Shown piece after piece: positions 1 through 64,000 of a DNA stretch of 64,000 nucleotides. A program made the translations under genes and the position numbers. Positions within the stretch are counted from its first letter, which is position 1. Each line of letters starts with the position of its first letter. The notes under the pieces were generated by a model that was not told the origin of the DNA, made no database searches, and saw only the letters and a program-made list of their open reading frames with translations. Source of the DNA: Sphingobacterium haloxyli (GTDB lineage Bacteria > Bacteroidota > Bacteroidia > Sphingobacteriales > Sphingobacteriaceae); assembly GCF_002980525.1 (NCBI RefSeq), contig NZ_PVBQ01000006.1:62001-126000 (forward strand), given 5' to 3'.

Positions 1-195
1 CTTATCTATCTGGTAGAAAACGAAGGAAAAACAGTCACTAGGATGCAAATTCTAAACGCAGTCTGGGGTATTACGTTTGACAACCATACGAATGTAGTGG
101 ACGTCTATATATCCTATCTCCGAAGTAAAATCGAGAAGGAAAATGACAAGTATATTTTTACCGTCAAGGGTGTAGGATATATGTTCAAAGTATAG
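1..195 (+). CDS. Response regulator, OmpR/PhoB-type DNA-binding C-terminus (partial)
   Basis: The 64 codons from the left edge to the TAG at 193 form the end of a winged-helix output domain. They include the typical recognition-helix region (NVVDVYISYLRSKIE) and the closing wing (FTVKGVGYMFKV). The receiver domain lies outside the window. In OmpR-type regulators this domain binds promoter DNA after phosphorylation by a partner kinase. The histidine kinase starts three bases after the stop, so the two form a two-component operon, and the metal efflux operon just downstream is the likely target (inference). Partial because of the window edge, not because the gene is broken. Confidence 0.93.
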   Translation, partial: LIYLVENEGKTVTRMQILNAVWGITFDNHTNVVDVYISYLRSKIEKENDKYIFTVKGVGYMFKV

Positions 196-198
196 CAT

Positions 199-1533
199 AT
201 GAGGTTAAAACATAGGTTATCGCTATATTCTGTCGTGATGTTTGGGGTCATCATGCTGGTATTCTCGATCGTGATTTATCTTTCCTATTATGCACAACTG
301 GAACGAAAAGAACAGCAATCACTGGAAAGTAAGTCGTTACTTGCCGCCATTTATTATCTAGAGAAGGACGAGCTTTCTTTTTTAGAACACACCAATGTTA
401 AAAATCAGTTGTACCGTACGATTTCTCGACAACATATTGTCGTGTTTGATAGCCTGGATAACGTGTACAACGGAGATATGCAGACACCTGACGAAATTCC
501 TTCTTCATTTATAGCGGATGTAAGACGCATGGGAAATGCTTTTTTTAAGACTGATTTATTCTTCTACAATGGTATCTTCTATCCAGATAATGAAGGCGAT
601 TTCGTCGTGATTACGCGGGAGTCTAAGACTGAGTTTAGTGCGCAGATGTCTTCCCTCTTTCAAATATTGATGGCTGTTTTTTTATTCGGTATAGTGTTTA
701 TCTTCCTCTTCTCGCAGTATTTAAGCTATATAGCTTATCAGCCTATCATCAAGATTATTAGTCAAATTAAAGACCGTGATAGTAAAAACTTTAACGAGCC
801 CCTTTCCTTGGCCAAGACTTATACGGAGATCGGAGACTTAGTGAATACTTATAATCACTTTGTAAAGCGTATAGAAAAGACCTTCAACGTGCAAAAGAAT
901 TTTATCGATTACGTGTCCCATGAACTGCGCACACCGATAACGGCGTTGTTGGGGACGTTGGAGGTAACCAAAAGTAAACCTCGATCTGTTGAGGAGTACG
1001 AACGGGCGATTACACAATTAAGGCAGTACACACTTGACCTGCAAACAACATTGGACCAAATGATGCTCCTCTCGGGCGCAAAGACGAATTTTGAACTACA
1101 GCCGACAAGGGTCGATGAAGTGCTTTGGCAGCTTGTGGAAAATATGGTGCTTTACCACCGAGCACATATTGATGTTGATCTTCAAGTCGAAGATAATGCT
1201 TTATTGACCGTCGAGGGTAACGACAAATTACTTGAATTGGCTATCGGAAACGTTCTAGAAAACGCGATTAAATATTCGAATAATAAAATAGTTAAGGTCA
1301 GGTTTCGTGAGCAGGGAAATAAATTGGTCGTCTCTATTATCGATCAAGGGATTGGCATTCTGCAACAGGATCTGCAACATATCCGACAAAATTTTTATCG
1401 AGGCCATAACACACAAAAATATCAGGGGAAAGGTATCGGGTTATCGATGGCGAATATTATTTTTTCCCTCCACCAAGTAGAGATGGAGATCTCTTCGAGC
1501 ACGCAGGGAACGACTGTCCACTTGCATTTCTAA
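199..1533 (+). CDS. Sensor histidine kinase (HisKA + HATPase)
   Basis: Inner-membrane sensor kinase of 444 residues. There are two membrane helices (about residues 9-31 and 152-176) flanking a periplasmic sensor region of about 120 residues. A HAMP-like linker and a HisKA domain with the phospho-accepting His241 in the motif SHELRTP follow. The ATP-binding domain has the N box (Asn355), the G1 box (DQGIG, Asp382) and the G2 box (GKGIGLS). All catalytic signatures are intact. It lies directly behind its response regulator and ahead of a CzcCBA/CusCBA-type efflux operon, the usual layout for metal-responsive systems such as CusRS. The inducing metal cannot be told from sequence. Confidence 0.93.
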   Translation: MRLKHRLSLYSVVMFGVIMLVFSIVIYLSYYAQLERKEQQSLESKSLLAAIYYLEKDELSFLEHTNVKNQLYRTISRQHIVVFDSLDNVYNGDMQTPDEIPSSFIADVRRMGNAFFKTDLFFYNGIFYPDNEGDFVVITRESKTEFSAQMSSLFQILMAVFLFGIVFIFLFSQYLSYIAYQPIIKIISQIKDRDSKNFNEPLSLAKTYTEIGDLVNTYNHFVKRIEKTFNVQKNFIDYVSHELRTPITALLGTLEVTKSKPRSVEEYERAITQLRQYTLDLQTTLDQMMLLSGAKTNFELQPTRVDEVLWQLVENMVLYHRAHIDVDLQVEDNALLTVEGNDKLLELAIGNVLENAIKYSNNKIVKVRFREQGNKLVVSIIDQGIGILQQDLQHIRQNFYRGHNTQKYQGKGIGLSMANIIFSLHQVEMEISSSTQGTTVHLHF

Positions 1534-1556
1534 TCAAATTCTAATCTATCACGAAA

Positions 1557-1585
1557 TTTAGCTTAACCTTGCTGACGTACATTTG
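1557..1585 (+). promoter_or_regulatory. Likely promoter of the efflux operon
   Basis: A TACATTTG at 1578-1585 matches the Bacteroidota sigma-A -7 consensus TAnnTTTG. A weak TTTA element lies 17 bases upstream at 1557-1560. Transcription would start near 1591, about 12 bases before the GTG start of the TolC-family gene. The efflux genes would then have their own promoter, separate from the regulator/kinase pair. Confidence 0.45.
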
Positions 1586-1602
1586 TTAAAAATGTATAGA
1601 AG

Positions 1603-2847
1603 GTGAGATATTATTTAACTGTTTTAACACTTTGTGCTGTTTTTATAGGCTATGCACAACCCTATAGTTTAGATCAGCTTGAAGCCAGCTTTTTGCAACG
1701 TAATTATTTAGTCATTGCCGAGAAGTTTGAGATAAGCAAAGCTGAAGCAGAAATTGTACAGGAAAAAGTATGGGAGAATCCCACTTTGGCCATAAGTGAA
1801 GTTAACCTGTGGACAAATCCCGGGGGGGAGCGAATGACGCCTATGTTTGGGAGCTGGGGAGAGACACAACAAATTTCCGTAGGTTTGGAACAATTGATCG
1901 AAACTGCTGGAAAGCGGAAAAAGCGAGTAGCTATAAAACGTTTGGAACATCGGATGGCTGTCTACGAATTTGAGGAGCTCGTTCGTGAACTAAAAAAGGA
2001 ACTGCGGCAGACGTTTTATCAACTCTCGTCGGTAAAATATAACCGTTCGCAATTGATGCATATTGTGCAGCTTTTCGAGCAAATGAAAAATCAATATGAC
2101 CGTCAGGCCAGTCAGCAAAACATAACGAAGGCAGACTATTTCCGAGTAAACAACGAATTAGCGAGTTTGCGGAAGGATTTAATCGACCTCGAAGCTGATA
2201 TGGAAACGAATCTTTCTAAACTCCGCATGTTGACACGGCTATCTGATTTGGAACTCGATCAGTTACAGGTTAACCAAAGATTTACGAGTCGGACAATTTT
2301 GCTTCCGGCAGATATAAAGACCTTGCTGGCCGAACAAAACATCGCTATTCAGAAGCAAGCTGTTTCCATAAAAAAAGCGGAGGGCGAACTAACGCTTGAA
2401 CGCGCCAACCGTAAACCGGATATGACCGTAGGGATGGAATATGACCGCGGCGGGAATATTATGCAAGACTTTATCGGGCTAAACCTGTCGATAGATTTAC
2501 CCATCTTCAATCGCAATAAAGGAAACATACAAAAAGCCCGCTATCAGCTTGACCAGGAGAAGGTGATTTATGAAGGGTTACAGTCTGAACTCGAAGAAGA
2601 AGTAAACCAATATAAAAAACAGTTACTGGGGTACGAAAATATGCTGAATGGATGGGAAAATGCCGAACCGCAGGAGAAAATGATGGAAAACTACCATAAA
2701 CACCTGCTGGAAAAGCAGGTGACGTTAATGGAGTTTATTGACTACGTACAATCCCATAGGGAAGCACAAGAATCCTATGTAGCAATATGGGAAGATTATA
2801 ACCTCACGTTCGAAGAACTACAATATTTATTAGGTAAAGACTTTTAA
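1603..2847 (+). CDS. TolC-family outer-membrane efflux protein (CzcC/CusC type)
   Basis: Outer-membrane channel of a tripartite RND pump, 414 residues, close to the usual size of CzcC-like proteins. The GTG start gives a short hydrophobic signal peptide (YYLTVLTLCAVFIGYAQP). The rest is rich in long amphipathic helices, as expected for two OEP repeats. The C-terminal half carries the strand-turn pattern LSIDLPIFNRNKG seen in metal-efflux TolC relatives. It is the first gene of a three-gene run in the order outer-membrane channel, adaptor, pump, with 7 bases to the next gene. No lipobox is evident. Confidence 0.88.
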   Translation: MRYYLTVLTLCAVFIGYAQPYSLDQLEASFLQRNYLVIAEKFEISKAEAEIVQEKVWENPTLAISEVNLWTNPGGERMTPMFGSWGETQQISVGLEQLIETAGKRKKRVAIKRLEHRMAVYEFEELVRELKKELRQTFYQLSSVKYNRSQLMHIVQLFEQMKNQYDRQASQQNITKADYFRVNNELASLRKDLIDLEADMETNLSKLRMLTRLSDLELDQLQVNQRFTSRTILLPADIKTLLAEQNIAIQKQAVSIKKAEGELTLERANRKPDMTVGMEYDRGGNIMQDFIGLNLSIDLPIFNRNKGNIQKARYQLDQEKVIYEGLQSELEEEVNQYKKQLLGYENMLNGWENAEPQEKMMENYHKHLLEKQVTLMEFIDYVQSHREAQESYVAIWEDYNLTFEELQYLLGKDF

Positions 2848-2854
2848 AAAGAAT

Positions 2855-3946
2855 ATGACAAGGAAAATTTATTGGGGTACTGCGGCGTTACTCTGGAGTC
2901 TTAGCGCTTGTACGCCAGAAGTCGAAGAGAAATCATCAGAGCGGGAAGCGTTCTGCCTAAACCATCAGCTGAAGAAAGCAACGGAAATTATCGAGGTAAA
3001 GGAACAACCAATCACAGAGCAGCTGACACTATCTGGTAAGATAGATTACGACGAAAACAATATGGTTGCTTTCCGCAGCTTATTGGAAGGTGTTGTAGAA
3101 AGCGTATCTTTTGAGTTAGGGGACCAAGTGAAGCAAGGGCAAGTGCTGGCGACGATAAAATCTGCGCAGATACAGGAACTATACCAACAAAAGCGGTTTC
3201 AGGAGAATCAGATTGTCTTGTTAAAAAAGCAAACGCAAAGTACGCGGGAGCTGGCAGCCGATGGCTTAGCGACGACTCAGGATGTGTTAGCTGTAGAGCA
3301 TGAACTGGAAAGCGCTATATTAGAGCTAGAGCGGATCAACGAAAGCTTGTCCTTATACCGGGCGGCGGGAAAAGATGCCTTTCATCTGCTGGCACCCAAA
3401 AACGGGTATATTATTCAAAAGTCTATTAGCCCCGGACAAAGTGTAACGGGCGATAGCGAACCACTTTTTTCTATATCAAACCTGAAAGAGGTGTGGGTAA
3501 TGGTAAACATTTACGCGACTAATTTGCGTCACGTACAGGTGGGAAATAAGGTGAAGGTGCGTACGATCGCTTATCCAGATAAGTTCTACGAAGGCAAAAT
3601 TGACAAGATCTATAATACCTTTGATGATAACGAACATGTGTTAAAAGCACGTGTGGTACTGCCGAACCCGAATATGGACTTAATGCCCGGTCTAAGCGCT
3701 GATATCGTTATTGATCTTAATCGTAAAGACGCGGAAATGGCTTTGGCTATTCCAAACCGTGCAAAGGTGTTCAGTAATAACAAAGAGTATATGGTGGTGT
3801 ATAGAGACAGCTGTGACATGGACGTCCGTCCGATAACTATACTCGGAGACAATGAAGAGTATACATATGTCAAAGAAAAATTACATGCAAACGAGATGAT
3901 TGTAGGAACGAATGCGCTGTTGATTTTCGAACAGCTGAACCAATAA
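2855..3946 (+). CDS. RND efflux periplasmic adaptor, lipoprotein (CzcB/CusB type)
   Basis: Membrane-fusion protein of 363 residues linking the inner-membrane pump to the outer-membrane channel. The N-terminus is a lipoprotein signal with lipobox LSAC, so the protein is anchored in a membrane facing the periplasm. A barrel-sandwich (biotinyl-lipoyl-like) segment, GVVESVSFELGDQVKQGQVL, and its second half after a coiled-coil hairpin are both visible. A beta-barrel domain (VWVMVNIYATNLRHVQVG) follows. I see no N-terminal Met/His-rich metal-binding motif. It starts 7 bases after the channel gene and ends 10 bases before the pump gene, so all three are probably one transcript. Confidence 0.9.
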   Translation: MTRKIYWGTAALLWSLSACTPEVEEKSSEREAFCLNHQLKKATEIIEVKEQPITEQLTLSGKIDYDENNMVAFRSLLEGVVESVSFELGDQVKQGQVLATIKSAQIQELYQQKRFQENQIVLLKKQTQSTRELAADGLATTQDVLAVEHELESAILELERINESLSLYRAAGKDAFHLLAPKNGYIIQKSISPGQSVTGDSEPLFSISNLKEVWVMVNIYATNLRHVQVGNKVKVRTIAYPDKFYEGKIDKIYNTFDDNEHVLKARVVLPNPNMDLMPGLSADIVIDLNRKDAEMALAIPNRAKVFSNNKEYMVVYRDSCDMDVRPITILGDNEEYTYVKEKLHANEMIVGTNALLIFEQLNQ

Positions 3947-3956
3947 ACTAGGGGGA

Positions 3957-6900
3957 ATGAAGAAGTTTGTACAAAATATCGTTACGTTTTCATTGCAAAA
4001 TACAACCATTGTACTGTTTGCGGTGATGATTTTAGTATTTGCTGGAATTTATGCTTTGCGCCATACCGCAGTGGAAGCATTTCCAGACGTCACCAACACG
4101 CGAGCGCGTATTATTACGCAATGGCCTGGTCGAAGCGCTGAGGAAGTGGAGAAGTTAGTAACTTTACCCATATCCAAAGAAGTGAATAGCATTCCACGGA
4201 AATCGAACGTGCGCTCCATCTCCTTATTTGGACTTTCCGTGGTAACGGTTCAATTTGAGGATGGTGTAGAAGACTTTTATGCGCAACAGTATGTTTCCAA
4301 TAAATTAGCGGGCGTCGACTTACCAGATGGTACGGACACGGAGGTGGAACCGCCGTCTGGAGCGACAGGTGAAATTTTTCGATATGTAATAAGAGGCGAT
4401 CTACCAATTAAGGAATTGACGGCTTTGCAAGATTGGGTTATCGAACGGGAGCTTTTAGGTGTTCCGGGTGTTGCTGATATTGTTAGTTTTGGCGGTGAAG
4501 AGAAAATTTATGAAATCAAGATTCACCCGGCTGAACTCAAGAATTATGACCTCTCGCCGCTAGATGTTTATGAAGCCGTATCGAAATCGAATATTAATGT
4601 CGGAGGAGATGTTATCGAACGAGGTGATCAAGCGTATGTGGTACGGGGCGTGGGATTGTTGGATAAACTGGCAGATATCGGGAATATTACCGTTAAACTG
4701 AATGGATCGACTCCGATTTTAATAAAACATGTTGCAGAGGTTGAAATTTCACATAAGCCCAGATTGGGACAAGTTGGATTTAACGATGAGGATGATTTAG
4801 TGCAAGGAATTGTAATCATGCTTCGTGGCGAGAATCCTTCGGAGGTGATCACCCATTTGAAGGCGAAAATAGACGAGTTGAATGAACGTGCTTTGCCGGA
4901 AGGCGTACGTATTGAGCCGGTTCTCGACCGTACACACTTAGTGGACAATACCGTACGGACCGTGTCTCACAACCTGATAGAGGGTATCCTATTGGTTTCC
5001 TTGATTGTGTTTATCTTTTTGTACAATTGGAAGTCTACTTTTATCGTTGCGTCAGTTATCCCTTTGTCTTTTTTGTTCGCTATTGTGATGCTAAAGATAC
5101 AAGGATTGCCCGCGAACCTCATATCCATGGGGTCGCTGGACTTCGGCTTGTTGCTGGAAGGTACACTGGTTATCGTAGAAACTGTATTTGTAGCATTAGC
5201 CGGCTTGTCACACCGCGTTGGGCCAGAACGTTTTGCGAAGATGAGCAAGCTGGGGGTCATTAAGAGAAGTGCCGGAAGTGTTGCTTCTTATATTTTCTTC
5301 GCCTTAATTATCCTGATCGTCGCCTTGTTGCCAATTTTCTCTTTTCAGAAAGTAGAAGGAAAAATGTTCAGCCCTTTGGCCTTTACATTGGCTTACGCAC
5401 TGTTAGGATCTTTGATTCTAAGCCTTACATATGTACCTGCAATGTGTAAACTTTTGTTTACAAAAAACATAGAGGAGCGGGAGAACATGGTAACGCGGTT
5501 TTTTCAACGTTCTATTTTTGGATTGTTTGCAATAAGTTTTCGGTATAAAAAAACAACGATCGGTATTTTTCTGGGTATTTTAATGTTGTGTTTATTCAAG
5601 TTTATGCATTATGGTTCCGAATTTTTGCCAAAACTGAACGAAGGAGCTATTTATATTCGTGCGACCTTACCGAATAGTGTAAATTTGAGCGAGTCCACGC
5701 GCTTGGCAAAAGAGATGAAAGTTTTAATGGAAGATAGTGCGGAAGAGATAGATTTCGTCTTAACACAAACGGGACGACCGAATGACGGGACCGATCCAAC
5801 TGGTTTCTTTAATATCGAATTTCACGTACAGTTGAAGGATGCTGAAACTTGGACGCGTAAAATCACGAAGGAGGATATAATCCAAAATATACGGGAAAAA
5901 TTAGATCATTACCCAGGTGTAACTTTCGGGTTCAGTCAGCCGATACAGGATAATGTCGAGGAGTTTGTGGCGGGGGTGAAGAGCTCGCTAGTCATCAAGA
6001 TTTTTGGGGACGACTTATACAACCTAGAAGATTATGCCAATCAAGTAGCATCGGCTATCGAGAAAGTGCGTGGTATTACGGATATTAACGTCTACAAAAA
6101 TATCGGTCTACCTGAATTGCGCATTCAGCTGCATGATTCGGAAATGGCAAAATACGGTGTGTTTACGGCGGATGTCCAAGCGGTGGTAGAAATGACAATC
6201 GGTGGTCAGGCGGCGACAAAATTTTACGAGGGCGATCGGCAATTTGATGTCGTATTACGCTTTGACGAACCTTACCGGGACACACCCGAAAAAATCAAGA
6301 ATATTTTGATTCCAACCAGTAGCGGACAGAATATTCCCTTGCAGGAGATCGCAACGGTGAGTTATCAAACGGGACCGGCGTTCATCTATCGGGAAGGGAG
6401 TAGCCGATACATCGGTGTTGGATTTAGCATAGAGGGACGTGATCTGGGTAGCACAATAGACGAGGCAAAAGAAATCGTTGCTAACGAAGTCTCGCTGCCG
6501 CAGGAGAACTATATGGAATGGGCGGGTGAATTTGAAAGTAAGGAACGGGCGGCAAAACAATTGGCCCTCGTCGTTCCAGTTAGCTTGACGCTCATCTTAA
6601 TATTATTGTATTTCAACTTTGGAAATATAAAAGATACGCTCGTGTCTTCGTTAACTTTAGCGTTTGCCTTTATCGGTGGATTTATCTCTTTGTGGGCGAC
6701 CGGTACCATCTTTGGCATTTCGGCTGGGATAGGCTTTATTATTTTGTTTGGTGTGGCGACGATCGACGGTATTGTGCTGATTGGAGTTATTCGCGATAAC
6801 ATCCGTCATCGTATGGAATTATTACCCGCTATATATTCCGGTGTTAAAAGTAGAATACGTCCGGTGGTCATGATCGCTTTAATGGGATCGGTTGGTTTGC

Positions 6901-7058
6901 TTCCTGCAGCGTTGTCTACAGGCATGGGATCGGAGATCCAAAAACCGCTTGCGATCATGATTGTGGGGGGATTGATTATATGTTTATTCTTGAGTTTTAC
7001 CGTTATCCCTGTCGTATTTTACTGGGCAAACCGAAAACAACATGGGACAAGAGCTTAA
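3957..7058 (+). CDS. Heavy-metal efflux RND pump (CzcA/CusA family)
   Basis: Inner-membrane proton/metal antiporter of 1,033 residues, typical CzcA length. It begins with the membrane helix expected of the family and shows two periplasmic loops and two helix bundles. The early motif DVTNTRARIITQWPGRSAEEVEKLV is a hallmark of heavy-metal RND pumps (residues about 44 onward). In transmembrane helix 4 the CzcA relay triad Asp-Asp-Glu reads Asp395, Glu401, Glu408, so the middle acidic residue is Glu. The start is ATG behind a G-rich stretch. It is the last gene of the efflux operon. The exported metal (Co/Zn/Cd, Cu/Ag or Ni) cannot be assigned from sequence alone. Confidence 0.93.
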   Translation: MKKFVQNIVTFSLQNTTIVLFAVMILVFAGIYALRHTAVEAFPDVTNTRARIITQWPGRSAEEVEKLVTLPISKEVNSIPRKSNVRSISLFGLSVVTVQFEDGVEDFYAQQYVSNKLAGVDLPDGTDTEVEPPSGATGEIFRYVIRGDLPIKELTALQDWVIERELLGVPGVADIVSFGGEEKIYEIKIHPAELKNYDLSPLDVYEAVSKSNINVGGDVIERGDQAYVVRGVGLLDKLADIGNITVKLNGSTPILIKHVAEVEISHKPRLGQVGFNDEDDLVQGIVIMLRGENPSEVITHLKAKIDELNERALPEGVRIEPVLDRTHLVDNTVRTVSHNLIEGILLVSLIVFIFLYNWKSTFIVASVIPLSFLFAIVMLKIQGLPANLISMGSLDFGLLLEGTLVIVETVFVALAGLSHRVGPERFAKMSKLGVIKRSAGSVASYIFFALIILIVALLPIFSFQKVEGKMFSPLAFTLAYALLGSLILSLTYVPAMCKLLFTKNIEERENMVTRFFQRSIFGLFAISFRYKKTTIGIFLGILMLCLFKFMHYGSEFLPKLNEGAIYIRATLPNSVNLSESTRLAKEMKVLMEDSAEEIDFVLTQTGRPNDGTDPTGFFNIEFHVQLKDAETWTRKITKEDIIQNIREKLDHYPGVTFGFSQPIQDNVEEFVAGVKSSLVIKIFGDDLYNLEDYANQVASAIEKVRGITDINVYKNIGLPELRIQLHDSEMAKYGVFTADVQAVVEMTIGGQAATKFYEGDRQFDVVLRFDEPYRDTPEKIKNILIPTSSGQNIPLQEIATVSYQTGPAFIYREGSSRYIGVGFSIEGRDLGSTIDEAKEIVANEVSLPQENYMEWAGEFESKERAAKQLALVVPVSLTLILILLYFNFGNIKDTLVSSLTLAFAFIGGFISLWATGTIFGISAGIGFIILFGVATIDGIVLIGVIRDNIRHRMELLPAIYSGVKSRIRPVVMIALMGSVGLLPAALSTGMGSEIQKPLAIMIVGGLIICLFLSFTVIPVVFYWANRKQHGTRA

Positions 7059-7069
7059 AAGATAATATG

Positions 7070-7077
7070 TACCTTTG
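7070..7077 (+). promoter_or_regulatory. -7 box right at the start of the next gene
   Basis: TACCTTTG matches TAnnTTTG and ends 5 bases before the ATG at 7083. If used, transcription would begin at or next to the start codon, giving a leaderless or nearly leaderless mRNA. No clear -33 element is visible. Confidence 0.3.
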
Positions 7078-7082
7078 CGTAT

Positions 7083-7613
7083 ATGAGTAAGCGATACAAT
7101 AAGGGACGTAAAACGCCAGACTTTGATAGGGTTGTCGACCGCTATTTTTACGAAATGGATCAACGTTTTTCCATGGGCAATATGGGGCTGTATGCTATCA
7201 GTCTGGCATTTGTATTTTTTGGTGTTTTGGGATTGATTTGGATGATTCCGTTTCCTAAACTTGATTTTCTGGTTCGCATGCATATGGATACCTTTCTAAA
7301 CTGGGGTTCTTTCTACATTGCCGTCATCATCTATTTGTATTTACGGCTGGCTCCAACACTATCGTATGCCATGCTTTTCACCATCGCTGTAATGAGCTTT
7401 TTTATCGTCCAGCTGGAATATCTCGAACGCGATGGTGGGCCTGCAGTATGGTTAGTTTGTACCGTATTAACTATTATAGGGTTATCAACGACTCTTTTAC
7501 AAACTAAAAAAACGCCTCGTCATACCGCATGGATAGACGTCTGGCGGCTGGTGACGATCGGTCCAATTTGGCTTTGGTCTAAGGTATTCATTGCCCTTAA
7601 AATAAAGTACTAG
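7083..7613 (+). CDS. Small multi-pass membrane protein, distantly Mpo1/DUF962-like
   Basis: Membrane protein of 176 residues with about four hydrophobic helices. The pattern in the first half (a short soluble start, a helix ending VFFGVLGLIWMIPFP, a loop, then NWGSFYIAVIIYLYLRL) resembles the YGL010w/Mpo1 (DUF962) fold as I recall it. However, the His/Asn metal-ligand motif of that family (H-x4-N-x3-H) is not visible; the matching stretch reads MDQRFSMGNMGLY. It may be a non-catalytic relative or an unrelated Bacteroidota membrane protein. It follows the efflux pump by 24 bases but is probably not part of that system. Confidence 0.65.
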   Translation: MSKRYNKGRKTPDFDRVVDRYFYEMDQRFSMGNMGLYAISLAFVFFGVLGLIWMIPFPKLDFLVRMHMDTFLNWGSFYIAVIIYLYLRLAPTLSYAMLFTIAVMSFFIVQLEYLERDGGPAVWLVCTVLTIIGLSTTLLQTKKTPRHTAWIDVWRLVTIGPIWLWSKVFIALKIKY

Positions 7614-7618
7614 CAACT

Positions 7619-7626
7619 TATCTTTG
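7619..7626 (+). promoter_or_regulatory. Candidate -7 box upstream of pruA
   Basis: TATCTTTG fits TAnnTTTG and lies about 120 bases before the pruA start. I see no convincing -33 box at 19-20 bases. The leader that follows is very AT-rich and contains a weak TATGTTT/AAACATA hairpin. Confidence 0.25.
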
Positions 7627-7746
7627 CCGGTATTTCCTGTTATATCTTGGTATGTGGCAATATATGTTTATATAAAAACATAATCCGTATATATAACGTA
7701 CTATAGAATAGGTAATTTTATCTCAAATTAAAAAAAGAGCACAGTT

Positions 7747-9375
7747 ATGTTAAAAGGATTTTTTAATGTTCCTACACCAGTTAATGAGCCGGTTAATTCA
7801 TATGCTCCTGGTACAAAGGAAAGGGAGCTATTAGAAGCGGCTATAAAAGAGGCGAGAGCACAGGAAGTAGATGTTCCCATGTACATCGGAGGAAAAGAAG
7901 TGCGTACAGGAAACAAAGCGAAGATGACCCCTCCACATGACCATCAGCATATCTTGGGCTACTACCATGAAGGGACAAAGAGTCACGTTGAAGATGCGAT
8001 CAACGCTGCTTTGGCAGCAAAGGAAAATTGGGAGAAACTTCCATGGGAGCAACGCGCAGCTATCTTTTTAAAGGCGGCTGAATTAATAGCAACAAAGTAC
8101 CGCTACGTCATCAATGCAGCAACGATGCTAGGCCAATCGAAAAATGCTTATCAAGCCGAGATTGACTCCGCTTGTGAGCTCGCTGATTTCTTACGTTTCA
8201 ACGTAGCGTATATGACCGAAATTTACAGTCAACAACCACCTGTGAGTCCAAAAGGTTTTTGGAATAGAGTTGAGCAACGTCCGCTAGAAGGATTTGTTTT
8301 CGCGTTGACGCCATTTAATTTTACGGCTATTGCCGGAAATTTACCATCTAGTGTTGCGATGATGGGAAATGTAGTTGTATGGAAACCTTCCAACACGCAG
8401 ATCTATTCGGCGAATATCATCATGGAAGTATTTAAGGAAGCAGGTGTTCCGGATGGCGTGATTAACTTAGTTTATGTTTCTGGGCCAGATGCAGGAGATG
8501 TAATCTTTAAACATCCAGATTTTGCAGGTATTCATTTTACTGGTTCTACGGCTGTATTCCAAAATATATGGAACACCATAGGTGAAAATATTCACCGCTA
8601 TAAGACGTATCCTCGCATTGTAGGCGAGACAGGTGGAAAAGATTTTATCTTGGCACATCCATCGGCCGATATTGATGTCCTTAACACCGCGTTGGTCCGT
8701 GGAGCTTTCGAATTCCAAGGCCAAAAATGTTCGGCGGCGTCCCGTGCATATATCCCTAAATCATTGTGGGATGATCTTCGTCCGCGCATGGAACGTGACA
8801 TAAGCTCCTTCAAGATTGGCGGTACGGAAGATTTCGGTAATTTTATCAATGCTGTTATTGACGAAAAAGCATTCGACAAAATCACCAGCTACATAGACCG
8901 GGCGAAAGCCGCAACAGATGCAGAAGTTATTATTGGCGGCGAATACGACAAATCAAAAGGCTATTTTATTCACCCGACGGTTATTCAAGCTAAGGTAGGG
9001 GATTATGAAACCATGACAGAAGAATTATTTGGTCCTGTACTGACGGTTTATCTTTACGAAGATGACAAATGGGAAGAAACGTTGGAACTGGTGGACAAAA
9101 CATCTCCTTATGCCTTGACAGGCGCGGTTATTTCCCAATGTCGTTATGCCATAGATGAGGCTACATATAAGTTGCGTAATGCAGCCGGTAATTTCTACAT
9201 TAATGATAAATGTACGGGAGCTGTCGTCGGCCAACAACCTTTTGGTGGCGCTAGAGGTTCGGGTACGAACGACAAAGCCGGTGCGATGATCAACTTGCTG
9301 CGTTGGGTGTCTCCACGTACCATCAAGGAGACTTTTAATCCCGAAACGGATTACCGTTATCCATTTTTAGGTTAA
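7747..9375 (+). CDS. pruA: Delta1-pyrroline-5-carboxylate (glutamate semialdehyde) dehydrogenase
   Basis: Oxidises glutamate-gamma-semialdehyde to glutamate with NAD+, the second step of proline breakdown. The 542-residue length fits the stand-alone P5CDH type rather than fused PutA. The aldehyde dehydrogenase catalytic pair is present: Cys328 in GQKCSAASR and Glu294 in VGETGGKDF. The cofactor-loop region FALTPFNFTAIAGNLP is also typical of this subfamily. No proline dehydrogenase gene is in the window, so the first step must be encoded elsewhere. An AraC-type regulator follows in the same direction after a 24-base near-palindrome and could be functionally linked. Confidence 0.95.
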   Translation: MLKGFFNVPTPVNEPVNSYAPGTKERELLEAAIKEARAQEVDVPMYIGGKEVRTGNKAKMTPPHDHQHILGYYHEGTKSHVEDAINAALAAKENWEKLPWEQRAAIFLKAAELIATKYRYVINAATMLGQSKNAYQAEIDSACELADFLRFNVAYMTEIYSQQPPVSPKGFWNRVEQRPLEGFVFALTPFNFTAIAGNLPSSVAMMGNVVVWKPSNTQIYSANIIMEVFKEAGVPDGVINLVYVSGPDAGDVIFKHPDFAGIHFTGSTAVFQNIWNTIGENIHRYKTYPRIVGETGGKDFILAHPSADIDVLNTALVRGAFEFQGQKCSAASRAYIPKSLWDDLRPRMERDISSFKIGGTEDFGNFINAVIDEKAFDKITSYIDRAKAATDAEVIIGGEYDKSKGYFIHPTVIQAKVGDYETMTEELFGPVLTVYLYEDDKWEETLELVDKTSPYALTGAVISQCRYAIDEATYKLRNAAGNFYINDKCTGAVVGQQPFGGARGSGTNDKAGAMINLLRWVSPRTIKETFNPETDYRYPFLG

Positions 9376-9387
9376 TTGATAATTTTT

Positions 9388-9411
9388 AGCCCATGGCTTA
9401 AGCCGTGGGCT
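9388..9411. promoter_or_regulatory. 24-base near-perfect palindrome between pruA and the AraC-type gene
   Basis: The two 12-base arms (AGCCCATGGCTT and AAGCCGTGGGCT) are complementary except for one T-G wobble pair. There is no loop and no T-tract, so it is a poor intrinsic terminator. It ends 5 bases before the first of three consecutive ATG codons of the regulator gene. It could be an operator, a transcript-end hairpin of pruA, or a dispersed palindromic repeat. Confidence 0.6.
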
Positions 9412-9416
9412 ATATC

Positions 9417-10307
9417 ATGATGATGAAGTCTTCGGAACATAGAAAGCCAATCGAATTTACCGTACCCGTGCGGGGCGACGAGGCATTTTACGTCATGGAT
9501 AATACGGGAACGAATTTTTACGAATATTATCATCGGCATCGGGAATTCCAAATTACCTACATTGTAGAGGGAAGGGGGGCGCTTATGCTGGGCAACCTCA
9601 TACGGCCTTGTTTGGAAAATCAGTTATTCCTTATTAAGCCTAATGATCCGCATCTGTTCTTTAAAGACGAGCACATTGCGGAAGAACCGCGGATACGCAT
9701 TATACACCTCTTCTTCTCGTTGGAAAAGCTACGTCCGTTCTTTGATATGAACGAAATGAGGGTGGTTAAATCGTTGTTTTATTCATTGGACGCTAGTAAG
9801 TTGCTGCCAGAGCAATTCGCGATACCATTGAAGGAGTTATTCGTATCCCTATATCGTAAAGAAGGCGCATCTAAATTGATTAATCTGTTGTATATCTTTA
9901 AGGAACTGGTAGCTAGGGAAGACAAATTTATATCCTTGTATTCTGGTTTAAATAAGGTTCATTTCCAAGAGGCCGATGGGCTTCGTATCCATACCGTGAT
10001 TAAATATGCGATCGAAAATTATAGACGAACGATCTCGATTGAAGAAGTTTCGGCGCTGATCCATCTAACGCCGACCGCTTTTTGTAAATTCTTTAAAAAA
10101 CATACGCAAAAAACATTTATCTCTTTCCTCAACGAAATACGTATTGAAAGTGCATGTCAATTATTAGTTAACAATAAAGTAGAAAGTATCGCCGAAACAG
10201 CTTATCAATGCGGGTTTAACACGGCTGTGCATTTCAACAGGGTGTTTCTCCATGTGATGAAAGTGTCTCCTAAGGAATTTATTGCCGCACGTACTCGAAA
10301 AAGATAG
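9417..10307 (+). CDS. AraC-family transcriptional regulator
   Basis: Regulator of 296 residues from the first ATG of an ATG-ATG-ATG run. A GTG at 9405 would begin inside the palindrome and is less likely. The N-terminal half looks like the cupin-type AraC sensing domain (YYHRHREFQITYIVEGRG is typical). The C-terminal third holds two helix-turn-helix motifs (SIEEVSALIHLTPTAFCKFF and SIAETAYQCGFNTAVHFNRV) with the family's terminal SPKEF. Such proteins usually respond to a small molecule. Proline or a sugar are possible ligands, but nothing in the sequence fixes this. Confidence 0.9.
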   Translation: MMMKSSEHRKPIEFTVPVRGDEAFYVMDNTGTNFYEYYHRHREFQITYIVEGRGALMLGNLIRPCLENQLFLIKPNDPHLFFKDEHIAEEPRIRIIHLFFSLEKLRPFFDMNEMRVVKSLFYSLDASKLLPEQFAIPLKELFVSLYRKEGASKLINLLYIFKELVAREDKFISLYSGLNKVHFQEADGLRIHTVIKYAIENYRRTISIEEVSALIHLTPTAFCKFFKKHTQKTFISFLNEIRIESACQLLVNNKVESIAETAYQCGFNTAVHFNRVFLHVMKVSPKEFIAARTRKR

Positions 10308-10311
10308 CTTT

Positions 10312-10692
10312 TTATTTCGTGTCAGATCCTGTCCGTTTAAGAATCATAACCGCTTCATATTGGTCTGTATCGTAATGAGGCGGCTCAATTGTCAAACTGG
10401 TCGGGTAGGGTTTTGACTTATCGAAAAAATATATTTTCGTTGTACTCCCATAATCGTTGGTAGGAAACATATCTGCGCAGGCATCATATTGTGCGTTTTC
10501 CATGTCGTCTACGGTCACGGCATACACACGCATAATTCCCCCCTTATTCTGTTCATTTCGAACAAACGCTACCTCTTCAAAACCGCCTTCTAAATCTTTG
10601 ATGGACGGTTGGTTGTAAGCTTCCCAGATTCCGTATCCTAACAGGAGAATTAAACCGACCGCAATTATCCAAATTTTTCTTTTTCCTTGCAT
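10312..10692 (-). CDS. Hypothetical protein with N-terminal membrane anchor
   Basis: I do not recognise this 126-residue protein. It has a basic start, one hydrophobic helix (about residues 7-23), and a small soluble domain of about 100 residues presumably facing the periplasm. That domain has several aromatic and acidic positions and two cysteines. It ends 4 bases after the stop of the convergent AraC-type gene and lies 26 bases downstream of the flavin reductase gene on the same strand, so the two may be co-transcribed. Confidence 0.6.
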   Translation of the reverse strand: MQGKRKIWIIAVGLILLLGYGIWEAYNQPSIKDLEGGFEEVAFVRNEQNKGGIMRVYAVTVDDMENAQYDACADMFPTNDYGSTTKIYFFDKSKPYPTSLTIEPPHYDTDQYEAVMILKRTGSDTK

Positions 10693-10718
10693 CTGTATGG
10701 TGTGTTTTATTAACGAAG

Positions 10719-11279
10719 TTATCTTTGTTCAAATTTTTGTTTTAGTATCTTTTTTGTTTTTCGGACTTTAGCCTCCAATTGGCTTCTGAACAATACGTTT
10801 GTAACGCCTTTACCTTCTTCGAAGTTTTGAGAAAATTCGGGAAGGCTGAAATTCTCCAATACTTCTGCACCATCAAAAGGTAATCTGTTTACGGCAATTT
10901 CCAACACAGATTGTCCGCCTCGTTTTCCGGGTGAGGTGGCCATTAAAAAAACTGGTTTGCCATTGAAAATTTTTCTTTTTGGTATTCTGGATACCCAGTC
11001 TATTATATTTTTATACGCGGCATTATAGTTACCATTGTTCTCTGCAAAAGATATAAGGATAAAGTCTGCTCGATCAATTTTTTCGGCGAAGGCATAGGCC
11101 AACGATGGGATACCCGATGCTTTTTCTCGTTCCTTCGAGAAAAGTACCATGTCAAAATCGTTCAAGTCCAATATTTCTATAATGTCGTCGGATGCTTTGT
11201 AGTATTTGCTAACACTCGTTACCAGTTGCTTGTTTATGGATTGAGCGCTATTACTTGCGGCGAATGCTAAGATGTTCAT
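10719..11279 (-). CDS. NAD(P)H-dependent FMN reductase family (flavodoxin fold)
   Basis: Cytosolic flavoprotein of 186 residues. The start FAASNSAQSINKQLV is the FMN-phosphate loop of the NADPH-dependent FMN reductase family (SsuE/ChrR/azoreductase relatives), and KPVFLMATSPGKRGGQSVLE is the second conserved segment near the flavin. I chose the ATG at 11279; an in-frame TTG lies directly before it. Members reduce quinones, chromate, azo dyes or free flavin, and the substrate cannot be told here. Its only same-strand neighbour is the small anchored protein downstream. Confidence 0.85.
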   Translation of the reverse strand: MNILAFAASNSAQSINKQLVTSVSKYYKASDDIIEILDLNDFDMVLFSKEREKASGIPSLAYAFAEKIDRADFILISFAENNGNYNAAYKNIIDWVSRIPKRKIFNGKPVFLMATSPGKRGGQSVLEIAVNRLPFDGAEVLENFSLPEFSQNFEEGKGVTNVLFRSQLEAKVRKTKKILKQKFEQR

Positions 11280-11410
11280 CAATGTAGGGTTGTTTTATGG
11301 TATAAATTTAAGGATTATTTTTTTTGAATCTTAGCTCATGCTGATTTCATATAAAAAGTTATGTTTGTAAGTGTAGTTTCCGAAGTAGTTTAATAGAAAA
11401 GCAGATACTG

Positions 11411-12469
11411 ATGACCGATAGAAATACCTTATTGTTATATATAGCAAGTACAATGATGATGCTCGTATCTGGGCCATCTGTACATTTTACTTATGGTCAA
11501 AACGGAATGCGGACGGATAGCCTTCAGTTGGTGATAGATAGTGTGCTTACCGTTTTCAAGAACGACCAACCGTTACTTACCTATCATTTCAATACCGTCT
11601 ATCCGCCAAAAGGACAGGATAGTAGTTACAGGCGCAACGGTTTTATTCATCCGATTTATACCTTAAAAGGACACAGACTTACGCGGATACAGCCGCGTGA
11701 TCATTACCATCACTATGGCGTTTGGAATTCTTGGACGCATACGTTATTTAAGGCCGATACTGTCGACTTTTGGAATCTTTATAAAAAATCAGGGACAGTT
11801 CGCTTTGTTCAGTTGCTCGATCACAAAGTCAACGAGCGGGACGCAACATACACAGCGCTCCATGAGCATGTTGTCTTTAAAGGGGATGGGCAGGAAGAGG
11901 TAGCACTTCATGAGTGGCAAACGGTTAAGGTTCACTTACCGAAGGGGCAGGATAACCATTACTGGATTGATATAATTATTGAAATGCGCTGTGCTACCTC
12001 CAAGCCACTACGGCTTCTTACTTACCGATATGGTGGTCTAGGATGGCGGGCGTTGGCATCTTGGAACGCTGATAACAGTAGCGTACTGACTTCCGAAGGC
12101 AAAACGCGGGAAGAGACGGATGGCAGCAGAGCACGTTGGTGTATGGTGCAGGGGGAGTTCTCATCAAGCGGATATGGTGGTATGGCGATATTGTCACATC
12201 CTCGGAATTTTAATCATCCTGAACCCTTACGTATCTGGGATGGCAGGGCCAATGGCGGAAAAGAGAATGTATTCATCAATTTTTCTCCAACAAAAGATCG
12301 GGATTGGCTCTTAGCGCCTGACCAGACTTATACGCTTATGTATAGATTGGTGGTTTTTGACGGCCAACGGCTCGCCGCAGATATCGAGCATGAGTGGCGG
12401 CATTTTGCAAATGAGAAGTGCCATAAAAAAGCACTCAACGGAAAGTTGAGTGCTGACGCTATGAATTGA
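11411..12469 (+). CDS. DUF6807 (PmoA-like) secreted protein
   Basis: Protein of 352 residues with an N-terminal hydrophobic signal. The motif RDHYHHYGVWNSWTH is characteristic of the DUF6807 family, often named methane oxygenase PmoA in databases although no such activity is shown. Family members occur near sugar-metabolism genes in Bacteroidota and planctomycetes, but no such genes flank it here. Its last 14 or so codons are embedded in a strong hairpin that acts as terminator for the opposite-strand glutamine synthetase gene, so the C-terminal residues may be constrained by RNA structure rather than by protein function. Confidence 0.8.
   Translation: MTDRNTLLLYIASTMMMLVSGPSVHFTYGQNGMRTDSLQLVIDSVLTVFKNDQPLLTYHFNTVYPPKGQDSSYRRNGFIHPIYTLKGHRLTRIQPRDHYHHYGVWNSWTHTLFKADTVDFWNLYKKSGTVRFVQLLDHKVNERDATYTALHEHVVFKGDGQEEVALHEWQTVKVHLPKGQDNHYWIDIIIEMRCATSKPLRLLTYRYGGLGWRALASWNADNSSVLTSEGKTREETDGSRARWCMVQGEFSSSGYGGMAILSHPRNFNHPEPLRIWDGRANGGKENVFINFSPTKDRDWLLAPDQTYTLMYRLVVFDGQRLAADIEHEWRHFANEKCHKKALNGKLSADAMN
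12424..12454 (-). terminator. Intrinsic terminator of the glutamine synthetase gene
   Basis: Read on the minus strand it is a perfect 10-base-pair stem (AGCACTCAAC / GTTGAGTGCT) with a 5-base loop followed by six T residues. It lies about 35 bases past the stop of the glutamine synthetase gene and inside the coding end of the convergent DUF6807 gene. Confidence 0.85.
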
Positions 12470-12488
12470 GGTTAGTAGCGTTGTTTTC

Positions 12489-14678
12489 TTATCGTAAGAA
12501 TAATAACTCTCTTAATTTTGGAAGAGGCCATTTGTTGTCGTCGATGATTTTTTCCAATTTGTTCACGTGATAACGAATTTCGTCAAAATAAGGTTTGACG
12601 ACTTCGTCATAAGCAATTGCGCGTTCACGAAGGTCTTCGATGTTGTTCGCTTGTTTACGTGATTGACGCATTTCTTCCGCTTTTTCCAAAATCAGATTGG
12701 TGTGTTTTGAAATACGTTCTACCAAGTTAATCTGAGAGCTATAAGCTTCTTTTGCTAAACCTAAGTCTTTCAAACCTTTAACGTTCTCGATAAGCTCGTT
12801 TTGATAAATAAAGCACGCCGGTGCGATTTGGCTGGTTACTACTTCGCCAATTACACGAGCTTCAATTTGTAGTTTCTTAAAGAAGTTTTCCAACAAAATC
12901 TCGTGACGTGCCTCTGATTCGCGCTTAGTGTATATGCCTAATTTTTCAAACAAAGCGAGGTTTTCGTCTTTAACATATACATCTAATGCCTTAGGCGTTG
13001 ATTTAATGTTAGAAAGTCCACGAGCCTCGGCCTCAACAGCCCACTCATCGCTATATCCATTACCTTCAAAACGGATCGCTTTCGATTCTTTGATGTACTT
13101 GCGGATAACGTTAAGCAAGGCGAGGTCTTTTTTCGTGCCTTTTTTGATTTGTTTGTCGACCTCTGTTTTAAACTCGATAAGTTGGTTGGCAACGATAGCA
13201 TTGAGTACAATCATTGGCAATGCGGAGTTTGCAGACGATCCAACAGCCCGGAATTCAAATTTATTTCCGGTAAAGGCAAAAGGCGAAGTACGGTTACGGT
13301 CGGTGTTGTCTAGTTGCAGATCTGGAATTTTAGGAATTCCGTGCCACAAGCTAGCATCGTTTTTCACTTTTTTCGCTACACGGGCAGATTCTACTTCTTC
13401 TAGAATTTCATCCAATTGAGAACCTAAGAAAATAGAGATGATTGCCGGAGGTGCTTCGTTTGCCCCTAGACGGTGATCATTACTATGGCTTGCGATAGAT
13501 GCACGAAGTAAATCAGCATGTTCATATACGGCTTTAATCGTATTTACGAAAAAGGTTAAGAACATCAAATTGTTTTTTGGAGTCTTGCCTGGCGAAAGTA
13601 GATTGACACCTGTATTGGTAATTAATGACCAGTTGTTGTGTTTTCCTGATCCGTTAATCCCACTAAACGGTTTTTCGTGCAACAATACTTTGAAGTGATG
13701 ACGAACAGCTACTTGCTCCATTAAATTCATCAACAATTGATTGTGGTCGATTGCTAAGTTGATTTCTTCATACATCGGTGCACATTCGAACTGAGAAGGA
13801 GCAACCTCGTTGTGCCTAGTTTTCAGTGGAATACCCAATTTCAACGCTTCGTTTTCCAAATCTACCATATACGCTAGAACACGCTCTGGGATAGCACCAA
13901 AATAGTGATCTTCCAATTGTTGCCCCTTTGCAGACATATGTCCAAAAAGGGTACGGCCCGTAAATTGAAGATCTGGGCGCGCATGGAATAATGAAAGGTC
14001 GACTAGAAAATATTCTTGTTCGATACCGAGGGAAGCATTAACTTTTGATACGGACTTGTCAAAATATTGAACGACGTCAGTCGCGGCGTTATCGATTGCT
14101 TCTATTGCTTTTAATAAAGGTGCTTTGTAATCCAGAGATTCACCGGTATAAGAAACAAATACCGTGGGAATACATAGTGTTTTGCCTGCAGCAGTTTCGA
14201 AGATAAAAGCTGGAGAAGAGGGATCCCATGCAGTATAACCGCGGGCCTCAAATGTATTGCGAATACCGCCGCTCGGAAAGGAAGAAGCATCTGGCTCTTG
14301 TTGCACCAACGAATCACCTGAAAACTTCTCAATAGCATCGCCGTTTTCATCAGGCTCGAAGAAAGCATCATGTTTTTCTGCAGTACTGCCGGTTAAAGGT
14401 TGAAACCAGTGGGTGTAATGTGAAGCCTCATTACTGATGGCCCATGTTTTCATTGCTTGTGCAATCTGGTCGGCGAGTTCACGCGATATCTTTGTACCTG
14501 CGTCAATAATTTGAATAAGTTCTTTGTACGTGCTTTTGGAAAGATAGTCTTTCATCTTCGCAATAGTAAATACATTTTTTCCGTAGATACTAGTTGCCTT
14601 TAACGATTCTACTTTTTCCATATCTTCTACCGGACGAGATATGGCTAACTCTGTTGCTTTAAATCTAGGGCTTGACAT
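12489..14678 (-). CDS. glnN: Glutamine synthetase type III
   Basis: Makes glutamine from glutamate, ammonia and ATP. The family is the large GSIII type common in Bacteroidota. Starting at the ATG at 14678 (SSPRFKATELAIS) gives 729 residues, the standard GSIII length. The upstream extension would overlap the promoter. Conserved GSIII segments include QEYFLVD, RHNEVAPSQFECAP and a nucleotide/glutamate region around HEKPFSGINGSGKHNNWSL. A promoter about 45 bases upstream and a terminator inside the convergent gene make it a single-gene transcript. Together with AmtB and PruA it marks ammonia assimilation in this window. Confidence 0.96.
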   Translation of the reverse strand: MSSPRFKATELAISRPVEDMEKVESLKATSIYGKNVFTIAKMKDYLSKSTYKELIQIIDAGTKISRELADQIAQAMKTWAISNEASHYTHWFQPLTGSTAEKHDAFFEPDENGDAIEKFSGDSLVQQEPDASSFPSGGIRNTFEARGYTAWDPSSPAFIFETAAGKTLCIPTVFVSYTGESLDYKAPLLKAIEAIDNAATDVVQYFDKSVSKVNASLGIEQEYFLVDLSLFHARPDLQFTGRTLFGHMSAKGQQLEDHYFGAIPERVLAYMVDLENEALKLGIPLKTRHNEVAPSQFECAPMYEEINLAIDHNQLLMNLMEQVAVRHHFKVLLHEKPFSGINGSGKHNNWSLITNTGVNLLSPGKTPKNNLMFLTFFVNTIKAVYEHADLLRASIASHSNDHRLGANEAPPAIISIFLGSQLDEILEEVESARVAKKVKNDASLWHGIPKIPDLQLDNTDRNRTSPFAFTGNKFEFRAVGSSANSALPMIVLNAIVANQLIEFKTEVDKQIKKGTKKDLALLNVIRKYIKESKAIRFEGNGYSDEWAVEAEARGLSNIKSTPKALDVYVKDENLALFEKLGIYTKRESEARHEILLENFFKKLQIEARVIGEVVTSQIAPACFIYQNELIENVKGLKDLGLAKEAYSSQINLVERISKHTNLILEKAEEMRQSRKQANNIEDLRERAIAYDEVVKPYFDEIRYHVNKLEKIIDDNKWPLPKLRELLFLR

Positions 14679-14721
14679 TTTTTTTATGATATTTTTTATA
14701 GTTTCGGTTGTTTTTTCGTTG

Positions 14722-14750
14722 TAAAAGTACATTTATTTTGGGAAATACAA
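14722..14750 (-). promoter_or_regulatory. Promoter of the glutamine synthetase gene
   Basis: On the minus strand a TTG (14750-14748) is followed after 18 bases by TACTTTTA (14729-14722), one mismatch from the Bacteroidota -7 consensus. Transcription would start near 14716, giving a leader of about 38 bases to the ATG at 14678. Confidence 0.5.
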
Positions 14751-14849
14751 TAAAAAAATGAATAAAAACAGCATTTTTTGTTTATTTTGTTTGTTGGTGG
14801 CGACAAAAACAAGCCTTTTTTTGGTAAGTCACATCTTTGTTTTTGTTTT

Positions 14850-17588
14850 TTAGTCAAATCCCCAGTTAATTCCCTTTTCTTTTGCGGGAACCCCGTGTTC
14901 CAGCCATCCTGGAGCTGGCTTGCCTTTTAGAAAGTGGTCAAAGAACTGTGCCTGCCGAATCTGTATGTCTTTCCGGTTCTGTCTTTTCATCAGGTTATGC
15001 TCGTCTCCATTATAATTTAATAGCCAAACTGGCTTCTGTAAACGCCTTAACGCTGTGAACATCTCGATCCCTTGGTACCAGGGCACTGCACCATCGTTAT
15101 CATTGTGCATAATAGCAACAGGTGTTGTCACGCGGTCCAAAAAGAAGAGCGGCGAATTTTCGATATAGCGTTCACGGTCTTCCCACAGCGTTTTTCCGAT
15201 ACGTGATTGTGTTTGTTCGTACTGGAATTGTCTGGACATACCACTCTGCCAACGGATACCGCCGTAGGCTGATGTCATATTGACGACGGGCGCACCACTC
15301 CACGCTGCTGCATACATATTCGTCCGTGTAATCAAATGCGCTACCTGGTAGCCGCCCCAGCTTTGTCCTTGAATAGCCATCTTGGTAGAGTCTACCCAAG
15401 GATTCTGTGCCAAATAACGCATGCCGGAATTTACATATTCTTCCGCGGACTTTCCAGGATACCCGATTTCATAACGTATATCTGGTGCAAATACCAAATA
15501 TTCGTTGCTTACATAATAAGGTATATTTAATCGGGAGGGAGTGGGGGCGGGTGCTTGGTAACTATATAGCCCCTTACTGAGCTTTTCATAGAAATAAGCG
15601 ATGATGGGGTATCTTTTGTTTGGATCAAAGTTCTCGGGTTTATACAGGATACCCTCAGCGGCGAACCCAGACGGCGTCGTCCATTGTACGTGTTCTGCGG
15701 TTCCCCAATTATAGGTTGCCTGTTGGGGATTAATGTCTGTAAGACGTAATTCATTTTTAAACTCTTTGCTTACATATAGATCAGGTGAATTCAAGTAGTT
15801 CTCTTTGGTATAAATGACCGTTTCGCCGCCCGGCCCACGTTTAAAGTTCCGAAAGGTATATCCACCAGAAAAGATTTCATCTGGTTTTCTGCTTTTGGAA
15901 GTGCCTATGGTGTAAATACCGTTGTATTTGGTGCCTTCGTTAAATCCTGTAATAAAAATATTTTCTTTTTCGGGTATAATAGTGGTCTTGTATCTTGGAT
16001 TGTCGTTTGGATTTAAATCGATATAGCGAAAAATGGTTTGCGTTGCACGCCCTTCACCATTGGTGAACAGTCCCTTTCTTTTTCCAGCTAAATCAAATTT
16101 CCAGATATCATACCGGTCATAAATGTAAACATCTTTTCCGTTTGCGGACCAGCCGGCTATACCATAGGGACTTGGCAAAGAGGGGGAGTCGTTTTCCTCA
16201 TCAACAAAATTAACGGGCAAACCATCGTTTAGCAAGACTGTTTTTCCCGAAGAAATTTGGTAGCTATACCAGTTGCCGGTTTCACGATCAAAATAAAGGA
16301 CGAAATCCCCTTTTGGAGATATAGATGCATAGCCATTTAGGTTTTCTTTTACGATCTTTTTTTGGCCGGATATAGTCGATATGATGTAAATATCAGATAA
16401 TGCGAAACCTTCCCATTGTGCAGCGATGCGCTTGCCAAAATCAGACGTAGCCAATATCCATTCGTTATCTGCCTCATCCGTGATATTGGTCCGATTAAAC
16501 TTGTCATCTGCGAGTTGTACCAATCGATTGGCACTAGGGTATATTACAGCAAGGAAATTTTGGCTTTTATCCCGTTTTAAATTGGCGAGCTGTTGCGGTT
16601 GTATATAATCATCTTTCCAATGCCAGATATCTACCTGTGCGTGTTCAAAATCGATTAAGGTGGTGTCTTTTACTTTCGGAACGGGAGCTGTTCCAAAAAA
16701 TAACTTTTGGCCGTTCATACTGAATTTTAGTTTCCCATCGCCACTTACCCGCCATTGAGACGGCATTCCCACACTTTGTTGGCTAACAAGTACACGAGCG
16801 GTGTCGAGCTGAGCTGTATAGTAGTAAAGTTTGAAATCTTTAAGAAGTGATTTTTCGGGTGTTTTATCTGCAAGAAAAGCGAGTTGTGTACCAGCATCAT
16901 CAAAAAGTAGTTCTTTATAATCACCTTGACCGTTGCTGATCTTTTTTAAGTTCTTGCCGGTTATATCGAAAATATAGAGACCGGCATCAGTGGACAGGGA
17001 ATCTTTTGCTTCGCTTTTCTTTGAAAACAGGAGGAAATTTTCATTTGGGCTCCATGCGTATTGGTCTACGTTGTAGAAATTCAATGTATCGCCGGTGATC
17101 AGATTTCTAAGGTGGAGGATAGCAGTGGAATCGGCTCCAAGAAATGCGACATACTCATTTTTATTTTGCGCAAGCTTGTACGTACTTACCGCTGGAAATT
17201 TCCATTGATCTTTATGTTGGATGTCTATGATAATCAGGGAATCCTTCGGCATATCTGCATTTTTTTTCTTTTTGATTTTCGCTTGCCTTGTTTCTTCGAA
17301 AGTAGGCTTTATTTTAGCAATGAGGAATGACTCATCCTGCGTAAGTTTTGCGTCCGCAGCGCGAGGTAAAGAAATAAGGAGTTCGTTATCCTTACTTTTG
17401 ATCTCGAATATTGCATCACCCTCTTGCGGTGTGATCTGATATTGGATGAGTTGCCCAGTTTTGCTGACTTCAGGATTGCTAATGCTTTTCCAATTATCAT
17501 AAACGTTATGATCTAGTGGACGTTTCTGCGCAAATAGTCCGGTAAATAAGACTAAAATGCTTAATGTAAAGGTTATACGAATTTTCAT
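14850..17588 (-). CDS. Secreted S9-family (prolyl oligopeptidase-like) serine peptidase
   Basis: Protein of 912 residues with a clear signal peptide (ILVLFTGLFAQ), so exported. The first two thirds carry beta-propeller-like repeats with WSPN/WSANGKD segments typical of DPP4/acylaminoacyl peptidase relatives. The C-terminal alpha/beta-hydrolase domain holds the catalytic triad Ser743 (GQSWGG), Asp832 (HNDNDGAVP) and His864 (GDEHNLM). These enzymes remove dipeptides or cut oligopeptides in the periplasm. The start is ATG preceded by an AAAGGAG stretch. It stands alone, between glutamine synthetase and a divergent SIMPL gene. Confidence 0.93.
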   Translation of the reverse strand: MKIRITFTLSILVLFTGLFAQKRPLDHNVYDNWKSISNPEVSKTGQLIQYQITPQEGDAIFEIKSKDNELLISLPRAADAKLTQDESFLIAKIKPTFEETRQAKIKKKKNADMPKDSLIIIDIQHKDQWKFPAVSTYKLAQNKNEYVAFLGADSTAILHLRNLITGDTLNFYNVDQYAWSPNENFLLFSKKSEAKDSLSTDAGLYIFDITGKNLKKISNGQGDYKELLFDDAGTQLAFLADKTPEKSLLKDFKLYYYTAQLDTARVLVSQQSVGMPSQWRVSGDGKLKFSMNGQKLFFGTAPVPKVKDTTLIDFEHAQVDIWHWKDDYIQPQQLANLKRDKSQNFLAVIYPSANRLVQLADDKFNRTNITDEADNEWILATSDFGKRIAAQWEGFALSDIYIISTISGQKKIVKENLNGYASISPKGDFVLYFDRETGNWYSYQISSGKTVLLNDGLPVNFVDEENDSPSLPSPYGIAGWSANGKDVYIYDRYDIWKFDLAGKRKGLFTNGEGRATQTIFRYIDLNPNDNPRYKTTIIPEKENIFITGFNEGTKYNGIYTIGTSKSRKPDEIFSGGYTFRNFKRGPGGETVIYTKENYLNSPDLYVSKEFKNELRLTDINPQQATYNWGTAEHVQWTTPSGFAAEGILYKPENFDPNKRYPIIAYFYEKLSKGLYSYQAPAPTPSRLNIPYYVSNEYLVFAPDIRYEIGYPGKSAEEYVNSGMRYLAQNPWVDSTKMAIQGQSWGGYQVAHLITRTNMYAAAWSGAPVVNMTSAYGGIRWQSGMSRQFQYEQTQSRIGKTLWEDRERYIENSPLFFLDRVTTPVAIMHNDNDGAVPWYQGIEMFTALRRLQKPVWLLNYNGDEHNLMKRQNRKDIQIRQAQFFDHFLKGKPAPGWLEHGVPAKEKGINWGFD

Positions 17589-17767
17589 TATAAACAGACT
17601 CCTTTTTTAGGACGATGAAGCTTACGTGAACGGTAATGACTCCGCAGCTCTCGCGAGGGTAAACTAACTAATTCGCGCTGAAAGTAAGGATTAAAAAGTA
17701 AAAAGTCAATAACATTAGGCACGGAAATTGGTAAATTACAAGCGTATCATTTATTAGAGAGATAAAT

Positions 17768-18502
17768 ATGAAATCAAATAGTATACTGGCAGCCGTGATC
17801 GGGGCGTTGGCTATCGTAATTTTTGCTGTGATATTGGCAAATGCGTATAAATATAAATATAGAATCAATAATACAATAAACGTTACGGGAAATGCAAAAA
17901 AGGATTTTGAATCGGATATCGTAAAATGGTCGGCATCCTTCAATCGTAAATCCATGGATTTGAGTGCTGCTTCAGAACAGCTAAAAAAAGACAGGGATCT
18001 GGTACGTCAATTTTTGGAACAACAGGGTGTCAAACCGAAAGAGATTATCTTTAATGCGGTAAACATAAATCGCGAATTTTCCTATCATTCAGACGGACAG
18101 GGAAATAGCTATAATACGTTCACGGGTTATAATTTGTCACAGAATGTAAGTGTCGAATCGAAAGATTTAGATAAAGTAGACAATGCTTCGCGAGAAATCT
18201 CCACGTTGATTTCACAAGGCATTGAGCTCAGCTCAAATTCGCCAAACTATTATTATTCCAAATTAGAAGATCTCAAATTAGAATTGATCTCCCAAGCCTC
18301 TGAGAACGCGAAACAGCGAGCTTCGAACATTGCTATCGAGGCAGGTTCCTCGTTGGGGGATTTAATCAAAGCAGATTTAGGGATTTTTCAGATAACGGGG
18401 CAGAACGACAATGAAGAATATTCTTATGGAGGAGCGTTTAATACAACTGCTCGAAATAAGACAGCAAATATCACCGTAAAGACGAGTTACACAGCCAAAT
18501 GA
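17768..18502 (+). CDS. SIMPL (DUF541) domain protein, membrane anchored
   Basis: Protein of 244 residues with an N-terminal hydrophobic helix (about residues 8-25) and a SIMPL/DUF541 domain, recognisable from the opening INVTGNAKKDFESDIVKW and the closing NKTANITVKTSY. Family members (for example E. coli YggE) are periplasmic and linked to oxidative-stress defence, but the biochemical role is unsettled. It is divergent from the S9 peptidase and convergent with the RNase HI gene, with 20 bases between stops. No partner gene is apparent. Confidence 0.88.
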   Translation: MKSNSILAAVIGALAIVIFAVILANAYKYKYRINNTINVTGNAKKDFESDIVKWSASFNRKSMDLSAASEQLKKDRDLVRQFLEQQGVKPKEIIFNAVNINREFSYHSDGQGNSYNTFTGYNLSQNVSVESKDLDKVDNASREISTLISQGIELSSNSPNYYYSKLEDLKLELISQASENAKQRASNIAIEAGSSLGDLIKADLGIFQITGQNDNEEYSYGGAFNTTARNKTANITVKTSYTAK

Positions 18503-18522
18503 CCTAGATTGTAGAACTTCCT

Positions 18523-19023
18523 TCAAAAGGCGTCACTACATGTTGCCTCGAACACTGCATCGATTTGCCAATTGGCCTTGTCTTTTGAGGCTTTTACCGC
18601 TAATTGATCGCAGCGTTCATTCAGTGGATGTCCGGCGTGACCTTTTACCCAAACTAATTTAATCTGATGTTGTCTGTATAAGCTCATCAGTCTCAACCAA
18701 AGATCCTTATTCTTTTTACCTTGAAACTCTTTTTGCATCCAACCATACACCCATTTTTTATCGATAGCATCGATAACGTATTTGGAATCGGAATATATTG
18801 TAACTTTTTGATTGGCGTTTTTGAGGGCCTCTAGGCCGACTATCACCGCTAAAAGCTCCATACGATTATTGGTCGTTTTCCGAAAGCCACCCGAAAATTC
18901 CTTTTCGATAAGTTTGCCTTGAAATACCGGATTATTACCTTGATAAATTGTTCTTAAAATTGTGCCGTAACCACCAGGACCCGGATTGCCGCTTGATGCG
19001 CCATCTGTATAAAGTTCAATCAT
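18523..19023 (-). CDS. rnhA: Ribonuclease HI
   Basis: Cuts the RNA strand of RNA-DNA hybrids during replication and repair. The protein has 166 residues from the ATG at 19023; an in-frame TTG three codons upstream is less likely. All four acidic residues of the catalytic centre are visible in context: Asp in ELYTDGASSGNPGPGGYG, Glu in NNRMELLAV, Asp in IYSDSKYVI, and Asp in the C-terminal NERCD, with the conserved His in VKGHAGHP. It follows lon in the same direction, but a terminator separates the two, so it has its own promoter. Confidence 0.94.
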   Translation of the reverse strand: MIELYTDGASSGNPGPGGYGTILRTIYQGNNPVFQGKLIEKEFSGGFRKTTNNRMELLAVIVGLEALKNANQKVTIYSDSKYVIDAIDKKWVYGWMQKEFQGKKNKDLWLRLMSLYRQHQIKLVWVKGHAGHPLNERCDQLAVKASKDKANWQIDAVFEATCSDAF

Positions 19024-19054
19024 GAGATCCAAAAGTAAACAATATCTTCTTATC

Positions 19055-19083
19055 TAAAAAAGCCCGCATACGATTAGCGGGCT
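19055..19083 (-). terminator. Intrinsic terminator of lon
   Basis: On the minus strand AGCCCGC and GCGGGCT form a 7-base-pair GC-rich stem with a 9-base loop followed by six T residues, just past the lon stop codon. Confidence 0.85.
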
Positions 19084-19090
19084 TATGGTA

Positions 19091-21550
19091 CTAGTTTACA
19101 CGATTCAAATCTTTTGGATGCTTAACTTTCTGGTTCAAAAGTGCGATGCCAATGACTTCAGACATTTTGGTTACATAGTGGAATTTTAGATCTTTCACAT
19201 AATCTTCCTTAATCTCCAAAACATCCTTTTCATTGGCGCGGCATAAGATGATTTCCTTAATATTGGCACGTTTTGCTGCTAAGATTTTTTCCTGTATACC
19301 TCCGACTGGAAGTACGCGCCCGCGTAATGTGATTTCACCCGTCATGGCGAGTTTTTCTTTCACTTTTCGCTGGGTAAAAAGAGATGTTAAAGCCGTTAAC
19401 ATCGTTACACCGGCAGAGGGGCCATCTTTCGGCGTAGCACCCGCTGGAACGTGAACGTTGACGTCCCATTTATCAAATACGTTATAGTCGATGTCAAACT
19501 CTTCCGCGTGGGATCTTAGGTAGGCCATCGCAATGGAGGCAGATTCTTTCATTACATCGCCGAGATTGCCAGTTAAGCTTAACTTTCCTTTGCCGGGACT
19601 CAAGCTCGATTCAATAAATAGGATATCACCTCCTACGGCGGTCCAAGCAAGCCCTGTAACAACGCCCGCTATCTCGTTGTCTTCGTACAAATCCTTCTCA
19701 AATAATGGAGCGCCAAGTATTTCCTCGGTCATCTGTGAGCTTATTTTCGGATTGTATTCCTTTTCCATAACGATACGTGTAGCCACGCCACGCACGATGG
19801 AGCCGATTTTCTTTTCTAAACCACGTACGCCTGATTCTCGGGTATATTCGTCAATGATTTTCTCAATCACTTTGTTATTTAACGAAACATCTTTTTTTGC
19901 GAGTCCGTGTTGTTGAAGTTGTTTAGGCAGAAGATGCTTTTTAGCAATTTCTATCTTTTCTTCAATTGTATAACCATTCACCTCAATGATTTCCATACGG
20001 TCCAGCAAAGCTGGTTGAATGCCGTTCAATGAATTTGCGGTAGCGATAAACATGACTTTGGAAAGATCGTATTCCATCTCGACGTAATGGTCATAAAAAT
20101 TTGTGTTTTGTTCCGGATCCAATACTTCCAACAAGGCGGACGATGGATCTCCTTTGAAATCGGCACCTAACTTATCAATCTCGTCCAAAACAAAAACAGG
20201 GTTGGATGTTCCCGCCTTATTCAGCGACTGAATAATACGTCCAGGCATAGCACCAATATAGGTTTTTCGGTGTCCGCGGATTTCGGCCTCATCGCGGATA
20301 CCGCCCAGTGCCATACGGGTATATTTACGGCCCAGTGCTTTTGCTATAGATTTTCCTAGCGACGTCTTTCCCACGCCAGGAGGGCCAACTAAACAAAGAA
20401 TGGGCGCTTTCATGTCGTTTTTGAGTTTCAACACCGCCAGATATTCGATAATGCGTTGCTTGACCTTCTCCAATCCATAATGGTCTTTGTCAAGAACTTT
20501 TATCGCCCTACCTAAATCGAAGTTGTCTTTCGTATATTCTCCCCACGGTAAATCAAGCATTAACTCCAAATAATTGATCTGGACAGAATAATCGGCAGCG
20601 GCTGGATTAATACGCCCAAGCTTTTCCAATTCTTTATTGAAATGCTTTCGTACTTCTACCGACCATTTCTTGGCTTTAGCTCGATTTTCTAGTTCGTGCA
20701 TTTCCAAATCTGGTGTGTTTCCTCCTAGTTCCTCTTGTATAGTCTTGAGTTGTTGATTCAGAAAATAATCCCGTTGTTGTTTGTCTAAGTCTACCCTAAC
20801 TTTGTTCTGAATTTGGTTTTTTAACTCCAACATCTGGATTTCGGTCGTAAGGTGTTCCAAGAGAATCTTTGCCCGCTTTACAAAATCTTTCGTCTCTAAA
20901 AGCTCCTGTTTTTGTTGGATTTCCAACGCCATGTTTGACGAAATGAAGTTCACGAGGAAAGTGGGACTCTCGATGTTTTTGATTGCTAGGCCGGCCTCGC
21001 TAGGAAGGTTTGGGGAAAGCTGGATGATTTGCAGTGCTAGCTCCTTTACAGAAGAAATCAACGCCTTAAATTCCCTGCTCGATACCTTGGGTTTATCTTC
21101 TATAACACGTTCTACTTTTGCTTTTAGGTAGGGATCAGCGGTCACCATTTCCGTTATCTTAAACCGCTGTTTTCCTTGGATGATCACCGTGGTGTTGCCA
21201 TCGGGCATTTGCAAAATTTTAATGATACTGGCAGCGGTACCGATTTTATGAAGTTGATCTAGGGTAGGCTCCTCAATATTCATGTCTTTTTGGGAAACTA
21301 CTCCAATGGTACGATCTCCTTTGTAGGCTTCTTTTACCAATTTGATAGACTTATCGCGTCCCACTGTAATAGGAATCACGACACCCGGGAAAAGCACCGT
21401 GTTACGTAATGGGAGTATAGGTAATACTTCAGGTATATCGGCTTTGGTCATCTCTTCTTCATCCTGCGAACTTAGCAACGGAAAAAATTCCGTGTCTTCG
21501 TTTATGACAGAAAATACTTGTTTGATATCAAATGTGTCGTTTTTATTCAT
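19091..21550 (-). CDS. lon: ATP-dependent protease Lon
   Basis: Cytosolic AAA+ serine protease that removes misfolded and short-lived regulatory proteins. It has 819 residues from the ATG at 21550; an in-frame TTG eight codons upstream is possible. The domain order is N-terminal substrate domain (LPILPLRNTVLFPGVV), coiled coil, AAA module with Walker A GPPGVGKTS, and a C-terminal protease domain with the Ser712-Lys755 dyad (KDGPSAGV and QEKILAAK). Length and motifs are normal. The gene is divergent from a TPR protein gene across 290 bases. I do not see a clear heat-shock operator. Confidence 0.97.
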   Translation of the reverse strand: MNKNDTFDIKQVFSVINEDTEFFPLLSSQDEEEMTKADIPEVLPILPLRNTVLFPGVVIPITVGRDKSIKLVKEAYKGDRTIGVVSQKDMNIEEPTLDQLHKIGTAASIIKILQMPDGNTTVIIQGKQRFKITEMVTADPYLKAKVERVIEDKPKVSSREFKALISSVKELALQIIQLSPNLPSEAGLAIKNIESPTFLVNFISSNMALEIQQKQELLETKDFVKRAKILLEHLTTEIQMLELKNQIQNKVRVDLDKQQRDYFLNQQLKTIQEELGGNTPDLEMHELENRAKAKKWSVEVRKHFNKELEKLGRINPAAADYSVQINYLELMLDLPWGEYTKDNFDLGRAIKVLDKDHYGLEKVKQRIIEYLAVLKLKNDMKAPILCLVGPPGVGKTSLGKSIAKALGRKYTRMALGGIRDEAEIRGHRKTYIGAMPGRIIQSLNKAGTSNPVFVLDEIDKLGADFKGDPSSALLEVLDPEQNTNFYDHYVEMEYDLSKVMFIATANSLNGIQPALLDRMEIIEVNGYTIEEKIEIAKKHLLPKQLQQHGLAKKDVSLNNKVIEKIIDEYTRESGVRGLEKKIGSIVRGVATRIVMEKEYNPKISSQMTEEILGAPLFEKDLYEDNEIAGVVTGLAWTAVGGDILFIESSLSPGKGKLSLTGNLGDVMKESASIAMAYLRSHAEEFDIDYNVFDKWDVNVHVPAGATPKDGPSAGVTMLTALTSLFTQRKVKEKLAMTGEITLRGRVLPVGGIQEKILAAKRANIKEIILCRANEKDVLEIKEDYVKDLKFHYVTKMSEVIGIALLNQKVKHPKDLNRVN

Positions 21551-21843
21551 TATATATGCGCGTTCTTCCGACAATATGTCAGAATTTTAACTGATTTATG
21601 AGAAAGTAATTACGAAACCACTATGTGCAAGAGAAATGCCAAGTTTAAAATTTGGTATTATTTATGTTAATAAACAAAGAAACCTGTTAAATCGGCAGAA
21701 CAAGACGGATGATAAAAGATATTTCATGTACAATAAATGTGGAAATGTTCATAACTTCGCTTTGTCTTGTTAAACTATTTAACGGAGATTTATTCCAATA
21801 AAATAGTGTTTGATTAAAAATTAGCAGAATAAAAAAAAACTAT

Positions 21844-22515
21844 ATGAAACGGAGATTTTTGAGTAACTCATGGAGAGTGGTGAAGTTAGGTTTGGCTTCG
21901 GCTACGATTGCTTTATTTACACTAACGGTTCAAGCGCAAGAACAAGCTCAGCACAGCAATCCAAATGTTCGCTTAGGACAAAAAGCATTATTGGATGGTG
22001 ATTTTAAATCAGCCGCTTCCCATCTGCAAAAAGCACTTCCCGCAGAAGCAGGCGATCCGGATGTACAGTACTTATTGGGGTATTCTCAATTCCATAATGG
22101 AGATTATAATAAAGCTATCGAGACGTTTAAAAAGGTTATATCATTGGATCCTAAACATACGTCCGCATATTATTATAAAGGTAAAGCTAGCAGTAATCTG
22201 GCTATTGCGAGCGGTAGTAAGTTAGACAATGGCGCGAAAGAGCAGCTGTTAAAAACCGCCATAGAGGATTACAGTAGGGCCGTTTCGATCACGCCGAATG
22301 ATGCAAAATTGTATCAAAATAGGGCAATAGCCTATCGTGACCTTGGGATTTTGACGGGTACTACCGGCGCGGCAAACTATGACAAAGCGAAAGCGACGGA
22401 CGCCTATAATAAAGCGGTAGCTGATTACGAAAAGGTACTTAGCTATGATGCTTCTCGTAAGGATATCCAAACGGAAGTAAAAAAAGCGAAAGTTTATCGA
22501 GATAATTTAAAGTAG
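21844..22515 (+). CDS. Exported tetratricopeptide-repeat protein
   Basis: Protein of 223 residues with a basic start and a hydrophobic signal ending in VQAQ, so probably periplasmic. The mature part is made of TPR helices, roughly three to four units, for example DVQYLLGYSQFHNGDYNKAI and TSAYYYKGKASSNLA. TPR proteins are protein-binding scaffolds, and nothing points to the partner. It stands alone: divergent from lon, with its own strong terminator. Confidence 0.85.
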   Translation: MKRRFLSNSWRVVKLGLASATIALFTLTVQAQEQAQHSNPNVRLGQKALLDGDFKSAASHLQKALPAEAGDPDVQYLLGYSQFHNGDYNKAIETFKKVISLDPKHTSAYYYKGKASSNLAIASGSKLDNGAKEQLLKTAIEDYSRAVSITPNDAKLYQNRAIAYRDLGILTGTTGAANYDKAKATDAYNKAVADYEKVLSYDASRKDIQTEVKKAKVYRDNLK

Positions 22516-22532
22516 TGAAAATCGAATAATAT

Positions 22533-22559
22533 AAAGGCTGTCCTAGGACAGCCTTTTTT
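22533..22559 (+). terminator. Intrinsic terminator of the TPR gene
   Basis: AAAGGCTGTCC followed directly by its reverse complement (TAGGACAGCCTTT) and a T-run makes a strong hairpin terminator 18 bases after the TPR stop. The fully palindromic sequence could also stop transcripts of the convergent susD gene, although the T-run on that side is interrupted. Confidence 0.85.
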
Positions 22560-22565
22560 GATGGT

Positions 22566-24056
22566 TTAGTTTTTATCTAAATTAGGATTTCGACGTATCT
22601 CCTCGTCTGGAATGGCAAAAATATAATAAGGGCTGTTAGCCGTGAATTCTTTACCATCTGGGAAGTTAACGACACGATGCCCCTGTCCGTTCACGTTTTT
22701 TACCTCACCGTCCGGCGTAGTGATTTCGACTTGGATGGGCGTGCCGTCGCTATTTAAAAAGGCTTTTCGTACAACGGACCTTTGGGTACGGATTATGTCT
22801 GAAAGAGCAAAGCCTTCTCCCCAAAGTTCTTTCCGACGCTCTATAAGTATTTCCTCGAGCAATGCGCCAGAGGCAGTTGAATAAAGAGGTGTTTTCCGGG
22901 CGGCCCTCAAGGTATTGAGCGCTTCTATAGCTTTAGCTGTTTGCCCGGCACGCGCATAACCTTCAGCGGCAATTAACCACATTTCTGCAGACCTCATATA
23001 GACGATGTCGCCAATTAGGTTAGACTTGAATTTAAACTTTTTGTACCGTAAAAAACCTTCTCTTCCCGGTTCGCCGTCCCATTCAAAAAGCTTATAACGG
23101 ATATCGCCTGGATCAAATAAATCTTTAAAATAAGGGTCTGCCATGTAACTGAAATAATAAGAGCCAGAGGAGGAAACATCCAAATAATGGAATGTGTAGC
23201 TTGCGGTGTTTTGCTCACTAGTTTGCACGTGTCCCCAGATCCATTCGGCATTTCCGACATCATTAAACCCTTGCTCGTAGGCCTCGGCTGTCATAAGGTC
23301 ATACCCCTCTTTTGCGTTCTCTGCTGCTTCGGCCGCATCTTCCCATAGTCCCATATTCAAATAAGTCCTAGCCAATAATCCTTGTACGACATGCTTATCA
23401 ATTCGGTATTTGTTGTGACGTTCGTAATCTTCCAATAGCGTAGATGCACCATTAAGATCATTCAAGATTAGACGGTAGATGTCTTCCAGGCTTGCTTTGG
23501 GCTTTCCTTTCGTTTCTCGGGTCGTTGGTTCGGTGTATATAGGTACTGTTAACGCATTTTTATCTTTTTGGTAACTGAACTGATAGAAGGACGCTAGATT
23601 GAGATAACAGAATGCGCGCAGCGCTTTTGCCTGTCCCTTTAAACGCTCCTTGTCCGTGTCACTGCCTTCGGCTGCATCGACTCTATGGATTACATTGTTT
23701 GTGTTGTCAATTACCTTATATAATAAAGTCCAGAGTGACCTGACACGATATGCTGTCGAATTGATCATCTCGTTAAAGGTGTACGCATCTCGGTAGCCGT
23801 ATTTGGTGGTAACAGCTACATCGTTCCCCATTGCGTCACTCGTTCGCATGAATGCGGTATAACCAGGATTAGCGTAGGTAAAATAGGTGTCGTTCAGGTA
23901 TCTCCATGTACCCTCTATGACGGTTTCTATATTCTCCGTTGATTTGTAAATTTCGGTATCCACAACCGCATCAGTGGGAGCGGTATCGAGTATGTCGCTG
24001 CAAGACGTCGAGACCAACAGCGTCAAGATTGCAATATATATATATGTTAGTTTCAT
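22566..24056 (-). CDS. SusD/RagB-family outer-membrane nutrient-binding lipoprotein
   Basis: Surface lipoprotein of 496 residues that captures a ligand for the partner TonB-dependent channel. The signal ends in a lipobox STSC followed by SDILDTAP, as is typical of SusD proteins. It has the usual TPR-like core (LRAFCYLNLASFYQFSY, VQGLLARTYLNMGLWEDA) and the C-terminal RagB segment RRKELWGEG...LSDIIRTQR. It lies 30 bases downstream of its susC partner. No glycoside hydrolase, sulfatase or peptidase lies beside the pair, so the ligand is unknown. Confidence 0.94.
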   Translation of the reverse strand: MKLTYIYIAILTLLVSTSCSDILDTAPTDAVVDTEIYKSTENIETVIEGTWRYLNDTYFTYANPGYTAFMRTSDAMGNDVAVTTKYGYRDAYTFNEMINSTAYRVRSLWTLLYKVIDNTNNVIHRVDAAEGSDTDKERLKGQAKALRAFCYLNLASFYQFSYQKDKNALTVPIYTEPTTRETKGKPKASLEDIYRLILNDLNGASTLLEDYERHNKYRIDKHVVQGLLARTYLNMGLWEDAAEAAENAKEGYDLMTAEAYEQGFNDVGNAEWIWGHVQTSEQNTASYTFHYLDVSSSGSYYFSYMADPYFKDLFDPGDIRYKLFEWDGEPGREGFLRYKKFKFKSNLIGDIVYMRSAEMWLIAAEGYARAGQTAKAIEALNTLRAARKTPLYSTASGALLEEILIERRKELWGEGFALSDIIRTQRSVVRKAFLNSDGTPIQVEITTPDGEVKNVNGQGHRVVNFPDGKEFTANSPYYIFAIPDEEIRRNPNLDKN

Positions 24057-24086
24057 TTTTCAGTGTTTTTAATATTTCTATATCGT

Positions 24087-27000
24087 TTATAGCCCCAATT
24101 GTAATCCGCCAGAAATAGTGCGTATAGCAGGATACCGATAGTAGGTTGCTCCGTTTACAGTTTGCTCGGGATCCATCCCCTTATGTCCATAAAAAGTGAG
24201 TATGTTTTCTGCTACCGCAAAGATCCGTAAGTTGCCTATTCCTATACGCGATAGGACGGACTGGGGGATTGTGTATCCGATACTAACGTTCTTCAAGCGA
24301 GCATATGTTCCACTATAGAGGAAGCGGGTAGAAGTAGACGTCCAACTCAAGTTGTCGGTGGTCAAACGCGGCACATCGGTTTCCGTATTTTCAGGTGTCC
24401 AGCGGTTTAAGATCTCCTTGCTCCAAGCGCGACCGGGCGTATTCCCATTATGCATAATCATGAGATAATCATTGTCTAAGACCTGTCCGCCGATACTAAA
24501 GCTTAGCAATGCGGAAAAATCTACGCCTTTATAGGAAAAACTATTATTTATACCACCTACAAGCTTGGGTAGCGAACTCCCTTGTATGAATCGCCCTGCA
24601 TCCCCATGAATCGAAGTCGTCTTGGTACTTCTGTTGCCATCCTCATCGGCTAGATACCATAATGGATTCCCGTTCTCTGGATCTACACCAGCCCATTCGG
24701 GAATATAAAAATCGTAAATGGAACCTCCGATGCGCAAAAGTTTATTTCCCGCGTCTAACGGTTCGTTGTTTTCGGTGGGGAGCTCCGTTATCTGGTTGCG
24801 ATAATGAGAGAAATTTACGTCTAGGTTCCACCGAAAATCCGAAGTTCGAACGGGTATCGTGCGTAAATCTATATCGAAACCTGTATTTTTCATGGAACCA
24901 ATATTTGCATCATATCCGATATAGCCAGACGACGGTGGAAGCGGCATTGTAAATAGGAGGTCCTTACTTTGTCTGTTAAAATACTCCGCAGACAAGGAGA
25001 TCCGATTCTGGAGTATGGCAATATCCAAACCGAGATTTAAATTGAGATTTGTTTCCCATTTTAAATCTGGTGTAGGAAGGCGGTCAGTTACCGTACCCCC
25101 TCGACCTAAATTATTGGCTATCGTATATAATCCTTGATGTGCATAGTATGTTCCGAGATTATCATTTCCCTGGCCACCATAGCTCGCGCGCAATGTCAGC
25201 TGGTTGATGAGTGTCTGGTCCTGGAAGAAGCTTTCTTCTGCTATTTTCCACGAACCACCCACGGACCAAAACGTACCCCATCGACTTTCTGGTGCAAATC
25301 GAGATGAACCATCGGTCCGTAAAGAAGCTGAAAGATGATAACGGTTTAGATAGCTATACTCCGCTCGGCCCAAAAAACTCAATAACCTATAATCGGAGGA
25401 CGACCCGATAAATGAATTTAATTGGGATGCAGCGATAGGTTCATAAAACCCCGGTAAAACGAAACGTTCACGATCTCCGCTAATATTTGCTGAATGGAAA
25501 TCATAATATTCGTGCCCCGCTAGTAAGTTGAGGTGGTGGTCATCAAATTCCTTGTCAAAAGTCAAGATGTTGTTCCAGGTTTGCGCTACGGTACGTACAT
25601 TGGATTTATATACAGTTCCTCCACGCTCGGCTGAATTGCCATAGATTGGGTTGGTATAATCGTGCGTATTGGAATTGATATAATCCACACTATAAGTAGA
25701 TCTAAATTTTAGAGTTGGGTGCAGTATTGCCTCTAGGTATGCCCGGGTTGAAACGTTTTCTCGTAGAATATCATTTTTATCCAGTGGGAGGGATGCAGCC
25801 AAATTGTTTCTTGGGGTAGCTCCACTGGGACGGTAATCCCCGAAATCCCAGACTTTGTTGTTATATGCATCTGTCTGGTAACTGCCGTCCGGGTTGCGTT
25901 TGTAGTAAGGATAAAAAGAAGGCACAAGCCGGGAGAAATTGATAATGTTGGCTGTGTTACTGTCTTCCGACTGCGGATACTGTTGAAGTGAGCTACTTCC
26001 GGCAAAGTTAATCCCAGCATTCAGCCAAGGGCGTAGCTTCGCGTCAATGTTTGACCGTACATTATAACGCCGATAGCCGGATTCAATCGCGATTCCATTT
26101 TCATTTAGATAACCGCCCGATATAAAATAGGTGTGGTTTTCGCCGCCACCGCTCAAATTAAGGTCAGCTTGTGTGCGGCTGCCTGTGCGTTGTAATACAT
26201 CAGCCCAGTTGTCGTTCCATAAGGGTCTTGCCCCAGCGACTAACTGCCCATCTAGCCCGATGGGTTGGGGATAATCTGGTCCATACGGATTAATGTTTAA
26301 ATCGGTAAGCAAGGTACTACTGGCATTTCTGGCAGCCTGTTCCGGATTGAGGTTGCTGGAGAGGTTTTTATTGCGAAGTGCTTCCCAATACAACATAAAA
26401 TACTCGTCAGTTGTTACCTGTTCGTAGTCATTTACTGCTCGATTTGTTGCTCCTTGGGTAAAGTTGACGTTAATAGCTGCTTTTTCGCCCGCTTGTCCGC
26501 TTTTCGTCGTGATGATAATGACACCATTTGCACCTCGTGAACCATAAAGTGCACTGGAGGCTGCATCCTTTAATACGCTGACGGATTGAATATCATTCGG
26601 ATTGATGGCATTGATATCGCCCATATACGGACTGCCATCGACTACATAAAGCGGGTCAGCTGAAGCATTAATGGAACCTATCCCACGAATACGAATGGCC
26701 GCCCCCGTGCCAGGCTGTCCGGATGAGGCTACGGACTGTAGGCCAGGAACCTGTCCTTCAAAGGCTTTGGAGATATCGGAAACCTGCCGGTTTTCAAGCT
26801 GTTTGTTGTTAATTGTGCTTACGGACCCCGTTATATTTCCTCTTCGTGAGGTTCCATATGCTACAACCACGACCTCGTCCAGATCTTTACTTGACACTTC
26901 CAGGGATACGTTAATTGTGGAAGAGGTGAGCGGGAGACGCTTAGTGTCGTAGCCCAGATATGAAAATATCAGTTCGACAGCAGAATCGTCAACTGCTAGG

Positions 27001-27200
27001 TTGTAATGTCCACCTCCTTCGGTAGACGTGCTGTTTAGTTGATCAGAAACCTGAACGCTTACACCGACCAGCGGCTCTCCGGTAAACGCATCTGTTACGA
27101 CCCCTTGTATAGTGCGCGTTTGGGCGCGGAGAGACAGAGAGGAGCTTAAAAGCAGCAAAAGTGTCAGATAAGCATAAGAACATGTTGTAATTCTAGACAT
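24087..27200 (-). CDS. SusC/RagA-family TonB-linked outer-membrane channel
   Basis: Outer-membrane importer of 1,037 residues from the ATG at 27200, which gives a clean signal peptide ending SLRAQ. An upstream in-frame ATG would prepend 19 unlikely residues. It has a carboxypeptidase-D-like regulatory domain (IQGVVTDAFTGEPLVGVSV), a TonB box region (DEVVVVAYG), a plug with the signature GSINASADPLYVVDG and DASSALYGSRGANGVIIITTK, and a beta barrel ending in LQLGL. There is no STN domain at the N-terminus, so it is not expected to signal to an anti-sigma factor. It is co-transcribed with the susD gene that follows. Confidence 0.95.
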   Translation of the reverse strand: MSRITTCSYAYLTLLLLLSSSLSLRAQTRTIQGVVTDAFTGEPLVGVSVQVSDQLNSTSTEGGGHYNLAVDDSAVELIFSYLGYDTKRLPLTSSTINVSLEVSSKDLDEVVVVAYGTSRRGNITGSVSTINNKQLENRQVSDISKAFEGQVPGLQSVASSGQPGTGAAIRIRGIGSINASADPLYVVDGSPYMGDINAINPNDIQSVSVLKDAASSALYGSRGANGVIIITTKSGQAGEKAAINVNFTQGATNRAVNDYEQVTTDEYFMLYWEALRNKNLSSNLNPEQAARNASSTLLTDLNINPYGPDYPQPIGLDGQLVAGARPLWNDNWADVLQRTGSRTQADLNLSGGGENHTYFISGGYLNENGIAIESGYRRYNVRSNIDAKLRPWLNAGINFAGSSSLQQYPQSEDSNTANIINFSRLVPSFYPYYKRNPDGSYQTDAYNNKVWDFGDYRPSGATPRNNLAASLPLDKNDILRENVSTRAYLEAILHPTLKFRSTYSVDYINSNTHDYTNPIYGNSAERGGTVYKSNVRTVAQTWNNILTFDKEFDDHHLNLLAGHEYYDFHSANISGDRERFVLPGFYEPIAASQLNSFIGSSSDYRLLSFLGRAEYSYLNRYHLSASLRTDGSSRFAPESRWGTFWSVGGSWKIAEESFFQDQTLINQLTLRASYGGQGNDNLGTYYAHQGLYTIANNLGRGGTVTDRLPTPDLKWETNLNLNLGLDIAILQNRISLSAEYFNRQSKDLLFTMPLPPSSGYIGYDANIGSMKNTGFDIDLRTIPVRTSDFRWNLDVNFSHYRNQITELPTENNEPLDAGNKLLRIGGSIYDFYIPEWAGVDPENGNPLWYLADEDGNRSTKTTSIHGDAGRFIQGSSLPKLVGGINNSFSYKGVDFSALLSFSIGGQVLDNDYLMIMHNGNTPGRAWSKEILNRWTPENTETDVPRLTTDNLSWTSTSTRFLYSGTYARLKNVSIGYTIPQSVLSRIGIGNLRIFAVAENILTFYGHKGMDPEQTVNGATYYRYPAIRTISGGLQLGL

Positions 27201-27692
27201 AAGTACGGCATTTAAAATTAAAATTGTTTGTTCAGAGCGAAAGCGTGCTGGTATCATAGATCGTCAGGTCTTTTCCGCTCCTTTTTAGTTTGCGGTGCAA
27301 ATATAAATAATATATATAGATTTAGTAGTCTTTAATTAAAGTTTGTTATGCAAGTATTTTTCCATTCTGAGCAACGCATCCTCATTCTGAAATTTTTATC
27401 AATTGTAACGGAAACGTTGCCGGCAACGATTGCGCTTTTTTAATGCTTGATTAATTCGTGAATTGTTAACAAGATAGTTATCTTCATCAAGCTAATATAT
27501 AAATCTAGTTGTTTATCTTTCTTTGCTTTCGGAGAGGGAAAATAGCTGGCCAAGTTAAATGAACATATAAATTGTATTATGGTATCTATTCGGTATTTCT
27601 CTTCATGTCATTTTTTCGATGATTAGCCAACGCTGCTATTTAAAACACAATCAACGAATCACATCATCTCACTTTATTTAAACAAATCGTTT
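27201..27692. promoter_or_regulatory. Divergent control region between two SusCD pairs
   Basis: Nearly 490 bases without a gene. It holds a -7-like TATATTTG on the minus strand at 27298-27305 facing the left susC, with a leader of about 90 bases. It also holds the palindrome at 27415-27428 and additional GCAACG half-sites (for example 27371-27376). AT-rich tracts lie on both sides. The plus-strand promoter for the right-hand susC is not obvious. No regulator gene of the HTCS, ECF/anti-sigma or LacI class is next to it. Confidence 0.55.
27415..27428. promoter_or_regulatory. Perfect 14-base palindrome, candidate operator
   Basis: CGTTGCCGGCAACG is its own reverse complement, with a central CCGG. 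Its form is that of a dimeric repressor site such as those bound by LacI-family proteins. It sits roughly midway between the two divergent susC genes, where one regulator could control both pairs. Confidence 0.45.
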
Positions 27693-30600
27693 ATGAGGAA
27701 ATTCATATTTTTATTTTTTACCTTTCTTTCCAGCTTTTATGCGGTCGGACAGAATCGGGAGCTTACGGGAATTGTAAAGGACGAAGTCGGAATGCCGCTG
27801 GCCGGTGCAAGTGTTCGGCTAGCACAATCAACGATAGGTGCCAGTACAGATGCCGATGGCACGTTTAAACTGACAATTCCCGAAGAAGGGACACACTCGC
27901 TTGTTGTCGACCTTATGGGATATAAATCGAAGACCATATCTATTGGAGGAACTGCCAGCCTTGATATTGTCTTAATCGTTGACGAAGCCTTGGCTTTGGA
28001 CGAAGTGGTGGCGGTGGGATACGGAAGTGTCCGCAAAAGAGATCTTACTGGCGCCGTTGGTTCTGTTGGAGGCAAAGAGCTCCAGGAACGAGGAACGACC
28101 TCTGCCATGGAAGCGCTGCAGGGTACTGTTCCAGGAGTTGACATCAGTAGTACTTCTACACGCCCTGGCAGAACATTCAATATCCAGATCAGAGGACAAA
28201 ATTCTATGCAGGGGGGAGAACCTTTATATATCGTCGACGGTATTGCAACCGGTAACATTGATTTTCTAAACCCAGCGGATATTGAGAATATTGATGTGCT
28301 AAAAGATGCTTCGTCCACGGCGATATATGGATCAAGGGGATCGAACGGTGTTGTCATCGTGACTACCAAGAATGCGGGTAGACCGGGTGATACGCGGACA
28401 ACAGTAACTTATGATGGTTATTACGGTGTGAGGGAGTTGGCTAGAATCCCAGATTTTATGGATGGACGGGAGTGGGTAGATTTTCGTACATCCGCGTACT
28501 ACACCTATGCCAATGACCGGTATTCGCTAGACAATCTGAATACTATCCTGCAAAATAGTCCTTTATTGGAGTCACGTCTTTATAATGAACAGTACGAGGA
28601 TTGGTTGGGGCTGGGGACGAGGACTGGGAGACAACAGAACCACTATTTGGGAATTGCCGGCGCCGCTGATAAACTGACGTATAATCTCGGCGTGGGCTAT
28701 CAACAGGAAGTTGGTAACTTTTTGAAGGAAGATCTGAACCGGTACACGTTAAAACTTTCCGTGGAACATAAAACGTCTGAATATTTTAGTACCGGGGCGA
28801 GCATCAATTTTGTGCACGGCATTAATAATTCGGGGAGTGAACACGGCTACCGTGATATTCTACGCATGCCTCCTATCTTGTATGCACACGATGAAAATGG
28901 CAATCTGATCGCGCAGCCTGGTATTGCGACGTCTATTCAAGGTACTGGAAATTTCACGAGCTCACCCAATCCGTTGAACGAAATCAATAGTGGTACGGAA
29001 GAAATCCGTCAATACGATTTACTGTCGAACATTTTTGCGGAATTGCGCCCGATGGAAAACTTATCTATTCGCAGTACATTCATGCCGAGATTCAGTCGGA
29101 TGCGGACAGGCCGGTATTATGGTATCGTCCCTGGGACGCGAAATCAGGATGTGTCGTATCAGGATAATATCGAAAATCTGGAGTGGACCTGGGATAATGT
29201 CATCAACTATAATACGGTTATGGGAAATGATCATAAATTGGACGTTTCGTTAATTCAAAGTGCTTACAAAACGAGAGCTGAAGGTATCTGGGCTGGAGCA
29301 AATGATTTACCTTATCCATCGCAGTGGTACAATCTGTTCAGTGGTGCGTTTGCCGCAAATCAATCGGGAACATCTTATATTGAAACGAGCTTACTTTCTT
29401 TTGCAGCTCGGGCAAACTATGATTTCAAGGGACGTTACCTGTTGACGGGTACTATTCGTTATGATGGTAGTTCCAGGCTACGTAATAAATGGGCTGCATT
29501 CCCGTCAATGGCGGCCGCTTGGCGCATCTCGGAAGAGAATTTCATGCAAGACATCTCATTTGTCAACGATTTGAAACTAAGGACTAGCTTTGGGTATTCG
29601 GGCAACCACAATGGGATTGACGCCTTTGGCTCACAATTGACTCCACAAACCAATACGGTTATTTGGTATGATTTCAACGGTACCCCGGTGAGAGGATTTA
29701 TGTCAGGCCCTCCGATTAACCCGGCTATTACCTGGGAGAAAACGAGGGAGTTAAATGTCGGGGTAGATTTTAGTTTGTTTAATCATCGGGTACGGGGTAA
29801 TGTTGAGTTTTATGATAAGCTTTCCGACGGTTTATTGATGCAGCGTACATTGACGATTGAATCGGGTGTGCCCTGGATGATGGACAACATCGGTTCGGTC
29901 AGCAACCGTGGTGTGGAGGTAGGGTTGCACACGACAAATATCAGCCGTAACGACTGGGAATGGACCAGCTCTTTTATGTTCTCCCATAACAAAAACAAGA
30001 TCCAAAGCCTATATGGGAAAAAAGAAGACGTAGTGGGGGAAACCCGCTTTATAGGACAGCCTATAGAGGTCATCTATGATTATCGGATTACAGGGCTCTG
30101 GCGCATGGACCAACTTGAGGAAGCGGCCCGGTACGGGCAACAGCCAGGACAGGCTATTGCGGCCGATACGGACGGTAACGGTCGGATTACACCGGCTGAT
30201 CGCGTCATATTGGGATCACCTTATCCGGACTGGATCGGTAGTGTGACTTCAAACCTGCGCTATAAAAACTGGGATCTTTCTGTTAACCTATATACGCGTC
30301 AAGGCGTTTTCGTGGCCGATAGGTTCTTGGAAGAGTTTGGACCACAAAATACCCAGCGCGGGCGGCCAAAAATTAGATATGATTATTATATTCCACCAGG
30401 TCTTCCACGTTATGACTGGAATAATTGGGGTACGCATGCTGATGGAAGTCCGAAAGCGGTATGGGGGGATAGTGGAGAAGGAAATGAAAACGCCAAGTAT
30501 CCGCATCCACAGAATGTCGGTCCTTACTATGGTAATAATGGACGTTATACGGATGCATCTTTTGTCAAAATCAGAAACATTGTAATGGGATATACTTTGC

Positions 30601-30779
30601 CCAGCGAAATGGTTTCGAAATGGAAAATGTCGTCGATGCGTGTATATGCCAATATTTTGAACCCTTTTGTGTTTACAAAATACGAAGGTTGGGATCCGGA
30701 GTATGCAACAACGGCTTTGAGCGAGGGGAATGGGCCAAGTAACGTAACGTATCAATTGGGGGTTAATGTCAGATTTTAA
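27693..30779 (+). CDS. SusC/RagA-family TonB-linked outer-membrane channel
   Basis: Second outer-membrane importer, 1,028 residues, with a signal peptide ending YAVGQ. It has the carboxypeptidase-D-like domain (LTGIVKDEVGMPLAGASV), the DEVVAVGYG box, a plug with QGGEPLYIVDG and DASSTAIYGSRGSNGVVIVTTK, and a barrel ending with aromatic RF as expected for outer-membrane insertion. No STN domain. The two SusC proteins differ clearly in sequence beyond the plug signatures, so this is not a recent duplication. It is paired with the susD gene that begins 16 bases after its stop. Confidence 0.95.
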   Translation: MRKFIFLFFTFLSSFYAVGQNRELTGIVKDEVGMPLAGASVRLAQSTIGASTDADGTFKLTIPEEGTHSLVVDLMGYKSKTISIGGTASLDIVLIVDEALALDEVVAVGYGSVRKRDLTGAVGSVGGKELQERGTTSAMEALQGTVPGVDISSTSTRPGRTFNIQIRGQNSMQGGEPLYIVDGIATGNIDFLNPADIENIDVLKDASSTAIYGSRGSNGVVIVTTKNAGRPGDTRTTVTYDGYYGVRELARIPDFMDGREWVDFRTSAYYTYANDRYSLDNLNTILQNSPLLESRLYNEQYEDWLGLGTRTGRQQNHYLGIAGAADKLTYNLGVGYQQEVGNFLKEDLNRYTLKLSVEHKTSEYFSTGASINFVHGINNSGSEHGYRDILRMPPILYAHDENGNLIAQPGIATSIQGTGNFTSSPNPLNEINSGTEEIRQYDLLSNIFAELRPMENLSIRSTFMPRFSRMRTGRYYGIVPGTRNQDVSYQDNIENLEWTWDNVINYNTVMGNDHKLDVSLIQSAYKTRAEGIWAGANDLPYPSQWYNLFSGAFAANQSGTSYIETSLLSFAARANYDFKGRYLLTGTIRYDGSSRLRNKWAAFPSMAAAWRISEENFMQDISFVNDLKLRTSFGYSGNHNGIDAFGSQLTPQTNTVIWYDFNGTPVRGFMSGPPINPAITWEKTRELNVGVDFSLFNHRVRGNVEFYDKLSDGLLMQRTLTIESGVPWMMDNIGSVSNRGVEVGLHTTNISRNDWEWTSSFMFSHNKNKIQSLYGKKEDVVGETRFIGQPIEVIYDYRITGLWRMDQLEEAARYGQQPGQAIAADTDGNGRITPADRVILGSPYPDWIGSVTSNLRYKNWDLSVNLYTRQGVFVADRFLEEFGPQNTQRGRPKIRYDYYIPPGLPRYDWNNWGTHADGSPKAVWGDSGEGNENAKYPHPQNVGPYYGNNGRYTDASFVKIRNIVMGYTLPSEMVSKWKMSSMRVYANILNPFVFTKYEGWDPEYATTALSEGNGPSNVTYQLGVNVRF

Positions 30780-30795
30780 ATTAAAAGAGAACGTA

Positions 30796-32481
30796 ATGAA
30801 AAAAACAATATATGCATTATTGGTTGGCGTGTTCGCTTTGTCGGGATGTGAAAAGTTTCTCGAAGAAGATAACCGTGGAGGAATTACCAATGAAGAGTTT
30901 TATAGGACGGAAGCGGGATATAGATCTATTGTTAGCTCATCCTATGCTACCTTACGTACAACATTCGGTCGGCAGGCACCCTGGCTTTTGTTGGGCGGTA
31001 CGGATGTTTACCAAATGAACAGAGGATTTGATAACCGCGCTTTGATGGAGTATACGCAGCTCTTTGCGGATAACGGCGATGTATTGACCTTTTATAGAAA
31101 CTGCTATGAAGCCATACAGAATATCAACGTAGCGATATTTTATAACGATATCACCGAAGTAGATGAAGTGCAGCGGAAAACCTGGTTGGCTGAATTGAGG
31201 TTCTTGCGTGCATTTTACCATTTCATGTTGATAGAGCAGTTCGGTGGCATCGTTATTAATGACGAACCCACCTTGGAGGAGCCGCGGCTGAATCTTCCTC
31301 GCGCTTCGTTGGCTGAATCCTTCGACTTTGTAATCAGTGAAATGGAAGCAGCATTACCGGATTTGGAAAATGATCGCGCCAGAGTGAATCAGGCAGCCGC
31401 AAATCATTACCTAGCCAAAGCGTATTTAACAAGAGGATGGGACTTAGAACAACGTGCTGATTTTGAAGAAGCGCGACAATATGCAGAAGCAGCAATTGGT
31501 GGGTATAGCATCAGCATTCCGTACGAAGAGTTATGGTCCCCATCGAATGAGATGAATGACGAAGTGCTGTTCGCGGTACAGTACGACGGAGAATCCATAG
31601 GAGATGTAAGTGAGGGAAACAATCAACAGTCTTTGTTCGGTCCATATCTGGGGGGGGCGGAGCTGAACCATAAATATATGACCTCGCCGATGATTCCGTC
31701 TTGGAGTTTGCACAATTTTTATGAAGAGAACGACGCTCGTTATGATGCAACATTTATGTTGACAATTTATGATCAGTATTTTGACTATTATGATGGTAAT
31801 AAGGATAAAAATGAAATGCTAATCCGTGCGTATTATCCGCGGGTTTGGGGAAGAGAGTACACATCTGCTGATTCATTGGCTTGGGTACAAGGAAAGGAAC
31901 ATCAGATTGCTTCCAATTTTCGGTATTATCCCTTTAAATATGACGAACAAGAATATCGGACCAATTATCAACTGGATTTTGTCACACCTGTGATCAAGAA
32001 GTTTGATAGTCCGAGCACCCGTCAGATATTTGGTACACATGTGAGCGTACGGGACATAGTATTAGCACGTAAAGCCGAAACCTATTTCCTTTATGCAGAA
32101 GCCAGCATCGGATTAAACGACTTTGGTACAGCAGAGCAATACGTTCAGCGCGTTTTGGATCGTCCTGAAAATGCTAAAGGTGGCGGAACACTTAGACCTT
32201 CTCAAAGTATTGCTAATGCGTCTAGCCAAAGTGAAGCTTTAGATGGACTGTTGATAGAAAGTGCCAAAGAGTTTGCTGGGGAGTATTTACGTTGGGCTGA
32301 ACTGAGGCGTACTGGGAAACTGAAAGAACTGTGTGGACGCTATAATTTTGACATACGTAGGGTCGGTGCTGAAGAGGCGTTCCGTGGAGCGGATGGACAG
32401 GATAAAATCTATCGTCCTATCCCGCAAGCCGCGATTGATATTAATGAAGCCCAAGTTTCGCAAAATCCTGGGTACAATTAA
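30796..32481 (+). CDS. SusD/RagB-family outer-membrane nutrient-binding lipoprotein
   Basis: Partner of the preceding SusC, 561 residues from the ATG at 30796. An earlier in-frame ATG at 30766 overlaps susC and would push the signal peptide inward. The lipobox is ALSGC followed by EKFLEED, typical of the family. RagB features include FLRAFYHFMLIEQFGG, the TPR stretch HYLAKAYLTRGW, and the C-terminal LIESAKEFAGEYLRWAELRR with AQVSQNPGYN at the end. It is about 65 residues longer than the other SusD here. The ligand is unknown. Confidence 0.94.
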   Translation: MKKTIYALLVGVFALSGCEKFLEEDNRGGITNEEFYRTEAGYRSIVSSSYATLRTTFGRQAPWLLLGGTDVYQMNRGFDNRALMEYTQLFADNGDVLTFYRNCYEAIQNINVAIFYNDITEVDEVQRKTWLAELRFLRAFYHFMLIEQFGGIVINDEPTLEEPRLNLPRASLAESFDFVISEMEAALPDLENDRARVNQAAANHYLAKAYLTRGWDLEQRADFEEARQYAEAAIGGYSISIPYEELWSPSNEMNDEVLFAVQYDGESIGDVSEGNNQQSLFGPYLGGAELNHKYMTSPMIPSWSLHNFYEENDARYDATFMLTIYDQYFDYYDGNKDKNEMLIRAYYPRVWGREYTSADSLAWVQGKEHQIASNFRYYPFKYDEQEYRTNYQLDFVTPVIKKFDSPSTRQIFGTHVSVRDIVLARKAETYFLYAEASIGLNDFGTAEQYVQRVLDRPENAKGGGTLRPSQSIANASSQSEALDGLLIESAKEFAGEYLRWAELRRTGKLKELCGRYNFDIRRVGAEEAFRGADGQDKIYRPIPQAAIDINEAQVSQNPGYN

Positions 32482-32512
32482 CGGTTGACCCGAAAGAATA
32501 TTATGCTGTTTT

Positions 32513-32550
32513 AAGTCTCTTTGCTGAAAAGTAAAGAGACTTATTTCTTT
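32513..32550 (+). terminator. Terminator after the right-hand SusCD operon
   Basis: AAGTCTCTTT and AAAGAGACTT pair over 10 bases around a 10-base loop and are followed by a T-rich tail (ATTTCTTTG), 31 bases past the susD stop. Confidence 0.7.
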
Positions 32551-32686
32551 GTTAAATCAATATCATTCGCAAAAATAGCTTTGGGTTGTATTTTTTTAGG
32601 GCGCGACAAATAACTAAAAAAAATATTTGCCATGTTACAAAAATCCGCTACGTATACACGTCAAACGAGGCTGTCGAAAGTTGTTA

Positions 32687-32719
32687 AAAAAAATAGGGAG
32701 CATCGCTCCCTATTTTTTT
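32687..32719. terminator. Bidirectional terminator downstream of the HU gene
   Basis: A near-perfect hairpin (ATAGGGAGC / GCTCCCTAT with a 3-base loop) is flanked by seven A residues on one side and seven T on the other. It can therefore terminate transcripts from both strands, chiefly the HU gene on the minus strand. Confidence 0.85.
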
Positions 32720-32736
32720 ATTTTATACTATTTATA

Positions 32737-33033
32737 CTATTTTTTCTTTCCTTTTTTAGGAGCATCTACGGCTTCTTTAAGGGCTTTGCCAGCGGTGAAT
32801 TTAGGAAGTTTCTTCGCAGCTATTTTGATAGTAGCCCCAGTTTGTGGGTTTCTACCGTTTCGAGCAGCACGGTCGGATATACCAAAAGTTCCAAAACCAA
32901 TTAAAGTAACGTTTTCGCCTTTTGATAAGGATGAAGACACCGCCCCTGTAAAACTGTTGACGGCTTTCTCTGCTTGTGACTGCGTAATTCCAGCCTCGCT
33001 GGCAATATGCTTAATCAAGTCTGTTTTGTTCAT
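32737..33033 (-). CDS. HU-family DNA-binding protein
   Basis: Small nucleoid protein of 98 residues that bends and compacts DNA as a dimer. The full HU fold is visible: helix pair ([23 protein letters not shown]), the [26 protein letters not shown] arm region with the conserved RNPQTG, and the closing helix. The C-terminus ends in a short lysine-rich tail (PKKGKKK). It has its own promoter and terminator. I cannot tell whether it is the main HU of the cell. Confidence 0.95.
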
Positions 33034-33080
33034 TATTATTCAAGTTTAAGATTTATAGTGTATATACTAATTCTATGCCA

Positions 33081-33088
33081 CAAATATA
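33081..33088 (-). promoter_or_regulatory. -7 box of the HU gene promoter
   Basis: On the minus strand TATATTTG matches TAnnTTTG exactly, about 48 bases before the HU start codon. The -33 element is weak (TTA about 19 bases further upstream). Confidence 0.45.
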
Positions 33089-33307
33089 AATTTTAGATAA
33101 CAACATTAACTTTTTTATATTCTCGTTTGAAGTATATGCTGGACATGCTTTTTTAACGGTTTATATCCGGTCCTTCTATAGTTGCATATTTGGCGTATCC
33201 CTACTTTCGATTCGAATATAAATATAATATCGAATAAACCAAAATTAATACCTAAAGAATAATAATTTTTTTTCTTTTTCCTTAAAATTAGAGGCTTTAA
33301 AGAGGGA

Positions 33308-33760
33308 TTACGTCGTCGGTCGCATAAAATCAAATGCTCCCTGCCGTAGATTTATTCCGTATTCTAGATAAGCTTTCAGACAAGCTAAAAAATTCGCCCA
33401 TCCTTCTGTTTGGCCTTTTGCACGTTCAATTCCTTCGATGGTATTATCCATTTCGTGTTCAATAATCTTTACAATAGTAGATTGATTATCACTTTCTGTC
33501 AAAAATATCTCTACAAGTTGATTCTCGAGTCCACCGCTCCAATCAAAGGAGATATAGTTGAAGGGTCTGATTTCTTTGCCTGTTACGGGGAAACGTTCAG
33601 GAAACTCGGGAAACATCCACTCAACCGTGACACCGTTTTCCAGTTTTCCTGAGGCATTCGCTATAAAGTAGCCGCTCATTTTTTCTGGTTTAATGATCGT
33701 ATCGAAAACCTCGGCAATAGGTTTTTGTATTTGAATTTTGGCTGTGGCAGTAAGTTTCAT
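33308..33760 (-). CDS. SRPBCC / AHSA1-domain protein
   Basis: Cytosolic protein of 150 residues with the START-like SRPBCC fold of the AHSA1 family. It opens with KIQIQKPIAEVFDTIIKPEKMSGYF and contains FDWSGGLENQLVEIFLTE and EGWANFLACLKAYLEYG. Bacterial members bind hydrophobic ligands, and the function here is unknown. It lies 19 bases downstream of a VOC-family gene on the same strand. AHSA1 and VOC genes are often neighbours in Bacteroidota. Confidence 0.85.
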   Translation of the reverse strand: MKLTATAKIQIQKPIAEVFDTIIKPEKMSGYFIANASGKLENGVTVEWMFPEFPERFPVTGKEIRPFNYISFDWSGGLENQLVEIFLTESDNQSTIVKIIEHEMDNTIEGIERAKGQTEGWANFLACLKAYLEYGINLRQGAFDFMRPTT

Positions 33761-33779
33761 AGGAGCGTTTTATTGACTG

Positions 33780-34220
33780 CTACATTGCTTTGTTGCCTTC
33801 ATAGTGTATCATCCACGCGATACCAAACTGATCCACGAAAGAAGAGAACAGCTCTGCGAAGAATGTTTCACCTAAATCCATTTCCATTGTTTGTGCATTT
33901 ACGCTGAGTTTATTGTGCAACGCCTGCGCTTGTTCTGGTGAGTCAGTGTCCAACATAACGTAGTTGGAGGTGCCAAATACCGCTTTTTGACCAAAACTCT
34001 CGATGCAGTCTGAACCCATAATCATGGCATGTTCATTAATTCGTAAAGCCGTATGCATGATTTTGTTTTTATCTGTTTCGGGGATTGTAAAATTAGGGTC
34101 GGCCGGCATATCTCCAAATCGGTGAACCCCTAAGAATGGACCACCAAAAACAGTCTGGTAAAACTGAAAAGCTTCTTCACAGTTTCCGTTAAAGTTAAGG
34201 TAAGCGTGTAGTTTTGTCAT
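33780..34220 (-). CDS. VOC-family (PhnB/glyoxalase-like) protein
   Basis: Protein of 146 residues with the vicinal-oxygen-chelate fold of the PhnB-like subgroup, opening LHAYLNFNGNCEEAFQFYQTVFGG and closing with FGIAWMIHYE. Such proteins may bind metals and small ligands, but no substrate can be given. A TATATTTG -7 box on the minus strand at 34289-34296 probably drives it and the AHSA1 gene as a two-gene unit, with a leader of about 60 bases. Confidence 0.87.
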   Translation of the reverse strand: MTKLHAYLNFNGNCEEAFQFYQTVFGGPFLGVHRFGDMPADPNFTIPETDKNKIMHTALRINEHAMIMGSDCIESFGQKAVFGTSNYVMLDTDSPEQAQALHNKLSVNAQTMEMDLGETFFAELFSSFVDQFGIAWMIHYEGNKAM

Positions 34221-34362
34221 GATGCTATTATCAACAGGTATAATATTATAAATTATCTTTTTGCTTTAATTGCTTGTGTCAATATAGTCAAATATAAAAG
34301 GCTTAAAGAAAAAATGTCTTGTCATAAGGCAAGAAAAGAATCTGATATAGTTGTGGGATCTG

Positions 34363-34385
34363 AGGCAGGCCATATGTGCCTGCCT
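34363..34385. terminator. GC-rich hairpin after the arginase-family gene
   Basis: AGGCAGGC and GCCTGCCT form an 8-base-pair stem with a 7-base loop, 10 bases past the stop of the arginase-family gene. No T-run follows on the gene's strand, so termination efficiency is uncertain. Confidence 0.5.
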
Positions 34386-34395
34386 GGATCTGTTT

Positions 34396-35475
34396 TTAAA
34401 ATGTGATGGGCGTACCGGTATCCAACCCGTTATTTTTCGCTAATACACCACACAAATGAAAAAGTAGACGCGCTCCCACGTTTCCATCCCACTCATCGGT
34501 TTCGCCCGGTGCTACTTCGACCAGGTCAACCCCGACGATATGTTTGCCCGAACTCGCTAGCGCATTCAGCATATAAGTCACCTGCTCGTATGATAGCCCT
34601 CCAGGTACGGGTGTTCCGGTGTTTGGACAATACCAACGATATAATGCATCAATATCGAAACTGACGGCAACATGGTTAGGTAACAAATCGATTATTTCAT
34701 TTACTTGTTGTTGCCATGGTTGGCCTTCAAATTGTCTTGCTTTGAGATCTGCGTCTGTAAAAACATGTATTTTGGCAGAGGATTTAGCGATAGAAACCTC
34801 TTCTTCACAAAAATCACGTATTCCCACTTGAATCAATTTGCTGACCTGAGGCAATTGAATAGCATTGTACATAATAGAAGCGTGTGAATAGGTGAATCCT
34901 TCATAGGCAACACGTAGGTCCATGTGCGCATCAAAATGAAGAATCCCGAAATCCTCGTATTTATCTGCCAAAGCACGGTAATAACCCAAAGGGGTAGAAT
35001 GATCGCCTCCGAGTAGGACAACCCTTTTTCCCTTTGCTAGCCAATTTGATACCCGCTCATGTAAAGCGCTGTTCAGGGTCTCACAAGCTTCGTTGACAAT
35101 AGCCAAATCTGCCTGTAACTCCGGACTTTGTTGAATATCTTTCCCCGCTTCCAATGCTTTAATAATAGGCTGCGCTAACTTTTTATATCGTTTGCTGTTG
35201 GCTGTCCATTGTTCGGGCGCTTGGTCCATGTAGATGCCGAGTTTCCATAAACCGGGAAATTCTTGATGATGTAAATCTACTTGGAAAGATGCTTCCATAA
35301 TAGCTTCTGGACCTAATGACGCTCCTGCGCCGTAGCTTACAGTTACTTCCCAAGGCACTGGTATAACGATAATCTCACTTTCGTCGGCAGTAAATGGTAG
35401 GCCATAAATGCTGGCATCAGCTAACCCTGGCTGCGACGGATCAAAATTTGCTATTTTCTGTTCTTTTGTAGACAT
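34396..35475 (-). CDS. Arginase/agmatinase/formiminoglutamase-family ureohydrolase
   Basis: Metal-dependent hydrolase of 359 residues from the ATG at 35475; the upstream extension looks like leader sequence. Manganese-ligand motifs of the ureohydrolase family are intact: GGDHS, DAHMD and SFDIDAL, plus GTGTPVPGGL near the active site. It could hydrolyse arginine, agmatine, formiminoglutamate or a related guanidino compound releasing urea or formamide. Sequence alone does not decide, and no histidine-degradation or polyamine genes are next to it. It stands alone, divergent from the Ppx/GppA gene. Confidence 0.9.
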   Translation of the reverse strand: MSTKEQKIANFDPSQPGLADASIYGLPFTADESEIIVIPVPWEVTVSYGAGASLGPEAIMEASFQVDLHHQEFPGLWKLGIYMDQAPEQWTANSKRYKKLAQPIIKALEAGKDIQQSPELQADLAIVNEACETLNSALHERVSNWLAKGKRVVLLGGDHSTPLGYYRALADKYEDFGILHFDAHMDLRVAYEGFTYSHASIMYNAIQLPQVSKLIQVGIRDFCEEEVSIAKSSAKIHVFTDADLKARQFEGQPWQQQVNEIIDLLPNHVAVSFDIDALYRWYCPNTGTPVPGGLSYEQVTYMLNALASSGKHIVGVDLVEVAPGETDEWDGNVGARLLFHLCGVLAKNNGLDTGTPITF

Positions 35476-35656
35476 AGTAATGTTTTGATTTTTCGTGTAA
35501 AGATAATAGAAAGTTTTTTCTCTGATTCCGGAAACGATTTTTTTATTGACGTGTGGAAAAAACAAAATAGATACGTTAACTTAACACTATATTAATATTT
35601 GATTCAGTAATATTGTACATTATTAAAATTATAATCGAACTATCAAAATTTTATCT

Positions 35657-36535
35657 GTGAGATACGGAGCTATAGATATAGGATCTAACGCCGTTAGATT
35701 ATTAATTGCGGAAGTTAATACGGAAACCAAGCCAGTTCAATTTAAAAAAGAAGCGCTTATACGGGTGCCCCTACGTCTGGGCGATGACGCGTTTATAGAC
35801 CATCACATATCAAAGCCCAAATTTGATAATATGGTCAAAACTATGCAAGCTTTTCGTAATCTCATGGATGTCTACCGTGTTTCTGACTATATGGCTTGTG
35901 CGACTTCTGCCATGCGGGATGCGGACAACGGGGCAGATATCGCGGCGGCATGTAAAAAAGTAGGGGTTGACATTCAAATTATAGGCGGTAGCCAAGAGGC
36001 CAAAATAATTTATAACAGCCACCTCCAGGAGAAGATGGATACCGGTAGGGTGTATCTCTATATAGACGTTGGGGGAGGGAGCACGGAGATTTCGCTTTTC
36101 GCAGATGGGAAGCTGGTCGCTTCACAGTCTTTTAACCTGGGAACTATTCGTATATTGGATAACCAAGATAGCCCAGAGACTTGGGAAAATATGAAACTAT
36201 GGATAAAAGAGCACACAAAAAAATATAAACATATATATGGCATCGGAACGGGAGGGAATATCAATAAACTTTCCAGGATTGCGAATGATAAAGCTGACAA
36301 GCCGATGTCCTATGCAAAGCTTAGGGCTATTTATCAGCATTTGAATGCGTATTCTCTAAAAGACCGAATTCATGTGCTGGGATTAAAGCAAGATAGGGCA
36401 GATGTTATTATTCCGGCTGCAGAGATTTTTCTGACCATCATGAAGGTAGCGCGATTAAAGAATATTGTGGCGCCGAGGGTCGGTTTGGTTGATGGTATTA
36501 TCCAGACTTTGATAGACAATAACTTAGCGAAATAA
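35657..36535 (+). CDS. Ppx/GppA-family exopolyphosphatase/guanosine phosphatase
   Basis: Protein of 292 residues, the short single-domain type. The ASKHA fold phosphate-binding motifs are clear: IDIGSNAVRLLI at the start and DVGGGSTEIS about residue 135. It hydrolyses polyphosphate or (p)ppGpp-type substrates, linking phosphate reserve and stringent response. It begins with GTG directly ahead of RYGAIDIG. Unlike in many bacteria no ppk gene lies beside it. It precedes tRNA-Leu in the same direction. Confidence 0.92.
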   Translation: MRYGAIDIGSNAVRLLIAEVNTETKPVQFKKEALIRVPLRLGDDAFIDHHISKPKFDNMVKTMQAFRNLMDVYRVSDYMACATSAMRDADNGADIAAACKKVGVDIQIIGGSQEAKIIYNSHLQEKMDTGRVYLYIDVGGGSTEISLFADGKLVASQSFNLGTIRILDNQDSPETWENMKLWIKEHTKKYKHIYGIGTGGNINKLSRIANDKADKPMSYAKLRAIYQHLNAYSLKDRIHVLGLKQDRADVIIPAAEIFLTIMKVARLKNIVAPRVGLVDGIIQTLIDNNLAK

Positions 36536-36557
36536 AGTGTAAAATTTGCTAAAAACC

Positions 36558-36589
36558 TTTCGCTAATGAGCTAAAAAGCATTACTTTTG
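36558..36589 (+). promoter_or_regulatory. Promoter of tRNA-Leu
   Basis: A TTTC at 36558-36561 and a TACTTTTG (perfect TAnnTTTG) at 36582-36589 are separated by 20 bases. Transcription would begin near 36595, a few bases before the mature tRNA end. Confidence 0.6.
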
Positions 36590-36599
36590 TTCACGCAAT

Positions 36600-36683
36600 G
36601 CCCAGGTGGCGAAATTGGTAGACGCACCATCTTGAGGGGGTGGCGCTCGCAAGGGCGTGGCAGTTCGAATCTGCTCCTGGGCA
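36600..36683 (+). tRNA. tRNA-Leu (anticodon GAG)
   Basis: An 84-base tRNA. The acceptor stem is GCCCAGG/CCTGGGC with discriminator A. It has a D-arm with GGTAGA, an anticodon stem CCATC/GGTGG around the loop TTGAGGG (anticodon GAG, reading CUC and CUU), the long class II variable arm expected for leucine, and the T-loop TTCGAAT. The CCA end is not encoded. Confidence 0.97.
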
Positions 36684-36695
36684 CTATATCTACAA

Positions 36696-36729
36696 GAGGG
36701 GCTTAGATTATAAGCCTCTCTTTCTTTTT
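36696..36729 (+). terminator. Terminator of tRNA-Leu
   Basis: GAGGGGCTTA and TAAGCCTCTC pair over 10 bases (one G-T wobble) around GATTA and are followed by TTTCTTTTT. Confidence 0.85.
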
Positions 36730-36740
36730 ATACTTCGTTT

Positions 36741-38153
36741 TTATACCTGTATTCCCGCGGTTTGCAGCATAAAGTTGTGTAACGCAGTATTCTTGATGAA
36801 AGGTTTCAAATCTTCACTACCAGGGCCGTACATCGCCAACTCTACATAATCGGCTGAGTGATCCATGGAAGCCCAACCGATAGATAAATGTTTTCGTTGA
36901 TACTGGGCAAGTTGCTGGAACGGCAACCGTCTTGGGTTGTAAATCCCTTCACTGTCTAACTGTTCATAATGCTTTAGTAACACTTTCGCTTCATCCGTCG
37001 CAATCGCATATCCTTGTGCAAATTCGATACGCTCTATCAGACGAGCTACGGAGTAACTTTTGTCGACACCGTTCAATATCCAATCGTTCGTATGCTTAAA
37101 TGTTTGTATGCGATCAAAGTTTTTATTGGCTTCAGCCCCCGAGAATAACCCTGGGTTGGCATTACCATGATCGGTGGTGATGATCACTAGCGTTTCTTTA
37201 TCGGCTTCCGCAAATGCCATTGCTTCGCCTACGGCGTCATCAAACGCTAATTGATCGTAAATAAGTCCACCCGGATCATTTGCATGCGCTGCCCAGTCGA
37301 CTTTACCACCTTCAACCTGCAGTACAAAACCGTTATTGTTGTTTTTTAATTGCTTGATAGCAGCTTTAGTCATTTCTGCCAAACTCGGTGTTTTTGTCGC
37401 TAGTGCAGCATCATTTTCTCGGTCCAGTGCATAAGGCAAGCCGCCGTCATGAAAGACGCCCAGAATTGGCTTGTTTTCGTTAGTAGCAAGCTTATTCATG
37501 TCATCACGGTTCTTCAAAACGGTGAAGCCAGCCTGCTGATATTTTGTAAAAAGATCTTGTTTGTCAGGTCGCTTGTTAGCACTAAAGAATTCCTCTCCGC
37601 CGCCCATCATGATGTCAAAACCTAAATCCATATATTGGAGAGCAATAGCGGGTTCGGCCGATCGCTTTACACTATTCACGCAAAAGCCTGCTGGCGTAGC
37701 GTGGGTAATCGTCACACTTGTTACACATCCAACGGATTTGCCGGCCGCTTTAAATTTCTGTAAAATAGGCTTGTTGAAGGACCCATCGGCGTTGACATTG
37801 AGGGAGCCATTTGGCACTCGAATGCCACCGCCCCAAGAGGAGCTTGCCGCCGCCGAATCCGTAATTAGCGAATTCGCGGAAGCAGTATCCATCAATGCGC
37901 GACGCACTTTATCATGCGAATAAAGCGATAGCCAGTTGCTTTCACGGCCTTCTTTGCGTTGGCGCATCATATCGGCCATGTTCAATGTGCCGATACTCAT
38001 ACCGTCGCTCACCATAAATATAATATTTTTAGCCTTACCAGCGTTTCCTAACGTTTCATCAACGAAACGACCGGCGAAAGAAGAAAAAGGGGATAAAACC
38101 GAAGCGCCTATCGCGCCTAATGCGGTTTTCTTAAAAAAATCTCTACGTCTCAT
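36741..38153 (-). CDS. Alkaline phosphatase (PhoA-like), Tat-exported
   Basis: Periplasmic metal-dependent phosphomonoesterase of 470 residues. The signal peptide starts with RRRDFFKKTALGAIG, a twin-arginine-type signal, so it is probably exported folded. The nucleophile is Ser100 in TDSAAASSS, and metal-site motifs include VSDGMSIG, DWAAHANDPGG and ITTDHGN. It frees phosphate from organic esters. It is near Ppx/GppA and a PiT-like membrane protein, which suggests a loose phosphate cluster. A TAGCTTTG -7-like box lies upstream at 38208-38215 on the minus strand. No Pho box was recognised. Confidence 0.93.
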   Translation of the reverse strand: MRRRDFFKKTALGAIGASVLSPFSSFAGRFVDETLGNAGKAKNIIFMVSDGMSIGTLNMADMMRQRKEGRESNWLSLYSHDKVRRALMDTASANSLITDSAAASSSWGGGIRVPNGSLNVNADGSFNKPILQKFKAAGKSVGCVTSVTITHATPAGFCVNSVKRSAEPAIALQYMDLGFDIMMGGGEEFFSANKRPDKQDLFTKYQQAGFTVLKNRDDMNKLATNENKPILGVFHDGGLPYALDRENDAALATKTPSLAEMTKAAIKQLKNNNNGFVLQVEGGKVDWAAHANDPGGLIYDQLAFDDAVGEAMAFAEADKETLVIITTDHGNANPGLFSGAEANKNFDRIQTFKHTNDWILNGVDKSYSVARLIERIEFAQGYAIATDEAKVLLKHYEQLDSEGIYNPRRLPFQQLAQYQRKHLSIGWASMDHSADYVELAMYGPGSEDLKPFIKNTALHNFMLQTAGIQV

Positions 38154-38324
38154 GTATTTTTATGTACTTTATTCGGTGCCCTTCGAGAGATGGACAAAAT
38201 CAAGACACAAAGCTAGGTGATTTGAGGAAAGTAGATGTGCTCTTTAGTTTAATTTATTATTAATAATTTGTAGACTGTTTATTTTGTGTTACAATCATCG
38301 AGAGCAAGTCCCCTTCAAGCGCGG

Positions 38325-39176
38325 CTATTCGTTGTATATCGCCATAATAGGGACGTCTATGCTACGTAGCAAATCTTGCGTGAGACTGAATGAAAAAAGA
38401 CGTTGGTAGAAATTTCGCTTGTGATTGACTAGGCACACCATATCGATATTATTGGTTTTGCAATAGTCAGCAAGAGACGCCTTTAAATTGATAGTGTCAA
38501 TAGACTGGAAATGTACATTATCTTCGGTGCCGTTAAAATGCAACGACTCTTTAAACCGGTCCATTAGTGGTACAATGGATTCGCCGTGCGCCAAATCAAA
38601 GTGCAATACGTGCAATTTCGCTTCAAATTCTTCACATATTTTTACGATTTGAGCGAGGGGACCTTTTTCATCTTCTTTGTAGTCTACCAAAAAAACGATA
38701 TTATTGATGTCGCCATCGAAAGACGCCCGTTCGGGAATAGCAATGACCGGCTTGTTGATTTGTTCGAGGATAACAGAAGTGTTTGTCTTCATAAAAACGT
38801 CAAACATTCCCATTTTAATGGCTTGTGTCCCCATCATCACTAGCTCTATCTTGTCTTCCTTTCGCTGGACATAGGCTTTGAGAGTTTCTATAAACTGACC
38901 TTCTTCTACGACATATTTAACTTTTACACCTTCCCGATCGGAATACAACTTGTCGATTAATTTCTCAAAGGGGGGGAACTTATCTTTTTTAGATCGGAAG
39001 TTCTCGATATCGACTTTTTCATATATCGCTTGGGTTTCCTCGTCGATTTCTGCGCCAGGCATAAAGCAGTGATAAACGATTAGCTTCACCTGGATTTTTT
39101 CTGCATATTTAAGGGCGTAATCGAATGCATTGAGAGATGCTTTAGAAAAATCAGTTGGAAAGAGTATGCTTTTCAT
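38325..39176 (-). CDS. Universal stress protein, two Usp domains
   Basis: Cytosolic protein of 283 residues containing two tandem UspA folds, the first opening KSILFPTDFSKASLNAFDYALKYAEKI and the second from about residue 150. The end of the second domain (LLRSIDVPIMAIYNE) is typical. Such proteins accumulate under starvation or stress, and some bind ATP; a clean G-x2-G-x9-GS motif is not evident. It lies 50 bases downstream of the PiT-like membrane protein gene, so the two may be co-transcribed. Confidence 0.9.
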   Translation of the reverse strand: MKSILFPTDFSKASLNAFDYALKYAEKIQVKLIVYHCFMPGAEIDEETQAIYEKVDIENFRSKKDKFPPFEKLIDKLYSDREGVKVKYVVEEGQFIETLKAYVQRKEDKIELVMMGTQAIKMGMFDVFMKTNTSVILEQINKPVIAIPERASFDGDINNIVFLVDYKEDEKGPLAQIVKICEEFEAKLHVLHFDLAHGESIVPLMDRFKESLHFNGTEDNVHFQSIDTINLKASLADYCKTNNIDMVCLVNHKRNFYQRLFSFSLTQDLLRSIDVPIMAIYNE

Positions 39177-39226
39177 AATGCTGTTAGATAAAGATTTATA
39201 AGTTCGTTTTAAAACCGTGTTTTTCG

Positions 39227-40186
39227 CTACCCCGCTGCGAGGTAACGAACCATATAAACGAGAACAATACTGACGATCAAACCAATCATCACTTTTACTA
39301 AATCCATGCCAAGGTTTCTGAACATGGCTTTACGATTTTCTTTTTTTCGCAACATGAAGTTGATCGCGATTTCCCGTCCGGCCAAAATACCTATAAATAC
39401 CCAGGTTGTACTCATCGGAACGTTGTTCAGCTCTTTAAAAAAGAACAGTATAATACCGTAAGCGAAATCGATGATGGTTGCCGAACGGATATCGACCGTG
39501 TTGGTCTTGGAACGTACAATATTTTGAATGGCGCCACCTCTTGTTGCGATAATGTAAGCCAGTAAGCCTAGCAGTACGGCAAGGGACAAGCCGAGTTGCC
39601 AGCCATTGAGGTCTCTCGGCAGATATACGTAAATATTTGCGAAATCCTGAATTAGCCATTGAGACCAAAGGAAACCGGTAGATCCCCATTGTAGTGCTGT
39701 CCAAACCTCGGTTTGCCGGCGAGTAATTGGATTTTCGATAAATTTTCGCTCCAATACCTTTGAAATGGCTAGGTACAAGACGATGGCAGCTCCAAAGGCT
39801 ACAGCATAGCCGGAAACTGACTTGAGCACCATTTCGTTTAGATTTTCGGGATTAAAAAAAGTAAGTATAAGAAAGGAGGTACTTACCGGAATACCCGTAC
39901 GGGTGAGTAGCATCAGAATGACTGGCGGCAGCAAGAAATACCAAGCGAAGGGATCTGGCAAAGGATATTTTTCGAGTCTGCCGTAGGAAACGTCTCCATC
40001 GTAGTTTATATATCCAATGATGAGGGTAACTGACAATATACCACCAGCGAACAACCATAATACCCACCATTTTTTTCGTTCATTAGAACTTAAAAACGTA
40101 CCTAACGTCTGTATAGTATCGTTACCGACGACGGAATAGGCGGCCAATACGAAACCCAAGTACATCACAATTGCAGAAATATCCAT
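39227..40186 (-). CDS. Multi-pass membrane protein, PiT phosphate-transporter-like
   Basis: Membrane protein of 319 residues with about eight hydrophobic helices; I chose the ATG at 40186 over a GTG twelve codons upstream. Two internal motifs look like the inverted repeats of the PiT phosphate permeases: SVVGNDTIQTLGTF near the start (compare GANDVANAFG) and NVPMSTTWVFIGILAG near the end (compare P-x-STTH-x2-G). It is shorter than classic PiT. It may import phosphate or another anion, and may act with the neighbouring stress protein. The assignment to PiT is by motif only. Confidence 0.65.
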   Translation of the reverse strand: MDISAIVMYLGFVLAAYSVVGNDTIQTLGTFLSSNERKKWWVLWLFAGGILSVTLIIGYINYDGDVSYGRLEKYPLPDPFAWYFLLPPVILMLLTRTGIPVSTSFLILTFFNPENLNEMVLKSVSGYAVAFGAAIVLYLAISKVLERKFIENPITRRQTEVWTALQWGSTGFLWSQWLIQDFANIYVYLPRDLNGWQLGLSLAVLLGLLAYIIATRGGAIQNIVRSKTNTVDIRSATIIDFAYGIILFFFKELNNVPMSTTWVFIGILAGREIAINFMLRKKENRKAMFRNLGMDLVKVMIGLIVSIVLVYMVRYLAAG

Positions 40187-40338
40187 CTTGCTTGTATTTA
40201 TATTACGGGTGGCAAGTGACACAATTTATGTTAACTTATTGTTAACTTAATGTTGTTTTTTTGTGTCCTATATGTAAATGGTGGGTAGCAGGCGAGTATA
40301 GCTAGTATATACATAAAGGTGCCTACTAACCAGTGGCA

Positions 40339-41133
40339 TCACATGTTATTCGCCCTGACCGTGATCTCGGCAATGTCAAGAATCTCGATTTGTTTTTCTT
40401 TATCTTTTGCTTTGACTCCATCCCGCAGCATTGTCATACAGAACGGACAAGCGGCAGCAACGATGGTTGCCTGCGATTCGATGACATCTTCCATACGTTC
40501 TACGTTTACCTCTTTTTTTCCCGGTTCCGGTTCTTTGAACATTTGCGCTCCACCTGCTCCACAGCACAATCCATTGCTCCTACAGCGTTTTAATTCGACT
40601 AAATCTGCGTCGAGCACTTCCAATACCTGCCGGGGCGCTTCGTAGACTTCGTTGGCACGACCTAAATAACATGGATCGTGGTAGGTGATGCGCTTTCCTC
40701 TAAATTCGTTTCCATCGGCGGGTTTAAGTTTTCCTTCGGTTATCAGCGACTGGATGAGTTGGGTGTGATGAATAACTTCGAAATTCCCACCTAAATTAGG
40801 ATATTCATTCTTAATTGTATTGAAACAGTGTGGGCAGGCTGTGACGATTTTCGTTATTTCGTATCCATTTAACACCTCGATATTCATTAATGCCTGCATT
40901 TGAAAAAGAAACTCGTTTCCGGCTCTTTTTGCCGGATCGCCCGTACAATTTTCTTCTGTACCCAAAACAGCGTATTTAACACCTACGTGCTGTAAAATTT
41001 TACAGACGGATTTAGTAATACGTTGGGCACGTTCATCAAAACTTCCTGCACACCCGACCCAAAACAAAAGATCTGGACGTTCGCCTTTTGCTGCCATTTC
41101 TGCTACCGTAGGAATATGAAAAGTTTTTTCCAT
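40339..41133 (-). CDS. CCG-domain iron-sulfur protein (HdrB/GlpC-type subunit)
   Basis: Cytosolic protein of 264 residues with two cysteine-rich CCG modules. The first has WVGCAGSFD, ENCTGD and CPHCF; the second has HDPCYLG, LCCGAGGAQM and CPFCM. Such domains bind special Fe-S clusters and pass electrons in heterodisulfide reductase, glycerol-3-phosphate, lactate and glycolate oxidation complexes. It lies 10 bases downstream of the membrane Fe-S protein gene, so the two form one complex. No dehydrogenase flavoprotein gene is adjacent, so the electron donor is unknown. Confidence 0.9.
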   Translation of the reverse strand: MEKTFHIPTVAEMAAKGERPDLLFWVGCAGSFDERAQRITKSVCKILQHVGVKYAVLGTEENCTGDPAKRAGNEFLFQMQALMNIEVLNGYEITKIVTACPHCFNTIKNEYPNLGGNFEVIHHTQLIQSLITEGKLKPADGNEFRGKRITYHDPCYLGRANEVYEAPRQVLEVLDADLVELKRCRSNGLCCGAGGAQMFKEPEPGKKEVNVERMEDVIESQATIVAAACPFCMTMLRDGVKAKDKEKQIEILDIAEITVRANNM

Positions 41134-41143
41134 GAGTGTTTTA

Positions 41144-42436
41144 TTATTGATTTATCCAGTTAGCGCGATCCGCTTGCGCATATTTCCAAGGAGCCCCGTT
41201 ATTTTCCAAGTTACCAAACATCGCGTTGATACTTGTAGGAGCTTGTGATTCTTCCATCACGGCGTACTGGCGTAATCCAAGAATAATCTCCAAAGGATCT
41301 ATATTAACGGGACACGCTTCCACACAGGCATTGCACGTTGTACAGGCCCATATTTCCTCTCTCATGATATAAGAGTCGATTAATGACTTGTTATCTTCTT
41401 GAAAACGTCCGTTTTTTGCAATATTTTGTCCCACTTCTGCTAATCGATCTCGTGTATCCATCATAATTTTGCGGGGTGACAACAGCTTACCTGTGATATT
41501 GGCCGGACACGCTGCAGTGCAACGGCCACACTCGGTGCAGGCATATGCGTCTAATAAGTTCTTCCAAGTAAGATCTTGTACGTCCTTGACGCCAAACCGG
41601 CCAACTTCATTTGTCGGTGGCGGGAGTGAAGGATCTAGCATCGCCTTTACTTCGTGGGTTACAGTAGGCATATTGTCAAATTTACCTTTGGGCTCCAATT
41701 TTGAAAAATAAGTATTTGGGAACGCTAGAATAATATGCAAATGCTTCGATACCGGGAGGTAGTTTAAGAAAGCCAACACGCCGATAATGTGAAACCACCA
41801 ACAAAACCGCTCTAGCGCCACCAATGCCGGAGCAGATTCAGGCAATAGAGGAAGTAAAAACTGACTTACTGGAAACGCGCCTGCATGGTGATACACCGGA
41901 TGATCAAGTTGTTGAAGTTTAAGGTCGGCAGCGTTCATGAACAGAAATGCCGTCATAAGTAAAATTTCCGCAATTAAGATAAGATTAGCATCCGTTCTTG
42001 GCCAGTTTTTAAGCTCCCTGCCACCAAAACGGTAGATCCGCAACGCGCTCCGTCTAACGAGAAAGATAATACAGCTAAACAGCACAGCGAAAGCTAACCA
42101 TTCAAAGGTATATATAAGACCGCTATAAAACGTTCCTAAAGAATAAAAGACCCGATGTGTACCGAATAAACCATCGATAATGATTTCAAGCATCTCAATA
42201 TTGATAATGCAGAAACCCACATATACAAATAGGTGCAACAGGGCTGGAATCGGTTTCTTGAACATCTTTTTTTGTCCGAAGGCAACCAGAAGCATCAGTT
42301 TCAGGCGTTCAATTGGTCTGTCGCTCCGATCTACAGCTTTGCCGAGCTTAATGTTTTTATAGATGCGGCGAGCGTTTCTAGCGAAAATCACCACGGCGAG
42401 TGTGAACAAACAAAAGAAGATGATTTGACCCATCAT
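41144..42436 (-). CDS. Membrane-bound 4Fe-4S dicluster protein (HdrD/NarI-like)
   Basis: Protein of 430 residues with about six membrane helices in the first 240 residues, resembling a cytochrome-b-like (NarI-type) anchor. Two [4Fe-4S] motifs follow: CTECGRCTAACP and CTTCNACVEACP. This is the quinone-facing electron-transfer half of a two-gene module with the CCG protein downstream. In other bacteria such modules oxidise hydroxyacids or take electrons from ETF. The start has two ATGs; a -7 box lies about 26 bases upstream. Confidence 0.9.
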   Translation of the reverse strand: MMGQIIFFCLFTLAVVIFARNARRIYKNIKLGKAVDRSDRPIERLKLMLLVAFGQKKMFKKPIPALLHLFVYVGFCIINIEMLEIIIDGLFGTHRVFYSLGTFYSGLIYTFEWLAFAVLFSCIIFLVRRSALRIYRFGGRELKNWPRTDANLILIAEILLMTAFLFMNAADLKLQQLDHPVYHHAGAFPVSQFLLPLLPESAPALVALERFCWWFHIIGVLAFLNYLPVSKHLHIILAFPNTYFSKLEPKGKFDNMPTVTHEVKAMLDPSLPPPTNEVGRFGVKDVQDLTWKNLLDAYACTECGRCTAACPANITGKLLSPRKIMMDTRDRLAEVGQNIAKNGRFQEDNKSLIDSYIMREEIWACTTCNACVEACPVNIDPLEIILGLRQYAVMEESQAPTSINAMFGNLENNGAPWKYAQADRANWINQ

Positions 42437-42461
42437 AACTATTTTTTAGTTGGTTTCTACA

Positions 42462-42469
42462 CAAATATA
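42462..42469 (-). promoter_or_regulatory. -7 box of the iron-sulfur operon
   Basis: TATATTTG on the minus strand matches TAnnTTTG exactly and would start transcription about 20 bases before the ATG at 42436. No clear -33 element. Confidence 0.4.
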
Positions 42470-42530
42470 ACGATACGGCTTATACTATGTTAGCATAATA
42501 CATATTTGGAAAGATTAAAAATAGCGGATT

Positions 42531-43466
42531 TTATAGTTTGCTCTCTTTTTTTACTTTACGCTTGGTGTTTACGATTTTAGCAGCTTGTGTAATAGCAAAT
42601 TGACCCTCCAGGTACTTCACGATCTCGCTGGCGATATCTTTTCCCGTGGCCGTTTCAATACCTTCTAATCCCGGTGATGAATTGACTTCGAGAATGAGCG
42701 GTCCACGGGCGGAGGGGAGCATATCAACACCAGCTACCGTGAGTCCCATAGCTTTTGCCGCAGAAACAGCGGTCTGCTTTTCCGCACGCGTTAGTTTAAC
42801 GATTTCCGCACTTCCGCCACGGTGCAAATTCGAACGGAATTCACCTTCCTTAGCCGTTCGTTTCATAGCACCTACTACCTTGCCATCTACAACAAAAGCT
42901 CGGATATCTGTTCCTTTTGCTTCTTTAATATACTCCTGTATTAGAATGTTGTTGCCTAGTCCATAAAATGCTTCAATAACCGACGAGGCCGCTTTTTTTG
43001 TTTCCGCTAATACCACGCCGATACCCTGTGTGCCTTCCAATAGTTTGATGACTAATGGAGCACCACCAACCATGCTGATCAAGTCGTCCACATCGGAAAC
43101 GGAACGTGCGAACCCGGTAATCGGAAGGCCGAGACCTGCGCCCGACAGAATTTGCATGCAACGTAGTTTATCCCGAGAACGTGTGATTGCCTGGCTTGGA
43201 TTTGCAGACACAACGTTCATTACCTCAAACTGGCGCACAATCGCAGAGCCGTAGAATGTCAAAGACGAACCGATCCGTGGGATAATGGCGTCAATATGGG
43301 ATAAATCTTGCCCTTTGTAATGAATAGTAGGTTTCCCCTGTTGGATGCCCACGTAGCATTTGCTGTGATCTATGACTACGCAATGGTGCCCGCGGAGTTG
43401 AACGGCTTCGACCAGACGTTTAGTCGAATAAAGGTTTTTGTTTGTTGATAATACAGCAATATTCAC
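42531..43466 (-). CDS. rimK: RimK-family ATP-grasp ligase
   Basis: Protein of 311 residues with a short N-terminal domain ([19 protein letters not shown]) and an ATP-grasp core. The core has nucleotide-binding segments [35 protein letters not shown] and the metal site [14 protein letters not shown]. RimK ligates glutamate to the C-terminus of ribosomal protein S6. Bacteroidota homologues may modify other peptides. It starts with GTG and follows a retropepsin-like gene on the same strand by about 56 bases, a pairing seen widely for RimK and its protease partner. Confidence 0.93.
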
Positions 43467-43522
43467 TGAAAGTATTTTTTATGGTTAAAACAGATGAGTC
43501 TAAGATAAGTTTTGGAGTACCA

Positions 43523-43933
43523 CTATATATTCTTTGCCAGATGGTCTTGTGACACATCGACCAAAAATTTGCCACTAACGAAGTTTCTTCCAAGTAGCAT
43601 AGGGTAAGACATTGCGGAACGGTCCCGAACGGATAATTTGATATCAAATAGCTTGTTGAATAATTTTATCTTTGTTATAAAAATATGTCTTGTTTCGGAT
43701 TGTCCGAAAGAGCTTTTCACCACGCGTTCCCGATGGATAAGAAAGGTAAAATCTGGGTGTCCTTGGATAGTACATCGAATATAGCGATGCCCATCCTTTT
43801 CAAATATTTCAAACCGGTTGCAATGTAATACAGAGGTGTCTGCACCCGTATCCACTTTTGCACAAATGTTATAGAGCCCCAACTCGGGGAGATCTACTGT
43901 TTCTATGCGGCCTATGATACGCTTTTCTTGCAT
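43523..43933 (-). CDS. RimK-associated retropepsin-like aspartic peptidase
   Basis: Protein of 136 residues of the family labelled ATP-dependent zinc protease or RimB/RloA-like. The motif VDTGADTSVLHC is the aspartic-peptidase active-site signature (D-T/S-G) and IKLSVRDRSAMSYPMLLGRNF is the second conserved stretch. In characterised RimK operons the partner modulates or removes the glutamate tail. Its position directly before the RimK-like gene supports that role here (inference). Confidence 0.87.
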   Translation of the reverse strand: MQEKRIIGRIETVDLPELGLYNICAKVDTGADTSVLHCNRFEIFEKDGHRYIRCTIQGHPDFTFLIHRERVVKSSFGQSETRHIFITKIKLFNKLFDIKLSVRDRSAMSYPMLLGRNFVSGKFLVDVSQDHLAKNI

Positions 43934-43971
43934 TACTTATCACGATTTCCTGTTTTTTATCGCGCTATTCT

Positions 43972-45150
43972 TTATTCGTAAATAAAGGATCCGTGTGGCG
44001 AACGAATAGTTACTTTTTTTGAGGTGCTCTCCTCTACACGGCCGATAATTTGCGCTTCAATACCATACGATTCGGATATATTGATGATATCCTTTGCAAT
44101 TTCCTGCGGAATATATAGCTCCATACGATGGCCCATATTAAAGACTTTGTACATTTCTTCCCACGAGGTACTTGATTGTCTTTGAATGAGGTCAAACAGT
44201 GGCGGAATAGGAAATAAATTATCCTTGATGACATGTACATCTTCAATAAAATGTAACACTTTGGTTTGTGCGCCTCCCGAACAGTGAATCATCCCATCAA
44301 TCTGTTGACGATATTTGTCAAGAACCGTCTTGATGACAGGCGCATAGGTACGTGTAGGAGATAGGACGAGCTTGCCGGCCGTGATCTCTTCGTTTTCATT
44401 TATTCTTATCGGTTCTGTCAATTTACAGTTGCCCGAAAATACCAATTCATAAGGCACCGCAGGGTCATAGCTTTCCGGATACTTTTCAGCAACATATTTA
44501 TGAAAAACATCATGGCGCGCTGAGGTCAAACCATTGGAACCCATACCCCCATTATATTCGCTTTCATAGTTTGCCTGACCGTAAGATGCCAGTCCTACAA
44601 TCACGTTTCCTGCCTTGATACGGTGATTGGAAATAATATCCTGTCGTTTCATGCGGCACGTTACAGTGCTGTCCACAATAATAGTCCGTACCAAATCGCC
44701 TAAGTCGGCTGTTTCCCCTCCTGTAGAGTAGATGCCAATACCTAGTTGTCGTAACTCGGCGAGAATATCTTCTGTACCGTTGATAATTTCGGCTATTACG
44801 TCGCCTGGGATGACGTTTTTATTGCGCCCGATAGTAGAAGAAAGTAAAATATTGTCGACCGCACCCACACAAAGAAGATCATCCACGTTCATTATAATGG
44901 CATCTTGGGCAATTCCACGCCAAACAGAGCTGTCTCCAGTTTCTTTCCAATAGACATACGCCAGCGAAGATTTTGTGCCGGCCCCATCGGCGTGCATGAT
45001 GTTGCACCACGCCTCGTCACCTCCCAGTATGTCGGGTATGACTTTACAGAAAGCTTTCGGGAACAGTCCCTTGTCAATGTTCTTGATCGCGTTGTGTACA
45101 TCCTCTTTGCCTGCGGACACACCCCTTTGGTTGTATTTTAAGTCTGACAT
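43972..45150 (-). CDS. purM: Phosphoribosylformylglycinamidine cyclo-ligase (AIR synthase family)
   Basis: Protein of 392 residues from the ATG at 45150. The longer reading frame would run through the -7 box and is unlikely. It has the PurM fold: start YNQRGVSAGKEDVHNAIK, ATP-binding segment ADGAGTKSSLAYVYWKE, MNVDDLLCVGA and GGETADLGDLV. It closes the ring of FGAM to form AIR in purine synthesis. It is longer than E. coli PurM (345), as Bacteroidota forms often are. A PurM-related enzyme of slightly different role cannot be fully excluded. Confidence 0.88.
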   Translation of the reverse strand: MSDLKYNQRGVSAGKEDVHNAIKNIDKGLFPKAFCKVIPDILGGDEAWCNIMHADGAGTKSSLAYVYWKETGDSSVWRGIAQDAIIMNVDDLLCVGAVDNILLSSTIGRNKNVIPGDVIAEIINGTEDILAELRQLGIGIYSTGGETADLGDLVRTIIVDSTVTCRMKRQDIISNHRIKAGNVIVGLASYGQANYESEYNGGMGSNGLTSARHDVFHKYVAEKYPESYDPAVPYELVFSGNCKLTEPIRINENEEITAGKLVLSPTRTYAPVIKTVLDKYRQQIDGMIHCSGGAQTKVLHFIEDVHVIKDNLFPIPPLFDLIQRQSSTSWEEMYKVFNMGHRMELYIPQEIAKDIINISESYGIEAQIIGRVEESTSKKVTIRSPHGSFIYE

Positions 45151-45158
45151 CGTATGTG

Positions 45159-45166
45159 CAAAAATA
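45159..45166 (-). promoter_or_regulatory. -7 box at the start of purM
   Basis: TATTTTTG on the minus strand lies 8 bases before the ATG at 45150, implying a leader of only a few bases. It also supports this ATG over the upstream one. Confidence 0.35.
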
Positions 45167-45293
45167 ACAAACCCAATGATATTCCTATAACGGAAAGATA
45201 AAAATTCGCTATACAGAGAAAACATATAGTATATGCACAGTTGTATTTTAAGTGCAAGCTGAGAAAGGGAAACGACGGTTGTCTTGCAATATA

Positions 45294-45788
45294 CTAAGGT
45301 GTGCAGACCATTTCACGAACGATCTCCCAAGCACCCAATAATCTTTCTTGATTAAAACTGGCGTTTGCGGGGCTAGTACTCGGAAGTGTGATATATTGGA
45401 TGCCGGCGGTTCGTTTAAAATATTTGTCGAATAGTTTTTGCGCTTTTTGGCCGTTAAAGCAAACGGTCTTGACATCGGGATTATCTTGAAGCAATTGGTT
45501 TATTTTGTTGGGACTTTCCTCCAAGATGTCGGTATCCATACTACCCTTTCGAATAGCCGCTTCGCAGACATCCCATAGTGCAATGCCGTGTTGGTGTAAC
45601 AGATCAACTCGACTAGAATAATCAATTGGAACAGGGACGGATAGGAGCAACGCCAAGGTTTTCCAAAAGCGATTTTGGGGATGAGCATAATATTGGTTTT
45701 CCTGCAATGATTTGTCTCCCGGCAAGGAGCCTAAAATGAGAAGTTTACTTTTTTCGGGAATAATGGGGGCGAATGATTTCTTGAACAT
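45294..45788 (-). CDS. Hypoxanthine-DNA (deoxyinosine) glycosylase, uracil-DNA glycosylase superfamily
   Basis: Protein of 164 residues. The motif GSLPGDKSLQENQYYAHPQNRFW is the signature of family 6 UDG-superfamily enzymes that remove deaminated adenine (hypoxanthine) from DNA; family members lack uracil activity in the cases studied. The C-terminal PSTSPANASFN is the matching substrate-loop region. Length is typical. It is a single gene, divergent from ubiX across a 300-base region that holds a structured repeat. Confidence 0.9.
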   Translation of the reverse strand: MFKKSFAPIIPEKSKLLILGSLPGDKSLQENQYYAHPQNRFWKTLALLLSVPVPIDYSSRVDLLHQHGIALWDVCEAAIRKGSMDTDILEESPNKINQLLQDNPDVKTVCFNGQKAQKLFDKYFKRTAGIQYITLPSTSPANASFNQERLLGAWEIVREMVCTP

Positions 45789-45849
45789 GGTTCGAATTTA
45801 GAGAAAATCTTCGATTTTTATATCGAAGGTGTTCTTTAATCAAATTTTA

Positions 45850-46020
45850 ATGTTAAGAGAGGGTTCGTGCAATTGTATTGTCCCATCCTTAACCCATTAT
45901 TGCCACATGTAAAATTTTGATAACTGTAGAAATATCATTTTTGCAGTACCCATCTTATCAAAAATTTTTAAGTGGCGGCTTTTTTTGTTTCCTTTTTTTG
46001 AGAGAAAAAAAGGAAAAGCC
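45850..46020 (+). repeat. Composite structured repeat, copy A
   Basis: About 170 bases sharing clear similarity along their whole length with 53611-53774. Three stem-loops occur in the same order in both copies. Stem-loop 1 (45852-45893) is closed by GTTAAG/CTTAAC and carries the conserved loop GCAATTGTA. Stem-loop 2 (45902-45976) is closed by GCCAC/GTGGC with an inner AAAATTTTGATAA arm. Stem-loop 3 (45988-46016) is TTTCCTTTTTTT/AAAAAAAGGAAA. A GTCGC/GCGAC hairpin follows at 46022-46038. It fills most of the gap between the glycosylase gene and ubiX. No reading frame is evident. Confidence 0.8.
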
Positions 46021-46072
46021 AGTCGCGGCTTGAGCGACACAAAAAACATATAAAGAAACCCTTGTTTTTTAT

Positions 46073-46080
46073 TAGCTTTG
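46073..46080 (+). promoter_or_regulatory. -7 box upstream of ubiX
   Basis: TAGCTTTG matches TAnnTTTG and ends 11 bases before the ubiX ATG at 46092, so any leader would be about 5 bases. No good -33 element is visible. Confidence 0.35.
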
Positions 46081-46091
46081 TCTAGAACGTT

Positions 46092-46664
46092 ATGAAAAAG
46101 AAAAAGAAGATAATCGTTGCTATTACCGGCGCTAGCGGTTCAATCTATGCAAAGGTGTTGTTGGATAAATTAAGCAAACTGGATGATCAAGTGGCAGAGG
46201 TGGGCGTGGTGATGTCTGACAATGCGAAAGATGTGTGGACGTTTGAATTAGGAGCCGATAATTATCAACATTATCCTTTTACATTTTATAACAAAAACGA
46301 TTTTATGGCGCCGTTTGCGTCTGGTTCTGCGCGTTTCGATACCATGATCGTTTGTCCTTGTTCTATGGGGACATTAGGACGCATTGCCCAAGGGATATCC
46401 TCTGATTTGACGACACGGGCGGCCGATGTGATATTAAAAGAACGTAGGAAGTTAGTGCTAGTTACACGTGAGACACCATTGAGCACCATCCATATACAAA
46501 ACATGAATCTGGTAACGCAAGCAGGAGGGATTATTTGTCCAGCAAGTCCATCATTCTACAGCCTTCCCAAAACATTCGAAGAACTAGCTGCCACAGTGAT
46601 AGACAGGGTGCTTTCCCTCAGTGATATTGACGTGGCTAGCTACGCTTGGGGCGATCAGCAATAA
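46092..46664 (+). CDS. ubiX: UbiX-family flavin prenyltransferase
   Basis: Protein of 190 residues. It opens with a lysine-rich tail then IIVAITGASGSIYAKVLLDKL, the FMN-binding signature, and contains PCSMGTLGRIAQGISSDLTTRAADV and LVLVTRETPLSTIH, all typical. UbiX makes the prenylated FMN cofactor for UbiD-type decarboxylases, used in menaquinone or related pathways. No ubiD gene is in the window. It is a single gene with a weak hairpin (ATATCG/CGATAT) after it. Confidence 0.94.
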   Translation: MKKKKKIIVAITGASGSIYAKVLLDKLSKLDDQVAEVGVVMSDNAKDVWTFELGADNYQHYPFTFYNKNDFMAPFASGSARFDTMIVCPCSMGTLGRIAQGISSDLTTRAADVILKERRKLVLVTRETPLSTIHIQNMNLVTQAGGIICPASPSFYSLPKTFEELAATVIDRVLSLSDIDVASYAWGDQQ

Positions 46665-46865
46665 AAACCCATATTTTCAATATCGGTGTTTCGATATATT
46701 TTGTACATTTGTTTTTCAATGAAACAACGTATAAAATTGGATAATCGTATTCCATATTTCATTGGTTTATCTCAGGCAAAGCAGCATTGGTTTGTTCCTT
46801 TATATGTTTTATTTACCTACCATTTTAAATTACACTTTTCTCATTACTTTGTTTAAATATTATTC

Positions 46866-48134
46866 ATGGATAATATATTGATTTCTTCCGCTCAGCTTAT
46901 AGTGCCCGGTCATCCGCAAAACGGTAATATCGTTGATATACTTATTGAGGCAGGAAATATTAGCCGTATAGCACCGCGTATAAAGCCGACGAATAAACAA
47001 ATACATGTTATAGACGGAAAAGGCAGGATCGTGTCAGCCGGTTTTTTTGATTTGCATGCTAATTTTGGCGAACCAGGTCTGGAAACTAAAGAAGACATCA
47101 TAACCGGTACGGCGGCCGCAGCAGCAGGAGGATATACTGGAGTCGCTGTTTATCCCAACACGAACCCGCCCATCCATAGTCGTTCAGAAGTAGCGTTAGT
47201 CGTTAATTCCGCTAAAGGAAATATAGTTGATGTATACCCTGTTGGCACCATAAGCAAAAGACGTGAAGGAAAAGAACTCGCAGAATTATATGATATGCGG
47301 CTAGCGGGAGCGATTGCTTTCAGTGACGGAGACCATGCCGTTCAACAGGCCGGTTTAATGGGACGGGCGTTGTTGTATGCGAAAGGATTTGAGGGGTTAG
47401 TTATCTCTTTTCCAGAAGACGAGTCTGTCGCCGGCGGGCACCAGATGAATGAAGGGCAAATGAGCACCTACCTGGGCATGAAGGGAAAGCCGAACCTAGC
47501 AGAATCGCTCATGGTATCTCGCGACTTGTTCCTAGCCGAGTATAACGATGCCCGTATTCATTTTACGAGTATTTCTACGGCAGAATCAGTAGATTTGATA
47601 AAAAAGGCGAAAGCGAAAGGGTTGAACGTGACCTGCGATGTCGCCGCCCATAACTTGGTATACACCGATGAAGAAGTGGTAGGTTTTGACAGTAATTTTA
47701 AGGTGAATCCGCCTTTACGGACCAAGAAGGATATAAAAGCGCTTTTAAAAGGATTGAAAGAAGGTACGATAGATGCGGTGGTTTCACAACATACACCACA
47801 CGAAGTGGAGTATAAGAATGTAGAGTTTCAAATTGCAAAAGAAGGCATTTTGGGTTTACAGACAACGTTACCTTTTTTAATTGAGGCGGGATTTACCGCT
47901 GACGATATTGTTCGATATTTGGCCGTACAGCCCAGACAGGTGGTGGGAAAAGATATCCCGACGGTTGAAGTAGGGAGCGAAGCCAATTTGGTGCTGTTTG
48001 ATATGAACGAAAGATGGATGTTGGATACCAACACAAATAAATCAAAATCGGAAAATAGTCCTGTGTTTGGTCAAGAATTAAGAGGTAAAGTGAAAGTAGT
48101 AATTAACCATGGTCAATTGGTTGAAATTAAATAA
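46866..48134 (+). CDS. Dihydroorotase-like protein lacking metal-binding residues
   Basis: Protein of 422 residues with the amidohydrolase fold of dihydroorotase class I and normal length. However, the D-x-H-x-H metal motif reads Asp62-Leu-His64-Ala-Asn66, so its second His is replaced. The usual CHVST His is lost (IHFTSIST), and the catalytic Asp before HAPH is Gln308 (VVSQHTPHE). It is therefore probably non-catalytic, comparable to the inactive PyrC' (pseudo-dihydroorotase) that stabilises aspartate transcarbamoylase in Pseudomonas (inference). Four bases separate it from the acidic protein gene that follows. Confidence 0.87.
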   Translation: MDNILISSAQLIVPGHPQNGNIVDILIEAGNISRIAPRIKPTNKQIHVIDGKGRIVSAGFFDLHANFGEPGLETKEDIITGTAAAAAGGYTGVAVYPNTNPPIHSRSEVALVVNSAKGNIVDVYPVGTISKRREGKELAELYDMRLAGAIAFSDGDHAVQQAGLMGRALLYAKGFEGLVISFPEDESVAGGHQMNEGQMSTYLGMKGKPNLAESLMVSRDLFLAEYNDARIHFTSISTAESVDLIKKAKAKGLNVTCDVAAHNLVYTDEEVVGFDSNFKVNPPLRTKKDIKALLKGLKEGTIDAVVSQHTPHEVEYKNVEFQIAKEGILGLQTTLPFLIEAGFTADDIVRYLAVQPRQVVGKDIPTVEVGSEANLVLFDMNERWMLDTNTNKSKSENSPVFGQELRGKVKVVINHGQLVEIK

Positions 48135-48137
48135 GAT

Positions 48138-48806
48138 ATGGATGCAAAAGTAAAAAAAGCGTTTCACGCTGGGATTCGCACGTACGCACAGACCGAAGGA
48201 ATTGATGCAGGAACTTTTGAGACTGCATTGCAACAAGCTTTTGATAAAGAAGCACCTTTTATAGAAAAGGTGCAAGCCTTGGACGAAGCTTTTGATAATC
48301 ATCAACGTTTTGAAGAGCTTCGGGAGATTTGCTTCGATTTATTGATGGTCAACTTCTTTGCAGCGGATGTGAAGAAGCTGGAAGAAGATTATTTGGATTC
48401 GCCAGAATGGGAAGCTATTGAAGAAGAAACTATCGATAGGGGTACTGAATTACTAAACATGTTTCTCTATCTGCAGGAGTGTGAAGATGAGGATATTGAT
48501 CCTTCTCTGGACGATTATCTAAAAGAATTCCTATTGGTCGAGGAAGATGAGTTTCAGGATGAATATGCTATTTATGAGAAAATAATAGCTAATCAGATTT
48601 TGGTAGATAGTACCTTCGCTGAAATCAATAAAGTAGCTTCATCGCTATCCCCTCAGGACGAATTAAAAGAGCTATTTTATCCGTTAGTGTCTTTCTTTAA
48701 CGAACCATATCCCGAAGAGGAGCAGATGGTGGAATATCTAGACGCCTCTGTCAATAAGCCGTTGGATGGGGCTATTTACCAGATTATTGTAAACTTTAAT
48801 AAATAA
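48138..48806 (+). CDS. Conserved acidic hypothetical protein
   Basis: I do not recognise a family for this 222-residue protein. It is helical and acidic in the middle (EEETIDRGTELLNMFLYLQE and ECEDEDIDPSLDDYL), with no signal peptide, membrane segment or metal motif. It starts 3 bases after the dihydroorotase-like gene and ends 3 bases before DUF4199, so it belongs to one tight operon and is probably a cytosolic partner of a neighbour. Confidence 0.8.
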   Translation: MDAKVKKAFHAGIRTYAQTEGIDAGTFETALQQAFDKEAPFIEKVQALDEAFDNHQRFEELREICFDLLMVNFFAADVKKLEEDYLDSPEWEAIEEETIDRGTELLNMFLYLQECEDEDIDPSLDDYLKEFLLVEEDEFQDEYAIYEKIIANQILVDSTFAEINKVASSLSPQDELKELFYPLVSFFNEPYPEEEQMVEYLDASVNKPLDGAIYQIIVNFNK

Positions 48807-48809
48807 ATT

Positions 48810-49448
48810 ATGAACCAAGATTTTAATTCACCTTTTCCTGCGGAAGAGGTAAAAAAGGAAGGCATTAAATACGGGATTTATGTAGGCATTATCTCTTTGG
48901 TGATAAGCATCGTTTCTATGTATGTACTGGTAAATAGCGCTGATTTTAAGATAAGTTCTATGGTGACAGGAGGGATTTCCTTTTTGCTCATGATAGCTTT
49001 GTCGGCATACTTCGCCGTATTGTTGCGCAGAGTAGCGGGAGGTTTTTGGAATTTTAGCCAGGCACTGAAAGGTATTTTTGTCATGTTAGCGATTGCAGTA
49101 ATCATTTCCACTGTAGGAGGGGCGGTGTTCAATCTGATTAATCCCGAGCCGCAACAAATTGTTTTCGATAAAACGATCAATTTGACTATCGAAACAATGG
49201 AGAGCATCGGTGCTGATGACGATCTTATCGACAAACAGGTGGCTGATCTAGAAAAACAACGAGATGAGTTACGGGAGTTTTCCATAGGACAAAACCTTAA
49301 AGGTTTAGGTATAGCGCTAATTATGTATTTCGTTTTTGCTTTGATTCTTGCTGCTATCCTAAAACGCGAAAGGCCTAGTTTTCTGCCGGTACAGGACAAC
49401 TCAAGCCAAATGGATGATGAAGGGCGATATAAGCCGGAGGAAAACTAA
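48810..49448 (+). CDS. DUF4199-domain membrane protein
   Basis: Integral membrane protein of 212 residues with about four helices (residues about 20-40, 50-72, 80-105 and 172-192) and a soluble loop between helices 3 and 4. The beginning KEGIKYGIYVGIISLVISIVS and the loop pattern fit DUF4199, a family found almost only in Bacteroidota. Its role is unknown. In Bacteroidota it typically lies beside glycosyltransferase genes, as here, where the GT2 gene begins one base after its stop. Confidence 0.82.
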   Translation: MNQDFNSPFPAEEVKKEGIKYGIYVGIISLVISIVSMYVLVNSADFKISSMVTGGISFLLMIALSAYFAVLLRRVAGGFWNFSQALKGIFVMLAIAVIISTVGGAVFNLINPEPQQIVFDKTINLTIETMESIGADDDLIDKQVADLEKQRDELREFSIGQNLKGLGIALIMYFVFALILAAILKRERPSFLPVQDNSSQMDDEGRYKPEEN

Positions 49449-49449
49449 T

Positions 49450-50400
49450 ATGGATATATCGGTTGTTATCCCCTTATATAATGAAGAAGAATCTTTGCCT
49501 GAATTAACCGAATGGATACGTCGGGTAATGACTGGGCATGATTTTTCCTATGAAATTATTTTGGTGGATGACGGGAGCAAAGACACTTCCTGGAAAGTAA
49601 TCGAAGAGCTTAAATCAACGCACGAACAAATTTCGGGTATTAGGTTTCGTCGAAATTATGGTAAATCTGCAGCGTTAAATGTGGGTTTCAATGCAGCCCA
49701 AGGAGATGTGGTAATAACGATGGATGCGGATTTGCAGGATAGCCCGGACGAGATACCGGAATTATACAACCGGATAATGAATAGCAATGCTGACCTGGTG
49801 TCGGGCTGGAAGCAAAAACGCTATGATCCGTTGACCAAAACGATCCCTACAAAACTTTTTAATTCCGTAACGCGGAATATGTCCGGAATCCATAATTTAC
49901 ATGATTTTAATTGTGGCTTAAAAGCTTATCGCAAAGATGTAGTGAAGAGTATCGAGGTATACGGAGAAATGCATCGTTATATTCCGGTCTTAGCGAAGTG
50001 GGCGGGATTTACGAATATACAGGAACAGATTGTCCAACATTACCCTCGGAAATACGGAACGACAAAATTTGGCCCGGGACGCTTTGTGAAGGGTTTTCTG
50101 GACTTACTTTCGATTTTTTTTGTTGGAAAGTTTGGTAAACGCCCGATGCATTTTTTCGGGACTATCGGCGTGTTGAGCTTCGTGGTTGGTTTTTTTATTA
50201 CTTGTTACTTAGTATTTGAAAAACTGAGGAGCATTGCGGAAGGTACAGTGTATCGAAATATAACAGACCAGCCGTTGTTTTATCTCTCGCTAGTTGCTAT
50301 CCTTATCGGAACACAATTGTTTCTGACAGGGTTTATAGCAGAACTCGTTTCCCGTAATTCCTCCGAACGCAACCAATATCATATCGAAAAAATAATTTAA
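49450..50400 (+). CDS. GT2-family glycosyltransferase (GtrB/ArnC/DPM1-like) with C-terminal membrane helices
   Basis: Protein of 316 residues from the ATG at 49450. The GT-A catalytic domain opens ISVVIPLYNEEESLPEL, with donor-site DDGSKDTS and the DxD region MDADLQD. Two C-terminal membrane helices (GTIGVLSFVVGFFITCYL and FYLSLVAILIGTQLFLTGF) match polyprenyl-phosphate sugar transferases such as GtrB, ArnC and dolichol-phosphate mannose synthase. It likely loads a sugar on undecaprenyl phosphate at the cytosolic face. It is followed by a second GT2 gene after 3 bases. Confidence 0.93.
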   Translation: MDISVVIPLYNEEESLPELTEWIRRVMTGHDFSYEIILVDDGSKDTSWKVIEELKSTHEQISGIRFRRNYGKSAALNVGFNAAQGDVVITMDADLQDSPDEIPELYNRIMNSNADLVSGWKQKRYDPLTKTIPTKLFNSVTRNMSGIHNLHDFNCGLKAYRKDVVKSIEVYGEMHRYIPVLAKWAGFTNIQEQIVQHYPRKYGTTKFGPGRFVKGFLDLLSIFFVGKFGKRPMHFFGTIGVLSFVVGFFITCYLVFEKLRSIAEGTVYRNITDQPLFYLSLVAILIGTQLFLTGFIAELVSRNSSERNQYHIEKII

Positions 50401-50403
50401 CAT

Positions 50404-51399
50404 ATGTTTTTTTCGATTGTGATTCCTTTGTATAACCGACCGTTAGAGATTAATGAACTTTTGAAATCATTAACGCAACAAAAATATACCTCTTTTGAAG
50501 TTATTGTGGTGGAGGATGGCTCATCTAAACCTGCCAAACATGTTGTGGAAAGCTACCATAATAGATTGGACATTCGTTACTATCAGAAGAAAAACGAAGG
50601 GCAGGGGTATGCACGTAATTTTGGTTTTGCAAGAGCAAAAGGAGATTATTTTATTGTTTTTGATTCGGATATTATTGTGCCGGAAGACTATTTGTATCAT
50701 GTAGCTGCTGGCATACAGCGTTACCGTTGGGACGCTTTTGGCGGACCTGATGCTGCTCATCCATCTTTTACGAATATTCAAAAAGCTATATCTTATTCGA
50801 TGACCAGTCCGTTTACAACGGGGGGAATCCGAGGAAATAAGCAACATGTAGGGCAGTTTCATCCACGGAGCTTTAATATGGGGCTATCTAGAAAGGCTTA
50901 TGAACAGACAGGAGGATTCAAACTGTCTCGTCGTTCAGAAGATATTGAATTTAGTATCCGTATGATTCGACAAGGATATCGTGTGGGCCTAATTCCTGAA
51001 GCATTTGTATATCATAAACGTCGGACCACATTTGGACAATTTTTCAAGCAAACCTATGGTTTCGGAAAGGGACGTATTGCTATTTATAAGCTTTTTCCCG
51101 ATGAATTGAAGCTCATACATGCCCTGCCCGCGCTTTTTGTCGTCGGGTTTGCTGGCTTGATGTTATTAAACCTACTTAACTGGGGGAGTGAGGGACAAAT
51201 TCAGATATTGCCAATACTCTGCGATATCGGTAATATAGTACTTCTAATATACACGCTTTTATTGGCTTTACATGCATGGTTCAGTACGAAACGCATACAA
51301 GTTGTGATATTGGGGGTTGTTGCTGCGTATATACAGTTGATAGCCTATGGGTTAGGGTTCCTAGGTAGCTTTATGGAACAGGTAATGTGGAAAAAATAG
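50404..51399 (+). CDS. GT2-family glycosyltransferase
   Basis: Protein of 331 residues with the GT-A fold: start FFSIVIPLYNRPLEINELL, EDGSSKPAK donor motif, and FDSDIIVPEDYL as the D-x-D equivalent. Later RRSEDIEFSIRMIRQGYRV is the acceptor-side (ED) motif. Three C-terminal hydrophobic helices (about residues 240-330) anchor it in the membrane. It probably acts on a lipid-linked acceptor in the same glycan pathway as the GT2 upstream. The acceptor and sugar are not known. Confidence 0.92.
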   Translation: MFFSIVIPLYNRPLEINELLKSLTQQKYTSFEVIVVEDGSSKPAKHVVESYHNRLDIRYYQKKNEGQGYARNFGFARAKGDYFIVFDSDIIVPEDYLYHVAAGIQRYRWDAFGGPDAAHPSFTNIQKAISYSMTSPFTTGGIRGNKQHVGQFHPRSFNMGLSRKAYEQTGGFKLSRRSEDIEFSIRMIRQGYRVGLIPEAFVYHKRRTTFGQFFKQTYGFGKGRIAIYKLFPDELKLIHALPALFVVGFAGLMLLNLLNWGSEGQIQILPILCDIGNIVLLIYTLLLALHAWFSTKRIQVVILGVVAAYIQLIAYGLGFLGSFMEQVMWKK

Positions 51400-51458
51400 A
51401 CTGTGTAGTTATTCCATAATAAGATAAAGTTTTATAATTTCCTCGAAAATTTAAAATC

Positions 51459-51731
51459 GTGCTAGCATTCACTCAACATAATTTAGGAAAACTAGAAGAT
51501 CTTTTTGCTGCTTTAGGTTATCGGGTTCGTTACGAAAAGGGCTCTTTTCGTACGGCGGCGTGTGTGCTTCAAAATACACGGGTTATTGTTGTTAATAGAT
51601 TTTCTAACCTAGAAATCAGAATTCAATCATTAATACAGTTATTACGTGATATGGACGTAGATACATCGCTACTAGATGAAAAGAAAGTGGCACTTTACAA
51701 AGTGATCAAGAAAGAAGAGGCGACACTTTGA
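51459..51731 (+). CDS. Conserved hypothetical protein, 90 residues
   Basis: I cannot assign a family. It starts with GTG and reads LAFTQHNLGKLEDLFAALGY..., forming a small alpha/beta domain with a central strand VIVVNRF and a helical end. Its stop codon overlaps the TTG start of the next gene by four bases (TTGA), so translation of the two is coupled. It may serve the MBL hydrolase as an accessory protein. Confidence 0.78.
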   Translation: MLAFTQHNLGKLEDLFAALGYRVRYEKGSFRTAACVLQNTRVIVVNRFSNLEIRIQSLIQLLRDMDVDTSLLDEKKVALYKVIKKEEATL

Positions 51732-52498
51732 GAGTAACTTTTTTAGGTACAGGAACTTCACAGGGTGTGCCCGTTATCGCATGCCAATGCGCGGTATGCC
51801 AATCTACCGATACACGTGATAAGCGCTTACGTACATCTGTCATGATACAATTTGACAATGATACGAACGTTGTTATCGACACCGGGCCCGACTTTCGTTA
51901 TCAAATGTTGCGAGAGGACGTGCGTAAACTCGATGCGGTATTGGTAACGCACGCTCATAAGGACCATATTGCAGGTATGGACGATCTTCGTGCTTTTAAT
52001 TATCAACAGCAACAATCTATTCCTATATACGGAACGGCTATTACCCATGAATCCCTCAAGCGAGAGTTTTATTATGCTTTTGGCGAACAAAAATATCCGG
52101 GCGTGCCTCGATTGGAACTTCGACCAATTACCACAGGAGACGCTTTTCGCGTGGGTACCCAAAGTATTATGCCTATTGAAGTGATGCATTATAAGATGCC
52201 GGTGATGGGATTTCGTATTGGGAATTTTGCGTATATCACCGATGCTAAAACTATTTCTGAAGAATCAAAAGCATTATTGAAAGGTATCGACACGTTAGTA
52301 GTGAATGCGCTGCAGGAAGAGCCACACATTTCCCATTTTACCAAAGAAGAGGCGATTGCCTTTGCTGAAGAAATTCAAACTAAGTCCACCTACTTAACCC
52401 ATATCAGCCATCGATTTGGAAAGCACGAGCACATAGAGCGGACACTTCCTGAAGGTATCCGGGTGGCATACGATAGGCTCGTTATTGATGTTCAATAA
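51728..52498 (+). CDS. MBL-fold metallo-hydrolase (PhnP-like)
   Basis: Protein of 256 residues. The metal motif THAHKDHIAGMDDL (HxHxDH) and the start VTFLGTGTSQGVPVIACQCAVC (with cysteines in a CxC-x2-C arrangement, as in PhnP-like zinc binding) place it in the phosphodiesterase-like MBL branch. The C-terminal THISHRFGKHEHIE supplies another ligand. It starts with TTG coupled to the upstream gene. Substrates of relatives include cyclic phosphodiesters; the substrate here is unknown. Confidence 0.9.
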   Translation: MRVTFLGTGTSQGVPVIACQCAVCQSTDTRDKRLRTSVMIQFDNDTNVVIDTGPDFRYQMLREDVRKLDAVLVTHAHKDHIAGMDDLRAFNYQQQQSIPIYGTAITHESLKREFYYAFGEQKYPGVPRLELRPITTGDAFRVGTQSIMPIEVMHYKMPVMGFRIGNFAYITDAKTISEESKALLKGIDTLVVNALQEEPHISHFTKEEAIAFAEEIQTKSTYLTHISHRFGKHEHIERTLPEGIRVAYDRLVIDVQ

Positions 52499-52580
52499 AG
52501 CAAACGTTACTAAGGGCAAAACTTTTCAGCTCATTCCCTGTTCTATTATTGAAATAGTGTTAATTTAATTTCTATAAGTC

Positions 52581-52733
52581 ATGGGAAATATTCTTTATTT
52601 AATCGCAGTTATTTTGGTTATTATTTGGGCCATTAGCTTTTTTGGCGGATACGTTTCAGGAGGTATCATCCACATCCTCTTGGTGATCGCAGTTGTTGCT
52701 ATTCTACTACGTGTCATACGAGGAGCGGCCTAA
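52581..52733 (+). CDS. Lmo0937-type small membrane protein
   Basis: A 50-residue reading frame with two hydrophobic helices separated by FFGGYVSGGIIH: NILYLIAVILVIIWAIS and ILLVIAVVAILLRVI. Size and pattern fit the lmo0937 (DUF5670) family of small membrane proteins common in Bacteroidota, of unknown function, often stress-induced. It ends 5 bases before the convergent ispD stop. Confidence 0.85.
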   Translation: MGNILYLIAVILVIIWAISFFGGYVSGGIIHILLVIAVVAILLRVIRGAA

Positions 52734-52737
52734 TAGT

Positions 52738-53430
52738 TTAATGATTTTTTAGATAAAATTGGGCTATGGAAATGTCTTCCGGAAAAGTGATTTTTATATT
52801 TCGATGATCACCCGGAATGAGATGTATTTTATAGCCCAATTTTTCTACCACGGAAGCGTCATCTGTAAAAGAGGATAATTCGTCTTGCTGAAATGCCTTA
52901 TGTAGAATGTGCCCCTGAAACGTTTGCGGTGTTTGTACGATCCATATATTCTCTCTATCCAATGCCTTATTTTCTTCCACATTTCCCTGTCGGATAGAAT
53001 TTGTACTCGGTACCGCCAATATGGTAGCGGCGTGGACGACGGTTTGTTCAAAACAGTTATCTATCGTTTCCGATGTAATTACCGGACGGGCGGCATCATG
53101 AATGGCTATGAGTGTATTGTCAAGAAACTGATGTTGTTGTTCTGCAATATAATGTATACCATTCCTGACACTTTGGAAACGTGTGTCCCCACCGGCAATG
53201 ACAGTATGAGGTATCTGGAAATCATATTTTTCGCACAACTCATCCCAAAACGAGAACATATCTGCGTGCAAGACCAATATTAATCGAAGTTCATTTTTGG
53301 TATTGGCAAACCTTTTCAGCGTATGCATAGCTATTGGTTTGTCATCAAGAAGCATAAACTGCTTTGGCAAATCACTTTTCATTCGGCTACCCGATCCTCC
53401 CGCAACAATAATGGCGTATCTTTTTTTCAT
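52738..53430 (-). CDS. ispD: 2-C-methyl-D-erythritol 4-phosphate cytidylyltransferase
   Basis: Third enzyme of the non-mevalonate isoprenoid pathway, joining CTP and MEP. It has 230 residues from the ATG at 53430, which gives the standard start KKRYAIIVAGGSGSRM with the CTP-binding glycine loop. Later PKQFMLLDDKPI, HDAARPVI and DDASVVEKLG are further IspD motifs. An upstream in-frame start would extend it through a hairpin and is unlikely. It is transcribed in the same direction as sbcC but separated from it by 344 bases with several inverted repeats. Confidence 0.95.
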   Translation of the reverse strand: MKKRYAIIVAGGSGSRMKSDLPKQFMLLDDKPIAMHTLKRFANTKNELRLILVLHADMFSFWDELCEKYDFQIPHTVIAGGDTRFQSVRNGIHYIAEQQHQFLDNTLIAIHDAARPVITSETIDNCFEQTVVHAATILAVPSTNSIRQGNVEENKALDRENIWIVQTPQTFQGHILHKAFQQDELSSFTDDASVVEKLGYKIHLIPGDHRNIKITFPEDISIAQFYLKNH

Positions 53431-53449
53431 TTTTTTAATTAAATTGTTT

Positions 53450-53474
53450 CTTCTTTTTCCCCGTGAAAAAGAAG
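53450..53474. repeat. Hairpin in the ispD leader
   Basis: CTTCTTTTTC, a 5-base spacer, and GAAAAAGAAG form a perfect 10-base-pair stem 20 bases ahead of the ispD start codon. No T-run terminator follows on the ispD strand. Confidence 0.7.
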
Positions 53475-53531
53475 CAAAACCGAACAAAGTGAGCTCATGG
53501 ATACTAAAATAAACACTTATCCATAAACCTC

Positions 53532-53605
53532 GTCGCTTCGAATGTTTTACATTTGGGATAGTACTAATGATGAATTTGTACAGTTGTAAAACATTCGGAT
53601 GCGAC
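53532..53605. repeat. Long imperfect inverted repeat between sbcC and ispD
   Basis: A 20-base arm starting GTCGCTTCGAATG (53532-53551) is complementary, with one bulge and a single mismatch, to the arm ending CATTCGGATGCGAC (53585-53605), leaving a loop of about 33 bases. Part of that loop, GGGATAGTAC (53555-53564), is also the exact reverse complement of GTACTATCCC (53636-53645) within stem-loop 1 of copy B of the repeat, allowing alternative pairing. Confidence 0.75.
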
Positions 53606-53610
53606 TGTTA

Positions 53611-53774
53611 ATGTTAAGGAAGGGATTCTGCAATTGTACTATCCCCTCCTTAACCTCTGAATGCCACATGTAAAATTTTGAAATATGTAAAAATACAATG
53701 TATGCAATATCCCTCTATTCAAAATTTTAAAGTGGCGAGTTTTTTCTCCCTTTTTTGCGGACAAAAAAGGGAAA
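53611..53774 (+). repeat. Composite structured repeat, copy B
   Basis: About 164 bases aligning along their whole length to 45850-46020, in the same orientation. Stem-loop 1 is 53613-53654 (GTTAAGGA/TCCTTAAC, 14 base pairs with one mismatch and the same GCAATTGTA loop). Stem-loop 2 is 53663-53736 (GCCAC/GTGGC with AAAATTTTGAA/TTCAAAATTTT). Stem-loop 3 is 53748-53771 (CCCTTTTTTG/CAAAAAAGGG). The last stem ends 3 bases before the sbcC stop codon on the opposite strand. Confidence 0.8.
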
Positions 53775-56700
53775 TTAATGCAACTGACTTCCCTTTTCTA
53801 TATCGTTCACTACGGTAATAGCCCGCGGAATACGCTCTTTCAGCTCCTCTACATGGGAAATAATACCGACGATACGGTTATCCCTATTCAGATATTGCAA
53901 TGTTTCAAATACGGTATTCATACTTTCGGGGTCTTGCGTACCGAAACCTTCGTCGATGAAGAAAAAATTCTTGTCTGCTTTATTCATCGACTGAATGTTT
54001 TCCGCTAATGCGAGAGCAAGACAGAGTGAAGCCTGAAATGCTTGTCCGCCAGAAAGTGTTTTCACAGAGCGTTTAAAGCCGTTGTTCAAGAAATCTACGA
54101 CCTCAAATTCATTATTTTCATTAATTGTGAGGCTTAAATTATTTTTTGTCAATCGGTGAAAGCGCTGATTAGCAATTTCACATAAACGTTGTAAGTGTAT
54201 ACTAGATACATAGTTGACGAAACCAGAGCCACGGAAGAGGTTTTCCAGTGTGGTCAAATTGCTTTTTCGAAGCGTCAACCGCTCGTATTCTTCCAATAAT
54301 TTTTCCTTCCTCTCAAATTCGATACGTAAGTGAGCATATTCTTTTTCTAAAGCTCCAGTTACACGAATCTGTAATTCAAGCTCCTCACGTTTTAAAGCGT
54401 AGAGCATTGTTTTTTCTTCGAAGATGGATTCTTCGTAGGCATCGTGGGCGGTACGATGCTCTAAATCAGCAATGTTGCGTAAAAGGATCTGTAGATTTAA
54501 ATTAAACTCTTGTATGGTTTTCCGATTACTATCCACATCTATGTTTTTTTGCAGTATATGTTGTACCTGTATAATATCGTTGTAACCATGGTCCTTCAAT
54601 AAAGTGGAAATTTCAGCTTGCTTACTGTTAAGTTGTTGATAGAGCTGTTGGAATTGTTCTTTTGAGGCCGCACGTTCACCATTGATATGCGCGAACTCCG
54701 TTCTCAAAGATTGAATAGATTCGGAGAGTCGTCTATGACTTTCTTCCAAAAACGTAATTTTATTTTCCGTTTCCTGCTTTTTATTTAGAAGTTGCGTTTC
54801 GTCAAATTGTTCATAGTCTTCTGTTTTCAACCTTTTGATCTGCAGTTTGTTTTGTTGGTTTAACTGATCTAATACGATAATGTTTTGTTCAAATGCTGCA
54901 AGGGAGTTTTTATATTTTTCTATTTTCAATTGGCAGGCTTGCCACTGTGCGCGGAGGTTTTTCAAATTGGCTTCACCTGATTTGATATGGCTCTCTGTTA
55001 GATGGTTCTTATCTTTATACGCTCTAAAGGCTGTTTTGTCAGCGGGAGAAAATGCTTCCCATCGAAATTGTTTGCGATGGATGTTTAGTTTCTCCTCCAT
55101 TTGTTGGAGGCTGGTTTCACATTGGGTCCGTAGTGCTTTCTTGTCGTACCAACGTGTGGAAGCAGCTGTCAGCACTTGGTAGTTTGCTTTAAGCTGCTGC
55201 AAACGCTGTTTGATCTCGGTTTGCTTTGCGAGTATCTCCTTTATTTTAATTGCCACATCATGGTTTTTCATCGGGTACGGGTGGGCTAATGCACCGCATA
55301 ACGGGCAAGGTTGTCCGTCAGCAAGGTTGTCGGCAAACTCCGATAGCTTCGCTTGCACCTGCAAGTGGGTTTCCTCCTGCTGTAACGAAGCGAGCTCGCT
55401 GTTTAAATTTGTTTCTTGTTGGAGAAGATCGGCTTCCCACTTGTCAATTGACGTTGATCGATCATCAAAAATTTTTGCTGTTTGCGATAATTCGTTTTGC
55501 AGTTGTTGCTCGTGCGTTTTCAGTTCCGCAATCGCGGCATTGATATTGTTATCGGTTTGATACCAGGACTCCAGTGCCAGCAATACTGACGTATCCACGC
55601 GGGTATTTTTAAGCTCATCTAGTCTCTTGTCCTCATTTTCTATAGATGCTGAGAGTTTTCTTTCACCTTCCTGAGCGTCTACAAGATGAGGTTTTCCATC
55701 TTGTAGACGCTTATTAAGCTTTTCCTGTTGCTTCTTGTTTTGAAATATATTGATAAGTATATTTAGATCTTCAGTTTTTGCTTTGAATAAATCCAGTTGC
55801 TTATAATCAGGAGCTATCTCTTCCCATGCACTCTCCTCTTTTTCCAAACGGCTTAAAATTTCACTCTTTCGAATTGTAAGCTGTTCGATTTTATGTGTGA
55901 GTTGTTCTTTTTCTTTGTTTAAGTTATGTGTGGTATTGAGGATCTCCTTAAAAGCCGATCGGGTGGTTTCATATGTCTGTAGTTCTTTTTCCAACTGGGT
56001 GATTCGTGGATGCTCTAGCAGGTACGCCTGTACCTCCTCTTTTTTCTGCATCAATTCATCCCGTGTCTTTTTGCTTTCCATAAGCCGGCTGACTTCTTTT
56101 TCCAACAATGCTGTTTCCTCTTTTACTGAAGTTAAATGTTGGCGCGCAGTTTCGAGTTCGTGTTGCTTACTGTTCAATGTTTCCGTACTGACAGCATTAA
56201 AACCGGAAAGTGCTCCGCTTAGTTGTTCTAGTTTGTTATTATTCTTTCGTTGGAGTATTGCCACCTTGGATCCCAAATCAAAACGATCTAGGCTAAAGAT
56301 GTCTTTCATCATCTCTGATCTATCTTTACCGCGTAGTTCTAGGAATTCTTTGAACTGTCCCTGTGGGATAATGATAGTACGTCGAAAGTTGGGGTAGGTG
56401 AGTCGTGTTACAATTGCGCCATCGTTTGAATCTAATGGAGCCCATGCATTGTCTTTCCATTCGTAGGCATAGCGTTCCAACGACGTGGTGTCCTCAAATT
56501 TTTTTCGTCGTTTCCAATGCGCTGTAAATCTGAGTTTTCGCCCTTCGTAGTTCAGAAATTCGAATACGATATTAGCAGTGTCTGAGCGAAGATTAAGCAT
56601 GTTATAAGCCCTTTTCTCCTGTTTGTTGAGTCTTTCAGTCTCTCCATACAATGCAAAGCTAATGGCTTCGAGTATACTGGATTTGCCAGATCCCACTTTC

Positions 56701-56804
56701 CCAAATATACCAAATAACCCGGCCTCTGTTAAATGAGTGAAATCAATTACTTGTTTATCCTGATACGAATATAATCCTTCTATACTTAAATAAATTGGTA
56801 GCAT
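53775..56804 (-). CDS. sbcC: SbcC/Rad50-type DNA repair ATPase
   Basis: Large SMC-like ATPase of 1,009 residues that works with SbcD in processing hairpins and double-strand breaks. It has an N-terminal Walker A (GKVGSGKSSILE), long coiled-coil arms, the zinc hook CPLCG at Cys500 and Cys503 in the middle, and a C-terminal signature TLSGGQAFQASLCLALALAE with Walker B FFFIDEGFGTQD. All parts are intact. It starts 3 bases after the sbcD stop, so the two are one operon with sbcD first. Confidence 0.96.
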   Translation of the reverse strand: MLPIYLSIEGLYSYQDKQVIDFTHLTEAGLFGIFGKVGSGKSSILEAISFALYGETERLNKQEKRAYNMLNLRSDTANIVFEFLNYEGRKLRFTAHWKRRKKFEDTTSLERYAYEWKDNAWAPLDSNDGAIVTRLTYPNFRRTIIIPQGQFKEFLELRGKDRSEMMKDIFSLDRFDLGSKVAILQRKNNNKLEQLSGALSGFNAVSTETLNSKQHELETARQHLTSVKEETALLEKEVSRLMESKKTRDELMQKKEEVQAYLLEHPRITQLEKELQTYETTRSAFKEILNTTHNLNKEKEQLTHKIEQLTIRKSEILSRLEKEESAWEEIAPDYKQLDLFKAKTEDLNILINIFQNKKQQEKLNKRLQDGKPHLVDAQEGERKLSASIENEDKRLDELKNTRVDTSVLLALESWYQTDNNINAAIAELKTHEQQLQNELSQTAKIFDDRSTSIDKWEADLLQQETNLNSELASLQQEETHLQVQAKLSEFADNLADGQPCPLCGALAHPYPMKNHDVAIKIKEILAKQTEIKQRLQQLKANYQVLTAASTRWYDKKALRTQCETSLQQMEEKLNIHRKQFRWEAFSPADKTAFRAYKDKNHLTESHIKSGEANLKNLRAQWQACQLKIEKYKNSLAAFEQNIIVLDQLNQQNKLQIKRLKTEDYEQFDETQLLNKKQETENKITFLEESHRRLSESIQSLRTEFAHINGERAASKEQFQQLYQQLNSKQAEISTLLKDHGYNDIIQVQHILQKNIDVDSNRKTIQEFNLNLQILLRNIADLEHRTAHDAYEESIFEEKTMLYALKREELELQIRVTGALEKEYAHLRIEFERKEKLLEEYERLTLRKSNLTTLENLFRGSGFVNYVSSIHLQRLCEIANQRFHRLTKNNLSLTINENNEFEVVDFLNNGFKRSVKTLSGGQAFQASLCLALALAENIQSMNKADKNFFFIDEGFGTQDPESMNTVFETLQYLNRDNRIVGIISHVEELKERIPRAITVVNDIEKGSQLH

Positions 56805-56807
56805 GTT

Positions 56808-58031
56808 TTAATCCTCCGGTCGCGTTTCACAATTAATTACTTCATTTAATAAATCCATCAATTCCGGATTAGGCTCTTGTCCGAGCCGATGCTGAAAATA
56901 ATCCTTAAAAAGTACATCAATATCTTGGTCAAGGTTCACCGGTGTATGTGTCGGACTAGATGCTGCGTGTTGTACTATCGGGATAATATGAATAATACCG
57001 TCGTGTGCTTCATGTATTCGCTTCATGTCTGCGGAGCTCAGAAAAGTATCACTTATCAGTGTGAGCTCAACCAACGTTTCCGGATTTTCGTGTAACCACA
57101 GCACAGCAGCATCAATATCTTCAAAGCGTTTTCGGTGTAGTTTCCGTCCAGAAGAAAGGTGTGCAAATCGATATTGCGCTAGTTGCGTTGGAGCAAGCTC
57201 TACGATGACAACCCCTTTCGCCTGTCCGGCCTCCAAAAAGGAGTAAGCAAGCGGACTGCTCGGATAAACCACAGGGCGTTGCTGATCTCCTATATTCTGA
57301 AACCGATGGAGATGTCCTAAAGCTGCGTATTGAATTTGTGGCGGGATAGCATCAGCGTACACCAAATCCGCATGGCCCACCTTAATGGGTTTTTCTCCAT
57401 CGGGTTCTTCCAGTATTTCTCCTCCTCGTTGTAACATATACAAATGTGTGGTCAACAGGTTTACACCGTGATTATCGCAATGCATATTTCCGATGGCAAG
57501 CCAATGTTTCCTTAAAAGCTCGTTGAGTTGTTGCCCTTTATCGTCCAATCCTAAGAACTGCTTTAATCGGAGTTCATTGGCAAATGGGGTGTGTATAATA
57601 CGTAGGGGGTAGTTATATTGAGGCAAGGATATTTCCAGAAATCCAGCCGTTGCTATGTTAATGGAAAATCCGTTATTTGTACGAAAGGGTCGAATGGTTG
57701 CCTGCGGGTATCCGATGAAGATAATGCCACATTCACGAGCGAGTGCGTCCGGCGCGTCGATACGGTCAGCACTATCATGATTTCCGGCAATCGCAATAAC
57801 GGGACGCCGTCCTTCATGACTAAGTCGTCGTAATGTTTTATAAAGTAGTTCTACTGCTTCTACGGGAGGATTGAATGTGTCAAATAGATCGCCCGCTACG
57901 ATGACGGCGTCTACACGTTCTGCGTCCGCTATTTCACATATTTCCGCTAATACCGCGCGCTGTTCTTCCAATCTCGAGAAATAATCCAACCGTTTGCCTA
58001 AGTGCCAGTCGCTCGTATGTAATATCTTCAT
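56808..58031 (-). CDS. sbcD: SbcD/Mre11-type exonuclease
   Basis: Manganese-dependent nuclease subunit of the SbcCD complex, 407 residues from the ATG giving KILHTSDWHLGK; a second ATG four codons upstream is possible. Metal ligands are visible in the metallophosphatase motifs SDWHLG, VAGDLFD, AGNHDS, and the later ALGHLH-type segment. The C-terminal region binds SbcC. It leads the sbcD-sbcC operon; the Rdx-family gene is 52 bases upstream on the same strand. Confidence 0.95.
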   Translation of the reverse strand: MKILHTSDWHLGKRLDYFSRLEEQRAVLAEICEIADAERVDAVIVAGDLFDTFNPPVEAVELLYKTLRRLSHEGRRPVIAIAGNHDSADRIDAPDALARECGIIFIGYPQATIRPFRTNNGFSINIATAGFLEISLPQYNYPLRIIHTPFANELRLKQFLGLDDKGQQLNELLRKHWLAIGNMHCDNHGVNLLTTHLYMLQRGGEILEEPDGEKPIKVGHADLVYADAIPPQIQYAALGHLHRFQNIGDQQRPVVYPSSPLAYSFLEAGQAKGVVIVELAPTQLAQYRFAHLSSGRKLHRKRFEDIDAAVLWLHENPETLVELTLISDTFLSSADMKRIHEAHDGIIHIIPIVQHAASSPTHTPVNLDQDIDVLFKDYFQHRLGQEPNPELMDLLNEVINCETRPED

Positions 58032-58082
58032 CCCGTGCTGCATTTTGGGGATTAAAATTAATAAAAAATTAATACTATCTTC

Positions 58083-58361
58083 CTATTTCTTATCCGAATG
58101 CCCTAAATCTTTGTCCGGATTAACCTTGTCACGAACTAACTGCTTTAGTTCTTTAGTCTCCGGAAATCGTCCTTCTTTTTTCCGGTCAAAAATAATCTCT
58201 CCGTCGATGGCTACTGAAAAACGGCCACTGATTTCACTAGGGACCAGGGTAACGCCATAAATGTCATTTACGAACGTTGTCAATGGTTCTTGCGCTATGT
58301 AAGCAGACCGGAGCATCCATCCGCATTTGGGGCAATATAAAATTGTGATAGTAGGTTTCAT
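58083..58361 (-). CDS. Rdx-family (SelT/SelW/SelH-like) protein
   Basis: Protein of 92 residues with a thioredoxin-like CxxC motif, CPKCGW, near the N-terminus, and the matching strand GRFSVAIDGEIIFDRKKEGRFPE. Family members in animals carry selenocysteine at this site; here both positions are Cys. The bacterial role is probably redox but unproven. I chose the ATG at 58361; a TTG seven codons upstream is less likely. It may be co-transcribed with sbcDC. Confidence 0.9.
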   Translation of the reverse strand: MKPTITILYCPKCGWMLRSAYIAQEPLTTFVNDIYGVTLVPSEISGRFSVAIDGEIIFDRKKEGRFPETKELKQLVRDKVNPDKDLGHSDKK

Positions 58362-58424
58362 ACAATTCATACAATATATCAATTACCTGTCGATTCGATT
58401 TTTTTTAAAAATATAAAAAAACTC

Positions 58425-58455
58425 TTGCAAAAATACGAAGTCCTCCTTATATTAG
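58425..58455 (+). promoter_or_regulatory. Promoter of the candidate small RNA
   Basis: TTG at 58425-58427 and TATATTAG at 58448-58455 (one mismatch from TAnnTTTG) are separated by 20 bases, the usual Bacteroidota spacing. Confidence 0.5.
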
Positions 58456-58460
58456 TGGTT

Positions 58461-58548
58461 CATAATTCAGGCCGCTAGAGCATGGCGGTAAGTTATAATT
58501 GGTTTTACAAAGGTTTCTATCCGCCCGGGTAGAAACCTTTATTTTTAT
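58461..58548 (+). ncRNA. Candidate small RNA with terminator hairpin
   Basis: This stretch lies between a promoter-like pair and a strong terminator (AAAGGTTTCTA/TAGAAACCTTT, 58509-58540, followed by ATTTTTAT) and has no convincing reading frame. Within it CCGC (58472-58475) pairs with GCGG (58485-58488) in a first hairpin. GGCGG (58484-58488) can instead pair with CCGCC (58521-58525) in the terminator loop, so two shapes are possible. I do not recognise it as SRP, 6S or tmRNA. The terminator could alternatively belong to an unseen longer transcript. Confidence 0.45.
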
Positions 58549-58768
58549 CACTTATTGTGGAGGCTGTCTCACTTATCGATGATGTGCTATGTCCACAATA
58601 CAGGTGTTCGGTTATTGGTATCACTCTAATTGCCTTTGCCGCTAGTTCTTCAGAAAAACAGGTTGCAGCGCGGTGGAATATCGGAAACATCAGTGGCATA
58701 TCAATTATTTTTCTTAATTTTACCGCTACTTTTTGTTAGTGCTTGTCATAAAAAATTAGGAGAAAGTT

Positions 58769-61045
58769 TTGGATTATTTAGCAGGATTAAACTCTTCGCA
58801 ACGTGCAGCTGTGGAGCAAACGGAAGGACCGGTAATGATCGTAGCCGGTGCAGGTTCGGGGAAGACGCGCGTCATTACCTACCGTGTAGCACATTTGATT
58901 CGGAAGGGTATAGACCCCTTTAATGTTTTGGTGCTAACCTTTACTAATAAAGCGGCGAAGGAGATGCGAGAACGTATTATGAGCGTTGTAGGACAAGAAG
59001 CAAAAAATATTTGGATGGGCACTTTCCATTCCGTATTTGCCCGTATCCTTCGCGTGGAGGCTGAGTTGATCGGGTATCCCAAAAATTTTACAATATACGA
59101 TACAGACGATACAAAAAGCTTAATTCGTGCGATTCTAAAGGAAATGAATCTCGACGATAAGCTGTATAATGCCAATCATGTGTACGGACGTATATCCTCC
59201 GCCAAAAATAATCTGATATCACCGCAGGAATATAATAAAAACGAAGCCATTGTAGCGGAGGATGTTGCAAATGGTCGTCCGCAGATGGGACAGATTTATA
59301 TGACCTATGCGCAACGTTGTTATCGGGCGGGAGCAATGGACTTTGACGACCTTTTATTCAAAACAAATGTATTACTGAATAAGCATCCAGAAGTGCTGCA
59401 TAAATACCAACATCAATTTAGATACCTAATGGTGGATGAGTATCAGGATACCAACTTTTCTCAATATCTTATCGTGAAAAGGCTTGCTGCAGTCAATGAA
59501 AACATTTGTGTAGTAGGAGATGATGCGCAGAGTATTTATGCGTTTCGCGGTGCGAATATTCAAAATATCCTGAATTTTCAAAAGGATTATCCGGACGTTC
59601 AAGTTTTTAAACTTGAACAGAACTATCGTTCTACGAAAATGATTGTCAACGCGGCGAACAGTGTAATTGAAAAGAATCAGAATCAATTGGAGAAGAATGT
59701 TTTCTCTGAAAATGAGGATGGTGAAAAGATAAAGGTTGCTCGTGCATTTTCTGATAACGAGGAAGGGAAAATTGTAGCGGAATCCATTACGCAGGAGCGT
59801 GCACTGAAAAATCTGCGATATAAAGATTTTGCTATCTTATACCGCACAAATGCCCAGTCCCGGGCTATGGAAGAGGCATTGCGAAAGATCAGTGTCCCTT
59901 ATAAATTGTACGGAGGAACGTCTTTCTATCAACGTAAGGAAATCAAAGATTTGATTGCTTATTTTCGTTTGACATTCAACCCTAACGACGAAGAGGCGTT
60001 GAAGCGGGTTATCAACTATCCACGCAGGGGGATAGGGGACACCACGCTGGAGCGAATTTTGGTAGCTGCGGATCAGCAACAGCATCGATTGTGGGATGTG
60101 GTCGTTAATGCGCAGTTGTTTCTCGACGGGCGAAGTGCAAATGCGGTAGGCAGTTTTGGCCTGATGATTCAGAGTTTCCAAGCTATGGCAAAGACCAGCT
60201 CGGCGTTTGATACAGCGATGCATATCGCACAACATTCGGGTATATTAAAAGATCTTTACGAGGATAAATCAGTAGAAGGGCTTAGTCGTTATGAAAATAT
60301 TCAGGAATTATTAAATGGTATCAAAGAGTTTTCCGAACGTGAGGATATTGAAGAAAAAGGTCTGGATATATTCATGCAGGACATTGCGTTGTTAACTAAC
60401 GATGATAATGACAAGGATCCCAATGCAGATACCGTGTCTTTGATGACAATACATGCGTCGAAAGGACTAGAATTCCCTGTGGTTTACATCGTGGGTTTAG
60501 AAGAAAACTTATTCCCTTCACAACTCTCCCTCAACTCCCGCTCAGAATTAGAGGAAGAAAGACGACTCTTCTACGTAGCTGTGACACGTGCGGAGAAAAA
60601 ACTACATTTATCTTATGCTACTTCACGTTATCGATGGGGGACACTTAATAACTGTGAACCCAGCCGTTTTTTGGATGAATTGAATCCGGCTTGTTTGGAG
60701 CTTGACTTTAAGCCACGGAGTAGCATTATGGATACAGGGGGCAGTTTTCAATCGGAGCGTATGGCCTGGCGACAGAAGGATACGGAATCGTTTTCGAAAC
60801 CTAAACCAAAAATAGTTAAAACAACTTCGATATTGCCTAAGGCGCACGTGCCTACGCCGGGCTTTGCCCCCTCAGATACGTCTACGCTACAAGTGGGAAT
60901 GGAAGTGGAGCACGAACGGTTCGGATTTGGAAAAGTTGTGAATTTGGACGGTAATCGGCCGGATATAAAAGCAACTATTTTCTTTAAAGAGTTGGGACAG
61001 AAACAATTGTTGCTTAAATTTGCGAAGCTAAGAATAGTACAATAA
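58769..61045 (+). CDS. UvrD/PcrA-type DNA helicase
   Basis: Superfamily 1 helicase of 758 residues for repair and removal of protein blocks from DNA. Motifs in order: Q motif LNSSQRAAVEQ, Walker A AGAGSGKT, motif Ib TFTNKAAKEM, Walker B VDEYQDTN, GDDAQSIYAFRGA, QNYRST, and the C-terminal VSLMTIHASKGLEFPVVYIVGLEE plus VAVTRAEK. It starts with TTG, supported by the purine-rich AGGAGA Shine-Dalgarno 6 bases before it, an exception in this window. The C-terminus has the PcrA-like Tudor module (VEHERFGFGKVV). Confidence 0.95.
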   Translation: MDYLAGLNSSQRAAVEQTEGPVMIVAGAGSGKTRVITYRVAHLIRKGIDPFNVLVLTFTNKAAKEMRERIMSVVGQEAKNIWMGTFHSVFARILRVEAELIGYPKNFTIYDTDDTKSLIRAILKEMNLDDKLYNANHVYGRISSAKNNLISPQEYNKNEAIVAEDVANGRPQMGQIYMTYAQRCYRAGAMDFDDLLFKTNVLLNKHPEVLHKYQHQFRYLMVDEYQDTNFSQYLIVKRLAAVNENICVVGDDAQSIYAFRGANIQNILNFQKDYPDVQVFKLEQNYRSTKMIVNAANSVIEKNQNQLEKNVFSENEDGEKIKVARAFSDNEEGKIVAESITQERALKNLRYKDFAILYRTNAQSRAMEEALRKISVPYKLYGGTSFYQRKEIKDLIAYFRLTFNPNDEEALKRVINYPRRGIGDTTLERILVAADQQQHRLWDVVVNAQLFLDGRSANAVGSFGLMIQSFQAMAKTSSAFDTAMHIAQHSGILKDLYEDKSVEGLSRYENIQELLNGIKEFSEREDIEEKGLDIFMQDIALLTNDDNDKDPNADTVSLMTIHASKGLEFPVVYIVGLEENLFPSQLSLNSRSELEEERRLFYVAVTRAEKKLHLSYATSRYRWGTLNNCEPSRFLDELNPACLELDFKPRSSIMDTGGSFQSERMAWRQKDTESFSKPKPKIVKTTSILPKAHVPTPGFAPSDTSTLQVGMEVEHERFGFGKVVNLDGNRPDIKATIFFKELGQKQLLLKFAKLRIVQ

Positions 61046-61102
61046 CAAGATAAAATAATAAACTACGCTTATGTAACGTTTTTAAGCGTAAAACTACACT
61101 TT

Positions 61103-61798
61103 ATGGATTTCGACTACAACAGTACCCGGCCAAATTTGATTTTGGCAGAATATGGAAGAAATGTGCAAAACATGGTAGATTATATATGCACCCTTCCAAC
61201 GAAAGAGGAGAGAAACCGATATGCACAGGTCGTTATCGACATGATGGGTGTATTGAACCCGCATTTGCGGGATGTTTCGGATTTCAAACACAAATTATGG
61301 GATCATTTGCATATCATATCTGATTTTAAAATTGACGTAGATTCGCCATATCCTGTACCGGCACGCGACGCAATTCACAAGAAACCCGAACTACTCGATT
61401 ACCCCCAACACGCTATTCGTTACAAACATTATGGCCATACTGTGGAGCGTATGATTGAAAAGGCTTTGTCTATGTCTGCTCCAGAAAACCGGGAACGTAT
61501 GGCTTTGTCTATTGCTAATTTTATGAAGATGGCGTATATGACTTGGAATAAGGATACGGTGCAAGATGAGCACATTATCCAAAATTTAGCCGAACTTTCC
61601 AATGGGAAATTAGTATTACCTGCCGATACTGTACTGACTAAACTTGATTTTAAGACACCGCCTCCGGGAAGCCGCACTAAAAGCGGAACTATGGCAGCCA
61701 GTAGTAATACGCAAAAAAATAATAATCAAAAAAATAACGGTAAAAAGAATTTGGTCAAGAAAAAAAATGGACCCAAAAAAGGTTCGTATAGAAAGTAG
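61103..61798 (+). CDS. DUF4290-domain protein
   Basis: Protein of 231 residues of the Bacteroidota family DUF4290, opening with DFDYNSTRPNLILAEYGRNVQ and RYAQVVIDMMGVLNPHLRD. It is helical and cytosolic, and ends in a lysine/asparagine-rich tail (NNQKNNGKKNLVKKKNGPKK) that may bind nucleic acid. Its function is unknown. In this phylum the gene commonly precedes murA, as here, with 167 bases between. Confidence 0.9.
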   Translation: MDFDYNSTRPNLILAEYGRNVQNMVDYICTLPTKEERNRYAQVVIDMMGVLNPHLRDVSDFKHKLWDHLHIISDFKIDVDSPYPVPARDAIHKKPELLDYPQHAIRYKHYGHTVERMIEKALSMSAPENRERMALSIANFMKMAYMTWNKDTVQDEHIIQNLAELSNGKLVLPADTVLTKLDFKTPPPGSRTKSGTMAASSNTQKNNNQKNNGKKNLVKKKNGPKKGSYRK

Positions 61799-61965
61799 GC
61801 CTATTTATACAGGTTAAATAAGAGGGCAATTGTGTGGCGAGAATCGTTATCCAGTTGCTCTCTGTGTTTTGAAAGAAGGGAAGTGAGTGATCGTGCTTAT
61901 GCTTCTTAAGATGGCATGGCAATGGAGATACTTGTTTTATTTAATTAAATAATACTATACTAAGT

Positions 61966-63285
61966 ATGAACGCATTTGAAATAATAGGTGGAAAGAGATT
62001 AAAAGGTGAGATTATTCCCCAGGGAGCAAAAAACGAAGCATTACAGATTCTATCTGCTGTGTTGCTAACTGAAGAGAAAATAGTGGTAAGTAATATTCCC
62101 GATATTAAAGATGTGAATAAATTGATTGATCTCCTAATTGCATTGGGCGTTAATGTCAATCGGGTCAACAAAGATACCTATTCGTTTGAAGCAAAAAACA
62201 TTAATATAGAGTATTTTCAATCGGAAGATTTTAAGCACAAAGGTGGGGGGCTGCGGGGCTCTATAATGATTGTCGGCCCATTGCTAGCTCGCTTCGGGAA
62301 GGCGGCGATTCCCAAACCAGGAGGGGATAAAATAGGTCGACGCCGATTGGATACGCATTTTCTTGGATTTGAGAAATTAGGCGCAAAATTCGTTTACGAC
62401 GCGGAAAATAATTTCTTTAATGTGGACGCATCGCAGTTAAAAGGCGCTTATATTTTAATGGATGAGGCGTCGGTAACCGGTACGGCGAATATTGTAATGG
62501 CAGCCGTATTAGCTAAAGGGGTAACCACTATTTACAATGCTGCTTGTGAACCTTATTTACAGCAGCTTTGTAAGATGTTGAACCGTATGGGGGCGAAAAT
62601 ATCAGGTATCGGGTCTAATTTACTAACGATAGAGGGGGTCGAACGATTGCATGGAACAAGTCATCGTATGTTGCCGGATATGATTGAAATTGGGTCTTTT
62701 ATCGGTATGGCTGCGATGACTGGGTCGGAAATCACAATTAAGAATGTTTGTTTTTCAGAATTAGGTATTATCCCGACCGTCTTTGCGAAGCTAGGAATAA
62801 AGTTTGATTTGCGTGGTGATGATATTTTTATTCCAGCGCAAGACTCCTATGAGGTCGAAACCTTTATTGATGGTTCAATATTGACGGTCGCCGACGCGCC
62901 ATGGCCAGGCTTTACCCCTGATTTGTTGAGCATTGTCCTGGTAACAGCCATCCAAGCAAAGGGCAACGTATTGATTCATCAAAAGATGTTCGAAAGTCGC
63001 CTGTTTTTTGTGGATAAACTGATTGATATGGGGGCGCAGATTATCCTTTGTGACCCGCACCGTGCAACTGTCATCGGATTAAATAAACAAGTAAGATTGC
63101 GAGGTATTGAGATGACCTCACCCGACATTCGAGCGGGTGTTTCCCTTTTGATTGCTGCATTGTCGGCACAAGGACGATCCATTATATATAATATAGACCA
63201 GATCGAGCGTGGGTATCAAGATATTGAAGAAAGATTAAGGGCATTGGGGGCAAATATACGTCGAATCGAAGCGCCGGAAGCGTAG
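61966..63285 (+). CDS. murA: UDP-N-acetylglucosamine 1-carboxyvinyltransferase
   Basis: First committed enzyme of peptidoglycan synthesis: transfers enolpyruvate from PEP to UDP-GlcNAc. The protein has 439 residues. GAKNEAL holds the conserved Lys-Asn pair near the N-terminus. The loop that normally carries the catalytic Cys reads PKPGGDKIGRRRLDTH, with Asp121 at the Cys115 position of E. coli. Asp at this position is known to keep activity and to give fosfomycin insensitivity in mycobacteria and chlamydia. Length is otherwise normal. A terminator follows, so murA closes the unit. Confidence 0.96.
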   Translation: MNAFEIIGGKRLKGEIIPQGAKNEALQILSAVLLTEEKIVVSNIPDIKDVNKLIDLLIALGVNVNRVNKDTYSFEAKNINIEYFQSEDFKHKGGGLRGSIMIVGPLLARFGKAAIPKPGGDKIGRRRLDTHFLGFEKLGAKFVYDAENNFFNVDASQLKGAYILMDEASVTGTANIVMAAVLAKGVTTIYNAACEPYLQQLCKMLNRMGAKISGIGSNLLTIEGVERLHGTSHRMLPDMIEIGSFIGMAAMTGSEITIKNVCFSELGIIPTVFAKLGIKFDLRGDDIFIPAQDSYEVETFIDGSILTVADAPWPGFTPDLLSIVLVTAIQAKGNVLIHQKMFESRLFFVDKLIDMGAQIILCDPHRATVIGLNKQVRLRGIEMTSPDIRAGVSLLIAALSAQGRSIIYNIDQIERGYQDIEERLRALGANIRRIEAPEA

Positions 63286-63304
63286 CTGAGGATATTATGA
63301 TTAT

Positions 63305-63340
63305 AAAGGGCGAGCATTTGTGTTCGCCCTTTCTTGTTTT
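63305..63340 (+). terminator. Terminator of murA
   Basis: AAAGGGCGA and TCGCCCTTT make a 9-base-pair stem with a 10-base loop, followed by TTCTTGTTTTT, 20 bases past the murA stop. Confidence 0.85.
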
Positions 63341-63497
63341 TGGTGATTTTTTTTGAATTTATGACATTTTTTTTTGTGTGTTTGGTTTTTTTTTATTGTT
63401 TTTGTGCTGTAGAAATATTAAAAAATTCAATTTTTTATGTCAAATTGTGTTTTTTATAAATATTTTACATATAATTGCACTATAAAAGTTATGAAAT

Positions 63498-64000
63498 ATG
63501 TCTATTTATCAAAAAAAATCGTTTCTTCCATTTTTATTGATGGTTGTTTTAGTTGTTGTGGCGTTTTTCAATCCAGCACTACCGGTTGGTGCGGTTGAGC
63601 ATGAGTATAATTCCGCTGATGTTGCCTGGATGTTGACTTCAACTGCGCTTGTTTTAATCATGACGCCTGGTTTAGCCTACTTTTATGGCGGAATGGTCAA
63701 AAAAAGAAATGTTATTTCTACTATGCTCCAAAGTTTTATCTGCATGGCGGTCGTGGCCGTGATGTGGGTCGCTTTCGGCTTTAGCTTGGTATTTGGCGAT
63801 TCCATTGGAGGAGTTATAGGAGACCCGACTACTTTCTTTATGTTCAACGGCGTACTCGACCACGAGCCGTGGGATGGTGCCCCTACTATTCCGTTTGTGC
63901 TGTTTGCTATGTTTCAGTTAAAATTTGCGATTATCACACCTGCACTAATTACTGGCGCCTTTGCTGAGCGCATCCGTTTTATATCGTACATTCTGTTCAT
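63498..64000 (+). CDS. amtB: Ammonium transporter AmtB (partial, 5' part)
   Basis: The first 167 codons of an ammonium channel; the rest lies outside the window. A signal peptide-like hydrophobic start (FLPFLLMVVLVVVAFF) is followed by SADVAWMLTSTALVLIMTPGLAYFYGGMVKKRN, the hallmark first helices of Amt proteins, and LKFAIITPALITGAFAERIRF. It brings in ammonium, which the type III glutamine synthetase in the same window can fix. The upstream 200 bases are T-rich and no clear promoter or PII gene is visible. Confidence 0.95.
   Translation, partial: MSIYQKKSFLPFLLMVVLVVVAFFNPALPVGAVEHEYNSADVAWMLTSTALVLIMTPGLAYFYGGMVKKRNVISTMLQSFICMAVVAVMWVAFGFSLVFGDSIGGVIGDPTTFFMFNGVLDHEPWDGAPTIPFVLFAMFQLKFAIITPALITGAFAERIRFISYILF

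Follow-up and report, generated by a model that had tools for sequence, protein, structure and literature searches.

Two palindromic intergenic elements of Sphingobacterium haloxyli as probable members of a dispersed, modular repeat family restricted to the genus

Two intergenic elements, here called A and B, in a 64,000-nucleotide stretch of the Sphingobacterium haloxyli genome (the window) are probably members of a Sphingobacterium-specific family of composite palindromic intergenic DNA repeats that are non-autonomous, operate at the DNA level and are rearranged by recombination. On our best reading this family is genus-specific and MITE-, BOX- and BIME-like, and we name it Sphingobacterium mosaic invertible palindromic repeats.

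An earlier note on this DNA had described A and B as diverged copies of a three-stem-loop element that align along their whole length. The alignment is borne out: A (45847-46016) and B (53608-53774) share 135 identities against 30 mismatches and 7 gapped columns (135/165 identical), with a local score of 151 that is far above the scores of 300 dinucleotide shuffles (20.1±2.5, maximum 28). The three stem-loops, namely a central palindrome (Y), a long hairpin (Z) and a T/A-rich hairpin, were located in the described order in each copy, and the arms of the T/A-rich hairpin differ between A and B while being self-complementary in each, in agreement with the proposal that pairing is kept where the bases differ. 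The gene contexts were also correctly given and the gene families confirmed, A being placed upstream of ubiX, between it and a gene for a deoxyinosine DNA glycosylase that is divergently transcribed, and B directly 3' of sbcC, between sbcC and ispD. Overlooked at that time were the inverted repeats that bound A (45825-45837 and 46052-46064) and the further extent of B to the left, to 53450, which includes a fourth long hairpin, X (53532-53605). The features of A are as follows.

45800..45812, + strand: left flank of A, end motif in direct orientation (AGAGAAAATCTTC), still found in the empty A site of genome G053
45825..45837, - strand: left inverted end of A (GAAGGTGTTCTTT), 1 mismatch to AAAGAAAACCTTC
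45852..45893, unstranded: central palindrome Y of A, GTTAAG...CTTAAC arms with GCAATTGTA core
45902..45976, + strand: long hairpin Z of A, 75.7 bits with covariance model R1 (alignment A1)
45988..46016, unstranded: T/A-rich terminal hairpin of A (TTTCCTTTTTTT/AAAAAAAGGAAA), self-complementary arms
46022..46038, unstranded: short G/C hairpin GTCGCGGCTTGAGCGAC in the right tail of A, at the same place in other copies
46052..46064, + strand: right inverted end of A (AAAGAAACCCTTG)
46073-46080: promoter-like box TAGCTTTG of ubiX, after the right inverted end of A

Hairpin Z consists of a 5-bp outer stem (GCCAC/GTGGC), an inner stem of about 11 bp (AAAATTTTGA) and a conserved loop (TGTAGAAAT...TATCC). 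The idea that the end motif serves generally as a promoter element is not supported, and its clustered matches in the window are at A only. The features of B are as follows.

53450..53474, unstranded: left T/A-rich hairpin of B (CTTCTTTTTCCCCGTGAAAAAGAAG), outside the coordinates of the earlier note
53480..53527, unstranded: variable outer insert of B (CCGAAC...TTATCCATAAA), recurring in several copies
53532..53605 (L005:1425-1498), - strand: long hairpin X of B, 85.6 bits with model R1, its reverse complement homologous to Z
53613..53654, unstranded: central palindrome Y of B, GTTAAG...CTTAAC with GCAATTGTA core
53663..53736, + strand: long hairpin Z of B, 84.9 bits with model R1
53747..53772, unstranded: right T/A-rich hairpin of B, directly adjoining the sbcC stop codon

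B is a nearly complete member of the family. A is truncated, its left half having been deleted: the left T/A hairpin and X, both of which G087 has at this site, are gone. In sbcC (53775-56804), whose 3' end B adjoins, the insertion of B has replaced the last codons, which read QLH* as compared with QLTYH* in species where the site is empty. The sbcC gene encodes a nuclease that cuts DNA hairpins.

Reading of 30 copies from the S. haloxyli genome with their flanks gives a complete unit of about 330-450 bp, and 14 copies that were measured range from 314 to 451 bp. The modules are ordered as inverted end GAAGGTTTTCTTT, T/A-rich hairpin, left cruciform, Y (GTTAAGGAGGGGATAGTGCAATTGTACTATCCCCTCCTTAAC-like), right long hairpin, T/A hairpin, often a G/C hairpin (GTCGCGGCTCGAGCGAC-like) and inverted end AAAGAAAACCTTC. 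The left cruciform is interchangeable. Most often it is X, the right-hand Z hairpin in reverse complement, and the whole element is therefore a large imperfect palindrome; in some copies it is W, another nested palindrome (CAAGGCTGAATATGGTTTTGC...), accompanied by only half of Y. The order of half-Y, long hairpin, T/A hairpin and G/C hairpin is retained in diverged species. Terminal inverted repeats are present, with the 13-bp GAAGGTTTTCTTT...AAAGAAAACCTTC exact at both ends of three copies in the S. haloxyli genome, and nine of the ten exact genome-wide matches to the 13-bp end motif are at element ends. In seven loci (L012, L015, L016, L018, L022, L024 and L028) a segment of 40-45 nt (CTATTCTCGATGCGGGAGAAGTGCGGGGTAGAGGGACGCATC) has been added to the arm of Z, or substituted for part of it, at the same place.

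Further copies are numerous. BLAST of A against its own genome, a check suggested in the earlier note, returned 58 matches, about 36 of them at E<1e-5. A covariance model of 74 positions (R1), built from 30 copies of the long hairpin, identified more than 80 long hairpins in the same genome at E<1e-5, a number that is a lower bound since 150 of 3680 candidates were scored. Across the genus, R1 has matches in 30 of 94 Sphingobacterium genomes, nine of which are rich carriers with at least 40 each, and several other Sphingobacterium genomes carry diverged versions of the hairpin. Across the bacterial family, matches were obtained in one of 25 genera (401 genomes). A scan of 84,980 species genomes for the conserved-loop pattern likewise gave matches in Sphingobacterium only, namely in S. 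phlebotomi, S. corticibacterium, S. arenae, S. gobiense, S. chuzhouense, S. micropteri and strains FBM7-1 and SGR-19. Plasmid and phage collections gave no match at the sensitivity used, and carriage by plasmids or phages was rejected.

All 38 distinct elements classified in the S. haloxyli genome (39 entries) lie between open reading frames. Codirectional genes flank 20 of them, divergent genes 13 and convergent genes 5; for comparison, the gaps of at least 20 bp in the window comprise 23 codirectional, 7 divergent and 5 convergent. Divergent promoter regions are not avoided by these 38 elements.

In a plain MAFFT alignment of 30 long hairpins 95% of the cells pair, compared with 31-48% when the structure is slid along the alignment. 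In the same alignment 14 of 18 pairs changed on both sides, and cells changed on both sides number 104 versus 34±5 in shuffles. Among 133 distinct hairpins, aligned by fitting to the model and hence biased towards it, we counted 2216 Watson-Crick pairs, 70 G-T, 32 A-C and 71 others. The loops are conserved while the arms covary, almost only by Watson-Crick pairs, and the 21 distinct arms of the T/A hairpin are all perfectly complementary. The earlier note had named a lack of further copies and of covariation as counting against its reading; both further copies and covariation were found, and chance likeness between AT-rich hairpins was rejected on this covariation together with the A/B score that exceeds all shuffles. 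The scarcity of wobble intermediates leads us to infer that an RNA helix is no better a fit than a DNA palindrome kept or copied as such. On one strand G-T mismatches moderately outnumber A-C mismatches, which would be compatible with a folded strand of preferred polarity.

The earlier note had left the choice between a structured RNA and a structured mobile repeat. The repeat half of this statement stands on the high copy number, the exclusively intergenic location, the inverted ends and a site occupancy that varies among species. The RNA half does not. In favour of a multicopy Sphingobacterium RNA, either a small RNA or a cis-regulatory leader, are the strong covariation with conserved loops (TGTAGAAAT...CTATCC) and the position of several copies just upstream of promoter-like boxes, but we consider this reading unlikely: both strands fold, because the element is nearly palindromic; every gene context is occupied, convergent and divergent included; one and the same site can carry the element in either orientation, depending on the species; half-elements and elements with swapped modules are maintained at a single site; and wobble intermediates are very few. 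Nor did any Rfam family reach its gathering threshold in the window or in seven loci; a known Rfam RNA was rejected, with weak matches that vary from copy to copy without recurrence (e.g., Flavo-1, 21.7 bits versus a threshold of 42).

Comparison of the same sites in other species reveals differences in occupancy, module content and orientation. At site A, G053 has no element, whereas G087, G066, G008, G014 and G059 each have one, that of G059 with a different left cruciform. The A-site elements of G014 and G066 match at 94% over 311 bp with one inverted relative to the other, and neither flank is turned. In a comparison of all copies from nine genomes, the G014 A-site copy is closest to its counterparts at site A of G066 and G008, and no other copy within G014 exceeds 82% identity to it, so that we regard it as the same element turned round. 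At site L010 the element is inverted in G087 (97% over 200 bp, flanks 84/81%, next best copy anywhere 86%), and at site L012 it is inverted in G014 and G066 relative to S. haloxyli, G087 and G059. Site L022 has an inverted-orientation match in G014 (80%). Both orientations of one site were found at three sites, all in comparisons between species.

Invertible intergenic segments of Bacteroidota lie between short inverted repeats, in either orientation and next to promoters. In analogy, dozens of the intergenic elements could be DNA switches flipped within one population by a dedicated site-specific recombinase acting on the 13-bp inverted ends, a reading in line with three sites inverted between species with intact flanks, with the presence of inverted ends and with the promoters that often stand beside elements. 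We nevertheless find it improbable, as no recombinase gene is next to any copy examined, the site-A inversion breaks within the terminal hairpins and not at a single clean core, and spontaneous strand switching of a palindrome would give the same outcome. Unlike the known segments, these elements are dozens of dispersed copies of one palindromic family, and their inversion was seen between species only. Similarly doubtful is a variant in which a putative dedicated recombinase reads the conserved loops (TGTAGAAAT...GTACTATCC) and, acting on the palindromic islands as single-stranded DNA hairpins, inverts and re-assorts them. If true, such a loop-reading recombinase would make promoters reversibly variable across the genome.

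At site B, G087 and G059 have no element and 20 nt between the two genes, and G007, G055 and G070 are likewise empty there; G053, G066, G014 and G008 carry elements with differing combinations of modules. The Z, Y and T/A hairpin portion of the B element (window 53650-53775 versus L134) is 98-100% identical in G014, where the flanking genes are about 84% identical, and G087 and G059, which are closer relatives than G014, are nevertheless without the B element. Element-bearing intergenic regions have thus probably been exchanged between species. Given this exchange at B, an empty site alone is no proof of transposition, and interspecies recombination may account for some of the occupancy differences. 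Pairs of filled and empty sites show deletion-like scars or diverged flanks, with no target-site duplication recognised among them, and several empty sites retain part of the 13-bp end, as if the rest had been deleted between short direct repeats.

A search for a mobilising enzyme bears on how the family has spread. The elements could be REP/BIME-type units moved by a REP-associated tyrosine transposase (RAYT; HUH, Y1), given their head-to-head paired palindromic units, the GTAG tetranucleotide in the conserved loop and the high copy number. Yet none of the nine rich carriers has the PF01797 domain of this enzyme, which the same search did detect in controls and in 21 further Sphingobacterium genomes. 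The hairpin measures 74 nt, with a long loop, rather than 20-40 bp, and GTAG is in the loop instead of the foot. We accordingly rejected RAYT/HUH mobilisation and hold this reading to be very improbable.

A more serious candidate is a conventional MITE whose partner IS, with a DDE transposase, has been lost or missed. This reading concerns spread only and is compatible with our preferred explanation, so that confidence in the two overlaps; we regard it as possible while giving it tentative weight. The elements are short, non-coding, foldable and located between open reading frames, as MITEs are, and they have inverted ends. Against it, no transposon with the same ends was found among the end-motif matches of the S. 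haloxyli genome, a draft assembly that breaks at repeats; an IS at contig ends carrying ACAGAAAACCTTC, one mismatch from the 13-mer, turned out to be an unrelated IS; and no clear target-site duplication was seen. Twelve regions of the same genome between closely spaced modules contain apparent host genes only, with no autonomous copy. As neither a target-site duplication nor a cognate transposase was found, the word 'mobile' refers here to dispersal and to occupancy differences.

Taken as composite palindromic repeats, the elements would be non-autonomous, selfish-type sequences that fold as single-stranded DNA hairpins or cruciforms and not as one defined RNA. Since their halves and ends are mutually inverted repeats, strand switching or homologous recombination within one element could flip it, and recombination with another copy would exchange one half or one module. 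Copies may be shortened or lost through deletion between short direct repeats, and A may have lost its left hairpin and X in this way. The original dispersal would have been due to a putative enzyme acting in trans, and the complementarity of the arms could be kept either through self-copying of the palindrome or through selection for the hairpin. The conservation of loops and end motifs suggests recognition of the folded strand by a protein, now or in the past.

The family works like modular BOX or BIMEs, with no tested defining sequence or enzyme in common. As described by Croucher et al. (2011, PMC3049150), BOX of Streptococcus pneumoniae (boxA-boxB-boxC) is likewise composite and intergenic, with modules in variable combination, a length of up to several hundred bp, restriction to a genus, about 100 copies and a predicted fold. 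BOX differs in sequence, phylum and module plan, and the likeness is one of analogy. According to the same source, BOX has terminal inverted repeats, target-site duplications and a proposed IS partner, whereas for the Sphingobacterium repeats neither an IS partner nor a target-site duplication was found. The BOX variation reported there concerns the number of boxB modules, in contrast to the in-place inversion seen here, and pneumococcal repeats are enriched between convergent genes, which is not the case for the Sphingobacterium repeats (5/38). Its authors view BOX as parasitic rather than functional. Neisserial intergenic mosaic and Correia elements, compared by their description in this source, are also intergenic and mosaic or bounded by inverted repeats, and differ in size and module architecture.

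REPs are 20-40 bp with short loops and a GTAG or CGTC foot tag, and are found mostly between unidirectional and convergent genes; GTAG REPs go with RAYTs, and CGTC repeats, which occur in Bacteroidetes, are without a dedicated transposase (Di Nocera et al., 2013, PMC3733652). The Sphingobacterium repeats resemble REPs and BIMEs as intergenic palindromes in many copies and in pairs of opposite orientation, and the CGTC type also in having no dedicated transposase. Unlike REPs, they have a hairpin of 74 nt within a unit of 330-450 bp, are common in divergent contexts and have no RAYT.

In the literature searched, which covered few subscription journals, we found no published Sphingobacterium repeat family of this kind. 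This large family therefore appears to be undescribed there, in a phylum with few described interspersed palindromes. It provides an unusually clear record of long palindromes in bacterial chromosomes, with arms that change and stay complementary, modules exchanged across loci and elements flipped in place, and it raises the testable question of whether inversion proceeds by spontaneous strand switching (SbcCD/RecA-dependent) or enzymatically. For annotation and phylogenomics it carries a warning, as element-bearing intergenic regions recombine independently of the flanking genes.

Several minor observations concern repeats around the elements. About a dozen contig ends of G000 (e.g., L218:1-140, L219, L220 and L231) share one IS end (...GAAAAAGCCGCCTCAGTTATTTTTGAGACGGCCTC followed by host sequence), and in L220 an insertion of this contig-end IS interrupts the Y palindrome of an element. 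In the diverged carriers G055 (L188-L196) and G070 (L197-L200) the hairpins adjoin repeats of short strings, for example gtagtgcgtaatgcgtagtgag, frequently at the ends of contigs, which suggests recent expansion. In Sphingobacterium sp. FBM7-1, the long hairpin is found in two tandem arrays, one of four units with 162-bp spacing (L078:3266-3825) and a second of three units with about 267-bp spacing (L113:7412-8000).
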